Below, in pieces: positions 1 through 64,000 of a stretch of DNA of 64,000 nucleotides. The stretch is from Leucothrix arctica (GTDB lineage: Bacteria > Pseudomonadota > Gammaproteobacteria > Thiotrichales > Thiotrichaceae). The DNA lies in the NCBI RefSeq assembly GCF_003172895.1, contig NZ_QGKL01000041.1, positions 62,001 through 126,000 of the forward strand, in the 5' to 3' direction. The notes under the pieces are model-generated. The model searched no databases, was not told the origin of the DNA, and worked only from the letters and a program-made list of their open reading frames with translations. The position numbers and the translations under genes were made by a program. The stretch's first letter is position 1, and every line of letters starts with the position of its first letter.

Positions 1-875
1 GCTGTAACCGGTTCACCTGCTTTCATCGTTTCGGGAGACTGAGACCATGTCATATCCAAACTTAACTGTGAACTAGGTAACCAATTGTTCCCCGTGAAAC
101 CTTTAGGCTGCTCAGCAACGTTTAGTGATGCCTTGGATGAATAAGCAGTTACGCGCTTCCCTGTGTTAAACATCGGCATATTGAAACCACGCTGTTGGCG
201 CTGGTCTGCAATGCTGCCTCGAAATACTGATGGTGCAAATACTAACTCACCATCACTACTTGGAAACACAGCGTAGTAGCGTTCAATCATCTGGTAGCTA
301 CGACCATTACGCTTAACGTAACTAGGATTACTTGAAGCTAGAAAGATAATTTCGGCATCACCCTTTTCTAACGTAGGGTGACCCAAAGAGGCGTTATTCA
401 CTAACTCTTGTGCAAAATAAAGACGTTGAGTAAAAATTGCCTGACTTTTTACGTAAGGGTTTAGTGGCTTAACTTCTACTTCTAACAGCACCTCATCCGA
501 AGTCGACTGAGCCACTGGAGCGTCGCCCACTTCAATATTAATGACTTCTGATTTGAAGCCACCTGTCGTAAATGACGGAATTGTTAGTGTGCCTTTACGA
601 TTTGGGGATAGCAGAAATATCCACTTAACTTCCTGACTTACGATGCCATTAGTGATCCGCATATTCGAGCTTTGAGACGTTCTGAGGATAGTAAAATCTT
701 TATTTAACGCCGATACATCAGGGCGTGAACCATGAATATCATCAAGCGATAACACTAGCTGAATATGATCGCCCATACCCACTGAAAAACGATCTACTTG
801 CGCTGTAAACCCTTTGGCATACGCACTTAAGGACAAACATAACAGTGTAATCAATAGACCTAATCTAACTACCAT
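1..875 (-). CDS. batD: BatD-type protein, partial (C-terminus beyond window)
   Basis: I translated this frame from an ATG at 875 to the window edge without a stop, giving 291 codons. It starts with a signal peptide (a hydrophobic run ending SLSAYA), followed by beta-rich repeats. The segment RSYQMIERYYAVFPSSDGE is typical of BatD proteins, which are membrane-anchored periplasmic proteins of the Bacteroides-aerotolerance-type operon. The start overlaps the end of the upstream BatB/C gene by 7 nt (ATGGTAG), and AGGAGG lies just upstream. The C-terminal transmembrane part expected in the family is outside the window. The biochemical role of BatD is not known; the operon is linked to envelope stress or oxygen tolerance in other bacteria. 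Confidence 0.85.
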   Translation of the reverse strand, partial: MVVRLGLLITLLCLSLSAYAKGFTAQVDRFSVGMGDHIQLVLSLDDIHGSRPDVSALNKDFTILRTSQSSNMRITNGIVSQEVKWIFLLSPNRKGTLTIPSFTTGGFKSEVINIEVGDAPVAQSTSDEVLLEVEVKPLNPYVKSQAIFTQRLYFAQELVNNASLGHPTLEKGDAEIIFLASSNPSYVKRNGRSYQMIERYYAVFPSSDGELVFAPSVFRGSIADQRQQRGFNMPMFNTGKRVTAYSSKASLNVAEQPKGFTGNNWLPSSQLSLDMTWSQSPETMKAGEPVT

Positions 876-2650
876 GGCTGTGCCTCCTGAGTTTGCCTGG
901 ATAGCTGACGTTGCTGGTACTGGTATTGAAACTTACGTCGCCACAGTCCCGAGCTATCGTCTGGGATCTGGTAGAGCCATTGTTTCGTTTGTTCTGCCTG
1001 TTCTTTTTCTTCTTTGCTTAACTCTTTCTGAGGCGGGGCTTCACCTTCTTTCTCTTCCCCGTCTTCTTTTGACTCATTTTGCTTCTCTGACTCTTCTTTT
1101 TTGGCTTTCTCAGCTTCTGCTTTTTTGGCTTCTTCTTTCGCTTTTTGTTCTTGAGCTTTTTGCTCTTCGGACTTTTGTTGCTCGCCGTCTTGGTTCTGTT
1201 GGTCTTGCTGGTCTTGCTGGTCTTGCTGGTCTTGCTGGTCTTGCTGGTCTTGCTGGTCTTGCTGGTCTTGCTGGTCTTGCATTTGTTTTAATAAATCACG
1301 ATTAAATTTCGCATCTTCAAAATCCTCTTGCAAGGCCAATGCTGCATCATAAGCCTCAATTGCTTCTTTTATTTTATTCGCTTTAGCTAATGCTGTACCT
1401 CGGTTGTAATGAGCCGTCGCTGTATTCATATTTTCAAAAAGCTGTGCTGACTCATCAAAGTCACCATTACGGTACGCCGCAGACGCCTTCCATTCTGGCG
1501 ACTGAAATAACGACTTTGCTTTCTCAGCATCATCCGCTATTAATGCCTTATGTGCTTGCTGGTCTTGATTCAACCACAACTCATCCCACTCAAACGCGCT
1601 AGCAGGCTGAGGCATTAAAGCGCTCACAACGAAGCCTACACTCGCTATAGAAAATAAATAACCCTTTCTAAACAGCAGTAGCGCAAAGGGTAATATTCCC
1701 CACAGCAACCAAATACCTTCATTTTGCCAATGTTCAACGACTCGCTGCTTATCTTTTAAAACTTCAGTGTTATCTCGCTGGAAAAAACCTTGAAAACGCT
1801 CAACATCTTGATCACCTAGCGACGTCGCTAAAAATAATCCACCACCACTGTTCGCAACGTTCTCTAAAGCGTCTTTATTAACCTTAGCCAAAATCGCCAC
1901 ACCCTGAGCATTACGGTAAACATCATTTTGCGAGACCGGTACTGGTGCACCCTCAACTGTGCCGATCGAAGCGACGGATACTCGATAACCTTCTGCGTTT
2001 GCCGCCTTTGCACTACTTTGACTTTGAGACTGACTAGCAACACCATCAGTAAATAATAGAATATCGCCATTGGTATAACCGGCTTGTTCAAGCAACTTTA
2101 CCGCCTCGTCAATCCCCGTAGACACAAAACTACCCTGTGACGGCATGATGGCTGGTGAGAGGTTTTTCACTTGCTCTATAATATTTTCGACATCATCGGT
2201 CAGTGGAGAAACTGCAAATGCATCTCCTGCAAAAACGACTAAGCCTGTCTGCCCTTCCTCTCTAATTTTGAGCAAATCGAGCAACTTAAAACGTGCGCGA
2301 GATAAACGATCAGGCTTCACATCTTGAGCATACATTGACTGAGACAAGTCTAAAACCGCAACCAAACCTTGTTGCTTCTGAAATGCAGGAAGTTCTCGCT
2401 TTTGCCAACTGGGTCCCGCTAAAGCAAAAATCGCAACAACGGATACCAACAACATACTGTATCGCAACCAAGCAGTCCCTGAGGAGTCCTGCCCACTGAT
2501 GACAAACGGCCTAAGACGTTCATCAATAAAATGCTGCCATGCTTGGCTTTTAGTATTGCGCTTTGCTAGCCACCAAAACAACACACCTACCAATGGTAAT
2601 AGCAAAAACCAGTATGGATATAAAAAATGAAATTCACTCAGCGCAGTCAT
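869..2650 (-). CDS. batB: BatB/BatC fusion: VWA domain plus TPR membrane protein
   Basis: 593 aa. Two N-terminal membrane segments (about 12-28 and 61-82) precede a von Willebrand factor A domain with an intact MIDAS motif DLSQS (101-105) and a downstream TDG. Two more hydrophobic stretches lie at about 312-347, then a TPR-like region (about 395-450, AHYNRGTALAKANKIKEAI), and a long Gln/Glu/Lys-rich tail with nine DQQ repeats. This is the BatB (VWA) and BatC (TPR) pair in one chain. The VWA domain probably faces the periplasm and binds a partner through a metal ion. It overlaps batA by 4 nt and batD by 7 nt, so the products are probably made together. Confidence 0.88.
   Translation of the reverse strand: MTALSEFHFLYPYWFLLLPLVGVLFWWLAKRNTKSQAWQHFIDERLRPFVISGQDSSGTAWLRYSMLLVSVVAIFALAGPSWQKRELPAFQKQQGLVAVLDLSQSMYAQDVKPDRLSRARFKLLDLLKIREEGQTGLVVFAGDAFAVSPLTDDVENIIEQVKNLSPAIMPSQGSFVSTGIDEAVKLLEQAGYTNGDILLFTDGVASQSQSQSSAKAANAEGYRVSVASIGTVEGAPVPVSQNDVYRNAQGVAILAKVNKDALENVANSGGGLFLATSLGDQDVERFQGFFQRDNTEVLKDKQRVVEHWQNEGIWLLWGILPFALLLFRKGYLFSIASVGFVVSALMPQPASAFEWDELWLNQDQQAHKALIADDAEKAKSLFQSPEWKASAAYRNGDFDESAQLFENMNTATAHYNRGTALAKANKIKEAIEAYDAALALQEDFEDAKFNRDLLKQMQDQQDQQDQQDQQDQQDQQDQQDQQDQQNQDGEQQKSEEQKAQEQKAKEEAKKAEAEKAKKEESEKQNESKEDGEEKEGEAPPQKELSKEEKEQAEQTKQWLYQIPDDSSGLWRRKFQYQYQQRQLSRQTQEAQPW
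1201..1281 (-). repeat. 9-bp in-frame tandem repeat, nine units
   Basis: On the plus strand the unit GGTCTTGCT is repeated eight times exactly, followed by a ninth copy with one changed final base. On the coding strand it encodes nine DQQ tripeptides in the low-complexity tail of the BatB/C protein. Because the unit is a multiple of three, copy-number slippage would change tail length without shifting the frame. Confidence 0.95.
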
Positions 2651-3618
2651 TCGTTTTTCTCTCTTATCGCGAGACCAAGCAATACCAGTAACAATGCAGC
2701 CGCCAGCGGCCAGAAGAATAAATCAGTACGAGGACGCCATTGCTGTTCTTTACGCTCGATAGGTTCTAAACGATCTAGCTCCGCGTAAATTTGACGGAAT
2801 GTATCTGTGTCGGTTGCTCGAAAGTAACGGCCTCCAGTCATTTCTGCCACCTTAATCAAGGTCTCTTCATCTAGACTTGAACCACGATTACCAAAAAAAT
2901 CACGCGATGCCCGTTGCTGAGCACCAATACCAACCGTATAAATTTTCAGGCCATTTTTCTTAGCCATCTCTGCAGCATCATCAACTGACACAACACCTGC
3001 GGTATTTTCACCATCAGTCATTAGCACTAATATATGCTCATTATCAGGCTGCTCTTTGAGTCGCTTTAGTGCTAGACCAATCGCATCACCAATAGCCGTG
3101 TTTCTACCTGCTAAACCTAGTGCTGACTCATCAAGTAAACGACGGACGGTCTGACGATCAAAAGTCAGTGGCGCTTGGAGGTATGCTTGATCACCAAACA
3201 GGACTAGACCAATACGGTCCCCCTCTCTTCGCTCAATAAACTCACCCGCCACAAACTTGGTTGCGGTGAGACGATCAACCATGCGATTACCTATTTGATA
3301 ATCTGCTTCCTGCATACTCAGTGATAGATCGACAGCCAACATGATATTTCGACCACTCTGTGGTAACTGAACCAGCTCACCGACCATAACAGGACGCGCT
3401 AAAGCAGCAATAAAACAACACCAACCTAGCAATACAAAAAGTCTTGCCAACCAACGCCAGCGATGAGGGTTTTTAATATCTCCGGACTGCGGAAGGTCTT
3501 GAAGAAAAGGGACTTTTAAAGCCGCTTGTGCCTGATCCTTTTTAGCCGGTAGTAACAACCAAATTAATAGGGGTACGGGCAATATGTATAACGCCCAAAG
3601 CCATTGCCATTCAAGCAT
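2647..3618 (-). CDS. batA: BatA-type VWA membrane protein
   Basis: 323 aa. N-terminal membrane segments at about 5-23 and 56-78, a VWA domain with a MIDAS motif DxSxS (D97, S99, S101), a later TDGENTAG segment, and a C-terminal membrane anchor (about 297-316). This layout matches BatA/BatB proteins, with the VWA domain held between two membrane anchors. It overlaps the DUF4381 gene upstream by 8 nt and the BatB/C gene downstream by 4 nt. The two VWA proteins probably act as a pair with the MoxR ATPase; this is inferred from MoxR-VWA systems in general. Confidence 0.88.
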   Translation of the reverse strand: MLEWQWLWALYILPVPLLIWLLLPAKKDQAQAALKVPFLQDLPQSGDIKNPHRWRWLARLFVLLGWCCFIAALARPVMVGELVQLPQSGRNIMLAVDLSLSMQEADYQIGNRMVDRLTATKFVAGEFIERREGDRIGLVLFGDQAYLQAPLTFDRQTVRRLLDESALGLAGRNTAIGDAIGLALKRLKEQPDNEHILVLMTDGENTAGVVSVDDAAEMAKKNGLKIYTVGIGAQQRASRDFFGNRGSSLDEETLIKVAEMTGGRYFRATDTDTFRQIYAELDRLEPIERKEQQWRPRTDLFFWPLAAALLLVLLGLAIREKNE

Positions 3619-4087
3619 GCTGACCTCGCTTATATTGCTCTTTCACCCATGCGCGAGACAGCGTTGCAATAGCTTCACGGTCATACTCCACCGCAGGCTG
3701 GTAAGGTTGCTTAGCAAGCACTTGCCCTGGGCCTTCAGAAAACTCACGGGTATTACCACTATCATCGAGGTACGCTAGCCAGTCATTACCCACTAACCCT
3801 GCGATATCACTGCGGCCATTAACATTGATGGCTATTCTTCTAAGCAAGATAGATAACTCATTCAACCAATCTTGAGCTGATAGCGACTGATCAGCAACTA
3901 ACTGGTCAATAGGCTCTAAACCCGTCTTCAGCAGTTGTTTTTTGTTTAGGTAGCGCTTAAATAGAATCACTAGTGAAATGACTAAAGCAAGCACTATCAG
4001 TCCTGCCAAACACCAACCTACCGACAATGGCCACCAATTAACTTCACTCGGTAAGTGAATATCTTTAAGTTGATCTAATGGGTTCAT
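3611..4087 (-). CDS. DUF4381-type membrane protein of the Bat operon
   Basis: 158 aa with one strong membrane segment (about 22-47) and a soluble C-terminal part rich in charged residues. Size, topology and position between a DUF58 gene and batA match DUF4381 proteins of proteobacterial Bat operons; no catalytic motif is visible. It overlaps the upstream DUF58 gene by 4 nt (ATGA) and batA by 8 nt, so coupled translation is likely. Its function is unknown. The family call rests partly on context. Confidence 0.75.
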   Translation of the reverse strand: MNPLDQLKDIHLPSEVNWWPLSVGWCLAGLIVLALVISLVILFKRYLNKKQLLKTGLEPIDQLVADQSLSAQDWLNELSILLRRIAINVNGRSDIAGLVGNDWLAYLDDSGNTREFSEGPGQVLAKQPYQPAVEYDREAIATLSRAWVKEQYKRGQHA

Positions 4088-5016
4088 AATATAGCCCCTC
4101 TCAACTTTGCTAAACGTTGTTTAACACTATCATCTGTCGATATTTCTATTAGGCGCGCATGACATTGCATACTTAATTGCTTCAAGCGTTTTGACTGATT
4201 AAGGTCTCGTTGAGAGTAATCATCGTTAACGTCTTTTTTAGTAGTATTTAAACGCAGAAAACGTAAACCATCACTTAACTTCAACTGCGTTTTTTGCGGC
4301 AGTTGATGCTCAAACGGGTCGGTAATATGAATAATAGTGACGGTACTGTGACGAGCGATACGACGTAACTGCCTTTCAGCAGAGTCATCTAACCCTCTGA
4401 AGTCACTGAATAGGATAACTTGGCTACCTGTTGGTAACACACGTCGCAAACGCTTCCATGAATCACTCAATGAAACAGTGCTAGCTTGGGAAAAATCAGG
4501 GATTTGTTGAGAAGTACTCGCTAAGCTTTGTAATAATTGCAAAAGCTTAGACTTACTCCGTGCTGGGCGCATTTCATGCTGTTGATCAGATGAGATTATA
4601 GCCCCACCAACACGATCACCATCAAGCCAGCTTTTCCAAGCAAGTAACGAAGCTAACTCAGTCGCCACAACAGACTTGAACTGCCCACGCGTCGCAAAAA
4701 ACATATTTGATCGTAAGTCACACCACAATAAAACAGGACGCTCACGCTCTTCTTCAAACAATTTTGTATGTGGCTCGCCCGTTCGAGCGGTTACCTTCCA
4801 GTCAATACTTCGGATATCGTCACCCGGGCTATAAGGACGAGACTCGGCAAATTCCATTCCACGGCCAAGGTGGCGAACTTGATGATTACCCGTTTGTATG
4901 GCTGTTTTGCGATAGCGACTACGCTTTTGTAACAGCCTTGCAGACTGCTGCTGAAAGAGTAAGCCCTCTAGTGAGCTATAAACTAGCCCTACACCATTAT
5001 CAGAAGCCTTATTCAT
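4084..5016 (-). CDS. DUF58 domain protein
   Basis: 310 aa, soluble, no membrane segment seen. The N-terminal half carries the DUF58 signature: RGMEFAESRPYSPGDDIRSI followed by DWKVTARTGEPHTKLFEEER. A VWA-like fold follows (VILFSDFRG near residue 200). DUF58 proteins are the usual partners encoded next to MoxR ATPases, where they are thought to form a chaperone or metal-insertion complex. It is separated from moxR by only 2 nt and overlaps the next gene by 4 nt. The exact substrate cannot be read from the sequence. Confidence 0.87.
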   Translation of the reverse strand: MNKASDNGVGLVYSSLEGLLFQQQSARLLQKRSRYRKTAIQTGNHQVRHLGRGMEFAESRPYSPGDDIRSIDWKVTARTGEPHTKLFEEERERPVLLWCDLRSNMFFATRGQFKSVVATELASLLAWKSWLDGDRVGGAIISSDQQHEMRPARSKSKLLQLLQSLASTSQQIPDFSQASTVSLSDSWKRLRRVLPTGSQVILFSDFRGLDDSAERQLRRIARHSTVTIIHITDPFEHQLPQKTQLKLSDGLRFLRLNTTKKDVNDDYSQRDLNQSKRLKQLSMQCHARLIEISTDDSVKQRLAKLRGAIL

Positions 5017-5018
5017 CG

Positions 5019-5990
5019 TTATGGAACTGCAACCAGACTCAATAAAGTATCAATAACTTGATCGCTTGTCTGTCCACTCGCCTCACCCTCGAAGCTAAGA
5101 AGGATACGATGACGTAAAACATCATGTGCAATGCTTTGAACATCGTCGGGACCAACAAAGTCACGACCTTGCAACCAAGCGTGCGCTCTAGCGCAACGGT
5201 CAAGGGCCATTGTTGCTCTAGGGCTTGCACCGTAAGCAATAATTCCAGCAAGATCTGCGCTATAAGCGTCTGGGTTACGTGTCGCCATGACCAGTTGCAA
5301 GATATACTCTTCAACACTGTCTGCCATGTGAAGCTGCATCACTTGCTGTCGAGCCTCAAGGATGTCGTCCTTGGTAACTTGTATCTCTGGCTTAACAGCA
5401 TCTTTTTTAATGCTCTGTATCGCCTCACGACGATTCAGCTGCAAAATTTCTCTTTCAGCCTCTAGACTCGGATAACCAACACGCACATGCATTAAGAAAC
5501 GATCAAGTTGAGCTTCTGGCAAATGGTATGTGCCCTCTTGCTCAATTGGGTTTTGCGTTGCCATAACCATAAATGGCTCAGCTAATTTGTGCGTAGTACC
5601 TGCAACAGTAATCTGCCTTTCCGCCATTGCCTCTAACAGCGCTGACTGTACTTTCGCGGGGGCACGATTAATTTCATCAGCAAGGACTAGATTATGAAAC
5701 AGCGGCCCTTTTCTAAACTGAAACTCACCTGTTTGCGGTTGAAATATTTCAGTGCCCGTAACATCAGCGGGTAATAAGTCTGGCGTAAACTGAATACGAT
5801 GAAAGTCACTCTCAATGGCTTCACTCAACACTTGTATTGCACGTGTTTTTGCAAGACCGGGAGCGCCTTCAACTAATAAATGGCCATCCGCGAGCATCGT
5901 TACCAAGAGACGGTTTACTAACTCACTTTGCCCTATTATTTTACTGCTGACATATTGCTGAAGCTTGTCAAATCGTTGTTTCTGCTGCAT
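5019..5990 (-). CDS. moxR: MoxR-family AAA+ ATPase
   Basis: 323 aa. Walker A GAPGLAKT (42-49), Walker B LVLADEI (101-107), sensor-1 Asn in MATQNP (about 147) and an arginine-rich C-terminal helical domain. The LPADVTGTEIF and LLEAMAERQ segments are characteristic of MoxR. These ATPases cooperate with VWA proteins to mature or activate targets. It is the first gene of the six-gene Bat operon and is divergent from bolA. ATG at 5990 has AAAGG four bases upstream. It is the motor for the downstream VWA proteins by family analogy. Confidence 0.93.
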   Translation of the reverse strand: MQQKQRFDKLQQYVSSKIIGQSELVNRLLVTMLADGHLLVEGAPGLAKTRAIQVLSEAIESDFHRIQFTPDLLPADVTGTEIFQPQTGEFQFRKGPLFHNLVLADEINRAPAKVQSALLEAMAERQITVAGTTHKLAEPFMVMATQNPIEQEGTYHLPEAQLDRFLMHVRVGYPSLEAEREILQLNRREAIQSIKKDAVKPEIQVTKDDILEARQQVMQLHMADSVEEYILQLVMATRNPDAYSADLAGIIAYGASPRATMALDRCARAHAWLQGRDFVGPDDVQSIAHDVLRHRILLSFEGEASGQTSDQVIDTLLSLVAVP

Positions 5991-6095
5991 GCTGCCTTTC
6001 CAATTTGTTATTCATTTCATTTGGGTTACTGGATAAGATGGTAACAGAGTAGCCTAATTTCAAGCCAATTTCTGATCGTTAAGGATTTTTAATTC

Positions 6096-6410
6096 ATGAC
6101 CATTCAATCTATTATTGAGCAAAAGCTCGAACAAGTATTTACACCTGAGTTTTTAGAAGTCGTTAATGAAAGCTATATGCACAACGTACCAGAAGGTTCT
6201 GAGTCACACTTCAAGGTAACAGTTGTTAGTAAAGACTTCGAAGGTAAGATGTTAATTGGCCGTCATAGGTTAGTTAACAAAGCCTTAGAAGAAGAATTAA
6301 AATCTATCCATGCATTAGCAATTCATACACTCACACCTGAGCAATACTTTGAAAAAGCGGGCAAAGTAGCAGACTCTCCAGAGTGTTTAGGTGGCAGCAA
6401 ATCGAGCTAG
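6096..6410 (+). CDS. bolA: BolA family protein
   Basis: 104 aa, close to the 105 aa of the E. coli protein. It contains the BolA fold, including HFKVTVVSKDFEGKMLIGRHR and the IHALAIHTLTPEQ helix-turn-strand region with conserved histidines used to hold a [2Fe-2S] cluster with monothiol glutaredoxins. BolA proteins link iron-sulfur traffic to morphology and stress responses, and some bind DNA. AAGGA lies about 10 nt before the ATG. The gene is divergent from moxR and followed by rdgC after 79 nt; the two could share a transcript. Confidence 0.92.
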   Translation: MTIQSIIEQKLEQVFTPEFLEVVNESYMHNVPEGSESHFKVTVVSKDFEGKMLIGRHRLVNKALEEELKSIHALAIHTLTPEQYFEKAGKVADSPECLGGSKSS

Positions 6411-6489
6411 CTCCAAAGGTATTCTCTTTGTACGATTTTCATAATTAGTGCATAATCTCGCCTCAATTTCCCGCTAAGAATAAAATATT

Positions 6490-7380
6490 ATGTGGTTTAA
6501 AAACTTATACTTGTACCAATTCGAAAAGGACTTTACTCATGATGCAGAGACTCTGCACGAAGAGTTAAGTACCAAACCATTTACAGAATGCTCTGCAACA
6601 CAGCGCGAAAGCATGGGCTGGGTTCAACCATTAGGTAAAAAGTCTGAGTCATATACTCACTCTGTGAATAATTTCATCCTGCTTACAATGGCTCGTCAAG
6701 AACGCCTATTACCAGCATCTGTTGTACGTGAAGAGCTTGATGAGCGAGTCATTGAAATCCAAGATCGCGAAAACAGAAAAGTTGGCTCTAAAGAAAAGAA
6801 AGAACTTCGTGAGCGTATTGAAGATGAGTTATTACCACGTGCATTCACACGCACACAAAAACTTGATGCATGGATTGACGTAAAAGGTGGCTGGTTAGTT
6901 ATCAATACTCCTTCAGCAACACGTGCAGAAGCGCTCAGCACCCTACTTCGTAAGACCATCGGGACATTGCCAGTAGTACCACCAAAAAGTGAAGCAGTCA
7001 GCCCAATACTCACTGATTGGCTTACTAAGTATGAATCACCAGAGCCGTTTGAGATTGGTGATGAGTGTGAACTAAAAGGAAGCGGTGAAGATCAAGGGAT
7101 TGCTGCATTTAAAAAGCATGAACTTGGCACAGATGAAGTAAAGAGTAACTTAGAAACAGGTAAGGTTGTTTCAAAGTTAGCACTTGTATGGGATAAGAAA
7201 GTTAGCTTTGTAGTAGGCGACGATCTGATTGTTAAGAAACTGAAGTTCTTAGACGTACTTGAAGAACAACGTAATGAACAAGACCCTCAGTCAAACGAAG
7301 AAAGAATGGATATTGAGTTTACGTTGATGACTGGTGAGCTATCGAAGCTAATACCAGATTTAATCAAAGAGTTAACTTAA
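6490..7380 (+). CDS. rdgC: RdgC recombination-associated protein
   Basis: 296 aa, near the 303 aa of E. coli RdgC. The start MWFKNLYLYQ and the RESMGWVQPLG segment are hallmark RdgC sequence. RdgC forms a ring-shaped dimer around DNA and restrains RecA filament formation; it is confined to beta- and gammaproteobacteria, which supports the lineage call. No strong ribosome binding site is seen before the ATG. A strong hairpin terminator follows the stop within 10 nt. Confidence 0.95.
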   Translation: MWFKNLYLYQFEKDFTHDAETLHEELSTKPFTECSATQRESMGWVQPLGKKSESYTHSVNNFILLTMARQERLLPASVVREELDERVIEIQDRENRKVGSKEKKELRERIEDELLPRAFTRTQKLDAWIDVKGGWLVINTPSATRAEALSTLLRKTIGTLPVVPPKSEAVSPILTDWLTKYESPEPFEIGDECELKGSGEDQGIAAFKKHELGTDEVKSNLETGKVVSKLALVWDKKVSFVVGDDLIVKKLKFLDVLEEQRNEQDPQSNEERMDIEFTLMTGELSKLIPDLIKELT

Positions 7381-7385
7381 TAAAA

Positions 7386-7418
7386 AAAGCCCAGTACTCA
7401 TTACAAGTACTGGGCTTT
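7386..7418. terminator. Bidirectional rho-independent terminator between rdgC and bioB
   Basis: AAAGCCCAGTACT (7386-7398) pairs perfectly with AGTACTGGGCTTT (7406-7418) around a 7-base loop, with A and T runs on both sides. It lies between two convergent genes and can serve both. Confidence 0.9.
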
Positions 7419-7442
7419 ATATAGCTTCGCTAGACCTATTGC

Positions 7443-8498
7443 TTAGTGAGCTAACGGCAATGTGTGTAGAGATTCTTTCTTATCTTCCACAGACACTTTA
7501 ATACTATCTAAAGCACTGATTGGCATATCTTCCGCAGTCGCTTCAAACTTAGCCTTTTCAGGCTCTATTCCTAACTTAGCGAACAATGCTTGGTCATGAC
7601 CTTCATTTGGATTATCAGTTGTTAACAACCTATCTCCGTAGAACATTGAGTTAGCACCTGCAAAGAAACATAACGATTGAGTTTGCTCGTTCATTTCCAT
7701 GCGACCTGCTGACAGTCGAACGTATGATTTAGGCATCATGATACGTGCAACGGCAATTGTACGGATAAACTCAAATGCATCTAACTTATCAATACCATCC
7801 AAAGGTGTACCTTTTACTTGAACTAAGTCATTAATTGGTACTGAACCAGGATGCTCTGGTAGGTTTGCAAGCTCTTGTAACAGACGAGCACGATCAAAAC
7901 GAGTCTCACCCATACCCAAGATACCACCGGAACATACGTTAATCCCAGAACCTCTTACATGAGAGATAGTGTCTATACGATCTTGGTAAGTACGTGTTGT
8001 AATTACTTCGCCATAAAACTCAGGTGATGTATCCAAATTATGGTTGTAATAATCTAGTCCAGCTTCCTTAAGCCGCTTAGCTTGCTCTTCTTTAAGCATA
8101 CCCAAGGTTACGCATGTTTCCATACCCATTGCCTTAACTTCAGTGATCATATCGATTACTTTATCTAGACTTTTATCTGTTGGGTTACGCCAAGCAGCGC
8201 CCATGCAAAAACGAGTTGAACCGTTTGCTTTAGCTTCTGCTGCAGCTTTCTTAACAGCCGTAAGCTCTAGAAGTCTTTCACGCTCAAGCCCAGAATCATT
8301 AATAGCACTTTGCGAACAATATGAGCAATCTTCAGGACAAGCACCCGTTTTAATACTTAACAATGTACTTATTTGCACTTCGTTTGGGTTAAAAGTTTCA
8401 CGGTGCAGCGTTTGCGCACGGAATATTAGGTCGTTAAATGGTAGGTCAAAAAGTGCTTCAACCTCTTCCACAGACCAATCATTGCGTAATTCAGTCAT
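7443..8498 (-). CDS. bioB: Biotin synthase
   Basis: 351 aa (E. coli 346). A radical SAM enzyme that inserts sulfur into dethiobiotin, the last step of biotin synthesis. The [4Fe-4S] motif CPEDCSYC gives C54, C58 and C61. The [2Fe-2S] ligands are visible in [17 protein letters not shown] and [12 protein letters not shown], and the Arg ligand in [13 protein letters not shown]. No other bio genes are in the window, so the pathway is split. It overlaps the upstream membrane-protein gene by 4 nt (ATGA), so the two form one operon. Confidence 0.97.
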
Positions 8499-8878
8499 GC
8501 TTTTCCTTTATACTCAATATCTTGCCATGGCTCGCGACTGATCTGTCGGAGAGTGACAATGGAGAACGTTAATATAATCAAGGCGCAAACCGCCCATAGT
8601 AATAGCCAGTAACTCTTAATGAAGCCTTCTGGAGAGAAAGCTAAACAAGGCACTAGAAGCCCAGCAACTGCATAATAGCAATAAGCGGCTCTTTGGGTAT
8701 AGAAACCTACTCTTGGATTGGGGTGATGGCGACAAATAGCATATACAAGAATAGAAGCCCCGAACCATAAAACAAATAAAGCAGGGAATGTAATTGCTAA
8801 TAAATTGCCATATGTAAAAAAACGAGCTGTCTTTTTTGAATCTTCTGCAGCTTGAACTTTAGTCACTAGTTGATCCAT
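8495..8878 (-). CDS. Unrecognised membrane protein co-transcribed with bioB
   Basis: 127 aa with an N-terminal soluble stretch and three hydrophobic segments (about 24-48, 65-81, 88-108), ending in a short charged tail. No family motif is recognised. The stop codon overlaps the bioB start by 4 nt, so it is the first gene of a two-gene operon. The histidines in ICRHHPNP sit at the cytoplasm/membrane edge. A role linked to biotin is only a guess from position; it could equally be an unrelated gene using the same promoter. Confidence 0.75.
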
Positions 8879-8957
8879 AACCTCTACCTAACAATGCTTA
8901 CAGTATATGAAGTGAAGTATGCCATAGCTCTAACCTAAATCCTTAAATTACAGGCAT

Positions 8958-8988
8958 AAAAAAAGCCGAGATAAACTCAGCTTTTTTT
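8958..8988 (-). terminator. Terminator of the rpsM-rplQ operon
   Basis: A run of A, GCCGAG (8965-8970), a 5-base loop, CTCAGC (8976-8981) and seven T. On the minus-strand RNA the pair at the third position is U-G, whereas plus-strand RNA would have a C-A mismatch, so it is best suited to stop transcription coming from rplQ. Confidence 0.85.
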
Positions 8989-9014
8989 ATAACCAAACCA
9001 AAAGATTAAGCTAA

Positions 9015-9386
9015 TTAAGCTACTTCTTCAGGACGGTCAACAAACTCAACATATGCCATTGGAGCATTGTCACCAGCACGGTAACCACACTTAATGATAC
9101 GAAGGTAGCCACCAGGACGTTCCTGATAACGTGTTCCTAAGTCGTTGAATAAGATACCTGTTGTTTCTTTGTCACGTAGACGAGCAAAAATAATACGACG
9201 ATTATGAACAGAGTCATTTTTCGCACGTGTTACTAGTGGCTCTACTACACGACGTAGTTCTTTTGCTTTAGCAACTGTAGTCTTGATAGCGCCATGTAAA
9301 ATTACTGCATTACATAGAGCTTGCAAAGTCGCCTTACGGTGACTGCTGTTACGACTAAGTTGACGACCAATATTACGATGGCGCAT
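9015..9386 (-). CDS. rplQ: 50S ribosomal protein L17
   Basis: 123 aa (E. coli 127). The start [19 protein letters not shown] is diagnostic. L17 is a late-assembly protein near the exit side of the large subunit. It is the last gene of the alpha-type operon, 43 nt after rpoA, and is followed by a hairpin terminator. Confidence 0.97.
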
Positions 9387-9429
9387 GTTCTACATCCTTA
9401 CCTAAATTCTAATCTATGCCAACCGGCAA

Positions 9430-10410
9430 TCACTTCTCAATAGTTGATGGCGGCCAGTTTTCTAGTCTTGCACCTAGTGTCAGACCATGCGACGCCAAAA
9501 CATCTTTGATTTCTGTTAGAGACTTCTTACCAAGGTTTGGAGTCTTCAACAGCTCGTTTTCTGTCTTTTGAACCAAGTCACCGATGTAGTAAACCTGCTC
9601 AGCCTTTAGACAATTAGCAGAGCGTACTGTTAGCTCTAAATCATCAACTGGGCGTAATAGCACAGGGTCAACTTCTGGTTCTGGCTCTACATCTGGCTCT
9701 GGCTCAACGATAGTTAGATCGAAGAATACAGCCAATTGTTCATGCAAAATCGTAGCAGCACGACTAATCGCTTCTTGTGGACCAACTGAACCATCAGTTT
9801 CTAGTTCAATGATCAACTTGTCCATATCCGTACGTTGCTCAACACGTGCACTATCTACAGTGTATGCAACTCGAATAACTGGACTAAAGCTAGCATCAAG
9901 AACTAAAGTTCCTAATGGTAATTCTTCAGCCTCTGGACCACGACGAACACTAGCAGGCTGATAACCACGACCACGAGCAATAGTAATGCTCATATCTAGT
10001 TCAACATCAGATGTAATCGTTGCGATAACATGGTCAGGATCAATTAACTCAACGTCATGATCAAGACGGATATCAGCAGCAGTAACAACACCTGGGCCTG
10101 ACTTTCTTAAATCCAAAGTTACGCTATCTTTTTCGTTAAGACGTACAGCAAGACCTTTAAGATTCAACAGAATCTCAACTACGTCTTCCTTAATACCTTC
10201 AATAGCAGTGTATTCATGATCAACACCACTAATCTTAACTTCAGTAACAGCACAACCAGAGATAGAAGATAGAAGTATTCTACGCAGAGCATTACCAAGA
10301 GTATGACCAAAGCCGCGTTCTAGCGGCTCCAGTACTATCTTAGATGTCCGGCTATTGACTTCACTAACCTGAATATTACGAGGCTTTAGTAAATCTGTTG
10401 CAGTAGACAC
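9430..10410 (-). CDS. rpoA: RNA polymerase alpha subunit
   Basis: 326 aa. The N-terminal dimerisation domain contains [20 protein letters not shown]. The C-terminal domain (about 245-326) contains the DNA- and activator-contacting segment [20 protein letters not shown]. The two are joined by an acidic linker rich in Glu-Pro ([14 protein letters not shown]), longer and more regular than in E. coli. The start is GTG at 10410, with GAGGGA eight bases upstream. It follows rpsD by 54 nt and sits in the usual alpha operon place. Confidence 0.97.
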
Positions 10411-10464
10411 TATAACAATCCCTCTAAATTAACTAAGTTTCCAACAAGGCTAAAAGCCAAGAGA

Positions 10465-11085
10465 TTACTTAGAGTAAAGTTCAACAATGAGAGACTCATT
10501 AATCTCTGATGATAACTCATCACGCTCTGGTACAGATTTGAAAACACCATCTAATTTCTTAGTGTCAACTTCTACCCAGCCAACAAAACCAAGCTGATCA
10601 GCAACAGACATCGCATCTTGAATACGAATCTGCTTCTTTGCTTTCTCACGGATAGAAACCGCGTCGCCAGCTTTAACTTGGTATGAAGGGATGTTAACTA
10701 AAGTACCGTTAACAACTATCGACTTGTGGCTAACCATCTGACGAGCTTCTGCTCTAGTAGATGCATAACCCATACGATAAACAACGTTATCCAAACGACA
10801 CTCTAAAAGTTGTAGCAAGTTTTCACCTGTAGAACCTTTAAGACGTGCTGCCTTTTTAAAGTAGTTACGGAATTGCTTTTCTAAAACGCCATAAGTACGT
10901 TTTACTTTCTGCTTTTCACGTAGTTGTGAACCATATTCAGATAAACGAGTACGACGCTCAGCGTGTACACCTGGAATCTTATCTAGCTTACATTTGTTCT
11001 CTAAAGAACGTCCGCGACCTTTCAGGAACAAATCAGTTCCTTCACGACGCATTAGCTTACACTTAGCACCAATATAACGGGCCAT
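10465..11085 (-). CDS. rpsD: 30S ribosomal protein S4
   Basis: 206 aa, the same length as in E. coli. [20 protein letters not shown] at the N-terminus and the S4 RNA-binding domain ([19 protein letters not shown], about 95-160) are clear. S4 starts 30S assembly by binding the 16S 5' domain and in enterics represses its own operon through the rpsM leader. It lies 23 nt after rpsK. Confidence 0.97.
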
Positions 11086-11108
11086 AACAAATCTCCTTTA
11101 TATTGCGA

Positions 11109-11495
11109 CTAAACGCGACGTTTCTTTGGTGGACGGCAGCCATTATGTGGAATCGGCGTTACATCCATAATCTGAGTGATCTTATATCCGATGTTATTCA
11201 ACGCACGAACCGCTGATTCACGACCAGGACCAGGACCTTTGACCATTACGTCAAGGTTCTTAAGACCATATTCTTTTGCAGCTTCTCCAGCACGTTCAGC
11301 AGCAACCTGTGCAGCAAAAGGTGTGCTTTTACGAGAACCACGGAAACCTGATCCACCAGCAGTTGCCCAAGATAGAGCATTACCCTGACGGTCAGTAATT
11401 GTAATAATAGTATTATTAAAAGACGCATGAACGTGAGCAATACCATCGCTTACGGACTTTTTGACTTTTTTACGAGCTTTAGTGGCTTTAGCCAT
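11109..11495 (-). CDS. rpsK: 30S ribosomal protein S11
   Basis: 128 aa (E. coli 129). [20 protein letters not shown] and [14 protein letters not shown] are family signatures; the C-terminus PPKKRRV lies at the platform of the 30S subunit near mRNA at the exit site. It lies 20 nt after rpsM. Confidence 0.97.
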
Positions 11496-11515
11496 GTTTC
11501 AATTCCTGTCGTCTG

Positions 11516-11872
11516 TTACTTGCGAATTGGCTTTCTAGGGCCTTTACGCGTGCGTGCATTCGTTTTGGTACGTTGTCCACGAAGTGGTAAACCACGACGA
11601 TGACGAATACCACGGTAGCAGCCTAAGTCCATCAAACGCTTGATGTTCATAGATACTTCACGACGTAAATCACCTTCAACAGTAAATTTAGCAATCTCAC
11701 CACGAAGTAACTCTACTTCTTCTTCAGTAAGGTCGCGAATTTTAGTGTTAGGCGCCACATTAGTAGCAACACACACATCTTCTGAGCGTGAACGTCCTAT
11801 GCCATAAATCGCAGTTAATGCGATAACAACATGTTTGTTAACAGGGATATTAATACCCGCTATTCGAGCCAT
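11516..11872 (-). CDS. rpsM: 30S ribosomal protein S13
   Basis: 118 aa, equal to E. coli. It begins [20 protein letters not shown] and ends [15 protein letters not shown], whose basic tail reaches the P-site tRNA. It is the first gene of the alpha-type operon. A promoter can be read at 11904-11932, downstream of a terminator that follows rpmJ, so this operon is likely transcribed independently. Confidence 0.97.
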
Positions 11873-11903
11873 TTACCTATCTCCAGGCAGTCGAGAGGTG
11901 GGG

Positions 11904-11932
11904 ACTTTACCCCAATCATCGACGTTAATCAA
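11904..11932 (-). promoter_or_regulatory. Candidate promoter of the rpsM operon
   Basis: -35 TTGATT (11927-11932), 17-bp spacer, -10 TAAAGT (11904-11909), followed by CCCC. The -10 is embedded in an inverted repeat GGGG-TAAAGT-CCCC. GC-rich DNA after the -10 is typical of stringently controlled ribosomal promoters. Confidence 0.6.
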
Positions 11933-11940
11933 TACAAGCG

Positions 11941-11988
11941 AAAAAAAACTTCTAAAGATACAAACTGTATTTTTAGAGTAGCTTTTTT
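11941..11988 (-). terminator. Terminator between rpmJ and rpsM
   Basis: TTCTAAAGATAC (11950-11961) pairs with GTATTTTTAGAG (11967-11978), with one weak position, and is flanked by A8 and T6. The minus-strand RNA ends in eight U. It marks the end of the spc-type operon. Confidence 0.7.
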
Positions 11989-12000
11989 CCTACCTAGCTT

Positions 12001-12114
12001 TTAACCCTGACGCTGTTTGTGTCTTGGGTCTGAACAAATGATTCTCACAACACCTTTACGCTTTACTACACGACAGTTGCGACACATCTTTTTAACAGAA
12101 GCACGTACCTTCAT
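12001..12114 (-). CDS. rpmJ: 50S ribosomal protein L36
   Basis: 37 aa, found by reading the sequence. It begins [14 protein letters not shown] and ends RHKQRQG. Cys11, Cys14, Cys27 and His32 form the zinc-binding set, so this is the zinc-containing (C+) form. It is the last gene of the spc-type operon, 25 nt after secY, as in E. coli. Confidence 0.96.
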
Positions 12115-12139
12115 TTTTTAATCCTCTAACAGAATACTA

Positions 12140-13495
12140 TCAACTAGTCCGGGGTTTGTTCTTCCCACCAGCTTTAAAATTAGCTTTCTTCATCAAACCT
12201 TCGTATTGCTGGGACATCATCATGCCTTGGACTTGAGCCAAGAAATCCATCACAACAACTACAATAATTAGCAACGAAGTACCACCGAAGTAGAACGGAA
12301 CGCGCCAACCGTAGATAAGAAATTCTGGGAGCAAGCATACTAACGTAATATAGATCGCACCGACAGCAGTTAATCGCGTCATTACACCATCGATATACTT
12401 AGCAGTCTCTCTTCCAGGTCTTATACCAGGAATAAACGCACCTGCTTTCTTTAAGTTATCTGCTGTCTCTCTTGAGTTAAACACAAGAGCTGTGTAGAAA
12501 AACGTAAAGAAAATAATCGCCAAAGCATAAAACAAAATATACAAAGGTTGACCTGGTTGCAATTTACTAACTATAGGCTGCAACCACTCCATGCCATCAG
12601 ATCTTGCAAACCAAGAACCCAATGTCGATGGAAACAATATAATACTAGAAGCAAATATAGGTGGGATAACACCCGCCATATTTAACTTAAGAGGCAAATG
12701 ACTCGATTGCCCCATTGCCATACGTCGACCTTGCTGACGATTGGCATAATTGACAGTGATACGACGTTGAGCACGCTCAACAAACACCACAAAGGCAGTT
12801 ACGAGCACAGCCATCGCTAATAGAATAATAACAAACTCAGGACGCAACTCACCATTACGAGCTAACTCCAAAGTTCCACCTATTGCGGTAGGCAAACCTG
12901 CAACGATACCTGCAAAGATGATCAGTGAAATACCATTTCCAATACCACGCTCAGTAATCTGCTCACCTAGCCACATTAGGAACAAAGTTCCTGTAACTAA
13001 AGAGATTACAGTTGTGATAATGAAACCAGTACCAGGATAGAGTGCAATTGTTTGTCCACCACCTAGATCTTGACCACCTAGAGCGACTGCAATACCTATA
13101 CTTTGAAAAAGTGCAAGACCAACAGTACCATATCGCGTGTACTGAGTAATTTTACGCTTTCCTGACTCACCTTCTTTCTTAAGTTGTTCTAGAGACGGTA
13201 CAACGGTAGTCATCAATTGCACAATGATAGATGCCGAAATATACGGCATGATACCAAGTGCAAATAGACTTAAACGCTGCAAGGCGCCGCCAGAAAACAT
13301 ATTAAAAACACCGAGAATTGTTCCGGTGTTTTGATCAAAAAACTGCTGTAAAGCAACCGGGTTAACCCCAGGGATTGGAATAAATGTACCAATTCTATAA
13401 ACAATTAGAGCGAAAAAAACAAAGAGTAATCTTTGTTTTATTTCAGCAGAATTGCTCATACCACCAAGCATACTTGTAGGATTCTGACGTGCCAC
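12140..13495 (-). CDS. secY: SecY preprotein translocase channel subunit
   Basis: 451 aa (E. coli 443). Ten membrane segments can be traced; IPIPGVNP near the plug, [18 protein letters not shown] in the middle, and the cytoplasmic loop ending [20 protein letters not shown] are conserved. It forms the protein-conducting channel with SecE (present at 37709) and SecG. The start is GTG at 13495 with GGAG eight bases upstream. It lies 18 nt after rplO. Confidence 0.98.
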
Positions 13496-13513
13496 AGAGT
13501 TATCTCCGAATTA

Positions 13514-13948
13514 TTATGCTTCGACTTTGCCCCCGGCTGCTTCAATGGCTGATTGAGCACCCTTTGTAGCGCCGATACCTTTAAGTGTTACTGCAGTAGC
13601 AATCTCACCTGATAAGATAACTTTAGCAAAACGAATATTTTTACTAACAATGTTAGCAGCCTTCAACACATCAAGATCAACAACTTCAGAACCTAATGAA
13701 GCAATCTCACTTAGACGAACTTCAGCAGTAACACGTGATTTTCTTGAAGTAAATCCGACCTTAGGCAGACGACGCTGCAAAGGCATCTGACCACCTTCAA
13801 ATCCAGTCTTAGTGAAACCACCAGAACGAGATTTTTGGCCTTTATGACCACGACCAGCTGTCTTTCCTAAACCAGAACCAATACCGCGACCGACACGCTT
13901 ACGATCTTTAGTACTGCCGTCAGCTGGCTTTAGTGTATTTAATCTCAT
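13514..13948 (-). CDS. rplO: 50S ribosomal protein L15
   Basis: 144 aa, the E. coli length. [20 protein letters not shown] and the glycine-rich [19 protein letters not shown] extension that threads into 23S rRNA are diagnostic. Spacing to rpmD is 2 nt. Confidence 0.97.
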
Positions 13949-13950
13949 GA

Positions 13951-14142
13951 CTAAACCTCTTCAACCTTAACCATGTACGAGATCTTATTGATCATGCCAC
14001 GGTTTTCAGGAGTATCAATAACTACTACAGATCTGTGTATTTTACGAATACCCAAACCATGTGCGCAATCTTGGTGTGACTTAAGACGTCCATTAAGACT
14101 CTTATACAATGTCACTTTAACAGAATTAGGAGTAGTAGCCAT
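13951..14142 (-). CDS. rpmD: 50S ribosomal protein L30
   Basis: 63 aa (E. coli 59). [10 protein letters not shown] and [15 protein letters not shown] are conserved. Its ATG overlaps the rpsE stop by one base (TAATG), implying coupled translation. The N-terminus is a few residues longer than in E. coli. Confidence 0.95.
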
Positions 14143-14651
14143 TAGCCCTTAACCTCTTCAACTGTTTTACCACGCTTTGCAGCAATCATTTCTGGTGAGT
14201 TCATATCGCCTAAACCTTTAATTGTAGCGCGAACTACATTAATTGGGTTACGTGAACCAACACATTTAGCCAAAACATTCTTGACACCGACAACTTCGAA
14301 AACAGCACGCATAGCGCCACCTGCGATGATACCAGTACCGTCAGAAGCTGGCTTCATGAAAACATGAGCTGCACCGTGACGAGCGTCAATTGGGTATTGT
14401 AAAGTACCGTTGTTCAATGGAACTGTAACCATGCTCTTACGAGCTTTTTCCATTGCTTTTTGGATAGCTACCGGCACTTCACGTGCTTTACCGTAACCAA
14501 AACCAATGCGACCATTACCGTCACCAACAACTGTTAGAGCTGTGAAACCAAAAACACGTCCACCTTTTACAACTTTTGCAACGCGGTTAACGTGAATCAG
14601 TTTCTCTTGCAAACCATCTGCAGCTACATCTGTATTATCTTGCTTCGCCAT
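14142..14651 (-). CDS. rpsE: 30S ribosomal protein S5
   Basis: 169 aa (E. coli 167). It contains the double-stranded RNA-binding fold ([20 protein letters not shown]) and the ribosomal S5 C-terminal domain. The loop VKGGRVFGF, where spectinomycin-resistance changes arise, looks wild type. It lies 11 nt after rplR. Confidence 0.97.
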
Positions 14652-14662
14652 TCAGGGTCACC

Positions 14663-15016
14663 TTAGAACTGTAGTCCCGCTTCACGCGCTGCATCTGCAA
14701 GCGCCTTAATACGGCCATGATATTTAAAACCTGAGCGATCGAATGCAACAGATTCAACGCCTTTCTCTTTTGCACGCTCTGCAACTAGTTTACCAACAGC
14801 CATAGCTGCATCTATATTACCAGTTGAAGCCAATTCACCACGCAAAGAGCTCTCTACAGTTGAAGCACTAGCTAGTACTTCATTTGTTACTGCTGAGATA
14901 ACCTGAGCATAAATGTGATTGGAAGAACGGTGTACTGACAATCGATCTACGCGTAACTCACGCATCTTAAAACGACTACGCTTACCACGACGAATACGAG
15001 CAGTTTTCTTGTTCAT
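14663..15016 (-). CDS. rplR: 50S ribosomal protein L18
   Basis: 117 aa when started at the ATG at 15016; a GTG one codon upstream is possible, but AGAGG is spaced 6 nt from the ATG and homologues begin M(D/N)KK. L18 binds 5S rRNA together with L5 (16310). The C-terminus [20 protein letters not shown] is diagnostic. Confidence 0.96.
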
Positions 15017-15035
15017 CACAAACCTCTGTTAAATC

Positions 15036-15572
15036 TTACTTCTTTTTCGCTTCTTTACGAAGAATATGTTCGCCCGCATACTTCACACCCTTACCTTTAT
15101 AAGGCTCTGGTGGACGATAAGCGCGAATGTTAGCTGCTGCTTGACCTAATGCCTGCTTGTCAGCGCCCTTAAGGACGATTTCAGTTTGGCTTGGTAATTC
15201 AGCAGTAACACCTTCAGGCAGCTCGTATACAACTGGGTGTGAAAAACCTAATGATAGGTTAATCGCTTTACCCTTCAACTGTGCTCTGTAACCAACACCG
15301 ACTAACTCAAGCTTACGCTCGAAACCAGTGCTAACACCTTGAATCATGTTGCTTACTAGCGAACGCATAGTACCAGCCATTGCCCAAGCAGAGTCATTAC
15401 AACCTTCTGCTGGAGCAAAAACGATCTTACCTTCGTCTTCAGTAATACTTACCGTCTTATGAACAGTGTAATCAAAAGAGCCATTAGCTCCTTTAATACC
15501 GACATTTTGACCATCAATTTTAAGGTTTACACCTGATGGCAAAATAATAGGATTTTTAGCAATTCTTGACAT
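15036..15572 (-). CDS. rplF: 50S ribosomal protein L6
   Basis: 178 aa (E. coli 177), starting [15 protein letters not shown]. Two repeated alpha/beta domains; [17 protein letters not shown] near the end is the conserved segment close to the sarcin-ricin loop. 12 nt after rpsH. Confidence 0.97.
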
Positions 15573-15584
15573 GATTAAGCCTTC

Positions 15585-15980
15585 TTATTCAACTGAGCAG
15601 ATTACTTCGCCACCGAAGCCAGCCGCTTTAGCAGCAGTTCCGCTCATCACACCTTGAGAAGTTGAAACGATTGCAACACCTAGGCCACCTAAGACCTCTG
15701 GCATTTCATCCTTACCTCTGAAAATACGAAGACCTGGACGACTAACGCGCTTGATCTTACTAATAACAGGCTTACCTTGATAGTACTTAAGATCAACAGT
15801 AATACTTGGCTTACCGTCTACTTGACCATCAGAAAAACCTGCAACATAACCTTCACCAACCAACACTTCAAGTACTGACTTCTTCAGCTTTGACGCCGGA
15901 AAAGAAACATTACTTTTATTTGCTGTTTGGCCGTTACGGATACGCGTTAACATATCTGCAATTGGATCGCTCATACTCAT
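15585..15980 (-). CDS. rpsH: 30S ribosomal protein S8
   Basis: 131 aa (E. coli 130). [18 protein letters not shown] and the C-terminal [20 protein letters not shown] are conserved. S8 binds central-domain 16S rRNA; in E. coli it also represses the spc operon at the rplE leader. 12 nt after rpsN. Confidence 0.97.
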
Positions 15981-15992
15981 AATACGTATTCC

Positions 15993-16298
15993 TTACCAGC
16001 TAGCTTTTGACAAGCCAGGTACATCGCCACGCATTGTAGCTTCACGAAGCTGAATACGAGACAAACCAAACTTACGATAAACACCATGAGGTCGACCAGT
16101 CAAGACACAACGGCGACGCTGACGAGCTGGACTACTATTTCTTGGTAACTTTTGCAAACTATCTACCGCAGCCATAACTTCTTCGAAGCTACTTGTTGGC
16201 TTAGCGATAATAGTCTTTAGCTCAGCACGCTTTTTAGCGAACTTTTCTACCAACTTCGTACGCTTAGTTTCGCGTGCAATCATTGATTTCTTAGCCAT
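15993..16298 (-). CDS. rpsN: 30S ribosomal protein S14, zinc-free form
   Basis: 101 aa, same as E. coli. It has the long form without the CxxC zinc pairs, ending [19 protein letters not shown]. This contrasts with L36 here, which keeps its zinc ligands. 11 nt after rplE. Confidence 0.97.
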
Positions 16299-16309
16299 TC
16301 CTAGATCCT

Positions 16310-16849
16310 CTATTTCTTAAAAGGGAACTTGAAGGCATCTAACAGAGCTTTACCTTCTTCATTCGTCTTAGCTGTAGTTGCAATAGCAATGTCCAGCCCT
16401 CTGATCGCGTCAATCTTGTCATAATCAATTTCAGGGAAAATGATTTGCTCGCTAAAACCAAGATTGTAGTTACCGCGACCATCAAATGAACGAGGGTTAA
16501 GTCCACGGAAATCACGTACACGAGGAATTGAAACAGTGATCAGACGATCTAAAAACTCATACATCTTTTCGCGACGTAAAGTAACCATACAACCAATCGG
16601 CCAATTATCACGAATCTTGAACCCAGCGATAGATTTACGTGACATTGTTACAACTGGCTTTTGACCAGAAATAAGTGCCATTTCTTCAACAGCTTTCTCG
16701 ATGATTTTCTTATCACCAACTGCCTCGCCTAGACCCATATTCAAAGTAATGTGTGTCAAACGTGGCACTTCCATTACATTTTCTAAACCTAGAGTCTCTT
16801 GTAATTCTTTTACAAGCGTCTCTCTGTAATAATCTTCTAACCTAGCCAT
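16310..16849 (-). CDS. rplE: 50S ribosomal protein L5
   Basis: 179 aa, same as E. coli. [18 protein letters not shown] and [20 protein letters not shown] are signatures. L5 binds 5S rRNA and contacts the 30S head (bridge B1b). 10 nt after rplX. Confidence 0.97.
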
Positions 16850-16859
16850 CGTGATTACC

Positions 16860-17177
16860 TTAAGCGCCTACAATTTCGCCGTTAGACTTAAAAAAGCGAA
16901 CCTTTTTTCCATCTTCCAGAACTTTAAAACCAACACGGTCACCCTTACCTGTTGCTGGATTAACCAGCATCACGTTAGAAGCTTCAATAGGTAAATCTTT
17001 ATCGATTATACCACCAGCAATACCTGCATTAGGATTACCTTTCTGATGCTTCTTGGCAGTATTCACGCCTTGAACCAAAACTTTACCATTGTTCAGAACT
17101 GTAGTAATTGTACTGCGGCGACCTTTGTCTTTACCGCTAATTACTAAAACTTCGTCACCTTTATTTAACTTCTTCAT
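16860..17177 (-). CDS. rplX: 50S ribosomal protein L24
   Basis: 105 aa (E. coli 104). The KOW motif [15 protein letters not shown] opens the protein. L24 nucleates early 50S assembly. 15 nt after rplN. Confidence 0.97.
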
Positions 17178-17192
17178 AAATACCTACCTGCC

Positions 17193-17561
17193 TTACAGAA
17201 CTTCTGGAGCAAGAGAGATAATCTTCATGAAGTTTTTAGCTCTCAACTCGCGAGTTACAGGGCCAAAGATACGTGTACCCATTGGCTCGTTTTTAGAGTT
17301 AAGCAAAACCGCAGAATTATTATCAAAACGGATTAGAGAACCATCTCTACGTCTTACACCAGTCGCTGTACGAACAACAACGGCGCTATAAACGTCACCC
17401 TTCTTTACTTTTCCACGTGGAATTGCTTCCTGGATACTTACTTTGATGATATCACCAATAGCAGCATAACGACGGTGTGAACCACCAAGTACTTTTATGC
17501 ACTTGACTCGTCTAGCACCACTGTTATCTGCTACTTGTAAAACTGTTTGCATCTGAATCAT
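17193..17561 (-). CDS. rplN: 50S ribosomal protein L14
   Basis: 122 aa. [19 protein letters not shown] is diagnostic. L14 contacts 16S helix 44 at an inter-subunit bridge and is the docking point of RsfS. In E. coli it is the first spc-operon gene; here it follows rpsQ by 43 nt and I see no clear promoter or terminator in the gap, so it may continue the upstream transcript. Confidence 0.97.
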
Positions 17562-17604
17562 GATTATATCCCGACTTCAGCTTGAGTCAGATCAAAGAGG
17601 CTGA

Positions 17605-17877
17605 TTAAGCGCCTTCGACCACTTTAATTAAAGACCAAGATTTAGTCTTAGACATAGGGCGACACTGTTGAAAAATCACAGTATCACCTTCTTTGCAGAC
17701 ATTATTCTCGTCATGGACATGGTATTTTGTTGAGCGGCGAATGTACTTACCATATAAAGGGTGACGTACTTTTCGCTCTGTCATAACAGTAATGGTTTTA
17801 TCCATTTTATCGCTGACAACAACACCTTGCAACTTGCTTGCAGTTTTCTCTACTGCTACCTGTGCTTCTTCGCTCAT
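17605..17877 (-). CDS. rpsQ: 30S ribosomal protein S17
   Basis: 90 aa from the ATG at 17877 (E. coli 84), with a short acidic N-terminal extension before [14 protein letters not shown]. An alternative GTG at 17883 overlaps the rpmC stop, but AGG is spaced 9 nt from the ATG and only 3 from the GTG, so I prefer the [15 protein letters not shown] and [10 protein letters not shown] are conserved. Confidence 0.95.
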
Positions 17878-17879
17878 TT

Positions 17880-18077
17880 TCACTTACCTGTAGACTGCAT
17901 TTCTGCCAAGATCGTTTTGATTCTAGCGATCTTGCGACGGGCCACCTTCATATCAGATGGACGAGCAAGCTGGCCAGTAGCACGCTGCATGCGTAGAGCA
18001 AACTGCTCTTTAAGTGTCTCAAGCAATTCAACATTTAGCTCTTCAACACTTTTATTACGTAATTCGCTAGCTTTCAT
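17880..18077 (-). CDS. rpmC: 50S ribosomal protein L29
   Basis: 65 aa from the ATG at 18077 (E. coli 63). [20 protein letters not shown] is diagnostic. L29 lies at the exit tunnel and helps bind trigger factor and SRP. The ATG overlaps the rplP stop by one base (TGATG); a GTG just upstream is less likely. Confidence 0.96.
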
Positions 18078-18490
18078 CACATTACCTGCCGTGTAACAAA
18101 TACAGTTTTCATTGGAAGCTTAGCTGCTGCAAGTGCGAATGCTTCTCTAGCAAGCTCTTCAGAAACACCTTCCATTTCATATAACATCCGGCCTGGCTGA
18201 ATCTGGCAAACCCAGTACTCAACGTTACCCTTACCTTTACCCATACGCACTTCAAGAGGCTTACTAGTAATCGGCTTATCAGGAAAAACACGGATCCAAA
18301 TTTTACCACCACGTTTAATATGACGAGTCATAGCACGACGTGCTGACTCAATTTGACGTGCTGTCAATCTACCACGGTCAGCAGCTTTGAGACCATACTC
18401 TCCAAAGCTAACCTTACTTCCCGTAACAGCCAAACCACGATTGCGGCCTTTAAACTGCTTACGGAATTTTGTTCTTTTAGGCTGTAACAT
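18077..18490 (-). CDS. rplP: 50S ribosomal protein L16
   Basis: 137 aa (E. coli 136). [19 protein letters not shown] and [20 protein letters not shown] are signatures. It sits near the A site and the central protuberance. The Arg in RMGKGKGNV is the region hydroxylated in E. coli. 14 nt after rpsC. Confidence 0.97.
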
Positions 18491-18504
18491 CTCGAACCTC
18501 TAGT

Positions 18505-19191
18505 TTACTTTTTCTTGCCGTTTTTCTGGCTAGAACTGGCTTGCTTCTGCTCGAGATCAAAAACCTCGCCCTTATAGATCCATACTTTCACGCCAATAAC
18601 GCCGTATGTAGTATTGGCACGCGATGTAGCGTAGTCAATATCAGCACGTAATGTGTGAAGTGGAACACGACCTTCTCTGTACCATTCAGTACGAGCGATC
18701 TCAGCGCCGTTTAAACGACCAGCAACAGCTACCTTAATACCAAGAGCTCCAAGACGCATCGCATTACTTACTGCACGCTTCATAGCTCGGCGGAACATAA
18801 TACGACGTTCCAGCTGATTTGCAATACTTTCCGCAACTAATTTTGCATCTAGCTCTGGCTTGCGAATCTCTTCGATATTTAACTTAACGTTGTTTGGATG
18901 AATATCCATCAAAACTGCCGTCTGTTGACGAAGCTTCTCAATATCAGCACCCTTCTGACCAATTACAACACCCGGACGAGCAGTGTGAATTGTAATGAAC
19001 GCTGACTTAGCAGGACGTTCGATCTGAATGCGGCTAACAGAAGCGCTTGCTAACTTCTTTTCCAAGAAAGCGCGAACTTCTAAATCTTTGTGCAAAAAGG
19101 CAGAATACTCTTTACCTTCTGCGTACCACTTTGAACGCCAATCTGTAGCGATACCAAGGCGAATACCTGTTGGATTTACTTTTTGACCCAT
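18505..19191 (-). CDS. rpsC: 30S ribosomal protein S3
   Basis: 228 aa from the ATG at 19191 ([14 protein letters not shown]); a longer in-frame extension to 19218 is not supported because homologues start at MGQK and AGGGG is spaced about 9 nt before this ATG. The KH domain contains [17 protein letters not shown]3 lines the mRNA entry channel. It starts 4 nt after the rplV stop. Confidence 0.96.
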
Positions 19192-19195
19192 TACA

Positions 19196-19534
19196 TTATA
19201 CCCCTGAATCGCCGACAACTAGCGTTATATGACTAGTACGCTTGATAATTCTATCTGCACGACCCTTAGCACGCGGCATGATACGCTTCATTGTAGGACC
19301 TTGATCAATATAGATCTTAGTCACTGACAATTCGTCAATATCAGCACCTTCATTATGCTCAGCGTTAGCAATAGCAGAATTCAATACTTTTTTAATGATC
19401 GTAGCGCCTTTCTTAGGGCTAAACGCTAATAACTCAAGCGCTTGCTCTACAGGCATTCCACGAACTTGATCGGCCACCAAACGACATTTTTGAGGTGAGA
19501 TTCGTGCGAATCTTAAATTTGCTGAAACTTCCAT
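19196..19534 (-). CDS. rplV: 50S ribosomal protein L22
   Basis: 112 aa from the ATG at 19534 ([20 protein letters not shown]); an adjacent ATG at 19537 and TTG at 19540 are possible. Its long hairpin, including [13 protein letters not shown], lines the exit tunnel and looks like the macrolide-sensitive form. 6 nt after rpsS. Confidence 0.95.
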
Positions 19535-19540
19535 CATCAA

Positions 19541-19813
19541 TTACCTGGCTTTTTTGTCCGCAACATGACCACGGAACAAGCGTGTAGGAGAAAACTCACC
19601 TAACTTGTGTCCAACCATATTTTCGTTGATCAATACGGGAACATGTTGACGTCCATTATGTACCGCAATAGTTAAACCAACCATTTCAGGAAGAATCATT
19701 GAACGGCGAGACCATGTCTTAACAGGCTTGCGATCATTATTCTTAACAGCTGTAAGTACTTTGCTCATCAAATGATGATCAACAAAAGGACCTTTCTTTA
19801 GAGAACGTGGCAT
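19541..19813 (-). CDS. rpsS: 30S ribosomal protein S19
   Basis: 90 aa (E. coli 92). [19 protein letters not shown] and [19 protein letters not shown] are diagnostic. S19 pairs with S13 on the 30S head. 7 nt after rplB. Confidence 0.97.
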
Positions 19814-19820
19814 AGCCCGA

Positions 19821-20648
19821 CTACCTCTTATTTCTGCGGCGAACGATCAAACTATCCGTACGCTTATTCTTACGAGTCTTGAAGCCCTTAGTAGGAGTAC
19901 CCCAAGGCGATACAGGATGACGACCACCCGATGTTTTACCTTCACCACCACCATGTGGGTGATCGATAGGATTCATCGCTACACCACGTACTGTAGGGCG
20001 AACACCCATATGACGTGACGCACCTGCCTTACCAAGCTTACGCAGACCGTGCTCTGAATTACCAACTTCACCAATAGTAGCACGGCAATCTGATAAAACT
20101 TTGCGCATCTCACCTGAACGCAAACGAAGTGTCGAGTAACGACCTTCACGAGCGATTAGCTGAGCTGAAGTACCAGCACTACGTGCGATCTGAGCACCCT
20201 TCTGAGGCTTCATCTCTACACAATGAACAACAGTACCAACAGGTATGTTCTTCAACTGCATTGAATTACCAGCAGAAATAACTACAGCATCACCTGAAAC
20301 GATTGCCGCGCCTGCAGAAACATTCTTAGGGGCAATAATGTAACGTCGCTCACCATCAGCATATTTCAACAATGCAATATTAGCACTACGGTTTGGATCA
20401 TACTCTAAACGCTCAACAACAGCCGGAATGCCATCCTTGTTACGCTTAAAGTCAATAATACGGTAATGCTGCTTATGACCACCACCAATATGACGAGTAG
20501 TGATACGACCGTTATTATTACGACCACCTGACTTGCTTTGACTCTCAAGCAAAGCCTTAAAAGGCTTTCCTTTATGCAATTCTTTATTTACAACTTTAAC
20601 CTGATGGCGACGCCCAGGAGAAGTTGGCTTCATCTTTACTAATGCCAT
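19821..20648 (-). CDS. rplB: 50S ribosomal protein L2
   Basis: 275 aa (E. coli 273). [19 protein letters not shown] and the catalytic-core loop [19 protein letters not shown], including the conserved histidine near the peptidyl-transferase centre, are intact. 3 nt after rplW. Confidence 0.98.
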
Positions 20649-20651
20649 GAT

Positions 20652-20948
20652 TTATCCCTCACCCTGAATATCAAGCGACTGACCTTCAGCAAGCTTCACA
20701 TAAGCTTTCTTCCAATCTTTACGCTTACCAGCACGTTTTCCGAAGTTCTTTTTCTTACCCTTAACTTTAACGGTACGAACTTCGTCAACTTTGACTTCAA
20801 AAAGCTGCTCAATAGCCTTTTTGATTTCTAGCTTACTAGCATCAACCGATACTTTGAAAGCTTGCATATTAGCTGACTCAGACATACCAACTGTCTTCTC
20901 AGTAACGTGCGGGCCAAATACAACTTGATAAATACGTTCCTGATTCAT
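20652..20948 (-). CDS. rplW: 50S ribosomal protein L23
   Basis: 98 aa from the ATG at 20948, which overlaps the rplD stop by 4 nt (ATGA) and has GGAG eight bases upstream; a GTG at 20957 is less likely. [16 protein letters not shown] and the basic [20 protein letters not shown] loop are typical. L23 is the tunnel-exit docking site for trigger factor and SRP. Confidence 0.96.
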
Positions 20949-21547
20949 GACAACCACTCCTGTACTTTAGCAAGTGCAGCTGTAGTGATCAGAACTTTCT
21001 CATGACCTACCAAACTAACTGGGTTAAGACCTTGAACATCAAGCGCCTCACAATGTGGGATATTACGTGTAGATAAATACACATTCATATCATCAACATC
21101 AGTAACGATTAACGCATTCAAGCAATCCAACTCTTTTAACTTAGCAATCATCGCTTGAGTCTTAGGAGCATCAGCTGTGAAGCTATCAACTACTACCAAA
21201 CGATCTTGTCTTACAAGTTCAGAGAAGATTGAACGTATCGCAGCACGATACATTTTCTTATTTAACTTTTTCGTGTAATCACGAGGCTTAGCAGCAAATG
21301 TAACACCACCTTTACGCCAGATTGGACCACGAGAAGTACCAGCACGCGCTCGGCCAGTACCTTTTTGACGCCATGGCTTAGCGCCACCGCCACTCACTTC
21401 AGAGCGAGTCTTTTGTGCCTTAGTCCCAGAGCGACCGCCAGCCATATAGGTGACTACCGCTTGGTGAACCAGTGTTTCATTGAAATCTTTTGCGAATATC
21501 GCATCATTGACTTCCAACGAACCACCATTGGTGATTTGTAATTCCAT
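20945..21547 (-). CDS. rplD: 50S ribosomal protein L4
   Basis: 200 aa (E. coli 201). The extended tunnel loop is clear: [35 protein letters not shown]. In enterics L4 also represses its own operon by acting on the mRNA leader. Here the leader-like hairpin lies two genes upstream, before rplC rather than before rpsJ. 5 nt after rplC. Confidence 0.97.
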
Positions 21548-21552
21548 CTTAA

Positions 21553-22182
21553 TTAACCTTTAATAGCCGGCTTGACAAGGATAGTAGAGCCTTTAGCTCC
21601 AGGTACCGCGCCTTTAACCAACAGCAGATTTCTTTCAGCATCAACACGAATAATCTCAAGATTATGAGTAGTGTGACTTACCGAACCCATGTGACCCGCC
21701 ATTTTCTTACCTTTGAAAACGCGACCAGGAGTTTGACACTGACCAATAGAACCAGGTGTACGATGATTGACCGAGTTACCATGAGTTGCATCTTTACCAG
21801 CAAAGTTCCAACGCTTCAGAACACCAGCAAAACCTTTACCCTTAGTAACACCAGCAACATCAACGTTCTGACCTGCTTCAAATACATCTACTTCGACACT
21901 TGAACCCAACTCATAATTAGCTGGGTCAATACGAATTTCGCGACATGCAGCACCTGCTTCAACACCCGCTTTAGCGTAGTGACCAGCAAGAGCCTTAGTG
22001 ACACGAGACGCCTTTTTTGTACCACGAATCAACTGAACAGCGTTATAGCCATCAGTCTCAACTGTTTTCACTTGTGATACGCGATTAGGCGTTACTTCTA
22101 GAACTGTTACCGGAATAGCAGATCCATCTTCATTAAATACTCGAGTCATTCCAACTTTTAGACCCAGCAGACTGATTGCCAT
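21553..22182 (-). CDS. rplC: 50S ribosomal protein L3
   Basis: 209 aa, same as E. coli. [20 protein letters not shown] and the tentacle segment [20 protein letters not shown] are conserved; the latter carries the Gln methylated by PrmB. It appears to be the first gene of the S10-type operon here: a promoter and a terminator-like leader lie in the 215-nt gap after rpsJ. Confidence 0.97.
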
Positions 22183-22221
22183 ACGGCACCTCTCTTAAAA
22201 AATCACTCTAAAAAAGAGCCA

Positions 22222-22273
22222 TTTCCTAACTTAATTTTGTAGGAAAAAACTGGCCCGACCAAGGGTCGAGCCA
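22222..22273 (-). terminator. Leader terminator (attenuator candidate) before rplC
   Basis: On minus-strand RNA GGCUCGACC (22272-22264) pairs with GGUCGGGCC (22260-22252) through a 3-base loop, followed by AGUUUUUU (U run 22249-22244). A second hairpin, TAGGAAA (22240-22246) with TTTCCTA (22222-22228), takes in half of the U run and might compete with the terminator. It lies about 60-70 nt before the rplC start and after the candidate promoter, so it would stop leader transcription unless relieved. Confidence 0.75.
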
Positions 22274-22308
22274 ATAAAGCGACGAATTATGCCAGAAGAC
22301 CGGGCATT

Positions 22309-22337
22309 AATATACAATAAAATTCATATTTCTGTAA
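22309..22337 (-). promoter_or_regulatory. Candidate promoter of the rplC operon
   Basis: -35 TTACAG (22332-22337), 17-bp spacer, -10 TATATT (22309-22314), then AATGCCCGG. An extended -10-like TGGCATAAT lies further downstream as an alternative. Position between rpsJ and the leader terminator supports a separate transcription start. Confidence 0.6.
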
Positions 22338-22397
22338 CACTGATAAAAAACCAATATCACCACGAACCTTATGACGTTAACACCAGCCTTAAAACAA

Positions 22398-22709
22398 TTA
22401 ATTCAGTTTGATCTGAACATCAACACCAGCAGCAAGATCTAACTTCATCAATGCATCAACTGTTCTTTCTGTTGGATCAACAATATCCATCAAACGCTTA
22501 TGAGTACGAATTTCATACTGGTCACGAGCATCTTTGTTTACGTGTGGTGAAGTCAAAACAGTGAAACGCTCTTTACGAGTAGGCAAAGGGATTGGACCCT
22601 TAACTCGAGCACCTGTTCTTTTTGCAGTTTCAACAATCTCACTTGCAGAACGATCAATCAACTTGTGATCAAATGCTTTCAAGCGAATACGGATTCTTTG
22701 ATTAGACAT
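22398..22709 (-). CDS. rpsJ: 30S ribosomal protein S10 (NusE)
   Basis: 103 aa, same as E. coli, from the ATG at 22709 ([19 protein letters not shown]); a longer in-frame extension to 22775 is not supported by homologues. S10 also acts in antitermination with NusB. It stands 191 nt after fusA and 215 nt before rplC, so it may be a single-gene unit here instead of leading the S10 operon. Confidence 0.97.
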
Positions 22710-22875
22710 AACTATTACTCTAAAACTTGGCTTCAACGAACGCTCGTACCCAATGGCACGACCAAAATCTCGCAATACTAAACATATCTAAAACGATACC
22801 TCAGTAAACGAGCTAAAATAGGCACTATATAACTCTACCTAAACCTACATTCACCCCTTATAAGGATGACCACAC

Positions 22876-22904
22876 ATATAATCGACACACTTACTGCCAA
22901 TCAA
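22876..22904 (-). promoter_or_regulatory. Possible promoter of rpsJ
   Basis: -35 TTGATT (22899-22904, overlapping the fusA stop), 17-bp spacer, -10 TTATAT (22876-22881). Four or five of six matches at each box. The rest of the gap holds a CCTTATAAGG palindrome. Confidence 0.35.
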
Positions 22905-25000
22905 TAACCTTTATTCATTACCGCATTAGCTACATTTTTAGAAGCCTCAGCGTAATGAGCAAACTCCATCGAATAACTAGCCCGACCTTGCGTTGCAGAC
23001 CTAAGCCCCGTCGCATAACCAAACATTTCACTCAACGGAACCTCAGCACGTACAACCTTCCCTGCTGGAGAGTCATCCATACCCTGAACAACACCACGGC
23101 GCCTATTAAGATCACCCATGACATCACCCATACTTTCTTCAGGCGTTACCACCTCAACCTTCATCATTGGCTCTAGTAGCACAGGATCTGCCGCAAGGAC
23201 ACCCTCTCTAATTGCCATTGAACTAGCCACCTTGAATGACACCTCTGTCGAATCAACATCATGAAACGACCCATCATACAAAGTAACTTTAATATCTACA
23301 CAGGGATACCCTGCCAACACGCCATTTTCAAGCTGCTCTTGAGCACCTTGATCAATGGACGGGATAAATGCCGCAGGAATAACACCAGCAGGCATAATAT
23401 TTTCGAATTGATAACCCGAACCCTCGACAAGAGGCTCAAGGCGCAGAAAAACATGTCCATATTGATTCTTAGGACCTGCCTCTCTAATAAACTTACCTTC
23501 CGCTTCTACAGATTTACGAATACATTCCCGGTAGGACACCTGCGGATCACCCACATTAGCGCTTACACCAAACTCTCGCTTCATCCGATCAACAATAATA
23601 TCCAGGTGCAACTCACCCATTCCAGAAATTATAGTTTGACCACTATCCTCATCTGTCCGAACACGGAAAGATGGATCTTCTTGTGCAAGCTTAGTTAATG
23701 CAACATCCATCTTATCTTGATCACCTGAAGTCTTAGGCTCTACCGCAACTGCGATAACCGGCTCAGGAAACTCCATCAACTCAAGAGTAATAACACTATC
23801 AAGATCACACAGAGTGTCACCTGTTATAACTTCTTTAAGGCCAACCGCCGCCGCTATATCGCCAGCACGGACTTCCTTAACCTCCTCTCGTGAGTTTGAG
23901 TGCATCTGTAAAATCCTACCGACGCGCTCGCGCTTACCTTTACGAGGATTAAAAATAACGCTACCAGACTTTAAAACACCAGAGTAAACACGAAAGAAGC
24001 ACAAGCTACCCACAAAGGCATCATTTGCTATTTTAAAAGCAAGCGCAGCAAAAGGCTCATCATCACTTGCCTGCCTAACCAAGCCACTCAATTCGCCACC
24101 TTCATCAAAACCCTCAATAGCTGGAACATCCGCAGGTGAAGGTAAATATTGAACAACAGCATCAAGAACCGCTTGAACACCTTTATTTTTAAACGCAGAA
24201 CCACACAAGGTCGGAACTATTTCTCCGGCAATTGTGCGCTTTCTTACACCTTCGACAATCTGATCATTCGATAACTCACCATCATCAAGATATAACTCCA
24301 TCAGATCATCAGAACTCTCTGCCGCAGACTCAATCAAATTCTCTCGCCACTTTTCAGCAAGAGCCTGCAAGTCGTCAGGGATTTCACTTTCTTGGTAAGT
24401 AAGACCTTTATCAGACGCATTCCAACGCAGGGCTTTCATTCGAATCAAATCAACCACACCTTCGAATGCTTCTTCTGCACCAATAGGAAGCTGCAAAGGC
24501 ACTGTAGTTGCCCCAAGGCGTTCTTGGATTTGCTCTACGACACGTAGAAAGTCAGCTCCAGCACGGTCCATTTTATTAATAAACGCGACCCGTGGAACAT
24601 TATATTTATTTGCTTGACGCCAGACTGTCTCTGACTGAGGCTCAACACCCCCTACAGCACAAAAGACTGCAACAGCACCATCAAGAACACGCAAGGACCG
24701 CTCAACTTCAATAGTGAAGTCAACGTGCCCCGGCGTGTCAATAATGTTAATTCTGTGCTGCTCAAACTGCTTATCCATTCCAGACCAGAAACAAGTAGTA
24801 GCAGCAGAGGTAATTGTTATCCCTCTTTCCTGCTCCTGCTCCATCCAATCCATAGTGGCAGCACCATCGTGTACTTCTCCAATCCTATGCGACACACCTG
24901 TGTAAAACAAAACACGCTCTGTTGTTGTTGTCTTACCCGCATCGATATGCGCCATTATCCCGACATTGCGGTAACGCTCGACTGAAGTCTCTCTGGACAC
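22901..25000 (-). CDS. fusA: Elongation factor G
   Basis: 699 aa (E. coli 704). GTPase motifs AHIDAGKT (17-24), DTPGHVDF and NKMDRAG, then domains II-V ending [17 protein letters not shown]. It drives translocation and, with RRF, ribosome recycling. The start is GTG at 25000 with AGGA nine bases upstream. It lies 30 nt after rpsG, the normal str-operon place, but no tuf follows. Codon use contains many ATA, AGA, AGG, GGG and GGA codons, unlike the neighbouring ribosomal genes. A second fusA elsewhere would be worth checking. Confidence 0.96.
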
Positions 25001-25030
25001 GATGTTATTTCCTTTTAAACTACTTTCAGC

Positions 25031-25501
25031 TTACCAGCGGAAATGGGCGAACGCTTTATTCGCTTCAGCCATACGATGCGTATCTTCACGCTTCTTAACT
25101 GCACTACCGCGCTTCTCAGATGCATCCATCAACTCACCAGCCAACTTAAGAGCCATTGACTTCTCACCACGCTTACGCGCAGCATCAACCAACCAACGCA
25201 TACCAAGCGCGTTTTGGCGTGATGAACGAACTTCAACAGGAACTTGGTATGTAGCACCACCAACACGGCGAGACTTAACCTCGACCGAAGGACGTACATT
25301 ATCCAACGCTTCCTCAAGAACCTGAACACCTTCAGTGCCTTTCTTAGCAGCAATAGCTTCTAAAGCGCCATAAACAACACTTTCAGCAATAGACTTTTTA
25401 CCATCTTTCATGATGGTATTTACAAACTTTGCAAGCAACTCACTTCCGAACTTTGGATCTGGAAGGATAATACGCTTGGGGACTTCTCTTCTTCTAGGCA
25501 T
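25031..25501 (-). CDS. rpsG: 30S ribosomal protein S7
   Basis: 156 aa. [20 protein letters not shown] and [17 protein letters not shown] are signatures. S7 nucleates the 30S head; in E. coli it represses the str operon. 31 nt after rpsL. Confidence 0.97.
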
Positions 25502-25532
25502 GCTCTATCTCACTTACGATTCGTTATTTCAA

Positions 25533-25907
25533 TTAGCTCTTCGGACGCTTTGCGCCGTACTTAGAACGACCTTGCTTACGGCTTTGAACACCCTGTGTAT
25601 CCAAGCTACCGCGTACAACATGATATCGCACACCAGGTAAATCTTTAACACGACCACCACGAATAAGAACAACCGAATGCTCTTGTAGGTTGTGACCTTC
25701 ACCACCGATGTAACTACTCACTTCAAATCCGTTAGTTAGGCGAACACGCGCAACTTTACGGAGAGCCGAGTTAGGCTTTTTAGGGGTTGTGGTATATACA
25801 CGAGTGCAAACACCACGCTTCTGAGGACACGCCTCTAGTGCAGGAACATTACTTTTTTCCTGCTTGCGAGCACGTGGCTTGCGAACCAACTGGTTAATCG
25901 TTGCCAT
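25533..25907 (-). CDS. rpsL: 30S ribosomal protein S12
   Basis: 124 aa, same as E. coli. [20 protein letters not shown] opens the protein. Lys43 ([12 protein letters not shown]) and Lys88 (GGRVKDLPG), the positions altered in streptomycin resistance, are the sensitive residues. It is the first gene of the str-type operon, with a strong promoter about 95 nt upstream. Confidence 0.98.
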
Positions 25908-26002
25908 TGAAAAAACTTCTCCTAATTTCCAAGGAACTTTGTTTCAACAGCAAAGCTCCCACAAATACAATAGACTCTTATTAAGCCCATTGAAGGCGCG
26001 AA

Positions 26003-26031
26003 ATTCTATGCTCCAAGCTCTTCTGTGTCAA
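26003..26031 (-). promoter_or_regulatory. Promoter of the rpsL-rpsG-fusA operon
   Basis: -35 TTGACA (26026-26031, perfect), 17-bp spacer, -10 TAGAAT (26003-26008, five of six), then TTCGCGCC, a GC-rich discriminator typical of stringent control. The -10 region is one arm of a perfect 10-bp inverted repeat whose other arm lies just upstream of the -35 (26038-26047). Confidence 0.85.
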
Positions 26032-26113
26032 GCTCGAAGCATAGAATAGTTAGAGAATTTCTCCTCGCGCGCTACCTAAACTATCAATATCAGTAAGCTA
26101 CTAACCTACTGGA

Positions 26114-30361
<4,248 letters not shown>

Positions 30362-30410
30362 ATTAATCGCCTTAAATTCTGCGTCTACATTGCTACTACG
30401 TAACTATAAA

Positions 30411-30438
30411 TTGGTGGAGTGAATTAACACTCCACCAA
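30411..30438 (-). other. Perfect hairpin in the rpoB-rpoC gap
   Basis: TTGGTGGAGTG (30411-30421) and CACTCCACCAA (30428-30438) form an 11-bp perfect stem with a 6-base loop. On minus-strand RNA the 3' side continues UUUAUAG, a poor U run, so it looks more like an RNA processing or stability element than a full terminator. Confidence 0.8.
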
Positions 30439-30448
30439 AATTACTACT

Positions 30449-33400
30449 TTAGTCACTCTCAAGCTCGATATGAATACCTAGCGAGCGAATTTCCTTCATC
30501 AATACATTGAAGGACTCTGGCATACCCGGTTCCATCTGCAGGTTGCCATCAACAATGTTTTTGTACATGCGGTTACGACCCTGTACGTCATCCGATTTAA
30601 CTGTCAGCATTTCCTGCAAGGTATGAGCAGCACCATATGCTTCAAGCGCCCAAACCTCCATCTCACCAAATCGCTGACCACCAAACATAGCTTTACCACC
30701 CAGCGGCTGCTGCGTAACAAGACTATATGGACCGGTTGAACGTGCATGCATCTTGTCATCAACCAAGTGATTCAACTTAAGCATATGCATGTAACCAACA
30801 GTTACTTCACGCTCAAACACCTCACCCGTACGACCATCATGCAGCGCGATCTGACCAGACTCCGGAAGATCTGCAAGCTTAAGCATTGCATGGATTTCCT
30901 TCTCAGAAGCTCCATCAAATACCTGAGTAGCCATCGGAACACCACGACGCAAGTTCTTTGACATTTCAACCACTTCGATGTCAGTCATCTCAGCAATATC
31001 ACCTGCACCCTGATTTGGGTTACCACCTGTAGAATAAATCTCAGATAGGAATTCACGAAGCTCATCTACCTTAGCCTTAGCTTCGATCATACGACCAATC
31101 TTGTCACCAAGACCTTTAGCAGCCCAACCAAGATGAGTCTCTAGAACCTGACCAACATTCATTCGTGACGGTACACCCAATGGGTTCAGTACGATATCTA
31201 CTGGCTCACCATTTGCCATGTACGGCATATCTTCAACAGGAACAATACGTGATACAACACCCTTGTTTCCGTGACGACCAGCCATCTTATCACCAGGCTG
31301 CATACGGCGCTTAACAGCAACGTATACTTTAATCATCTTCAACACACCCGGTGCAAGGTCATCACCAGCAGTCAATTTCTCTTTCTGCTTTTGAAGACGC
31401 TCTTCGTAGTATTTCTTTTGATCAAGAAGCAAACGATGCGCCGTTTCAAGCTGTTCATTTACTTCTTCGTTACGCATACGTAGTGCGAACCAATCTTTAC
31501 GATCTAGCTCATCTAGGTAAGTTCGAGTAACTTTGCCGCCCGCTTTAATATCACCAAGCCCGCCATCAGCGACCTTGTTTAATACCTGCTTTGCAACACG
31601 ATCAAATAGATCTTCTTCAAATACACGCAACTCATCACGAAGGTCATTACGTACTTTCGCCAACTCTGTTTCACAGATCGACTTAGCTCGCTCATCCTTC
31701 TCAACACCGTCACGAGTAAATACTCGAACATCGATTACCGTACCGAACATACTCGTCGATACACGTGAAGAAGTATCTTTTACGTCAGACGCCTTCTCAC
31801 CAAAGATCGCACGAAGCAGCTTCTCTTCAGGAGTTAGCTGAGTCTCACCCTTAGGCGTAACCTTACCAACTAACAAATCACCCGGCTTAACTTCAGCACC
31901 AACATGTACGATTCCAGACTCATCTAGCTTCGACAGTAGACCTTCACTTACATTAGGAATATCTGAAGTAATTTCTTCAGGCCCCAACTTAGTGTCACGC
32001 GCTAAACAAGTAATCTCTTCGATGTGAATCGAAGTAAAGCGATCTTCTTCAACAACACGCTCAGAGATAAGGATCGAATCCTCAAAGTTATAACCATTCC
32101 AAGGCATGAAGGCAATCTTCATGTTTTGTCCTAGCGCTAACTCACCCAAGTCTGTTGAAGAACCATCAGCCATAACATCACCGCGAGCAATAACATCACC
32201 CACTTTAACGATAGGACGCTGATTCAAACATGTGTTCTGGTTAGAACGTGTGTACTTGATCAGGTTGTAGATATCAACACCACCACCCTGAGCCTCATCA
32301 TCATTCACTCGAACAACGATACGCGCAGCGTCAACAGCATCTACAACACCACCACGGCGAGCAGAAACAGTCGAACCAGAATCTACAGCAACAACTCGCT
32401 CCATGCCTGTTCCACAAACCGGTGTATCAGCACGCAAACATGGCACAGCTTGACGCTGCATGTTTGAGCCCATCAATGCACGGTTAGCATCATCATGTTC
32501 TAGGAACGGAATCAGTGACGCAGCAACAGATACAATCTGCTTAGGAGATACATCCATGTATTCAACATCAGCCGATGCTGACAATGTGAATTCATTTTGG
32601 TAACGCGTAGAAATCAAGTCCTTAATAAACCCGTTCTTTTCATCTAACTCAGCATTTGCCTGAGCGATAACAAAACGTGATTCTTCGATAGCAGACAGGT
32701 AATCAATTTTATCTGTAGCAATACCATCAATAACTTTACGATATGGCGTCTCTAAGAAACCATAGTCATTTGTCTTAGCGAATACAGCCAATGAGTTGAT
32801 CAAACCAATGTTTGGTCCCTCAGGTGTTTCGATCGGACATACACGACCATAATGTGTCGGATGAACGTCACGAACTTCAAAACCAGCTCGCTCACGTGTC
32901 AGACCACCAGGCCCTAATGCTGAAATACGACGCTTGTGAGTCACTTCAGATAATGGATTATTTTGATCCATGAACTGAGATAACTGACTTGAGCCAAAAA
33001 ACTCTTTAACAGCAGCAGATACAGGTTTTGCGTTAACCATATCTTGAGGCATCAAGCCTTCACTTTCAGCTACAGTCAAGCGTTCTTTAACAGCACGCTC
33101 AACTCGAACCAAACCGATACGGAAAGCATTTTCTGCCATCTCACCAACACTACGGATACGTCTGTTACCAAGATGATCGATATCATCAACCACACCATGA
33201 CCATTACGAATATCGATCAAGCACTTAAGTACATTAACGATATCAGAGTCCGCTTTACCGTCAGCTTTAAGCTTATCGTACTGAGAACCAAACTTTGCAA
33301 CTTGTTCTTTTGACATCGCATCTGAGCGAGAGCTCAAATAGCCTTTATCAAATAGAATTGCTGGGCCAACTTCTTCCGTGTACTCAAGACGACGATTGAA

Positions 33401-34630
33401 TTTCATACGTCCAACGTCTGACAAGTCATAACGCTCTTCTGAGAAGAATAAGTTATGGAATAGGTTTTCAGCAGATTCTTTAGTTGGTGGTTCACCAGGA
33501 CGCATCATGCGATAGATTTCAACCTGAGCTTCTAGCTGAGTTTGAGTCTGATCGACATTTAACGTATTAGAAATGAACGCACCACAATCCAACTCATTTG
33601 AGTAAATGATCTCAAACTTCTTAATACCGTTGTCACGAAGCGCTTCTAGCACTACTTCAGTAACTTCAGCATTAGCGTGAGCAATCATCTCACCCGTTGA
33701 CTTGTCTACAATGTTTTTCGCAAGAACTTTAGATACCATGTATTCATCTGGCACATCTAAAGTCTTCACATCCGCTTTTTCTAGCGTACGGATGTGCTTA
33801 GCCGTAATACGACGACCTTTTTCAACAACAGTTTCGCCATTGATTTCGATATCAAAAGTCGCAAGCTCACCACGTAAACGCTGTGGGTCCAATGCGATTT
33901 GAATCTTTGATTTAGCCAGAGTCACAGAAACATTATCGAAGAAGAAATCTAGAATCTCTTCAGTTTCCATACCCAATGCTCGTAGTAATACTGTCGCTGG
34001 TAATTTACGACGACGATCAATACGAACAAATACAGAGTCTTTAGGATCGAATTCAAAATCCAACCACGAACCACGGTAAGGAATAACGCGAGCGTTATGT
34101 AATATCTTACCAGAGGTATTAGTCTTTCCTTTATCATGATCAAAGAAAACACCAGGGGAACGGTGCAACTGAGATACGATTACACGCTCTGTACCGTTAA
34201 TGACAAAAGTTCCTTTATCTGTCATTAAAGGCATTTCGCCAAGGTAAACTTCTTGTTCTTTTATATCTTTAACTACGCGTGTGTTCTTTGGTGCTTCCTT
34301 ATCATAGATAACCAAGCGCAATAGCACTCGTAGAGAAGCAGCATATGTCAATCCACGTAATTGACACTCACGCACGTCAAATACTGGCTCACTTAGACGG
34401 TAATCTACATACTCAAGATGCACAAAACCAGAATAACTATTAATAGGAAATACTGAACTAAATGCACCGTGCAGACCAATATTTTTACGTTCGTCAGGCT
34501 TCAAACCTGGCTGTAAAAATTGTCTAAACGAGCTTAGTTGAATCGCGAGTAAGGATGGAATATCCATAACTTGTGGACGTTTACCAAAATCCTTACGGAT
34601 GCGTTTCTTATCAGTGAAGGTCAGAGCCAT
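30449..34630 (-). CDS. rpoB: RNA polymerase beta subunit
   Basis: 1393 aa (E. coli 1342), the extra length spread over lineage-variable segments. The rifampicin region [19 protein letters not shown] is of the sensitive type. [33 protein letters not shown] and the C-terminal [20 protein letters not shown] are conserved. It follows rplL by 120 nt, with an attenuator-like hairpin between. Confidence 0.98.
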
Positions 34631-34675
34631 CGTGTTTCCTCAACTAGTAACGGGCGGGAGCACTTTTAAAGCGAC

Positions 34676-34707
34676 AAAAGGCCGGCAACTATATTTAGTT
34701 ACCAGCC
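34676..34707 (-). terminator. Attenuator-like hairpin between rplL and rpoB
   Basis: On minus-strand RNA GGCUGGUAACUA (34707-34696) pairs with UAGUUGCCGGCC (34691-34680) through a 4-base loop, with two G-U pairs, followed by UUUU (34679-34676). E. coli has a partial terminator at the same place that sets the ratio of L7/L12 to polymerase; the same role here is inferred. Confidence 0.7.
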
Positions 34708-34750
34708 AATCGTTCTTGAAAGCAGTTAAACCACTTTCGGGTATTACAAC

Positions 34751-35128
34751 TTACTTAAGCTCGACAGTTGCGCCAGCTTCGATTAGTTGCTTCTGTGTAT
34801 CTTCAGCGTCGTCTTTAGCAACACCTTCTTTAACAGTTGCAGGTACGCCTTCAACCATTGCCTTAGCTTCTTTCAGACCAAGACCAGTGATTCCGCGAAC
34901 AACTTTGATTACGCCGATTTTGTTATCGCCGAAACCTGTCATTACAACATCAAATTCAGTCTTTTCTGCAGCAGCTTCGCCAGCAGCTTCGCCACCAGCA
35001 GGAGCAGCAGCAACTGCAGCAGCAGCTGATACGCCAAATTTCTCTTCCATTGCAGAAATCAAATCAACGATTTCCATAACGCTTAACTCAGCAATGCCTT
35101 CTAGAATATCTTCTTTAGAAAGAGCCAT
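34751..35128 (-). CDS. rplL: 50S ribosomal protein L7/L12
   Basis: 125 aa (E. coli 121). N-terminal dimerisation part ([20 protein letters not shown]), an Ala/Gly-rich hinge (about 34-55) and the C-terminal factor-binding domain with [18 protein letters not shown]. It forms the stalk with L10 (rplJ, 58 nt upstream) and recruits EF-Tu and EF-G. Confidence 0.98.
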
Positions 35129-35186
35129 TGTATTTCTCCTAAAACTTTAAGTCAGTATAAACAGTTTAATAAACAAGCCACCCAAA

Positions 35187-35720
35187 TTAGGCAGCTGTCT
35201 CTTCTTTCTTGTCGCGCACAGCGGCAACAGTACGTACAAGCTTACCTGGCACTTCATTAACAGTACGTGCCAACTTGTCCAATGGTGCTCTAAGAGTACC
35301 AGCCAAAATAGCCAACGCTTGGTCACGTGTAGGCAATTTGGACAATCGCTTCAACTCAGATGCAGGATAAACTTCCCCACCTACAGCCAAAGACTTAACG
35401 ATCAGCTTGTCATGATCTTTTGCAAAAGCTTCAACTAAACGCGCAGCAGAACCTGGATCTTCCTTAGAAAATGCCAACACCAAAGGCCCAGAAAAACTAT
35501 CACTCATACAAGCAAAATCTGTATTCGCAACAGCTAACTTAGCTAGGTTATTCTTAACAACACGCAGATAAACGCCTGACTCACGTGCTTTAACACGCAT
35601 CTCAGTCATTTCATCAACAGTCAAACCACGGTACTCAGCAGCCACCGCGGAATGAGCTTCTGCAGCCACCGCAGCGACCTCAGAGACAATCTTCTTTTTG
35701 TCTTCCAAAGTTAATGCCAC
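35187..35720 (-). CDS. rplJ: 50S ribosomal protein L10
   Basis: 177 aa from a GTG at 35720 (VALTLEDKKKIVSEV), which matches the homologous start MALNLQDK and has AGAGG eight bases upstream; a longer in-frame reading to 35804 is not supported. L10 anchors L7/L12 dimers. Its mRNA leader (35721-35987) is the expected site of autoregulation by the L10-L12 complex. Confidence 0.95.
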   Translation of the reverse strand: MALTLEDKKKIVSEVAAVAAEAHSAVAAEYRGLTVDEMTEMRVKARESGVYLRVVKNNLAKLAVANTDFACMSDSFSGPLVLAFSKEDPGSAARLVEAFAKDHDKLIVKSLAVGGEVYPASELKRLSKLPTRDQALAILAGTLRAPLDKLARTVNEVPGKLVRTVAAVRDKKEETAA

Positions 35721-35987
35721 AGCATCTACCTCTCTAATTCGGTGCAAAACCCACCGGTAAATAAACACTCTAAAAATAGAGTAATCTATAACGACGTGCA
35801 CCAAATCATTACTGACTTAGCTTACGTCATCTACGCAGGCACATATTTAACTCTTTAAGCCCTTACTAAACAAGTAGAGCACCTACGGTCTTTGACGACA
35901 TACTATAAAGTATATCAACTTGCCATCACTGGCAGCCCCAAGGGGCATAGTAAAACACATATCCGAGAATATGTGTTTTAAATATTT
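35721..35987 (-). promoter_or_regulatory. rplJ leader with terminator-like hairpin
   Basis: The 267-nt gap between rplA and rplJ begins with a perfect 11-bp hairpin, AAAACACATAT (35952-35962) with ATATGTGTTTT (35969-35979), whose 3' side ends in UUUU on the minus strand. Then come two short stems: GGGGC/GCCCC (35935-35946) and TGCC/GGCA (35921-35934). The rest is long enough for the L10 leader known in E. coli, but I could not draw the kink-turn with confidence, and no convincing -35/-10 pair was found. Confidence 0.55.
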
Positions 35988-36683
35988 TTAAAACTTGATC
36001 GCAGTATGATCAACAACAAGGCCTGGACCCATAGTTGTAGATACTGAAACTTTCTTGAAGAAGATACCCTTCGCTGTAGAAGGCTTACCTTTATTCAAAG
36101 CAGCTAGCAAAGAAATAAGGTTCTCTTCCAGCTTAGCAGATTCAAAGTCAACACTTCCGATACGGCAATGAACGATTCCACCACGATCTGTACGGTAACG
36201 TACCTGACCAGACTTAGCATTCTTTACTGCTTCAGCAACGTTTGGCGTAACTGTACCAACCTTAGGGTTAGGCATTAGACCACGTGGACCAAGAATCTGA
36301 CCCAACTGACCTACGATACGCATAGCATCTGGACTAGCAATAACAACATCGAAATCCATGTTGCCTTTCTTAACTTCTTCAGCTAAATCTTCGAACCCAA
36401 CAATATCTGCACCGGCTTCTTTAGCAGCCTCTGCATTTGCACCCTGTGTAAACACAGCAACACGAACTGTCTTACCAGTACCGTTTGGCAGTACTGTAGC
36501 ACCACGTACAACTTGATCAGACTTCTTTGCATCAACACCTAGGTTAATACTCACATCAATACTTTCTGTGAATTTAACTTGAGGTAGACTCTTAAGAAGA
36601 TCAAAACCTTCAGTAATACCATAAACAGTTTCTGGATTTACTTTCTCAGCAATCTGCTTTTGACGTTTTGTTAGCTTAGCCAT
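35988..36683 (-). CDS. rplA: 50S ribosomal protein L1
   Basis: 231 aa from the ATG at 36683 ([15 protein letters not shown]); a six-codon upstream extension is not supported by homologues. [21 protein letters not shown] is the family signature. L1 forms the mobile stalk at the E site and represses rplKA in E. coli. It starts 1 nt after the rplK stop. Confidence 0.97.
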
Positions 36684-36684
36684 C

Positions 36685-37116
36685 TTACACTCCCTCCACA
36701 TCTACACCCATACTGCGAGCAGTACCGGCAATTGTACGAACCGCTGCATCCATATTGGCTGCAGTCAGATCAGGCTCTTTCATCTTAACAATTTCTTCAA
36801 GTTGCTCACGAGACATCGTACCAACTTTTACACTGTTAGGAGTTGCACTACCGCTCTTAAGACCTAAAGCCTTCAGAATCAGTACTGCCGCCGGAGGAGT
36901 TTTAGTAACGAACGTAAAACTACGGTCATTATAAACTGTAATTACTACAGGAATCGGTAAACCAGCTTCCATGCTCTGTGTAGCAGCATTGAACGCCTTA
37001 CAAAATTCCATAATTTGAACACCGTGCTGACCCAATGCTGGACCTACTGGCGGACTTGGATTTGCTTTACCTGCAGGAACCTGCAACTTAATATATGCTT
37101 GTACTTTCTTAGCCAT
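36685..37116 (-). CDS. rplK: 50S ribosomal protein L11
   Basis: 143 aa (E. coli 142). [39 protein letters not shown] is diagnostic. L11 sits at the GTPase-associated centre and is needed for RelA activation. 54 nt after nusG. Confidence 0.98.
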
Positions 37117-37170
37117 TCTATTCTCCAGTGGGTAATAACGCTTCTCAGCTTCCCAGTAGACTATCTAAAA

Positions 37171-37704
37171 TCAGATCTTTTCAACCTGAAAGAACTCTAG
37201 CTCAACTGGTGTTGAGCGTCCGAAAATCTGTACCGAGACAAGTAACTTACTCTTCTCGTAATTAGCCTCTTCAACAACTCCATTAAAGTCATTGAACGGA
37301 CCATCTTTAACACGAACAACTTCACCCACTTCAAACAGAACTTTAGGACGAGGAGCATCAACACCCTCCTCTATGCGATTCATTATCGCATTCGCTTCTT
37401 TCTCAGTGATTGGAGCTGGCTTATCACTGGTACCACCAATGAAGCCTAAAACTTTAGGTGTGTCTTTAATTAAATGCCATGACTCATCGTTCATGTCCAT
37501 TTCAACTAAAACATAACCTGGGAAAAACTTTCTTGAACTTTTTCGCTTTTGACCATCTCGCATCTCAACTACTTCTTCAGTTGGAACCAAGATATTGCCA
37601 AAATAATCATGCAGACTAAGTCTTTCTATTCTTTCTTCAATAGACGCTTTTACACGTGCTTCGAAATTTGAATACGCATGAACAACATACCATCGCATAG
37701 CCAT
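37171..37704 (-). CDS. nusG: Transcription antitermination factor NusG
   Basis: 177 aa from the ATG at 37704 ([19 protein letters not shown]), with GGAGG eight bases upstream; an in-frame extension to 37725 is not supported. NGN domain, then a C-terminal KOW domain ([20 protein letters not shown]). It couples RNA polymerase to S10 or Rho. It starts 4 nt after secE. Confidence 0.97.
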
Positions 37705-37708
37705 TACA

Positions 37709-38086
37709 TTAACCTCCAGTCGCAAGTAGAACTTTAACGCCCCAACCTAAGAGCATATCTACAAACCATAGAAAGATAGAAAGAATGGTCACAATGATAA
37801 AAACCATCAAAGTGGTTTGCATTGTTTCTTGACGCGAAGGCCAGACGACCTTGCGAACTTCTGTACGTGCAGCTCCCATAAACGAAAGCAGACCTTTACC
37901 TTTATTCGTCGTTGAAGCAACGAACACACCCAAACCTGCTACAGCTAGCAGACCTAGAACACGGTAAAGCAAAGAAGCTTCTTCGAATAAGTAAAAACCA
38001 ACTATAGAAGCGACCAACAAACCAAGCGCAAGCACTAGCTTAACTATATCGAGTGTTGAACTTTTAGGCTCAGCATTAGTTGACAT
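37709..38086 (-). CDS. secE: SecE preprotein translocase subunit
   Basis: 125 aa (E. coli 127) with three membrane segments (about 14-30, 41-59, 91-121). The conserved region [20 protein letters not shown] before the last segment clamps SecY. It follows tRNA-Trp by 43 nt and is coupled to nusG. Confidence 0.96.
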
Positions 38087-38129
38087 CTATTTAATCACCT
38101 ATTTGTATTTAATCTTATTGTGTTTCAGA

Positions 38130-38205
38130 TGGCAGGCCAGGAGGGAATCGAACCCCCAACCTACGGTTTTGGAGACCGTCGCTCTGCCAATTGAGCTACT
38201 GGCCT
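38130..38205 (-). tRNA. tRNA-Trp (CCA)
   Basis: 76 nt including encoded CCA. Acceptor AGGCCAG pairs with CTGGCCT, anticodon loop CTCCAAA gives CCA, T-loop GTTCGATTC. It lies between tuf and secE, as in Pseudomonas-type genomes but not E. coli. Confidence 0.97.
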
Positions 38206-38240
38206 AATTTAAAATACATCTTAAACTAGCTGAAACAACA

Positions 38241-38271
38241 AAAACGAGGGAAGGATGTTCCCTCGTTTTTT
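38241..38271 (-). terminator. Terminator after tuf
   Basis: AAAACGAGGGAA (38241-38252) pairs perfectly with TTCCCTCGTTTT (38258-38269) around a 5-base loop, with U runs on both strands. It stands between tuf and tRNA-Trp; tRNA-Trp and secE would need readthrough or a separate start, and no clear promoter is seen for them. Confidence 0.85.
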
Positions 38272-38304
38272 GCATTGGAACGGGATTATAACAACTAAGC
38301 TATC

Positions 38305-39525
<1,221 letters not shown>

Positions 39526-39566
39526 CTCGCAACACCTTGTAGTAGAGATTTATTCAAAATATATAA

Positions 39567-39643
<77 letters not shown>

Positions 39644-39675
39644 CAACAACTATCTAACTCAGCTTTTTCTTACAA

Positions 39676-39749
39676 TGGAGCGGGTGATGGGAATCGAACC
39701 CACGTGATCAGCTTGGAAGGCTGGAGCTTTACCATTAAGCTACACCCGC
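39676..39749 (-). tRNA. tRNA-Gly (TCC)
   Basis: 74 nt with encoded CCA. Acceptor GCGGGTG/CACCCGC, anticodon loop CTTCCAA (anticodon TCC), T-loop TTCGATT. Part of the tRNA-tuf transcript. Confidence 0.97.
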
Positions 39750-39790
39750 CTATTTAACCCTTTGCAAGAAGCAAAGCTTCTTTACACAAA

Positions 39791-39820
39791 TGCGGATTTA
39801 CAAATTAATGTAAATCCGCA
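39791..39820 (-). other. Hairpin in the tRNA-Tyr/tRNA-Gly spacer
   Basis: TGCGGATTTAC (39791-39801) and GTAAATCCGCA (39810-39820) form a perfect 11-bp stem with an 8-base loop. A second stem, AAGAAGC with GCTTCTT around AAA, follows at about 39767-39783. No U run is present, so a processing signal is more likely than termination. Confidence 0.75.
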
Positions 39821-39831
39821 CATGCTCAATT

Positions 39832-39915
39832 TGGTGGAGGGAGGAGGATTCGAACCTCCGAAGCCGAAGCAGCAGATTTACAGTCTGCCCCCTTTGACCG
39901 CTCGGGAATCCCTCC
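39832..39915 (-). tRNA. tRNA-Tyr (GTA)
   Basis: 84 nt with encoded CCA and a long variable arm, as expected of bacterial class II tRNA-Tyr. Acceptor GGAGGGA/TCCCTCC, anticodon loop CTGTAAA. First gene of the tRNA-tuf transcript. Confidence 0.97.
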
Positions 39916-39928
39916 AAACGAGGGCGGC

Positions 39929-39957
39929 ATTTTGTGCGAAACACCCTACCCTGTCAA
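39929..39957 (-). promoter_or_regulatory. Stable-RNA promoter of the tRNA-tuf operon
   Basis: -35 TTGACA (39952-39957, perfect), 17-bp spacer, -10 CAAAAT (39929-39934), then GCCGCCC, a GC-rich discriminator. About 45 bp of A/T-rich DNA lies upstream of the -35 and may act as an UP element. The distance to the tRNA 5' end is about 13 nt. Confidence 0.85.
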
Positions 39958-40193
39958 CCTTTTAATTCATCTTTTTTTCAATTTAATAAAAATAATTTAC
40001 TTAGCCGAAACACACATCACCTTTTAGACCTGTTCAAACCTTTCTGCGCCTAGGCTACTCAGTCATATCTTCGTTTTTATAAATTATTGATTCCACAGAT
40101 TTTTCATCTAGATAACTACAACAATCCTTCATCTTCACTAGCTTCTAACTGACTACAATCACCCAAAAACACACCCACTCAAACATTTACACT

Positions 40194-43025
40194 TTATTTT
40201 GTCTTTTCTAAAACTTGCTTCAAATACTTACCGGTATACGAACCTTTCTTTTTTGCCACCTGCTCCGGTGTGCCAACAGCAATAATCTTTCCACCTTTAT
40301 TACCACCCTCTGGCCCAAGGTCAATAACCCAGTCTGCAGTTTTGATAACATCCAGATTATGCTCAATAATAACAACAGTATTTCCTTCATCTCTTAGTCG
40401 ATGCAATACCTTTAGCAATACATCCACATCATGAAAGTGCAAACCTGTCGTTGGCTCATCCAATATATAGATGGTCTTACCTGTTCCTCGCTTGGATAAC
40501 TCCTTAGCCAGTTTTACACGCTGCGCCTCACCACCTGATAACGTCGTCGCATTCTGCCCTAACGTTATATACGAGAGACCCACATCCATCATGGCAGACA
40601 ATTTATTATGAATACCTGGTATAGCACTGAAAAACACAACCGCTTCTTCTACGGTCATTGCTAATACTTCGTAGATATTCTTACCCTTAAAGCGTATATC
40701 CAGAGTCTCTCGATTATATCGCTTACTCTCACATGCATCGCAGGGCACATAAACGTCAGGCAGGAAATGCATCTCCACCTTTATCACACCATCACCACGA
40801 CAAGCCTCACAGCGACCACCCTTTACATTGAAACTAAAGCGCCCCGGTGTATAACCACGTGACCTAGCCTCCTGTGTAGCAGCGAATAAGTCGCGTATAG
40901 GCGTAAACACACCTGTATAGGTTGCAGGGTTAGATCGCGGTGTACGCCCTATAGGGCTTTGACTGATATCAACAACCTTATCTAAATAGTCTAAACCTTC
41001 TATCTCTTTTACTTTTGCTCCAACGTCACTCGATCCATTTAAGAACTTAGCTATATTTGGATACAGTGTTGCATTGATTAACGTTGACTTACCCGAACCT
41101 GACACCCCCGTAATACAGGTCATCACACCTATAGGGATTTCTGCCGTGACATTTTTTAAGTTATTACCTTCAGCACCGATCATACGGAGCACTTTATCTT
41201 TATCTATTGGTACACGCTTCTTAGGTACTTCAATTGCTCGCTTACCCGACAAGAACTGCCCTGTACATGACTCTTCAACCGCCATAACTTCTTCGGGTGT
41301 TCCTTCCGCGATAATGCGACCACCATGCACACCCGCTCCCGGCCCTATATCAACCACATAGTCAGCCAATCTAATTGCATCTTCATCATGCTCAACGACA
41401 ATGACCGTATTACCCAAGTCACGAAGGTGAATAAGCGTCTTTAGTAATCGATCATTATCACGCTGATGCAAACCTATTGACGGCTCATCTAATACATACA
41501 TGACACCCACTAGACCTGCACCAATCTGCGAAGCTAGACGAATTCGCTGCGACTCTCCGCCCGACAAACTATCAGCACTACGATTTAGCGACAAATAGTC
41601 CAATCCGACATTCACCAAGAACTCTAAGCGCAGTTTGATTTCTCGTAGAATTTTTTCGGCGATCTGACCTTGCTTACCGGGTAACTCCAACTCAGTAAAG
41701 AATAACAACGTATCGCCAATCGCCCACTCAGTTATTTCTGACAAATCTTTATTATCAACAAATACATTTCGTGCCGCGAGATTTAAACGCGCACCTTCAC
41801 AACTTGGACAAGTATGCGTTGAAAGGTATTTCATCAACTCTTCACGCACACCATTAGAGTCAGTATCCCGATAACGTCGGTCTAGATTATTTAGAATACC
41901 TTCAAATGGATGCATCTTTTGGTAGACCTGCCCCTTTTGACCCACATAACGGAACTCAATTTCTTTCTTACCACTTCCATGCATTAGTACATCACGGACG
42001 CTCTTTGGTAGTTTCTTATAGGGCGTATCTACATCAAAACCATATTCTGCGGCTAGCGAATCTATCAGATGAAAGTAGTAAGCATTTCTACGGTCCCAAC
42101 CACGCACAGCACCTTCAGCCAAACTCAACTCTGGCTTACTCACTACACGGGCTTCATCAAACGCTTGATGCACACCTAGACCATCACATGTTGGACATGC
42201 ACCACTTGGACTATTGAATGAGAATAAGCGCGGCTCCAAATCAGGTAACGAATATCCACAATGCGCACAGGCGTAGTTAGCAGAGAACATTAACTCCTCA
42301 TTACCCGAATCATCCATCCAAGCGACACCCGCCAAACCATCAGCGATTCGCAAGGCGGTCTCAAATGACTCAGACAAACGCAACGCTAAGTCTTCACGTA
42401 CCTTGAAACGATCCACAACGACTTCAATCGTATGTTTTTTACGAAGTGCTAATGTTGGTGTGTCATCTAACTCACACACTTCACCATTAATCCTAGCTCG
42501 CAAGAAGCCCTGAGCACGCAACTCTTCAAATAGCTTTGCATACTCACCTTTTCGATTGCGCACAACCGGCGCAAGCAACATCAGCTTAGACCCTTCCGGT
42601 AGTGCCATGACAGCATCCACCATTTGCGAGACAGTCTGAGCCTCTAGCTCCTGACCATGCTCAGGACACCTAGGCTGACCTGCACGCGCATAAAGTAAAC
42701 GCAGATAGTCATAGATCTCCGTTACCGTACCTACCGTTGAGCGAGGGTTGTGCGATGTTGTTTTCTGCTCAATAGAGATAGCTGGAGACAAACCTTCAAT
42801 ATGATCAAGATCCGGCTTCTCCATCATCGATAAAAACTGACGAGCATAAGACGACAGAGACTCGACATAACGTCTCTGTCCTTCCGCAAATATCGTATCA
42901 AAGGCTAATGATGACTTACCCGAACCTGACAACCCTGTAATAACGATTAACTTATCACGAGGTAAATCAATATCAATATTTTTGAGGTTATGGGTACGCG
43001 CTCCGCGCAAACTGATTTTTTTCAC
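40194..43025 (-). CDS. uvrA: UvrA excinuclease subunit
   Basis: 943 aa from a GTG at 43025 ([15 protein letters not shown]), matching the E. coli start (940 aa); a TTG at 43046 gives seven more residues but lacks a ribosome binding site. Two ABC ATPase modules: Walker [10 protein letters not shown] (about 31) and GVSGSGKST, signatures [12 protein letters not shown] and [12 protein letters not shown]. Zinc modules include CEACRGDGV...CDAC. It recognises damaged DNA with UvrB. Divergent from the MFS gene. Confidence 0.97.
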
Positions 43026-43059
43026 TGTGGGATATTCTTCTTTCAAAAAATTATCTGCT

Positions 43060-43088
43060 AATATGCCGACTTGCCAACCTCATGACAA
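43060..43088 (-). promoter_or_regulatory. Candidate uvrA promoter
   Basis: -35 TTGTCA (43083-43088), 17-bp spacer, -10 CATATT (43060-43065). I see no CTG-N10-CAG LexA box in the 79-bp divergent gap, so SOS control of the E. coli type is not evident. Confidence 0.5.
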
Positions 43089-43103
43089 CCTTGTTATCTC
43101 CCC

Positions 43104-44450
43104 ATGAATAAACTTGAACGCCGTACCGCTCTATCCCTAGCCGCTGTTTATGCTGTTCGAATGCTTGGTTTATTCATGATTTTGCCAGTACTACCGCTGT
43201 ACGCTGAGAATTTTGAAGAAGCCACACCCTTCCTAATTGGCTTAGCCATAGGGATCTACGGCCTTACTCAAGCAACTTTCCAAATTCCGCTCGGACTCAT
43301 GTCTGACCGCTTTGGACGTAAACGAATTATTATTGCGGGACTGATTATTTTTGCTATTGGTAGCGTGGTTTCAGCACTCTCAGATAACATCTACAGCATT
43401 ATTATTGGTAGGGCTATTCAGGGCATGGGCGCTATCGCCGCAGCAACTATGGCACTAGCCGCCGACCTAACCGAAGAAAACAACCGAGCCAAGGTCATGG
43501 CGAGCATTGGAATGACTATCGGTGTCGCATTCGCTGTTGCAATGGTTGTTGGCCCGCTCATAAACGACTGGTACGGTCTTTCAGGCATCTTTTGGATTAC
43601 AGCACTACTTGCACTTGTCGGTATCGGTCTTGTTGCATTCGTAGTTCCAACACCCAAAAAACTCTTCCATCATCGCGATGCTGGCGTTATGAGCGACTAC
43701 TTACTACCGGCAATTAAGAATGCCAACTTATTGAGAATGAACATTGGGGTGTTCATTTTGCACATGGTGATGACCGCAAACTTCACCGTACTCCCTCTAC
43801 TCTTTAAGAACCAAATGAATATTGAGAGCGCGTCGCACTGGAAAATCTACTTACCGGTATTTGCACTGTCATTCATCTTCGCTCTACCTTTAATTATTAT
43901 TGCCGAGAAGTACCAAAAGATTAAACCACTCCTCATTGGTACAGTCGCAACGCTAATACTGGCGCAATTAGGGTTATCATTCGGACTAGAAACCAACTAC
44001 TTAGTACTCGCCAGTTTTCTAATGTTCTTTATAAGCTTTAATTTTCTTGAAGCAATACAACCGTCACTTGTCGCGAAATATTCTAGTGTTAGCAATAAGG
44101 GCACAGCCATGGGCATCTTTAGCACATGGCAATTTATGGGAATATTTGTGGGCGGTATTACGGGCGGCTTCTTGCTTGAGCACAACAGCCAAAGCGCGGT
44201 ATTTTTATTCGGCGGGTGCGCAGCATTGGTATGGCTAGTCGCTGCAATATCACTACCAAAACCTCACTTCTACAAAAGTCAGTTAGTTAAACTTAGCCCG
44301 TTGATGCTGCAAGACAGCCAAGCGACGACTATTGCACTCTATGAAATAAAGGGAATCAAAGAAGTCGCTATCGCCATAGAAGAAGGCATAGCATATTTAA
44401 AGGTCGACAAAAAAGAACTTGATGAAACTGCGCTGGTAGCATTCCAATAA
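43104..44450 (+). CDS. MFS transporter, YajR-like
   Basis: 448 aa with twelve membrane segments. The loop 2-3 signature [11 protein letters not shown] is intact, and proton-antiporter-type motifs are present (GPLINDWYG). After the last segment (about 390) there is a small soluble C-terminal domain, [33 protein letters not shown], resembling the ferredoxin-like YAM domain of YajR. The substrate is unknown. MFS genes next to uvrA are common in gammaproteobacteria. It converges with tilS with only 20 nt between. Confidence 0.85.
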
Positions 44451-44470
44451 AACAAACCTAATACTTCGAG

Positions 44471-45742
44471 TTAGTCTAGCTCCACCTGACACAAGCCATA
44501 CACCATAATTAAGTCATCCTTGAAATAAATGAGTGGCATACGCGATCGCATCCAAGGCGGTACAGCAAGTTGTTGAAACAAGTTTTTGAGACTGATTGAT
44601 TTATCTCGCCCAGATGGTTTTATTGATTCCCCACCCTGTCGAAACTTTACAGTTAGCCCTATCTCTTCTTGCTGAGCCAACGCCCTCCAACCACCGAGCA
44701 ACGACGATTGTAACGATAAACCAAGAGATTCTACTGGCAAGTCCTCACTCAACTCATCCCAATAGAACGACTGAGACTCGTCATGCTCAGACAATGCTTC
44801 CATCGCATAAAGATCATCACGAAAACGACGCACTTCTACACTCCCCCAGTGAACACAAGGAGAAGCCTCTTCTGAACAAAACAAGGCGTCTGACACAACG
44901 TGCTGAAGCTTCTTCGCAGACGGCGCTATAAAGCCAGAAGTTGTGATCCATAACCGCAATAAAGCACGCTGCCTGGCGGATTCACACTGCTTAAGCGCCT
45001 TAACTGACAAAGTACCCACAACCGATCCGGTCATCGACGTCATATCTTCAGATAAATAACCATCTAACAAGCGCTGCGTCTCACCCTGCAGTAATGCTGC
45101 ACGAGCCAACGTCCCATAACAACCAGGCCAGCGATCTTCTAGCTGAGGTAATATTTGATGCCTAAGGTAATTTCGATCATAACGAAGGTCTGCATTACTC
45201 TCGTCTTCCACAAAGTCGAGCTGATACTTAGCCGCATAATCTTCCAGGGCAGAGCGATGGAAGTTTAAAAAAGGCCTCATCAAGTGACCACCAGAGAACG
45301 AAGTAATCATTGGCATCGCAGACAAACCTGCACCACCAGCCCCACGCATCAATTGAATCAATAACGTTTCAGCTTGATCGTTTTGATGATGCCCAGTCAA
45401 CAGTACCTCACCCTCTTCCAATAGACCTGCAAACGCTTGATAACGCTTGTCGCGCGCATAAGCCTCAAGACTTTCGCCCGATGGTACTTGGAGATTAAGA
45501 GGAATTAACTGAAAAGGAACAGAAAGGTCACTACAGATACCTCTGCAATGTCGCCCCCACCATAGCGAGGACTCTTGCAAGCCATGATCTATATACACGG
45601 CTCGCAAGCTTATATCGGGAATTTGACTCATCACATGAAGAAGCACGTGTGAATCTAGGCCTCCACTATAGGCGACCAGAAATTTTCGCTGCCCCAGCAC
45701 AGAGAACAGCAGAGAAATTTCAGCTAGCAGATCATGACTCAA
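44471..45742 (-). CDS. tilS: tRNA(Ile)-lysidine synthase
   Basis: 423 aa (E. coli 432). The PP-loop motif SGGLDS (26-31) and the [11 protein letters not shown] segment mark the N-terminal ATPase domain; C-terminal TilS domains follow. It converts C34 of the CAU tRNA-Ile to lysidine, essential for reading AUA. The best start is a TTG at 45742, which overlaps the accA end by 11 nt; the ribosome binding site is weak, so the exact start is uncertain. Confidence 0.93.
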
Positions 45743-46685
45743 ACTGACCGTAGCTCATTAAACGCTCATAACGACGATCTAAAAGCTGCTGAGTATTTAG
45801 AGCACCTACTTCTCGTAGACTACCCTTAATTGCTTCACGCAAGCTATCCATCGTTGCAGCATAATCACGGTGTGCACCACCTATAGGCTCTGGAATAATA
45901 CGATCAACCAGACCCAAAGCATGTAGCTTCTGAGCAGTTATACCCATCGCTTCAGCAGCTTCAGCGGCTTTATCAGCACTCTTCCAAAGGATTGACGCAC
46001 AACCTTCTGGCGAAATAACTGAATACGTTGAATACTGCATCATCTGTACAATGTCACCAACACCGATTGCCAATGCACCACCAGACCCACCTTCACCCAT
46101 AATTGTCGCAATGATTGGCGTTTTAAGCTTAGCCATTTCAAACAAGTTACGAGCAATCGCTTCACTCTGTCCACGCTCTTCAGCACCAATACCTGGATAT
46201 GCTCCAGCGGTGTCGATAAACGTCAATACTGGCAAGTGAAACTTCTCAGCCAAACGTAAAAGGCGCAATGCTTTACGGTAACCTTCAGGTCTTGGCATGC
46301 CGAAGTTACGGCGAATATTTTCTTTTGTGTCGCGCCCTTTTTGATGACCAATAATCATCACTGGACGACCTTCAAAGCGAGCAATACCGCCAACCGTTGC
46401 ATGGTCATCCGCATACATACGATCACCATGTAGCTCTTGGAAGTCGGTACATATGCCGTTAACAATATCCAACGTATATGGACGCTTAGGGTGACGCGCT
46501 ATTTGACCAACTTGCTTTGCAGTAAGTTTTGAAAATATAGACGTAGTTAAGGATTCAGCCTTTTTTTCTAAACGGGCCACATCATCAGTCAGGTTAATAT
46601 CTTGGTCACTAACCGAGCGCAACTCTTCTATCTGAGCTTGTAGCTTGGCAATGGGCTGTTCAAAATCTAGATAATCTGGATTCAT
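45732..46685 (-). CDS. accA: Acetyl-CoA carboxylase carboxyltransferase alpha
   Basis: 317 aa (E. coli 319). It begins [39 protein letters not shown], and the oxyanion and acyl-CoA binding glycines of [15 protein letters not shown] are clear. It acts with AccD in the first step of fatty-acid synthesis. It overlaps tilS by 11 nt and follows the thioredoxin gene by 87 nt. Confidence 0.98.
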
Positions 46686-46772
46686 AACTAAGTATTTTTC
46701 TCCGCGAAACCCTAAACGCCACTCTTGTTAAACTAAAGAGCAGCGCCAAAAACAATTCTAACCAATAATAGC

Positions 46773-47144
46773 TTATTCTTCTGCAGCTTGCTGTTTAGCA
46801 ATCTCTGCATGAACTGTCGCCATATCTAGCTCTTGTACCTTACTAATCACTTCTTTCAGTTGAGTGTTATTCAACATACCCGCTTCAGAGTATAGAACAA
46901 CTTGCTCACGGAAGATCATCAGTGTTGGAATTGAACGAATCTGAAAGTGTGATGCAAGCTCTTGCTGAGCTTCTGTATCGATCTTACCGAATACGACATC
47001 ATCATATTCCTTAGAAACTTCTTCATAAATAGGCGCAAAAGACTTACATGGTCCGCACCACTCAGCCCAGAAATCTACAATAACGATTTCATTCTTTTCA
47101 ATAGTTTCTTCGAACGTTTCAGCTGTAATATCGACGGTGGCCAC
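46773..47144 (-). CDS. Thioredoxin-family protein with C-terminal extension
   Basis: 123 aa. The thioredoxin fold has active site WCGPCK (C30, C33) and the cis-proline in RSIPTLMIF. About 15 residues longer than E. coli TrxA at the C-terminus (QELDMATVHAEIAKQQAAEE). A GTG start at 47144 has AAGGAG six bases upstream. It probably reduces cytosolic disulfides; whether it is the main thioredoxin cannot be told here. 57 nt after ubiX. Confidence 0.92.
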   Translation of the reverse strand: MATVDITAETFEETIEKNEIVIVDFWAEWCGPCKSFAPIYEEVSKEYDDVVFGKIDTEAQQELASHFQIRSIPTLMIFREQVVLYSEAGMLNNTQLKEVISKVQELDMATVHAEIAKQQAAEE

Positions 47145-47201
47145 AACAGGCTCCTTATATTTTATTTGAACATGGGAATATAGGGGCTTGCCTCTTGAAT
47201 A

Positions 47202-47828
47202 TCAAGAAAAAGAGCCTTCATCACCCCATCGATGCGTCAGTTCGTGGGGAACATTTAGATGATCTAAAATCCTCGCCACCATAAAATCGATTAACTCATC
47301 AATACTCTTAGGCTTCCAGTAGAAACCAGGGTTGGCAGGCATAATCACCGCTCCCATACGTGACAACTTCAACATATTTTCTAAATGAATATCAGAGAAT
47401 GGCGTTTCACGTATGACTAAAATTAGTTTTTTACGCTCTTTTAAGCAAACATCAGCCGCTCGCTCTATTAGGCTTTTACTGGCCCCAACCGCAATCGCAG
47501 ATAATGTTGACGCTGTACACGGACACACAACCGTAGCATCTGAAACGCCACTACCACTCGCTATTGGGGAAGCCCATTGCTCACGTTCAAACACACTGAT
47601 TTGACCATCTGCAGCGCCATATAATTGAGTGAAGTACTTCTGAGCTTCCTTAGCCCTACCCGGCACCTTCAAGTCAGTTTCCATATTAATCACTAATTGC
47701 CCAGGGCGAGAAAGCAATAAATTCACTTTAACGCCCTTTTCAACCAACACCTGAAGCAAGCGCAAACCATACTGAGCACCGGAGGCCCCAGTCATAATCA
47801 GCGTCACTACATCAGGAATCTTGCTCAT
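47202..47828 (-). CDS. ubiX: UbiX flavin prenyltransferase
   Basis: 208 aa, as usual in pseudomonads (E. coli 189). TGASGAQYGLRLL at the N-terminus binds FMN; CPCTASTLSAIAVGASKSLI and the RETPFSDIHLENMLKL segment are conserved. It makes prenylated FMN for UbiD in ubiquinone synthesis. The ATG overlaps the mpl stop (ATGA). Confidence 0.96.
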   Translation of the reverse strand: MSKIPDVVTLIMTGASGAQYGLRLLQVLVEKGVKVNLLLSRPGQLVINMETDLKVPGRAKEAQKYFTQLYGAADGQISVFEREQWASPIASGSGVSDATVVCPCTASTLSAIAVGASKSLIERAADVCLKERKKLILVIRETPFSDIHLENMLKLSRMGAVIMPANPGFYWKPKSIDELIDFMVARILDHLNVPHELTHRWGDEGSFS

Positions 47829-49192
47829 AACTTTGCCTCTAGCCCAGTCAGCAACTTATCATGAATACCGCCAAAACCACCGTTACTCATAATTAAGAAC
47901 TGATCACCCGTAGTTGCAATACTTACCAAGTAATCCACTATCGCATCGGTACTCTCGAGAATTTTTGCCTTATCTGACATCGCATCCGTTACATGATGCA
48001 AATCCCAATCTAAACCCTCAGGCTGAAACAGAATCACCTCATCCGCCAACGCTAAAGACTCAGCCAAACGGCCTTCATGCACACCCATACGCATCGTATT
48101 CGAGCGTGGCTCTAAAATAGCAACAATGCGCTTATCCCCAACATTTTTACGTAAACCGCTAAGTGTTGTTTCGATCGCTGTTGGATGATGTGCGAAATCA
48201 TCATAAACACGAACGCCACCGACCTCACCACGTAGCTGCATGCGACGTTTAACACCTTTGAATTCTGACAACGCATCAATAGCGTGTTCAGCAGGTACAC
48301 CAACATGTCTCGCTGCAGCAATTGAAGCCAGTGCATTACTAATATTATGCTGCCCCATCAAAGACCACGAAACGGTACCCTGCAACTCACCTTTCAGGTA
48401 AACCTCAAACTCTCCTCCAAACTCATCTTTTAATTCAACTGTCCAAGTTGCATCGGGAGATGATGATGCAAAAGTTTCAACTGGCGTCCAGCAGCCTTTA
48501 TCCAATACGTCTTGAAGGTTACTTTCTTCACTATTGCTCACTACCAAACCATTACTTGGCACGGTGCGCATTAAATGATGGAACTGGGTTTTTATAGCGT
48601 CTAGATCAGGGAAGATATCGGCATGATCATACTCAAGATTATTTAGAACCAAGGTACGCGGATGATAATGAACGAATTTCGAACGCTTATCAAAGAAGGC
48701 AGTATCGTACTCATCAGCCTCTACAACGAAAAAAGGTGTATCACCTAAACGAGCAGACACACCAAAGTTTTCCGGCACACCACCGATTAGAAAACCTGGC
48801 GACATCTTTGCGTACTCTAAAATCCACGCCAACATACTTGCCGTTGTGGTTTTACCATGGGTGCCCGCAACTGCTAAAACCCAACGATCCTGCAGAACAT
48901 TTTCGTATAACCACTGAGGGCCAGACGTATATCTAAGACGCTGATCCAACATGTCTTCAACAACGGCCTTGCCACGAGTCATAACATTACCCACAACCAC
49001 CTGATCTACATCTTTTGGGATATCACTACTATGAAAGCCTTGCTGTATATCAATACCCTGTGATTCCAACAAAGTACTCATCGGCGGGTAAACATTTTCA
49101 TCAGCACCGCTTACTTCGTGCCCTTCCGCACGAGCCAACGTCGCAACCCCACCCATAAAGGTGCCACAAATACCCAAAATATGAACTTTCAT
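47825..49192 (-). CDS. mpl: UDP-N-acetylmuramate:tripeptide ligase (Mpl)
   Basis: 455 aa (E. coli 457). Mur ligase ATP-binding motif GTHGKTTT (110-117), HYHPRTLVLNNLEYDHADIF and a C-terminal domain with DDFAHHPTAIETTL. It recycles murein tripeptide into cell-wall precursors. First gene of the run mpl-ubiX-trx-accA-tilS. Confidence 0.97.
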   Translation of the reverse strand: MKVHILGICGTFMGGVATLARAEGHEVSGADENVYPPMSTLLESQGIDIQQGFHSSDIPKDVDQVVVGNVMTRGKAVVEDMLDQRLRYTSGPQWLYENVLQDRWVLAVAGTHGKTTTASMLAWILEYAKMSPGFLIGGVPENFGVSARLGDTPFFVVEADEYDTAFFDKRSKFVHYHPRTLVLNNLEYDHADIFPDLDAIKTQFHHLMRTVPSNGLVVSNSEESNLQDVLDKGCWTPVETFASSSPDATWTVELKDEFGGEFEVYLKGELQGTVSWSLMGQHNISNALASIAAARHVGVPAEHAIDALSEFKGVKRRMQLRGEVGGVRVYDDFAHHPTAIETTLSGLRKNVGDKRIVAILEPRSNTMRMGVHEGRLAESLALADEVILFQPEGLDWDLHHVTDAMSDKAKILESTDAIVDYLVSIATTGDQFLIMSNGGFGGIHDKLLTGLEAKL

Positions 49193-49416
49193 TTTATTCT
49201 TAATTTCCAGTGATTTTTTTGATTAACTAAATAGTATCACTTTTTCCGATAAGTGGCTTCCTGCACACTTAATGTGCGGTAATGGAAACCCTAGAATTAG
49301 TAGAAAATACAACTTATTGTTTTTTACTATTTAGTATTGACCCTGAATAGGGCCAAGAAAGCGAGTCACACAGACCTCGCTGGAAAGATTACTTTTAACA
49401 AGCACTTTAGAAGGGC
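49193..49416. other. Gap upstream of mpl, with small inverted repeats
   Basis: No gene is seen. It holds a weak terminator-like stem AGCGAG/CTCGCT (49360-49381) after the GGDEF/EAL gene and an inverted repeat GCACA-N5-TGTGC (49263-49277) about 70 bp before mpl. No promoter could be fixed with confidence. Confidence 0.4.
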
Positions 49417-51240
49417 TTATATATGTGGAGCAATCATCTCTTCAATTGGCTTTGGTCTTGATATCCCATAACCCTGACCGTAATCAACACCCATACCTCG
49501 CAGTACGGCCATTATTTTATCATTTTCTACATACTCAGCAACGACCTTTAGATTCATCGTATGGCCTACCTGAGTGACTGACTGAACAATGTCTCGTGAC
49601 ACTTTATCAGTCATTAATTCTTTCACGAAAATACCATCTATCTTCAAATAATCAACATCTAGAGACTGAAGGTAACCATATGAACTAACACCCGTTCCAA
49701 AGTCATCAAGCGCAAAGCTAGACCCTAAAGCCTTTAAGGTTTTAATGAAGCGCTCACCCATCTCCATATCACCGACTGCAACTGCCTCTGTAATCTCAAA
49801 ACAAACCATCTTTGGGTCTACTTTTGATTCTTGAATAAGATTTAACACGTAATCTAAGAAACCAAACTCACATAGGCTCTGGCCTGACAAATTAATTGAA
49901 AACACTGGTAGCGGATCAGCTTGCTTGATCTTAGAGATATGCCTAAACGCTTCCTTGACCACCCATCGATCCAACTCATTCATCATAGAGAAATACTCGG
50001 CTACTGGAATAAAGTCATCGGGTGGAACAAAGCGCCCATCCTCAGTAAACATTCGAATTAACAACTCGTAGTGATAATACGGTTTGGCGAATTCTTCTTG
50101 TTTTAGAGGGTGAATTGGCTGCGCGTAGAGCTGAAAACTATCATTTTCAAAGGCCTGCTTTAGCTCCCAAAGCCCTTCCATTGAACTCTGCTCTTGTCGC
50201 ATCTCTTTACTGTCTTTTCTGAAGGCCAGAATTCGATTACCACCACTATTTCTAGCAGCACGACAGGCGATGTCTGACTCAGTCAGGACTTTAGATACTG
50301 ATGTAGCGCCTTTCTGGATAACAACAAAACCACCACTCAAAGTGACTGAGAATTTTCTAGAATTCCAATCAAATCTAAACTCAGCAATTTCTTCACGAAT
50401 TAACTTCATTTTATGGGTTGCAGCGGCCACTGTACTTTCGCGAAACATTACACCAAACTCATTACCAGACAGGCGACCACTGATGCCTTGCCCACCTGAT
50501 GGCAATATTTTCTTCAAAACTGCCGACACCTTTTTAAGCAGAGACTCTCCTGCGTCATAACCCAAGGTATCATTAATTGTTTTGAACTGATCAATCGACA
50601 ATGTTGCAAACACATGTGTTGAACCATGCTTTCTCGAGTCATCTAAAGCCGACCTTAACTTTAACTCGAAAGCGTTACGGCTTAGCAAGCCTGTCTGACT
50701 GTCATGTAGTCGCAAATACCTTAGCTGATTTTCAACCCTTTTCGTTGCCGTCATATCCTCTAAGAAGATTGCATATTGCTTATGCCCCAACTCAGGAGAG
50801 TCACCGATAGTCTCAATAGTCACATTCATATCCGCATCAATAACTCTGTTGTAATCCACAACACAACTTATTGATTTCGAAAAATGCGCAGCATTATCCG
50901 TATCACTTCCTTCTAGAAAGTTTCTTAATGGGTTTTTAGTCTGAGAATTTTTAAGGATAAATAAACTAGATACTGACAACCCAACACTTCGACGCATAGG
51001 GCTATCAAATAACGCCTCAGCTGCCGGGTTTAAATAGACAATAAGGTACTGCCCCGTTATTACAGCAACAGGAAAAGGCACTACTTTTATAACTTCTCTT
51101 TTTATATCAAACAAGTCAGAAGATGCCGACACTGTTACCGGCGATCGACGACGTTTATACAAAAAATAAGCTACTGCACCCACAAGTGATAACGCAAGGC
51201 AAATACCCGCGAGCGTGAATGGATCTATGAAGGAAGCCAC
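49417..51240 (-). CDS. Membrane PAS-GGDEF-EAL protein (c-di-GMP phosphodiesterase type)
   Basis: 607 aa. One N-terminal membrane segment (4-27), a PAS-like domain (about 45-165), a GGDEF domain (about 175-335) whose signature reads SGNEF (258-262), and an EAL domain (about 345-600) with YELLIR, FSINLS, CFEITEAVA, LDDFGTG and VAEYVE. The EAL catalytic residues look intact, while the GGDEF motif has lost its third acidic residue. The enzyme likely degrades c-di-GMP, with the GGDEF part as regulator. GTG start at 51240 with AAGG nearby. Confidence 0.9.
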   Translation of the reverse strand: MASFIDPFTLAGICLALSLVGAVAYFLYKRRRSPVTVSASSDLFDIKREVIKVVPFPVAVITGQYLIVYLNPAAEALFDSPMRRSVGLSVSSLFILKNSQTKNPLRNFLEGSDTDNAAHFSKSISCVVDYNRVIDADMNVTIETIGDSPELGHKQYAIFLEDMTATKRVENQLRYLRLHDSQTGLLSRNAFELKLRSALDDSRKHGSTHVFATLSIDQFKTINDTLGYDAGESLLKKVSAVLKKILPSGGQGISGRLSGNEFGVMFRESTVAAATHKMKLIREEIAEFRFDWNSRKFSVTLSGGFVVIQKGATSVSKVLTESDIACRAARNSGGNRILAFRKDSKEMRQEQSSMEGLWELKQAFENDSFQLYAQPIHPLKQEEFAKPYYHYELLIRMFTEDGRFVPPDDFIPVAEYFSMMNELDRWVVKEAFRHISKIKQADPLPVFSINLSGQSLCEFGFLDYVLNLIQESKVDPKMVCFEITEAVAVGDMEMGERFIKTLKALGSSFALDDFGTGVSSYGYLQSLDVDYLKIDGIFVKELMTDKVSRDIVQSVTQVGHTMNLKVVAEYVENDKIMAVLRGMGVDYGQGYGISRPKPIEEMIAPHI

Positions 51241-51356
51241 AATACCTTAGAACCTTTATTATTTTAATTATTGTCTTAGTACTCTATGACAACGCAACTG
51301 AATAGCTGCTGTATGGCAATACTCTATAACTCAAACCGATACTTTACGGCAGACAT

Positions 51357-51396
51357 AAAAAAAGCCGATACCTTTTACAAGGTACCGGCTTTTTTT
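51357..51396 (-). terminator. Terminator of the rpsP-rimM-trmD-rplS operon
   Basis: A7, GCCGATACC (51364-51372), 8-base loop, GGTACCGGC (51381-51389), T7. One position is a G-U pair on minus-strand RNA but A-C on plus-strand RNA, so it works best for rplS. Confidence 0.9.
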
Positions 51397-51418
51397 AAAA
51401 GAAGATAAGTCGTAGGAC

Positions 51419-51763
51419 TTATACTTTCTCTTTGATTCTTGCTGCTTTACCAGTCAAACCACGTAGGTAATAAAGCTTCGCACGACGAACTGCACCGCGA
51501 CGCTTAACTTCAATGTTACCGATTTGTGCGCTGTGAGTCTGGAATACACGCTCAACACCTTCACCGTAAGAGATCTTACGAACAGTGAATGAAGAGTTCA
51601 AACCACGACTACGAGTAGCGATTACAACACCTTCAAACGCCTGTAGACGCTCACGATCACCTTCACGAACTTTGACCTGAACTACAACCGTATCTCCAGG
51701 GCCAAATTCTGGGATTTCTTTTTTCATTTGCTCAGCTTCGAGCTGTTGAATAATTAAACTCAT
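51419..51763 (-). CDS. rplS: 50S ribosomal protein L19
   Basis: 114 aa (E. coli 115). [20 protein letters not shown] and [20 protein letters not shown] are conserved. L19 lies at the 30S interface. The ATG overlaps the trmD stop by 4 nt. Last gene before a strong terminator. Confidence 0.97.
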
Positions 51764-52512
51764 GACTTAACCTCTGAAGTCTTTATTTCTTTCATAAACT
51801 CAATGAGTAGAACCTTGTCTGACTCATTTAATTCTGTGTTTTGCAGTAAATCAGGACGCCTTAATTGCGTTCTTCCCAAAGCCTGCTTCTTGCGCCATTT
51901 CTCTATATGCTGGTGATTTCCACTCAACAAAACCTTTGGCACGTCAAGGTCTTCAATTCTTTCTGGCCTAGTATAATGCGGACAATCTAAAAGACCATCA
52001 GTAAATGAATCTTCAATAGCTGACCCCTTATGCCCTAAGGCTTCAGGTAACAACCGTGTCACACCATCTACTACAACCATCGCAGCTAACTCACCACCGC
52101 TTAGCACGTAATCGCCTATGGACCATTCTTCGTCCACTTCAAGATCAATTACACGCTCATCAATACCTTCATATCGACCGCAAAGCAAAATAGCGCTACC
52201 TTCTTCGCTCAATGCTTGAAGCATTGACTGCTCTAAAGGCTTCCCTTGGGGACTTAAGTAAATAACTTTAGCCTTACCAAGTCGCTCACGCTCTGAACGT
52301 ATTGTTTTTAACAAACAATCAGGCCGCATAAGCATGCCTGGTCCGCCACCATAAGGCCTGTCATCTACAGTTCGATGAACATCTTCGGTGAAATCTCTAG
52401 GATTAACACACTTTAATTCCATCAAACCGCGCTTTTCAGCACGACCTACTACACCTTCGGCAACAACTGATTCAACCAACTCTGGAAACAGCGTTATGAC
52501 CGAGAATTGCAT
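51760..52512 (-). CDS. trmD: tRNA (guanine37-N1)-methyltransferase
   Basis: 250 aa from the ATG at 52512 ([12 protein letters not shown]), aligned with the E. coli start (255 aa); a TTG at 52533 is less likely. The trefoil-knot SAM site contains [11 protein letters not shown] and [17 protein letters not shown]. It makes m1G37, which prevents frameshifting. It starts 2 nt after rimM. Confidence 0.97.
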
Positions 52513-52514
52513 TT

Positions 52515-53027
52515 TTAAAATTCTGCATCCCAATCAACCAAAATCTTTCCAGATTCTAAATCAACATTTTTCACAAAGTTATCTTTAATGTAAGGAATAA
52601 AACGCTCTCTTTCACCATCAACAACCATGACGTCATTATTGCCCGTTTCAAATAACCAATCGACAGTACCTAATTCAACATCTTGTAAATTAACTACTTT
52701 CAAACCAATCAATTGAGACCAGTAATATTCGCCTTTTTCTAACTTTTCTAGCTGATCAGATCTTACAAAAAGCTCTGCACCAACCAAAGCCTCAGCTTGG
52801 TTCCGATCATCAACACCTTCTAACTGTGCGACTATCGACTTCCCCTGAACACGCCCTCTAAGAACTTTGTATTCAGACTCTGAACCTTTGTGCTTCACTA
52901 GCCAGCGACGGTAATCAGTTATTTGAATACGAGGATTGGTATAAGAAAATATCTTCACCCAACCCTGAATACCAAACACACCGTTGATATTACCTAACTC
53001 TACTAGAGACTCTTGATCTTCAACCAT
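52515..53027 (-). CDS. rimM: Ribosome maturation factor RimM
   Basis: 170 aa (E. coli 182). The N-terminal RimM domain ([19 protein letters not shown]) is followed by a PRC-barrel domain ([14 protein letters not shown]). It binds S19 and helps mature the 30S head. 18 nt after rpsP. Confidence 0.95.
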
Positions 53028-53045
53028 TTGTAAAGTGCTGATAAC

Positions 53046-53306
53046 TTATGCTGCTGCAACAGCAGTCTTAGCAGCATCTTTTAGCAATGTAGCAACACGG
53101 TCGCTAGGCTGTGCGCCTAAACCAAGCCAATGTGTAATGCGCTCTTGCTCAAGATGTAGACGAACTTCTTGTCCACGTGCGCTTGGGTTGAAGTAACCTA
53201 GACGCTCAATATAACCACTATCGCGTGGCTTACGAGAATCAGTAACTACGATAGAGTAAAATGGACGCTTCTTAGAACCGCCTCTTGCCATACGAATTGT
53301 AACCAT
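53046..53306 (-). CDS. rpsP: 30S ribosomal protein S16
   Basis: 86 aa (E. coli 82). [20 protein letters not shown] and [13 protein letters not shown] are diagnostic. First gene of the rpsP-rimM-trmD-rplS operon. Confidence 0.97.
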
Positions 53307-53630
53307 ACTTAATATCTTCAGTCAGTTGTCAGGACAGCACGAGGCATCCTGTCAGAAAAGGAAACGCGGAATTGTACTCTAATCTTGAAATATTAAAAGA
53401 GGTATTTACAAAGAATACTGTAATAGTTCACACGTCGATTAGTGCCGCCCGTACATCTCATGATAGAAACAGCCTAAATAATATGTAATTATCTAGCCAT
53501 GTCCGCTTCATTTTCAACACGTTAGTGTCATTTGAGGGGTACGTACGAATCATAAAATCCTGAGGATTATAGCATCTAAAGGCAATATAAAAATTATAAT
53601 AAACAAATGAGCCGCCCCCGAGGATCATCC
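53307..53630. other. 324-bp gap between rpsP and the small secreted protein
   Basis: No gene is seen. On the minus side a -10-like TACAAT (53371-53376) followed by TCCGCG may start the rpsP operon; its -35 is weak. GACAG and CTGTC can pair in the rpsP leader. On the plus side TATAAT (53595-53600) lies 30 bp before the small gene but has no good -35. An AATCC-TGA-GGATT inverted repeat lies at 53556-53568. Confidence 0.5.
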
Positions 53631-53969
53631 ATGAATCACATAAGAACAATTACACCCTACGCACTCGCCTTCACTTTATCATTTGGCGCATGCAACCTAT
53701 GCTCAGCAAGCGATATCACACCAAAAAGCGCGACATTAGTACTTGAGATTGACACATCGAAGCTAATCAGCTTCAGCCTTGTAGAAAAAAAGAAACATAC
53801 TTTTGAGAAAACAACCTCAGTTAAGCGCGACAGCAAGATATCCAAAAGCATCAAACGGGCTAAACGAGCCTTAAATAAGTTAACTAGCTTCAAGTACGGC
53901 AAAAAACAAAAAGTTAAAGCCCACTTAAGCAAGTCTAGCTACCTTCTTCAGTACACTCACAAACTTTAA
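53631..53969 (+). CDS. Small basic secreted protein, unknown function
   Basis: 112 aa from the ATG at 53631, with GAGGA six bases upstream; an earlier in-frame start at 53607 is less likely. A signal peptide (ITPYALAFTLSFGAC...CSA) covers residues 1-27; cleavage after CSA by signal peptidase I is more likely than lipoprotein processing because the lipobox is poor. The mature part is very basic: I count 22 Lys/Arg against 6 Asp/Glu. No family is recognised. It is a lone plus-strand gene facing ffh and sharing its terminator. Confidence 0.7.
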   Translation: MNHIRTITPYALAFTLSFGACNLCSASDITPKSATLVLEIDTSKLISFSLVEKKKHTFEKTTSVKRDSKISKSIKRAKRALNKLTSFKYGKKQKVKAHLSKSSYLLQYTHKL

Positions 53970-53971
53970 AC

Positions 53972-54004
53972 AAAAAAGGCCCACTATTTCTAGCGGGCCT
54001 TTTT
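53972..54004 (-). terminator. Terminator after ffh (shared with the small secreted gene)
   Basis: A6-GGCCCACT (53978-53985), 6-base loop, AGCGGGCC (53992-53999) and T5. One position is G-U on the minus strand and A-C on the plus strand, so it favours ffh termination but may serve both. Confidence 0.85.
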
Positions 54005-54009
54005 AAACA

Positions 54010-55392
54010 TTACATTCCGGGAAAACCACCGCCACCACCGCCCATTCCAGGAGGTAACTGACCTTGCATTCCGCGCATCATCTTCTTCAAACCACCACCG
54101 GAGAACTTCTTCATCATCTTGCTCATCTGCTTGTGCTGCTTCAACAAGCGATTAACATCTTGAATCTGAAGCCCACAACCATTAGCGATTCGGCGCTTAC
54201 GTGAGCCTTTAATCAAATCAGGAGCACGACGTTCTTGCGGAGTCATTGAGTTAATAACAGCAACCATGCGCTTTGTTTGTATCTTGGTTGACTCTTGGTT
54301 AACAACATCGGCCATCTTACCCATACCCGGTAATTTATCGACCATACCGCTCATACCGCCCATCTTTTCCATCTGCATCATTTGAGTTTTAAGGTCTTCT
54401 AAATCGAAGCCTTTACCCTTATTAAGCTTTTTCGCTAACTTCTGTGATTGCTTATGGTCAACATTACGCTGCGCTTCTTCGACAAGTGACAGCACGTCAC
54501 CCATACCTAAGATACGAGACGCAATACGATCGGGATGGAATGGCTCAAGCGCATCAAGCTTCTCACCCATACCGATAAACTTGATTGGCTTACCAGTGAT
54601 TTGCCTTACGGATAATGCTGCACCACCTCGAGAATCACCATCCGCTTTCGTTAACACAACACCTGTTAGCGGTAATGCATCACCAAAGGCTTTTGCCGTA
54701 TTCGCAGCATCCTGTCCGGTCATACTATCGACAACAAACAGTGTTTCTACCGGCGTTATCTCAGCATGAACCGCTTGAATCTCTGCCATCATCTCAGAAT
54801 CAATATGCAAGCGACCCGCTGTATCGACAATCAATACATCAAGATACTGCTTTTTAGCTTCTGCCAACGCATTACGAGCAATCTCTACTGGCGACTGATC
54901 AATACTACTTGGTATGAAAACCGCACCGGTTTGTTCTGCCAATGTTTCTAACTGCTTGATCGCAGCTGGTCGGTAAATATCACAACTGACCACACCAACT
55001 TTTTTCTTTTCACGTGTTTTCAACAACTGCGCTAGCTTACCAGCGGTAGTCGTTTTACCCGCACCCTGCAAACCCGCCATCAAAATAACAGCTGGGGGTT
55101 GGGCATTAAGGTCTAGTGATTCGTTGGCCTTACCCATCGTCTCAACAAGTTCGTCATTTACGATCTTGATTAGGGCTTGACCCGGAGACAGGCTAGAAAT
55201 AACTTCTTTACCAACCGCTCGCTCTTTTACACGTGAGACGAAGTCACGAACAACTGGCAGCGCAACGTCAGCTTCCAGTAAAGCCATACGCACTTCACGT
55301 AAAGCATCTTTAATATTATCGTCAGTAAGTCTCGCTTGACCGCGTAACTTTTTGACCGTATCCGACAGGCGATCGCTTAAATTCTCAAACAT
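54010..55392 (-). CDS. ffh: Signal recognition particle protein Ffh
   Basis: 460 aa (E. coli 453). N domain, G domain with GLQGAGKT (107-114), DTAGRLHID and TKADGDSRGG, and a methionine-rich M domain (about 300-460) ending in a Gly-rich GGGGGFPGM tail. It binds signal peptides and 4.5S RNA; the RNA gene is not in this window. Divergent from ypjD. Confidence 0.98.
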   Translation of the reverse strand: MFENLSDRLSDTVKKLRGQARLTDDNIKDALREVRMALLEADVALPVVRDFVSRVKERAVGKEVISSLSPGQALIKIVNDELVETMGKANESLDLNAQPPAVILMAGLQGAGKTTTAGKLAQLLKTREKKKVGVVSCDIYRPAAIKQLETLAEQTGAVFIPSSIDQSPVEIARNALAEAKKQYLDVLIVDTAGRLHIDSEMMAEIQAVHAEITPVETLFVVDSMTGQDAANTAKAFGDALPLTGVVLTKADGDSRGGAALSVRQITGKPIKFIGMGEKLDALEPFHPDRIASRILGMGDVLSLVEEAQRNVDHKQSQKLAKKLNKGKGFDLEDLKTQMMQMEKMGGMSGMVDKLPGMGKMADVVNQESTKIQTKRMVAVINSMTPQERRAPDLIKGSRKRRIANGCGLQIQDVNRLLKQHKQMSKMMKKFSGGGLKKMMRGMQGQLPPGMGGGGGGFPGM

Positions 55393-55502
55393 ATTATTAG
55401 TACTTTTTTAATTGTTACTAGCGTATTAATGGATGTACTGAGCGAGGCAACATTAACTAAAAAAAATCTTAGCCATTACGCTCTATGCACAAAGCAGGTT
55501 AC

Positions 55503-55511
55503 ATTATACCA
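55503..55511 (-). promoter_or_regulatory. Extended -10 promoter candidate for ffh
   Basis: TGGTATAAT on the minus strand: perfect -10 TATAAT (55503-55508) with the TG extension. No good -35 is seen, as is common with extended -10 promoters. It lies about 110 bp before the ffh start. Confidence 0.6.
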
Positions 55512-55545
55512 TTATGCACTAAGAATATTCACCTGAACTAAAATA

Positions 55546-56355
55546 ATGATAACAATTGGTACCATCGCAATTCTCTTGTATGCCAGCACGTGGTTCGCAC
55601 TGGCCGTAGGGTGGCGGGCGACCGTTAAACGTGAAGATATACCTTCGTTGTCCAAACATTACTTATGGGCATGGGTACTCGCGACAGTCCTCCACGCGAC
55701 CTATTTATACTTACCGCTGTTCTATCAACAGCAGTTAGCGCTAGATTTTTTTAGTGCTTCGTCACATGTCATGTGGCTAGCAGGCCTTGTTCTCCTTGTT
55801 ACATCGAGCACCAACAAACTGGAAAGCCTAAGTTTGTTTTTACTGCCATTCATAATTTTAGCGCTATTACTTCAGCTGGTTTTTTCCAACCCGAGTGAAG
55901 CGACGCTCATCATCAGCAACGGTGTTGGCGCACATATTCTTTCAGCCCTACTCGCCTACAGCATGCTAATGATTGCCACAATTCAGGCAGTGCTTCTGGC
56001 CTATCAGCACAACTCGCTACATAATCAAAAACCTAATGTTTTGTTACGGACATTACCTTCGTTACAAGACATGGATAAGCTGTTATTCCGCTTTATAGGT
56101 GTCGGCTTGACACTACTAAGCATCGCGTTACTGACTGGTTTTATTTTTCTGGAAGATTTATTTGGACAACACGTCGCACACAAAACAATTCTTTCAATAA
56201 TTGCATGGCTGGTATTTTCTGCCTTAATCGTCGGTAGATGGCGTTATGGTTGGAGAGGCATTACGGCAACTCGCTGGACATTAAGTGGATTCGCTCTACT
56301 CATGCTGGCATTCTTTGGTACAAAATTCGTTCAAGAGTACTTACTAACACCGTGA
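55546..56355 (+). CDS. ypjD: YpjD-type inner-membrane protein (CcsA-like)
   Basis: 269 aa (E. coli YpjD 263), with about eight hydrophobic segments. It belongs to the cytochrome c assembly (CcsA/CcmC-like) superfamily, with scattered histidines such as LHATYLY and QHVAHK. Its role is unclear; in E. coli it also lies next to ffh. It overlaps the next gene by 4 nt (GTGA). The ribosome binding site is weak. Confidence 0.9.
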   Translation: MITIGTIAILLYASTWFALAVGWRATVKREDIPSLSKHYLWAWVLATVLHATYLYLPLFYQQQLALDFFSASSHVMWLAGLVLLVTSSTNKLESLSLFLLPFIILALLLQLVFSNPSEATLIISNGVGAHILSALLAYSMLMIATIQAVLLAYQHNSLHNQKPNVLLRTLPSLQDMDKLLFRFIGVGLTLLSIALLTGFIFLEDLFGQHVAHKTILSIIAWLVFSALIVGRWRYGWRGITATRWTLSGFALLMLAFFGTKFVQEYLLTP

Positions 56356-57638
56356 ATATAGACAGCATCCCCTTGGGGTTATTATTCTTTATACTATTCG
56401 TTCTATTTCTACTATCTGCCTTTTTTTCTGGCTCTGAAACGGCGCTTATGGCGCTCAACAGATACAAACTAAAGCACCTAGTTAAGCACAACAAAGGGGC
56501 TAGGTTAGCTTCAAAACTGCTAGAAGAGCCCGACCGTTTAATCGGGTTGATACTGCTTGGCAATAACCTCGTCAACATCCTCATTACTCAGCTTGCGACA
56601 CTTATCGGCTTCCGCCTTGCCGGTAACCTTGGTGTCGGTCTGGCCACGGGTGCGCTGACAATCATGCTGTTAATTTTTGCAGAAGTAACGCCAAAGACCA
56701 TCGCTGCACTAAAGTCTGAGGCCGTCGCGTTCCCATCCGCTTATGTATACACACCACTGCTAAAAGTAGCCTATCCGCTGGTATGGTTAATTAACTTAGC
56801 CGCAAATGCGATCGTCAGATTGTTTGGGGTAGACCCAAAAGACGCCAATTTGGAGTCTCTTAATCATGAGGAACTCAAGGCCGTAGTCAGTGAGTCTGGT
56901 GACAACATACCAGCAACCCATCAAGACATGCTGGTTAGTGTGCTGGATATGCAATCCACCACCGTCGAAGACATTATGATTGCTCGAACAGACGTAACGG
57001 GTATTAATATCGATGATGATTGGAATGATATAGAAGAACAGATTCTCCATACACACTACACACGACTACTTATATACCAAGGTCAATTAGATAACGTATT
57101 AGGTTTCGTCAATATACGTTCGCTATTGCCGCTATTGCATGAAGACAGACTCTCTAGAGACGACTTAACTGAAACCATAAGGCCAGCCTACTTCACACCT
57201 GCCGGTACGGTACTGACACAACAACTTATTAACTTCCAATCAGAAAAGCGACGAGCGGCGATTGTTGTTGATGAGTATGGCGAAATCCAAGGTATTGTGA
57301 CTTTAGAAGACATCATGGAAGAAATAGTGGGTGCCTTCTCCCCTACGCTATTTAACGGCGAATTAATCCCTCAGGATGATGGCACAATATGGGTTGATGG
57401 CAGCATGCATACCCGAGAACTTAACCGCCAACTAAACATTGAATTACCCACAGACGGAGCAAAGACAGTGAATGGTTTAATCACTGAACACCTTGGCTCC
57501 TTGCCTGCCCCTGGCGTGACCGTTTTAATTAATGGATACCCTTTGGAAATAAGACAAACACGAAATAATGCAGTAAAAACATTAATTCTGTATCCCCGTA
57601 TTGAGCGATACATAATGGCGGACAACGACGATGGCTAA
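56352..57638 (+). CDS. yfjD: CNNM/CorC-type transporter with CBS domains (YfjD family)
   Basis: 428 aa from a GTG at 56352 that overlaps the ypjD stop; an upstream in-frame reading to 56238 lies within ypjD and is unlikely. A CNNM membrane domain (SAFFSGSETALMALNRYKLK; FAEVTPKTIAALKSE), a CBS pair (DIMIARTDVTGI; RRAAIVVDEYGEIQGIVTLE) and a CorC_HlyC domain. Members are linked to Mg2+ or Co2+ transport. E. coli YfjD (CorE) is also 428 aa. It overlaps radA by 8 nt. Confidence 0.92.
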   Translation: MNIDSIPLGLLFFILFVLFLLSAFFSGSETALMALNRYKLKHLVKHNKGARLASKLLEEPDRLIGLILLGNNLVNILITQLATLIGFRLAGNLGVGLATGALTIMLLIFAEVTPKTIAALKSEAVAFPSAYVYTPLLKVAYPLVWLINLAANAIVRLFGVDPKDANLESLNHEELKAVVSESGDNIPATHQDMLVSVLDMQSTTVEDIMIARTDVTGINIDDDWNDIEEQILHTHYTRLLIYQGQLDNVLGFVNIRSLLPLLHEDRLSRDDLTETIRPAYFTPAGTVLTQQLINFQSEKRRAAIVVDEYGEIQGIVTLEDIMEEIVGAFSPTLFNGELIPQDDGTIWVDGSMHTRELNRQLNIELPTDGAKTVNGLITEHLGSLPAPGVTVLINGYPLEIRQTRNNAVKTLILYPRIERYIMADNDDG

Positions 57639-58992
57639 ACCAAAAATACAATATGTGTGTACGGAGTGTGGCTCTATACACCTCAAATGGGGCGGCCAAT
57701 GTAGCGACTGCAATGAATGGAACACACTTCAGGAAGAAACAGTTGTCGCAGCTGCACCTGCTGACAAAGCACCACATCGTGCGGGATACGCGGGTGAAAC
57801 CAGTCGTATCAAGTCAGTCAGTGATATTGATACAAAAGAAGAAGCACGTACTTATACGGGACAGTCAGAACTAGATCGTGTTCTTGGTGGCGGCTTAGTT
57901 CAAGGCTCTGTCGTATTGATTGGTGGTGACCCCGGTATTGGTAAATCAACCATACTCATCCAAACACTTTGCAGTCTGCCAGACATGAAGACGCTATACG
58001 TGACGGGTGAAGAGTCATTGCAACAGGTCTCTATGAGAGCGCAACGCCTAGAGCTAAACACTGACGCATTACGGCTACTTACGGAAACCTGCATTGAGCG
58101 CATTATCGAGCTGGCTAACAAAGAAAAGCCGGAGGTAATGGTTATAGACTCAATTCAGACCATTTACACCGAGCATCTTACTTCTGCACCTGGGTCGGTT
58201 AGTCAAATTCGTGAAGCGACCGCCAAGCTCACACGCTACGCAAAACAAACAAACACAGCCGTCTTTATCGCAGGACACGTGACTAAAGAAGGCACGCTTG
58301 CTGGGCCTCGTGTACTTGAGCATATGGTTGACACTGTTCTCTACTTTGAAGGTGACCCTGGCAGCAGATACCGCTTACTTCGTGCTGTTAAAAACCGTTT
58401 TGGTGCGGTCAACGAGCTTGGTGTATTTGCCATGACTGACAAGGGTTTAAAAGGTGTCGCTAATCCGTCATCCATCTTTCTGTCTAGACATGAAGAAGAC
58501 GTTCCAGGCAGTGTCATCATGGTTACCCGTGAAGGTACACGCCCACTACTTGTTGAGGTTCAAGCACTGGTCGATGAAAGCCATGGCTCACAACCGCGTC
58601 GTGTGGCACTGGGTCTAGAGCAAAACCGTATGGCCATGCTGCTAGCCGTTATGCATCGTCACGGTGGCATCTCTATGTTTGATCAAGATGTCTTTGCGAA
58701 TGTAGTGGGTGGCGTAAAAATCACTGAAACAGCAGCAGATCTTCCGCTGATGATTGCTGCGCTATCTAGCTTTAGAAGCAAGCCACACCCTTCAGATATG
58801 ATTGTGTTTGGCGAAATTGGTCTTGCGGGTGAAATTCGCCCCGTACCGAACGGCGAAGAACGACTAAAAGAAGCACAGAAACATGGTTTCAAACGCGCCA
58901 TTATCCCAAAAGGAAATATGCCGCGCTCACCGATTAAGGGACTTACCCTTTACCCAGCTCAACGACTAGAAGAGGCTTTAGAATACCTGTGA
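57631..58992 (+). CDS. radA: DNA repair protein RadA
   Basis: 453 aa (E. coli 460). Zinc finger C10, C13, C24, C27; RecA-like core with Walker A GDPGIGKST (99-107); the RadA-specific KNRFG motif; and a Lon-protease-like C-terminal domain (AALSSFRSKPHPSDMIVFGE). It drives branch migration in recombination. It overlaps both neighbours, so ypjD-yfjD-radA-glnD are translationally coupled. Confidence 0.98.
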   Translation: MAKPKIQYVCTECGSIHLKWGGQCSDCNEWNTLQEETVVAAAPADKAPHRAGYAGETSRIKSVSDIDTKEEARTYTGQSELDRVLGGGLVQGSVVLIGGDPGIGKSTILIQTLCSLPDMKTLYVTGEESLQQVSMRAQRLELNTDALRLLTETCIERIIELANKEKPEVMVIDSIQTIYTEHLTSAPGSVSQIREATAKLTRYAKQTNTAVFIAGHVTKEGTLAGPRVLEHMVDTVLYFEGDPGSRYRLLRAVKNRFGAVNELGVFAMTDKGLKGVANPSSIFLSRHEEDVPGSVIMVTREGTRPLLVEVQALVDESHGSQPRRVALGLEQNRMAMLLAVMHRHGGISMFDQDVFANVVGGVKITETAADLPLMIAALSSFRSKPHPSDMIVFGEIGLAGEIRPVPNGEERLKEAQKHGFKRAIIPKGNMPRSPIKGLTLYPAQRLEEALEYL

Positions 58993-61574
58993 TACTTAAA
59001 GAATTACTGGACGAATCTTACCTAAAACTAAAACAAGATTTCGAAAAAAAAGTCCATATAAAGCAACTATTACTCGATCGCAGTAACACTATTGACCACG
59101 TCGTAAGCGAGCTATGGAATAGCTGTGGCTTGATGGATAATGACTCGACCTCACTAGTAGCCGTTGGCGGCTATGGTCGAGCTGAAATGCACCCTGCTTC
59201 AGATGTTGATCTGCTACTACTTCTGAAGGACGAACCTGACAGCGCACTAGAAGAAAAACTATCTGACTTCCTAACATCTCTCTGGGACTTGGGGCTTGAG
59301 ATAGGCCATAGCGTAAGAACGGTTGAGCAGTGCGTTGAAGAAGCGGTGTTAGACCTAACAGTCATTACCAATCTCATTGAGTCACGCCACATCATTGGTA
59401 ATAAAGGGTTATTCGAAGATCTTCATGAGCAAATTTCGACAGATAAGATATGGCCTAGCCACACCTTCTTTGACGCAAAAATGGAAGAGCAGCGCCAACG
59501 CTACCGCCAATATGGTGATACAGCTTATCGTGTTGAGCCAAACCTTAAAGAAGGCCCTGGTGGCTTACGTGACATCCAAACGATCGATTGGGTTATTGAA
59601 CGTACTTACAATATCACGCTGCAAAACACACCGACATCTTCAGAACAAAAGTTGCTTAACCCTGTCGAACTAAATCTACTTATCGAAGGAAAACACTTTC
59701 TTTGGTCAGTACGATTTGCCTTACACATGCTTGCCGCACGAAAAGAAGATAGACTACTCTTCGACTACCAGCGCGACCTTGCACACGCATTTGGTTACAC
59801 GGAAGATGCTGACAATCAGTCTGTTGAACAATTCATGCAACGCTACTATCGAACAATTACAGAACTAGAGCGTCTGAATGAAGTATTACTAGGCGTCCTA
59901 CGTAAACGTATTTTACCGCCATCAAATGTTGACCCTGTTGAGATTTCACCGCTTTATATGAATGATGATGGGTATCTTGCTATTTCAGCACCTGATATTT
60001 TCAAAAAACACCCTCATGCATTACTGGGCGTCTTTCATCAACTGCAGTTAACTCCCGATTTAAAAGACCTAACACCTGACACCATTCGCGCAATTCGTAA
60101 CAACCTGCCACTCATTAATGACGCGTTTCGAAACAAGGCTGAACACAAAGAAATCTTCATAGACATATTAAAAGAGTCAAATGGGATTACCTTTGTACTA
60201 CGTCGCATGAACCGATACGGCGTGCTAGCCGCTTACATTCCGGCCTTTGCTAATATTGTTGGTCGTATGCAATATGACTTATTCCACGCGTTTACTGTCG
60301 ATGACCATACGCTAGGCTTGGTTCGTAACCTTCGTCAATTAACGATAGCAAAAGGCCGCAAAAAGAACCCATTTCAAGCAAAAGTCTTCGATAAAATTCA
60401 CAAGCCTGAACTACTGTACTTAGCCGCGCTGTTTCACGACATCGCCAAAGGACGTAAAGGCTCTCACTCAGAACTAGGCGCAGTTGATGCTCTTGAGTTT
60501 TGTAAGAGTCACGGACTCAGTGATTATGACTCGAATCTTGTTAGCTGGCTGGTAAAACACCACCTCACTATGAGCACAACCGCTCAGCGTAAGGATATTA
60601 GTGATCCTGAAGTTATACAGAAGTTTGCAGATATCATTGCGCTACCGCACCGTTTAGATCATCTGTATCTATTAACGGTCAGTGACATTCGTAGTACCAA
60701 CCCTACCTTATTGACCGCTTGGAAAAGTTCGTTACTCGTCGAGTTATTTAAATCAACAAGTAACTGCTTAAAACAACAAGAGACACTCTCAATTAGCACG
60801 CAAGAGCTGCTTCAAGAGAAAAAAGAATCTGTACTTGGCTTGCTAGCAAATGATGATGTACCGGAAGAGTACTGCTCAGAGTTCTGGACCAACATGAGAC
60901 AAGAGTACCTGATACAGCAACCTGTAAACATTCAGGCTTGGCACATAAAAGAACTTAAACGTGCCGAAAAGAAAAAAACCGTCATTCGCATCAGAGAAGC
61001 AGCCAAAGGCACTAGTACTCAATTATTTATCTACACCAAGGATAAAGATGTTTTATTCCCTAAAATCTGTGCGGTGCTAGAGCAAATGCAACTAAACATC
61101 GTTGCTGCCTACCTTGCTACAGGTAATGATGGGTTTGCACTCGATACGATTATCTTTCTAAACAGCAAAGGTAAGCCTGTCAGCCTAAAAAGCGATCAGG
61201 AAGTTATTCTTAAAACTATTAAGAGAAGCCTGAAGAAGAAAAACTTTGATATAGACGATGGTCACTATCGAGTACCGCGCCAATTGCAATATTTTGACAC
61301 GCCAACGACGGTTCATTTCTCACAAGGCAATGCTAATAAGCAAACGATACTAACACTGCAGGCAGCTGATACACCGGGGCTACTTAGTAGAGTCAGTAAA
61401 GTGTTTCATACGAAAGGAATTGTAGTGCACAATGCAAGAATTGCGACATTAGGAGAGCAAGCGGAAGATATCTTCTATATCACCACATTGGTAAATCAGC
61501 CGATAACGGATAAGAATATGCAGAAGGATATTAGAGATGCGATTAAGGAAACGCTACAGCAAGCAGAGCTGTAA
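58989..61574 (+). CDS. glnD: GlnD uridylyltransferase/uridylyl-removing enzyme
   Basis: 861 aa (E. coli 890). Nucleotidyltransferase domain with GGYGR (60-64) and SDVD (71-74), an HD domain (LFHDIAKGRKGSHSE, around residue 480) and two C-terminal ACT domains (about 675 and 785). It sets the uridylylation state of PII proteins in response to glutamine. GTG start at 58989 overlapping the radA stop (GTGA). In many gammaproteobacteria glnD lies elsewhere, next to map. Confidence 0.97.
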   Translation: MILKELLDESYLKLKQDFEKKVHIKQLLLDRSNTIDHVVSELWNSCGLMDNDSTSLVAVGGYGRAEMHPASDVDLLLLLKDEPDSALEEKLSDFLTSLWDLGLEIGHSVRTVEQCVEEAVLDLTVITNLIESRHIIGNKGLFEDLHEQISTDKIWPSHTFFDAKMEEQRQRYRQYGDTAYRVEPNLKEGPGGLRDIQTIDWVIERTYNITLQNTPTSSEQKLLNPVELNLLIEGKHFLWSVRFALHMLAARKEDRLLFDYQRDLAHAFGYTEDADNQSVEQFMQRYYRTITELERLNEVLLGVLRKRILPPSNVDPVEISPLYMNDDGYLAISAPDIFKKHPHALLGVFHQLQLTPDLKDLTPDTIRAIRNNLPLINDAFRNKAEHKEIFIDILKESNGITFVLRRMNRYGVLAAYIPAFANIVGRMQYDLFHAFTVDDHTLGLVRNLRQLTIAKGRKKNPFQAKVFDKIHKPELLYLAALFHDIAKGRKGSHSELGAVDALEFCKSHGLSDYDSNLVSWLVKHHLTMSTTAQRKDISDPEVIQKFADIIALPHRLDHLYLLTVSDIRSTNPTLLTAWKSSLLVELFKSTSNCLKQQETLSISTQELLQEKKESVLGLLANDDVPEEYCSEFWTNMRQEYLIQQPVNIQAWHIKELKRAEKKKTVIRIREAAKGTSTQLFIYTKDKDVLFPKICAVLEQMQLNIVAAYLATGNDGFALDTIIFLNSKGKPVSLKSDQEVILKTIKRSLKKKNFDIDDGHYRVPRQLQYFDTPTTVHFSQGNANKQTILTLQAADTPGLLSRVSKVFHTKGIVVHNARIATLGEQAEDIFYITTLVNQPITDKNMQKDIRDAIKETLQQAEL

Positions 61575-61591
61575 CGTTCCTTTGATCAGTT

Positions 61592-62023
61592 CTATTCTGC
61601 CGGAGCAATAGCTACCGGCGGAATAACGACAGGAGTAGAACCTGGTGACACAGGTACTCCACTTCTCACACTGTCTTGTAAACTAGCCCAGTACTCTTCA
61701 GAACGAACTTCACGTTCAAAATCTTCAGCGCGCTCTGTTCTTTGAGCAATACGTACGAAAGATGGTTTGATAATTGTAGAACCGCTTCCTTGTGCAAGCA
61801 GGCGCTGCCCATAACCCATGCGACGAAATTCGCGCATTTCTTTTTCTAGCAGTATTCTCTGATGAATATTTTCAACAACTTCCTTAGCTTCATACGGCTT
61901 TGTTAAAAACCCTGATACCGCTACAGCCCCCATTACAAGCGAAATTGCAAATACAGCTGCTAAAGTATATGTTGGCACTATGTCGTCAGCCCCAACGATA
62001 AACGACTTCTTTTTTGCGATCAT
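61592..62023 (-). CDS. Unrecognised single-pass membrane protein
   Basis: 143 aa from the ATG at 62023, which has GGAG six bases upstream; an earlier ATG at 62035 is possible. One membrane segment (about 17-38), a charged, probably helical region (about 45-125) and a Pro/Val-rich C-terminus (VSPGSTPVVIPPVAIAPAE). The order suggests a cytoplasmic N-terminus and a periplasmic tail. No family is recognised. It converges with glnD with 17 nt between. Confidence 0.65.
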   Translation of the reverse strand: MIAKKKSFIVGADDIVPTYTLAAVFAISLVMGAVAVSGFLTKPYEAKEVVENIHQRILLEKEMREFRRMGYGQRLLAQGSGSTIIKPSFVRIAQRTERAEDFEREVRSEEYWASLQDSVRSGVPVSPGSTPVVIPPVAIAPAE

Positions 62024-62228
62024 GACTAGCTCCATGAATCTTTTTTTATTGTTGTTCCATTATCACCGACACAACCGAAACAAGAGATTAACAACACCAT
62101 CAAATACCTATATTTATTATGACGCCAAGAAAAAGTTGACCCAACAATAAATACTATGCGGTATGGATACAAGTTGTTAGTTATCCGCTCAAATTACTAG
62201 TAAGAAACTACCCCTGAAGAGAACTTTA

Positions 62229-63407
62229 GTGAATAAATACGACACAATAATTATTGGTGCTGGCGCTGCTGGCTTGATGTGCGCGATAGAAGCAGGTCAG
62301 CGCGGTCGATCTGTTCTAGTAATAGAAAAATCCAACAAACCAGGGAAGAAAATACTGATCTCTGGGGGTGGCCGATGCAACTTCACCAACCTCTATACCG
62401 AACCTTCATCATATCTATCTAATAATTCTCACTTTTGTAAGTCAGCACTTTCTCGCTACACTCAGTGGGACTTTATTAGCCTGGTCGATAAACATGCACT
62501 TGGCTGGACTGAAAAAACACTTGGACAATTGTTCTGCGACCAAAAATCAGGCGCTATCGTTGAGATGCTATTGACTGAATGTCAACTGGCCAACGTTGAG
62601 ATCAAACTGAACTGTGATGTAGAGGCGATCACACATGATGAGCAATACTCTGTTCGAACCAATTTAGCAGATTACTCTAGTAACAATGTTGTTATCGCAA
62701 CAGGTGGCCCATCTATTCCTAAAATGGGTGCCACTGACTTCGCTGTGCGCATTGCTAAACAGTTTGGCCTAAAGACACATAACTTTGTTGCGGCGCTCGT
62801 TCCTTTTACGTTTCCCGAGGATCAACTTGAAAACCTGTTTAGGGAGTTATCGGGAACTGCTGTCGATGTCGTTTTATCTGTCGGCAACACTAGCTTTAAA
62901 GAAGCAATCCTATTCACACACCGTGGATTGAGTGGCCCTGCTGCACTACAGATATCATCCTATTGGACACTCGGTGACGAAATATCCGTAAACTTACTGC
63001 CTAATGACAATGCTCTGGACTGGCTAAACGCGCAACGCGATGAAAGCCCTAACGCTGAACTTAAGACCTTACTATCTCGCGTCATTGCAAAGCGCCTTGC
63101 GTCTAAGCTTTGCGAACTGTTTATTATCAATAAACCAATGAAGCAATACACACCAGGTGAACTTGAAGCGGTCGCTGAAGTGCTTAGTAACTGGAAACTT
63201 AAACCCCATGGTACCGAAGGCATGCGTACCGCTGAGGTTGCCTTGGGTGGCCTTGACTGTGATGAGCTGTCTTCAAAGACAATGGAGTGCAAGTCGGTAA
63301 AGGGACTTTATTTTATTGGTGAGAGTATTGATGTGACTGGACACTTGGGAGGGTTTAACTTTCAATGGGCATGGGCGTCTGGATGGTGTGCAGGACAGTT
63401 TGTATAG
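62229..63407 (+). CDS. HI0933/YhiN-family flavoprotein
   Basis: 392 aa. FAD-binding GAGAAG (10-15), then SGGGRCNFTN, ATGGPSIPKMGATDFAV and a C-terminal FIGESIDVTGHLGGFNFQWAW, all typical of the HI0933 (BaiN-like) family, predicted NAD(P)/FAD-dependent oxidoreductases of unclear substrate. GTG start at 62229 with GAGA seven bases upstream. It stands alone on the plus strand and converges with serC. Confidence 0.92.
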   Translation: MNKYDTIIIGAGAAGLMCAIEAGQRGRSVLVIEKSNKPGKKILISGGGRCNFTNLYTEPSSYLSNNSHFCKSALSRYTQWDFISLVDKHALGWTEKTLGQLFCDQKSGAIVEMLLTECQLANVEIKLNCDVEAITHDEQYSVRTNLADYSSNNVVIATGGPSIPKMGATDFAVRIAKQFGLKTHNFVAALVPFTFPEDQLENLFRELSGTAVDVVLSVGNTSFKEAILFTHRGLSGPAALQISSYWTLGDEISVNLLPNDNALDWLNAQRDESPNAELKTLLSRVIAKRLASKLCELFIINKPMKQYTPGELEAVAEVLSNWKLKPHGTEGMRTAEVALGGLDCDELSSKTMECKSVKGLYFIGESIDVTGHLGGFNFQWAWASGWCAGQFV

Positions 63408-63450
63408 CTACATACCACTGCCGCAGTCATTGCTGCGGCAGTATATTCAC

Positions 63451-64000
63451 TTACCAATGTTTCTTTGCAAACTCTCGCATGAAGTCGGCAAGTCGATTAG
63501 TCTCATCAACAGTAACACCGTTATAAAGACTTGCTCTTAGGTAGTCTCCCACACCAAATGGCGTCGGTGTTCGTAAGCCCACCATACCCTGCTCAAAGCT
63601 CTCAATTAAAAACTGATTAGTCAGTGCTTCGTCGCCAGAATTGACATTAAAAGGGACATTCATACGGCTTCTGACCGACACATCTGATACTGGCGTCTTG
63701 TAGAACCCATTAGACTCATCAATCACTTCATACAACGCTTTCGCTTTACTGATCGAACGTTGCTCACAGGACTCGATGCCACCTTCAGCCTCCAACCAGT
63801 CCATGACAAAGCCGATAACCTCGATATTAAATGTCGCAGGTGTATTCCAAAGGTTTCCAGCTTCGCTATTGGTTGTGTAATTAAACACACCCGGACATAG
63901 TGGCGACGCGTTATTCAGTAAGTCTTTACGAACAACGGTGATCGTAACACCTGGGTGTCCAATATTTTTAGACGCACAAGCAAACAGCACACCCACTCCA
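63451..64000 (-). CDS. serC: Phosphoserine aminotransferase, partial (N-terminus beyond window)
   Basis: About 183 codons are visible, read from the window edge; the 5' half is outside. The PLP lysine lies in SKNIGHPGVTITVVRKDLL, and SRMNVPFNV and GVGDYLRASLYNGV match the SerC C-terminal part. It makes phosphoserine from 3-phosphohydroxypyruvate and also serves pyridoxine synthesis. The first in-frame start codon seen here is internal, not the true start. Confidence 0.93.
   Translation of the reverse strand, partial: GVGVLFACASKNIGHPGVTITVVRKDLLNNASPLCPGVFNYTTNSEAGNLWNTPATFNIEVIGFVMDWLEAEGGIESCEQRSISKAKALYEVIDESNGFYKTPVSDVSVRSRMNVPFNVNSGDEALTNQFLIESFEQGMVGLRTPTPFGVGDYLRASLYNGVTVDETNRLADFMREFAKKHW

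Follow-up and report, generated by a model that had tools for sequence, protein, structure and literature searches.

Where does the S10-type operon begin, and what controls it, when a gap of 215 nucleotides separates rpsJ from rplC? In Escherichia coli, the S10 leader is an L4/NusA-dependent attenuator with hairpins D and E before rpsJ. The window analyzed here is a stretch of 64,000 nucleotides from the 4.75-Mb genome of Leucothrix arctica. An original prediction for this DNA held that the operon starts at rplC with its own promoter and leader terminator, and that L4 autoregulation would cover rplC onward but not rpsJ.

Organization of the locus

The open reading frames of the minus strand follow the order rpsL, rpsG, fusA, rpsJ, the gap, rplC, rplD, rplW, rplB, and so on (Table 1), where the names from rpsL to rplB are presumed from sequence and gene order. 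No tuf gene lies between fusA and rpsJ in this genome's open reading frame list, and a tuf-like frame is found in the window at 38305-39549. In most relatives, inspection by eye places rpsJ a few to a few tens of nucleotides past the end of tuf. A tuf remnant 5' of the window's rpsJ was considered and is unsupported, with a local alignment score of 9 against a shuffled mean of 9.8. Decayed tuf 3' ends do occur about 90 nt before rpsJ in L041, L042, L045, and L047, with alignment scores of 67-73 over 91 nt; the gene itself is lost in these loci, and the remnants are perhaps kept because they carry the rpsJ ribosome-binding site. A search of the gap against plasmid sequences gave no match.

Table 1. 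Features of the rpsJ-rplC region in window coordinates, with octaloop loci of other families (L numbers are locus labels)
Feature	Position	Strand	Basis
rplD (L4), second gene of the unit	20945-21547	-	name presumed from sequence and gene order
rplC (L3)	21553-22182	-	name presumed from sequence and gene order
rpsJ-rplC intergenic control region	22183-22397	-	215-nt gap between both genes
Shine-Dalgarno of rplC, AAGAGAGG	22189-22196	-	read from sequence
Possible hairpin P2, just 5' of the ribosome-binding site	22195-22229	-	alternative to the predicted second hairpin
Second hairpin of the original prediction, on the U run	22223-22245	-	minimum-energy fold
Run of six T (U in RNA) 3' of P1	22244-22249	-	read from sequence
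Hairpin P1, terminator-like, 12 pairs	22249-22275	-	hairpin scan, covariation, shuffles
GC-rich discriminator TCGTCGC	22279-22285	-	GCGC in 47/57 family loci; not an independent test, because the search pattern already required a GC-rich discriminator
Extended -10, TGG-CATAAT	22286-22294 (hexamer 22291-22286)	-	family comparison
rpsJ (S10), 5' of the control region	22398-22709	-	name presumed from sequence and gene order
fusA	22901-25000	-	name presumed from sequence
Octaloop in gap before rplC	L178, L193, L203, L226, L228, L236, L247, L249-L252, L261, L263

A conserved promoter-like element precedes rplC

The gap does contain a promoter-like site, as predicted, but not the one that had been named. 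TTACAG-N17-TATATT, scored here as GTTACA-18-TATATT (9/12), is a chance-level sequence, as an 18-kb scan finds 25 such sites where 30.8 are expected. Its TATATT reads TTTATT in all four distinct gaps of genus relatives and is thus not conserved. Comparison places the conserved -10 element 23 nt downstream of this TATATT, which occupies the -35 position of the conserved promoter across a 17-nt spacer. From spacing only, transcription would start at about 22280-22278.

Support for this element comes from the window's family, the sulfur-bacterial Thiotrichaceae. rplC is present in 58 of 63 family genomes, the window's own included, and 57 of the 58 also hold rpsJ and yield the gap (L017 is cut off); one of these 57 loci, L002, is the window's own place again. 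A -10-like hexamer and a GC-rich stretch occur in all 57 gaps, as found by a script pattern with two placed by hand. The hexamers comprise 24 TATAAT, 21 CATAAT, 6 TATATT, and 6 TATAGT, and TG stands at the extended position in 49 gaps; six genus hexamers, re-registered by hand as CATAAT rather than ATAATT, are counted in both the 21 and the 49. Dropping five duplicates leaves 52 distinct family sequences in the alignment, across which A2, T3, A4, and T6 of the hexamer are invariant. This combination of an extended -10 and a GC-rich discriminator resembles ribosomal promoters under growth-rate control. In E. coli, the region of the S10 leader starts with TATAATGCGCGGGCTTG, which we take to be the promoter of that leader, and this is close to TATAATGCGCGGCTTTC in relatives of the window. 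The comparison of gaps among relatives, which the original prediction had proposed as a check, thus finds a promoter-like element throughout the family and, as described below, in other families.

Hairpin P1 is tied to the promoter

The GC-rich hairpin with six U that had been described before rplC is found as P1, reading 22275 to 22249, with 12 pairs, 7 of them GC, and a loop of 3. By our own score, no terminator as strong as P1 arises in 1000 dinucleotide shuffles of the gap; a lax terminator scan over 18 kb returns 12 sites versus 13.2 expected by chance. The fold of the whole gap has a z of -6.7, and a fold that begins at the predicted transcription start has a z of -5.3. A GC-rich stem with a U run, located 3' of a promoter (placed by comparison only) and 5' of a gene, is the layout of an intrinsic-terminator attenuator.

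Covariation supports the stem. Among the 52 sequences, P1 has 10 pairs in the alignment, 87.7% of cells are paired, and 9 of the 10 pairs have changed on both sides; the covariation score is 0.334, compared with 0.220 when shuffled and 0.020-0.112 when slid. The loop ranges from a few nucleotides to long insertions and the stem differs much among some genera, indicating that the structure of P1 is kept more than its sequence. A strict script finds the stem in 49 of the 57 family loci, and the stem with at least five T in the next eight positions in 43. Five of the 14 loci missed by the script have four T (L011, L018, L023, L027, and L032), L047 is a misread stem, and eight are without a stem; three of these eight (L014, L026, and L031) also have no evident terminator when inspected by eye.

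Across the 49 loci with a stem, its start follows the -10 by 12.2 nt (10 nt in the window) with a standard deviation of 1.5. The script itself caps this value, since it accepted only stems that began 5-25 nt past the -10. The distance from stem to ATG has a standard deviation of 12.1, and that from the rpsJ stop to the -10 of 36.6. This steady spacing to the promoter, looser to rplC and rpsJ, suggests that P1 is tied to the promoter's own transcript.

Other hairpins of the gap

A second hairpin that takes up part of the U run had been proposed as an antiterminator. It does form in the window's minimum-energy fold, but it is not conserved: two of its seven pairs are broken in four of five genus sequences, covariation is absent, and only the window has it complete. 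Because its 3' arm emerges only once the U run has been made, it probably comes too late to prevent termination, and the fewer than 10 nt that precede P1 leave no space for a classical antiterminator. The overlapping P2, a possible hairpin, is an alternative to it; the lower stem of P2 is kept in 97.5% of cells, in five genus sequences only, and a hairpin also occurs at the corresponding site of other genera. Further upstream, positions 22296-22397, which separate the rpsJ stop from the promoter, form a long imperfect hairpin (z -4.6); the corresponding stretch has a z of -1.7 to -3.4 in four genus relatives, and in L004 it folds as different hairpins.

The promoter and P1 beyond the family

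R1, a covariance model that joins the promoter with P1, was searched blind against 369 genomes of the class. At E <= 0.001, 23 genomes match, three of which belong to the family, with the same or an identical sequence already in the model. Of the 20 others, 12 from eight families match in the rpsJ-rplC gap, among them 10 of the best 11 non-family matches; the remaining eight do not lie at rplC, and the window's own genome has a second, partial match elsewhere (L177). The searches of the 369 genomes with R1 and with the two models described below used strict filters that lose weak matches.

In the 12 non-family gap loci, the stem is mostly GGCCCG...CGGGCC, and at least five T in the next eight positions follow it in three. 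One of the 12, L162, had its strand misread by the script and by eye also is without a T run. Since U runs are few outside the family, the terminator form seems characteristic of the window's family, and a stem kept without its U run may have a role other than termination.

A set of 88 class gaps was also searched, composed of 28 returned by search and 60 fetched by place from 167 non-family genomes with rplC; these rank higher by rplC similarity, with a few skipped, and are therefore not a random sample. At E <= 0.05, R1 has 11 matches in this set, 10 of them in the gap, and five of these 10 are genomes already matched among the 369. The eleventh, L252, has its R1 match before rpsJ (560-625) and an octaloop hairpin, described below, before rplC (946-984). 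Among 80 named loci, R1 matches seven: two of the family (L060 and L061); L062, L084, and L090 (Thioalkalivibrio) in the gap; L110 upstream of rplC, on a contig without an rpsJ found; and L063 on the wrong strand.

Two L4-tied elements occupy the same gap in other lineages

The first of these elements is familiar from E. coli, whose S10 leader holds CCCAU-CAAUCGUA-AUGGG (L140:2510-2548). An eLife paper lists ARN sequences of the attenuator hairpin, stem E (PMC10578931), by which we infer that this segment is the top of stem E. Its CAAUCGnA octaloop recurs with a covarying stem before rplC in other families (17 sequences, E. coli included). The stem has 8 pairs with 7 double changes, and its covariation score is 0.760, versus 0.312 when shuffled and at most 0.206 when slid. 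Sameness of the octaloop, unlike that of the stem, is partly a product of selection, as the 17 rows were picked by loop pattern; two second copies (L066 and L081) and one duplicate (L179) are omitted from the alignment.

A blind search of the 369 genomes with the octaloop model (R2) matches 69 at E <= 0.05, and the best 30 places all lie between rpsJ and rplC. Eleven of these 30 genomes had contributed to the model and a twelfth is identical to one of the eleven, leaving 18 new. R2 also matches 14 of the 88 class gaps, a count rather than a test because all are model members or a duplicate. In the 80 named loci, it finds four with two copies each and one wrong-strand match (L098). The tandem pairs lie before rplC at L066:744-831, L080:1140-1226, L081:998-1086, and L087:83-169, and two of these loci are titled Woeseiaceae. 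In L203 and L236, as judged by eye, a promoter-like site and a hairpin similar to P1 accompany the octaloop hairpin. Vibrio-type loci, also examined by eye, have a rpsJ-rplC gap of 9-11 nt, with a promoter-like site and a long leader before rpsJ. These Vibrio-type leaders are unmatched by R2, which is thus no general detector of L4 leaders.

A second element is a near copy of rRNA. Pseudomonas and its relatives have a near-invariant element, GUGUAACGCUCUGAAAUGGGCGGCCAUAGCGGGUGAAAGCCCCGUACAC, in the rpsJ-rplC gap. The Rfam bacterial 23S model recognizes it in all three loci tried (L075, L077, and L138), at model positions of about 332-380, with scores of 32-36 bits and E values of 2.5e-6 to 1.3e-7; the run was permissive, and these scores are below the gathering score of 50. 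In Pseudomonas sp. KNUC1026, the element is identical to the organism's own 23S at 43 of 49 positions without gaps, and the Gilvimarinus element is less alike to its own 23S. Each of these two genomes has one such piece apart from rRNA among the matches listed, in which the best candidates were scored. The element corresponds to 23S nucleotides 295-343 in E. coli numbering (H18-H20), which we take to be the L4 site of 23S domain I. L24, whose 23S site lies close to that of L4, is another candidate ligand of the 23S-like leader.

A model built from the leaders alone (R3) matches 78 of the 369 class genomes; the 30 loci returned comprise 3 rpsJ-rplC gaps and 27 genes for 23S rRNA. The rRNA model matches leaders and the leader model matches rRNA, so that each finds the other. 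R3 matches 42 of the 80 named loci, including L075:2936-2984, L077:2935-2987, and L138:2934-2986, although many of the 42 are identical to a model row and L137 is cut by a contig end. Nearly all are Pseudomonadales by title, and one is titled Pantoea. The element is not carried throughout the Pseudomonadales, because Alloalcanivorax (L085), L097, and L107 are without a match. R3 matches 1 of the 88 class gaps. In Luminiphilus (L078:2919-2987), there is an insertion within the 23S-like leader element.

L4 signatures are absent from the window's gap

Neither element is found in the family. In the window and the 57 family loci, R2 has no match in the gap and one match (E 3.9) inside rplC of L004, and R3 has none in the gap and three matches elsewhere (E 0.3-0.7). 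The window's own genome is without an R2 match at E <= 0.05 and without an R3 match at E <= 0.01. Nor is there a match to either model anywhere in the window, including the stretch before rpsJ, the E. coli-type position; the promoter and P1 lie before rplC, unlike the E. coli-type L4 leader placed before rpsJ. The 23S model finds nothing at 22100-22960 up to an E of 5, which rejects an rRNA mimic in the window's leader. As no 23S rRNA was found in the window's own assembly, the 23S of relatives was used for comparison. The only Rfam families over the gathering score in the window are tRNAs, with one sub-threshold sRNA family (E 0.52); this absence says little, as the E. coli S10 region is also without an Rfam match up to an E of 1.

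L4 control, as originally predicted, is therefore unsupported by the sequence. L4 could still act here, because other gammaproteobacteria carry L4-tied elements at the same spot. The promoter with P1 may serve as an attenuator independent of L4, as one that uses L4 in a form not recognizable here, or as a plain partial terminator.

How the gap may work

Comparison within the family and with other families supports the part of the original prediction that gave rplC its own control region and left rpsJ on the upstream (str) side. An S10 operon that starts at rplC, with rpsJ remaining in the str operon, has good comparative support, and in the window's family the operon seems to begin one gene further on than its E. 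coli counterpart, behind a promoter and a short stop signal of its own. An S10-type operon with a transcript of its own probably begins in the gap, its output set by the promoter and by P1 as a partial stop. The extended -10 promoter with its GC-rich discriminator would produce RNA from about 22280-22278. P1 would begin within the first 10 nt of this RNA, and part of the polymerases would stop after about 35 nt. The fraction reading through would then set the output of the S10 operon (rplC-rplD-rplW-rplB-...), possibly by regulated termination, and P1 might also halt read-through of the str-rpsJ transcript.

This last role could be the only one, with P1 a mere terminator of the str-rpsJ transcript and a promoter beside it, without regulated attenuation. 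An operon end is expected here given that rpsJ closely follows tuf in most relatives, and P1 resembles a good intrinsic terminator. A plain insulator, however, would lie 5' of the promoter, whereas P1 lies 3' of it at a near-constant spacing in 49 of 57 loci; the distance to rpsJ varies widely, and any RNA from the promoter must cross P1. We consider this reading unlikely. The predicted relocation of an E. coli-type attenuator under L4 control, from the rpsJ side to the rplC leader, describes a state that exists elsewhere, as other families have the octaloop just before rplC and L203 and L236 combine it with the promoter-like site and P1-like hairpin. The failure of the octaloop and 23S-like models to match the gap of the window or of the 57 family loci makes it improbable for the window.

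A different role for the stem is suggested by the 9 of 12 non-family loci that keep it without a good U run: P1 could be a stem with a protective or structural role at the 5' end of the mRNA, or a translational protein-binding site, with the U run secondary. mRNA protection does not require a U run, yet the family keeps one in 43 of 57 loci by the strict script, and in more by eye, which leaves this quite unlikely for the window. A separately transcribed operon with a promoter-coupled partial stop accounts better for the placement, the spacing, and the U run. Under such an arrangement, rpsJ (S10, also NusE) would be controlled with the str operon and not be coupled to the remaining S10-operon genes.

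Comparison with known systems

Control before rplC is, on the comparative evidence, well supported as more widespread than had been predicted. The distribution of elements suggests that control may lie before rplC rather than before rpsJ, by the near copy of 23S in Pseudomonas and by the octaloop in other families. More tentatively, and with somewhat less than even confidence, the S10 switch of Gammaproteobacteria may commonly sit between rpsJ and rplC, where at least three RNA devices would fill the spot by lineage: a near copy of the 23S L4 site in Pseudomonadales, the octaloop in many families, and the mini-terminator in the window's family. If so, this promoter-coupled mini-terminator without an L4 signature would answer to a different signal. 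The elements before rplC make non-enteric control of the largest ribosomal-protein operon a directly testable question.

A 2024 review (PMC10931766) describes the L4 leader as conserved in enterobacteria, Haemophilus, and Vibrio cholerae and not in Pseudomonas, and suggests that the E. coli-like mechanism arose rather late. Among the Table 1 entries consulted in Eckert and Weinberg 2020 (PMC7247131), the one leader for L4 is from archaea, and none is an rplC leader of gammaproteobacteria; a rpsJ motif is reported in Peptostreptococcaceae (PMC11109978). The names rplC and rpsJ are absent from the main text of a Pseudomonas aeruginosa RNA-processing study and from that of Naville and Gautheret 2010 (PMC2965389). 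A search of open-licence papers found no gammaproteobacterial leader described close to rplC; that literature does not include older key papers, and the result is hence no proof of novelty.

Terminator-type leaders of translation-related operons are known: the rpsL and rimP leaders are attenuators (Naville and Gautheret 2010, PMC2965389). They belong to other operons than the window's leader, and the rimP leader is likewise short and without larger conserved domains. The 23S-like rplC leader of Pseudomonadales occupies the same rpsJ-rplC place as the window's device but is a different RNA, without the promoter-P1 pattern. The octaloop rplC leaders share the place before the rplC Shine-Dalgarno, and the octaloop has no match in the gaps of the window or of the family loci. 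The S10 leader of E. coli resembles the window in serving the same operon, with a similar promoter (TATAATGCGCGGG), a leader hairpin, and promoter-proximal control. It differs in its CAAUCGnA octaloop, which the window lacks, in its position, as the window's control region follows rpsJ, and in the start of the hairpin, deep in a leader of about 170 nt in E. coli versus within the first 10 nt in the window.
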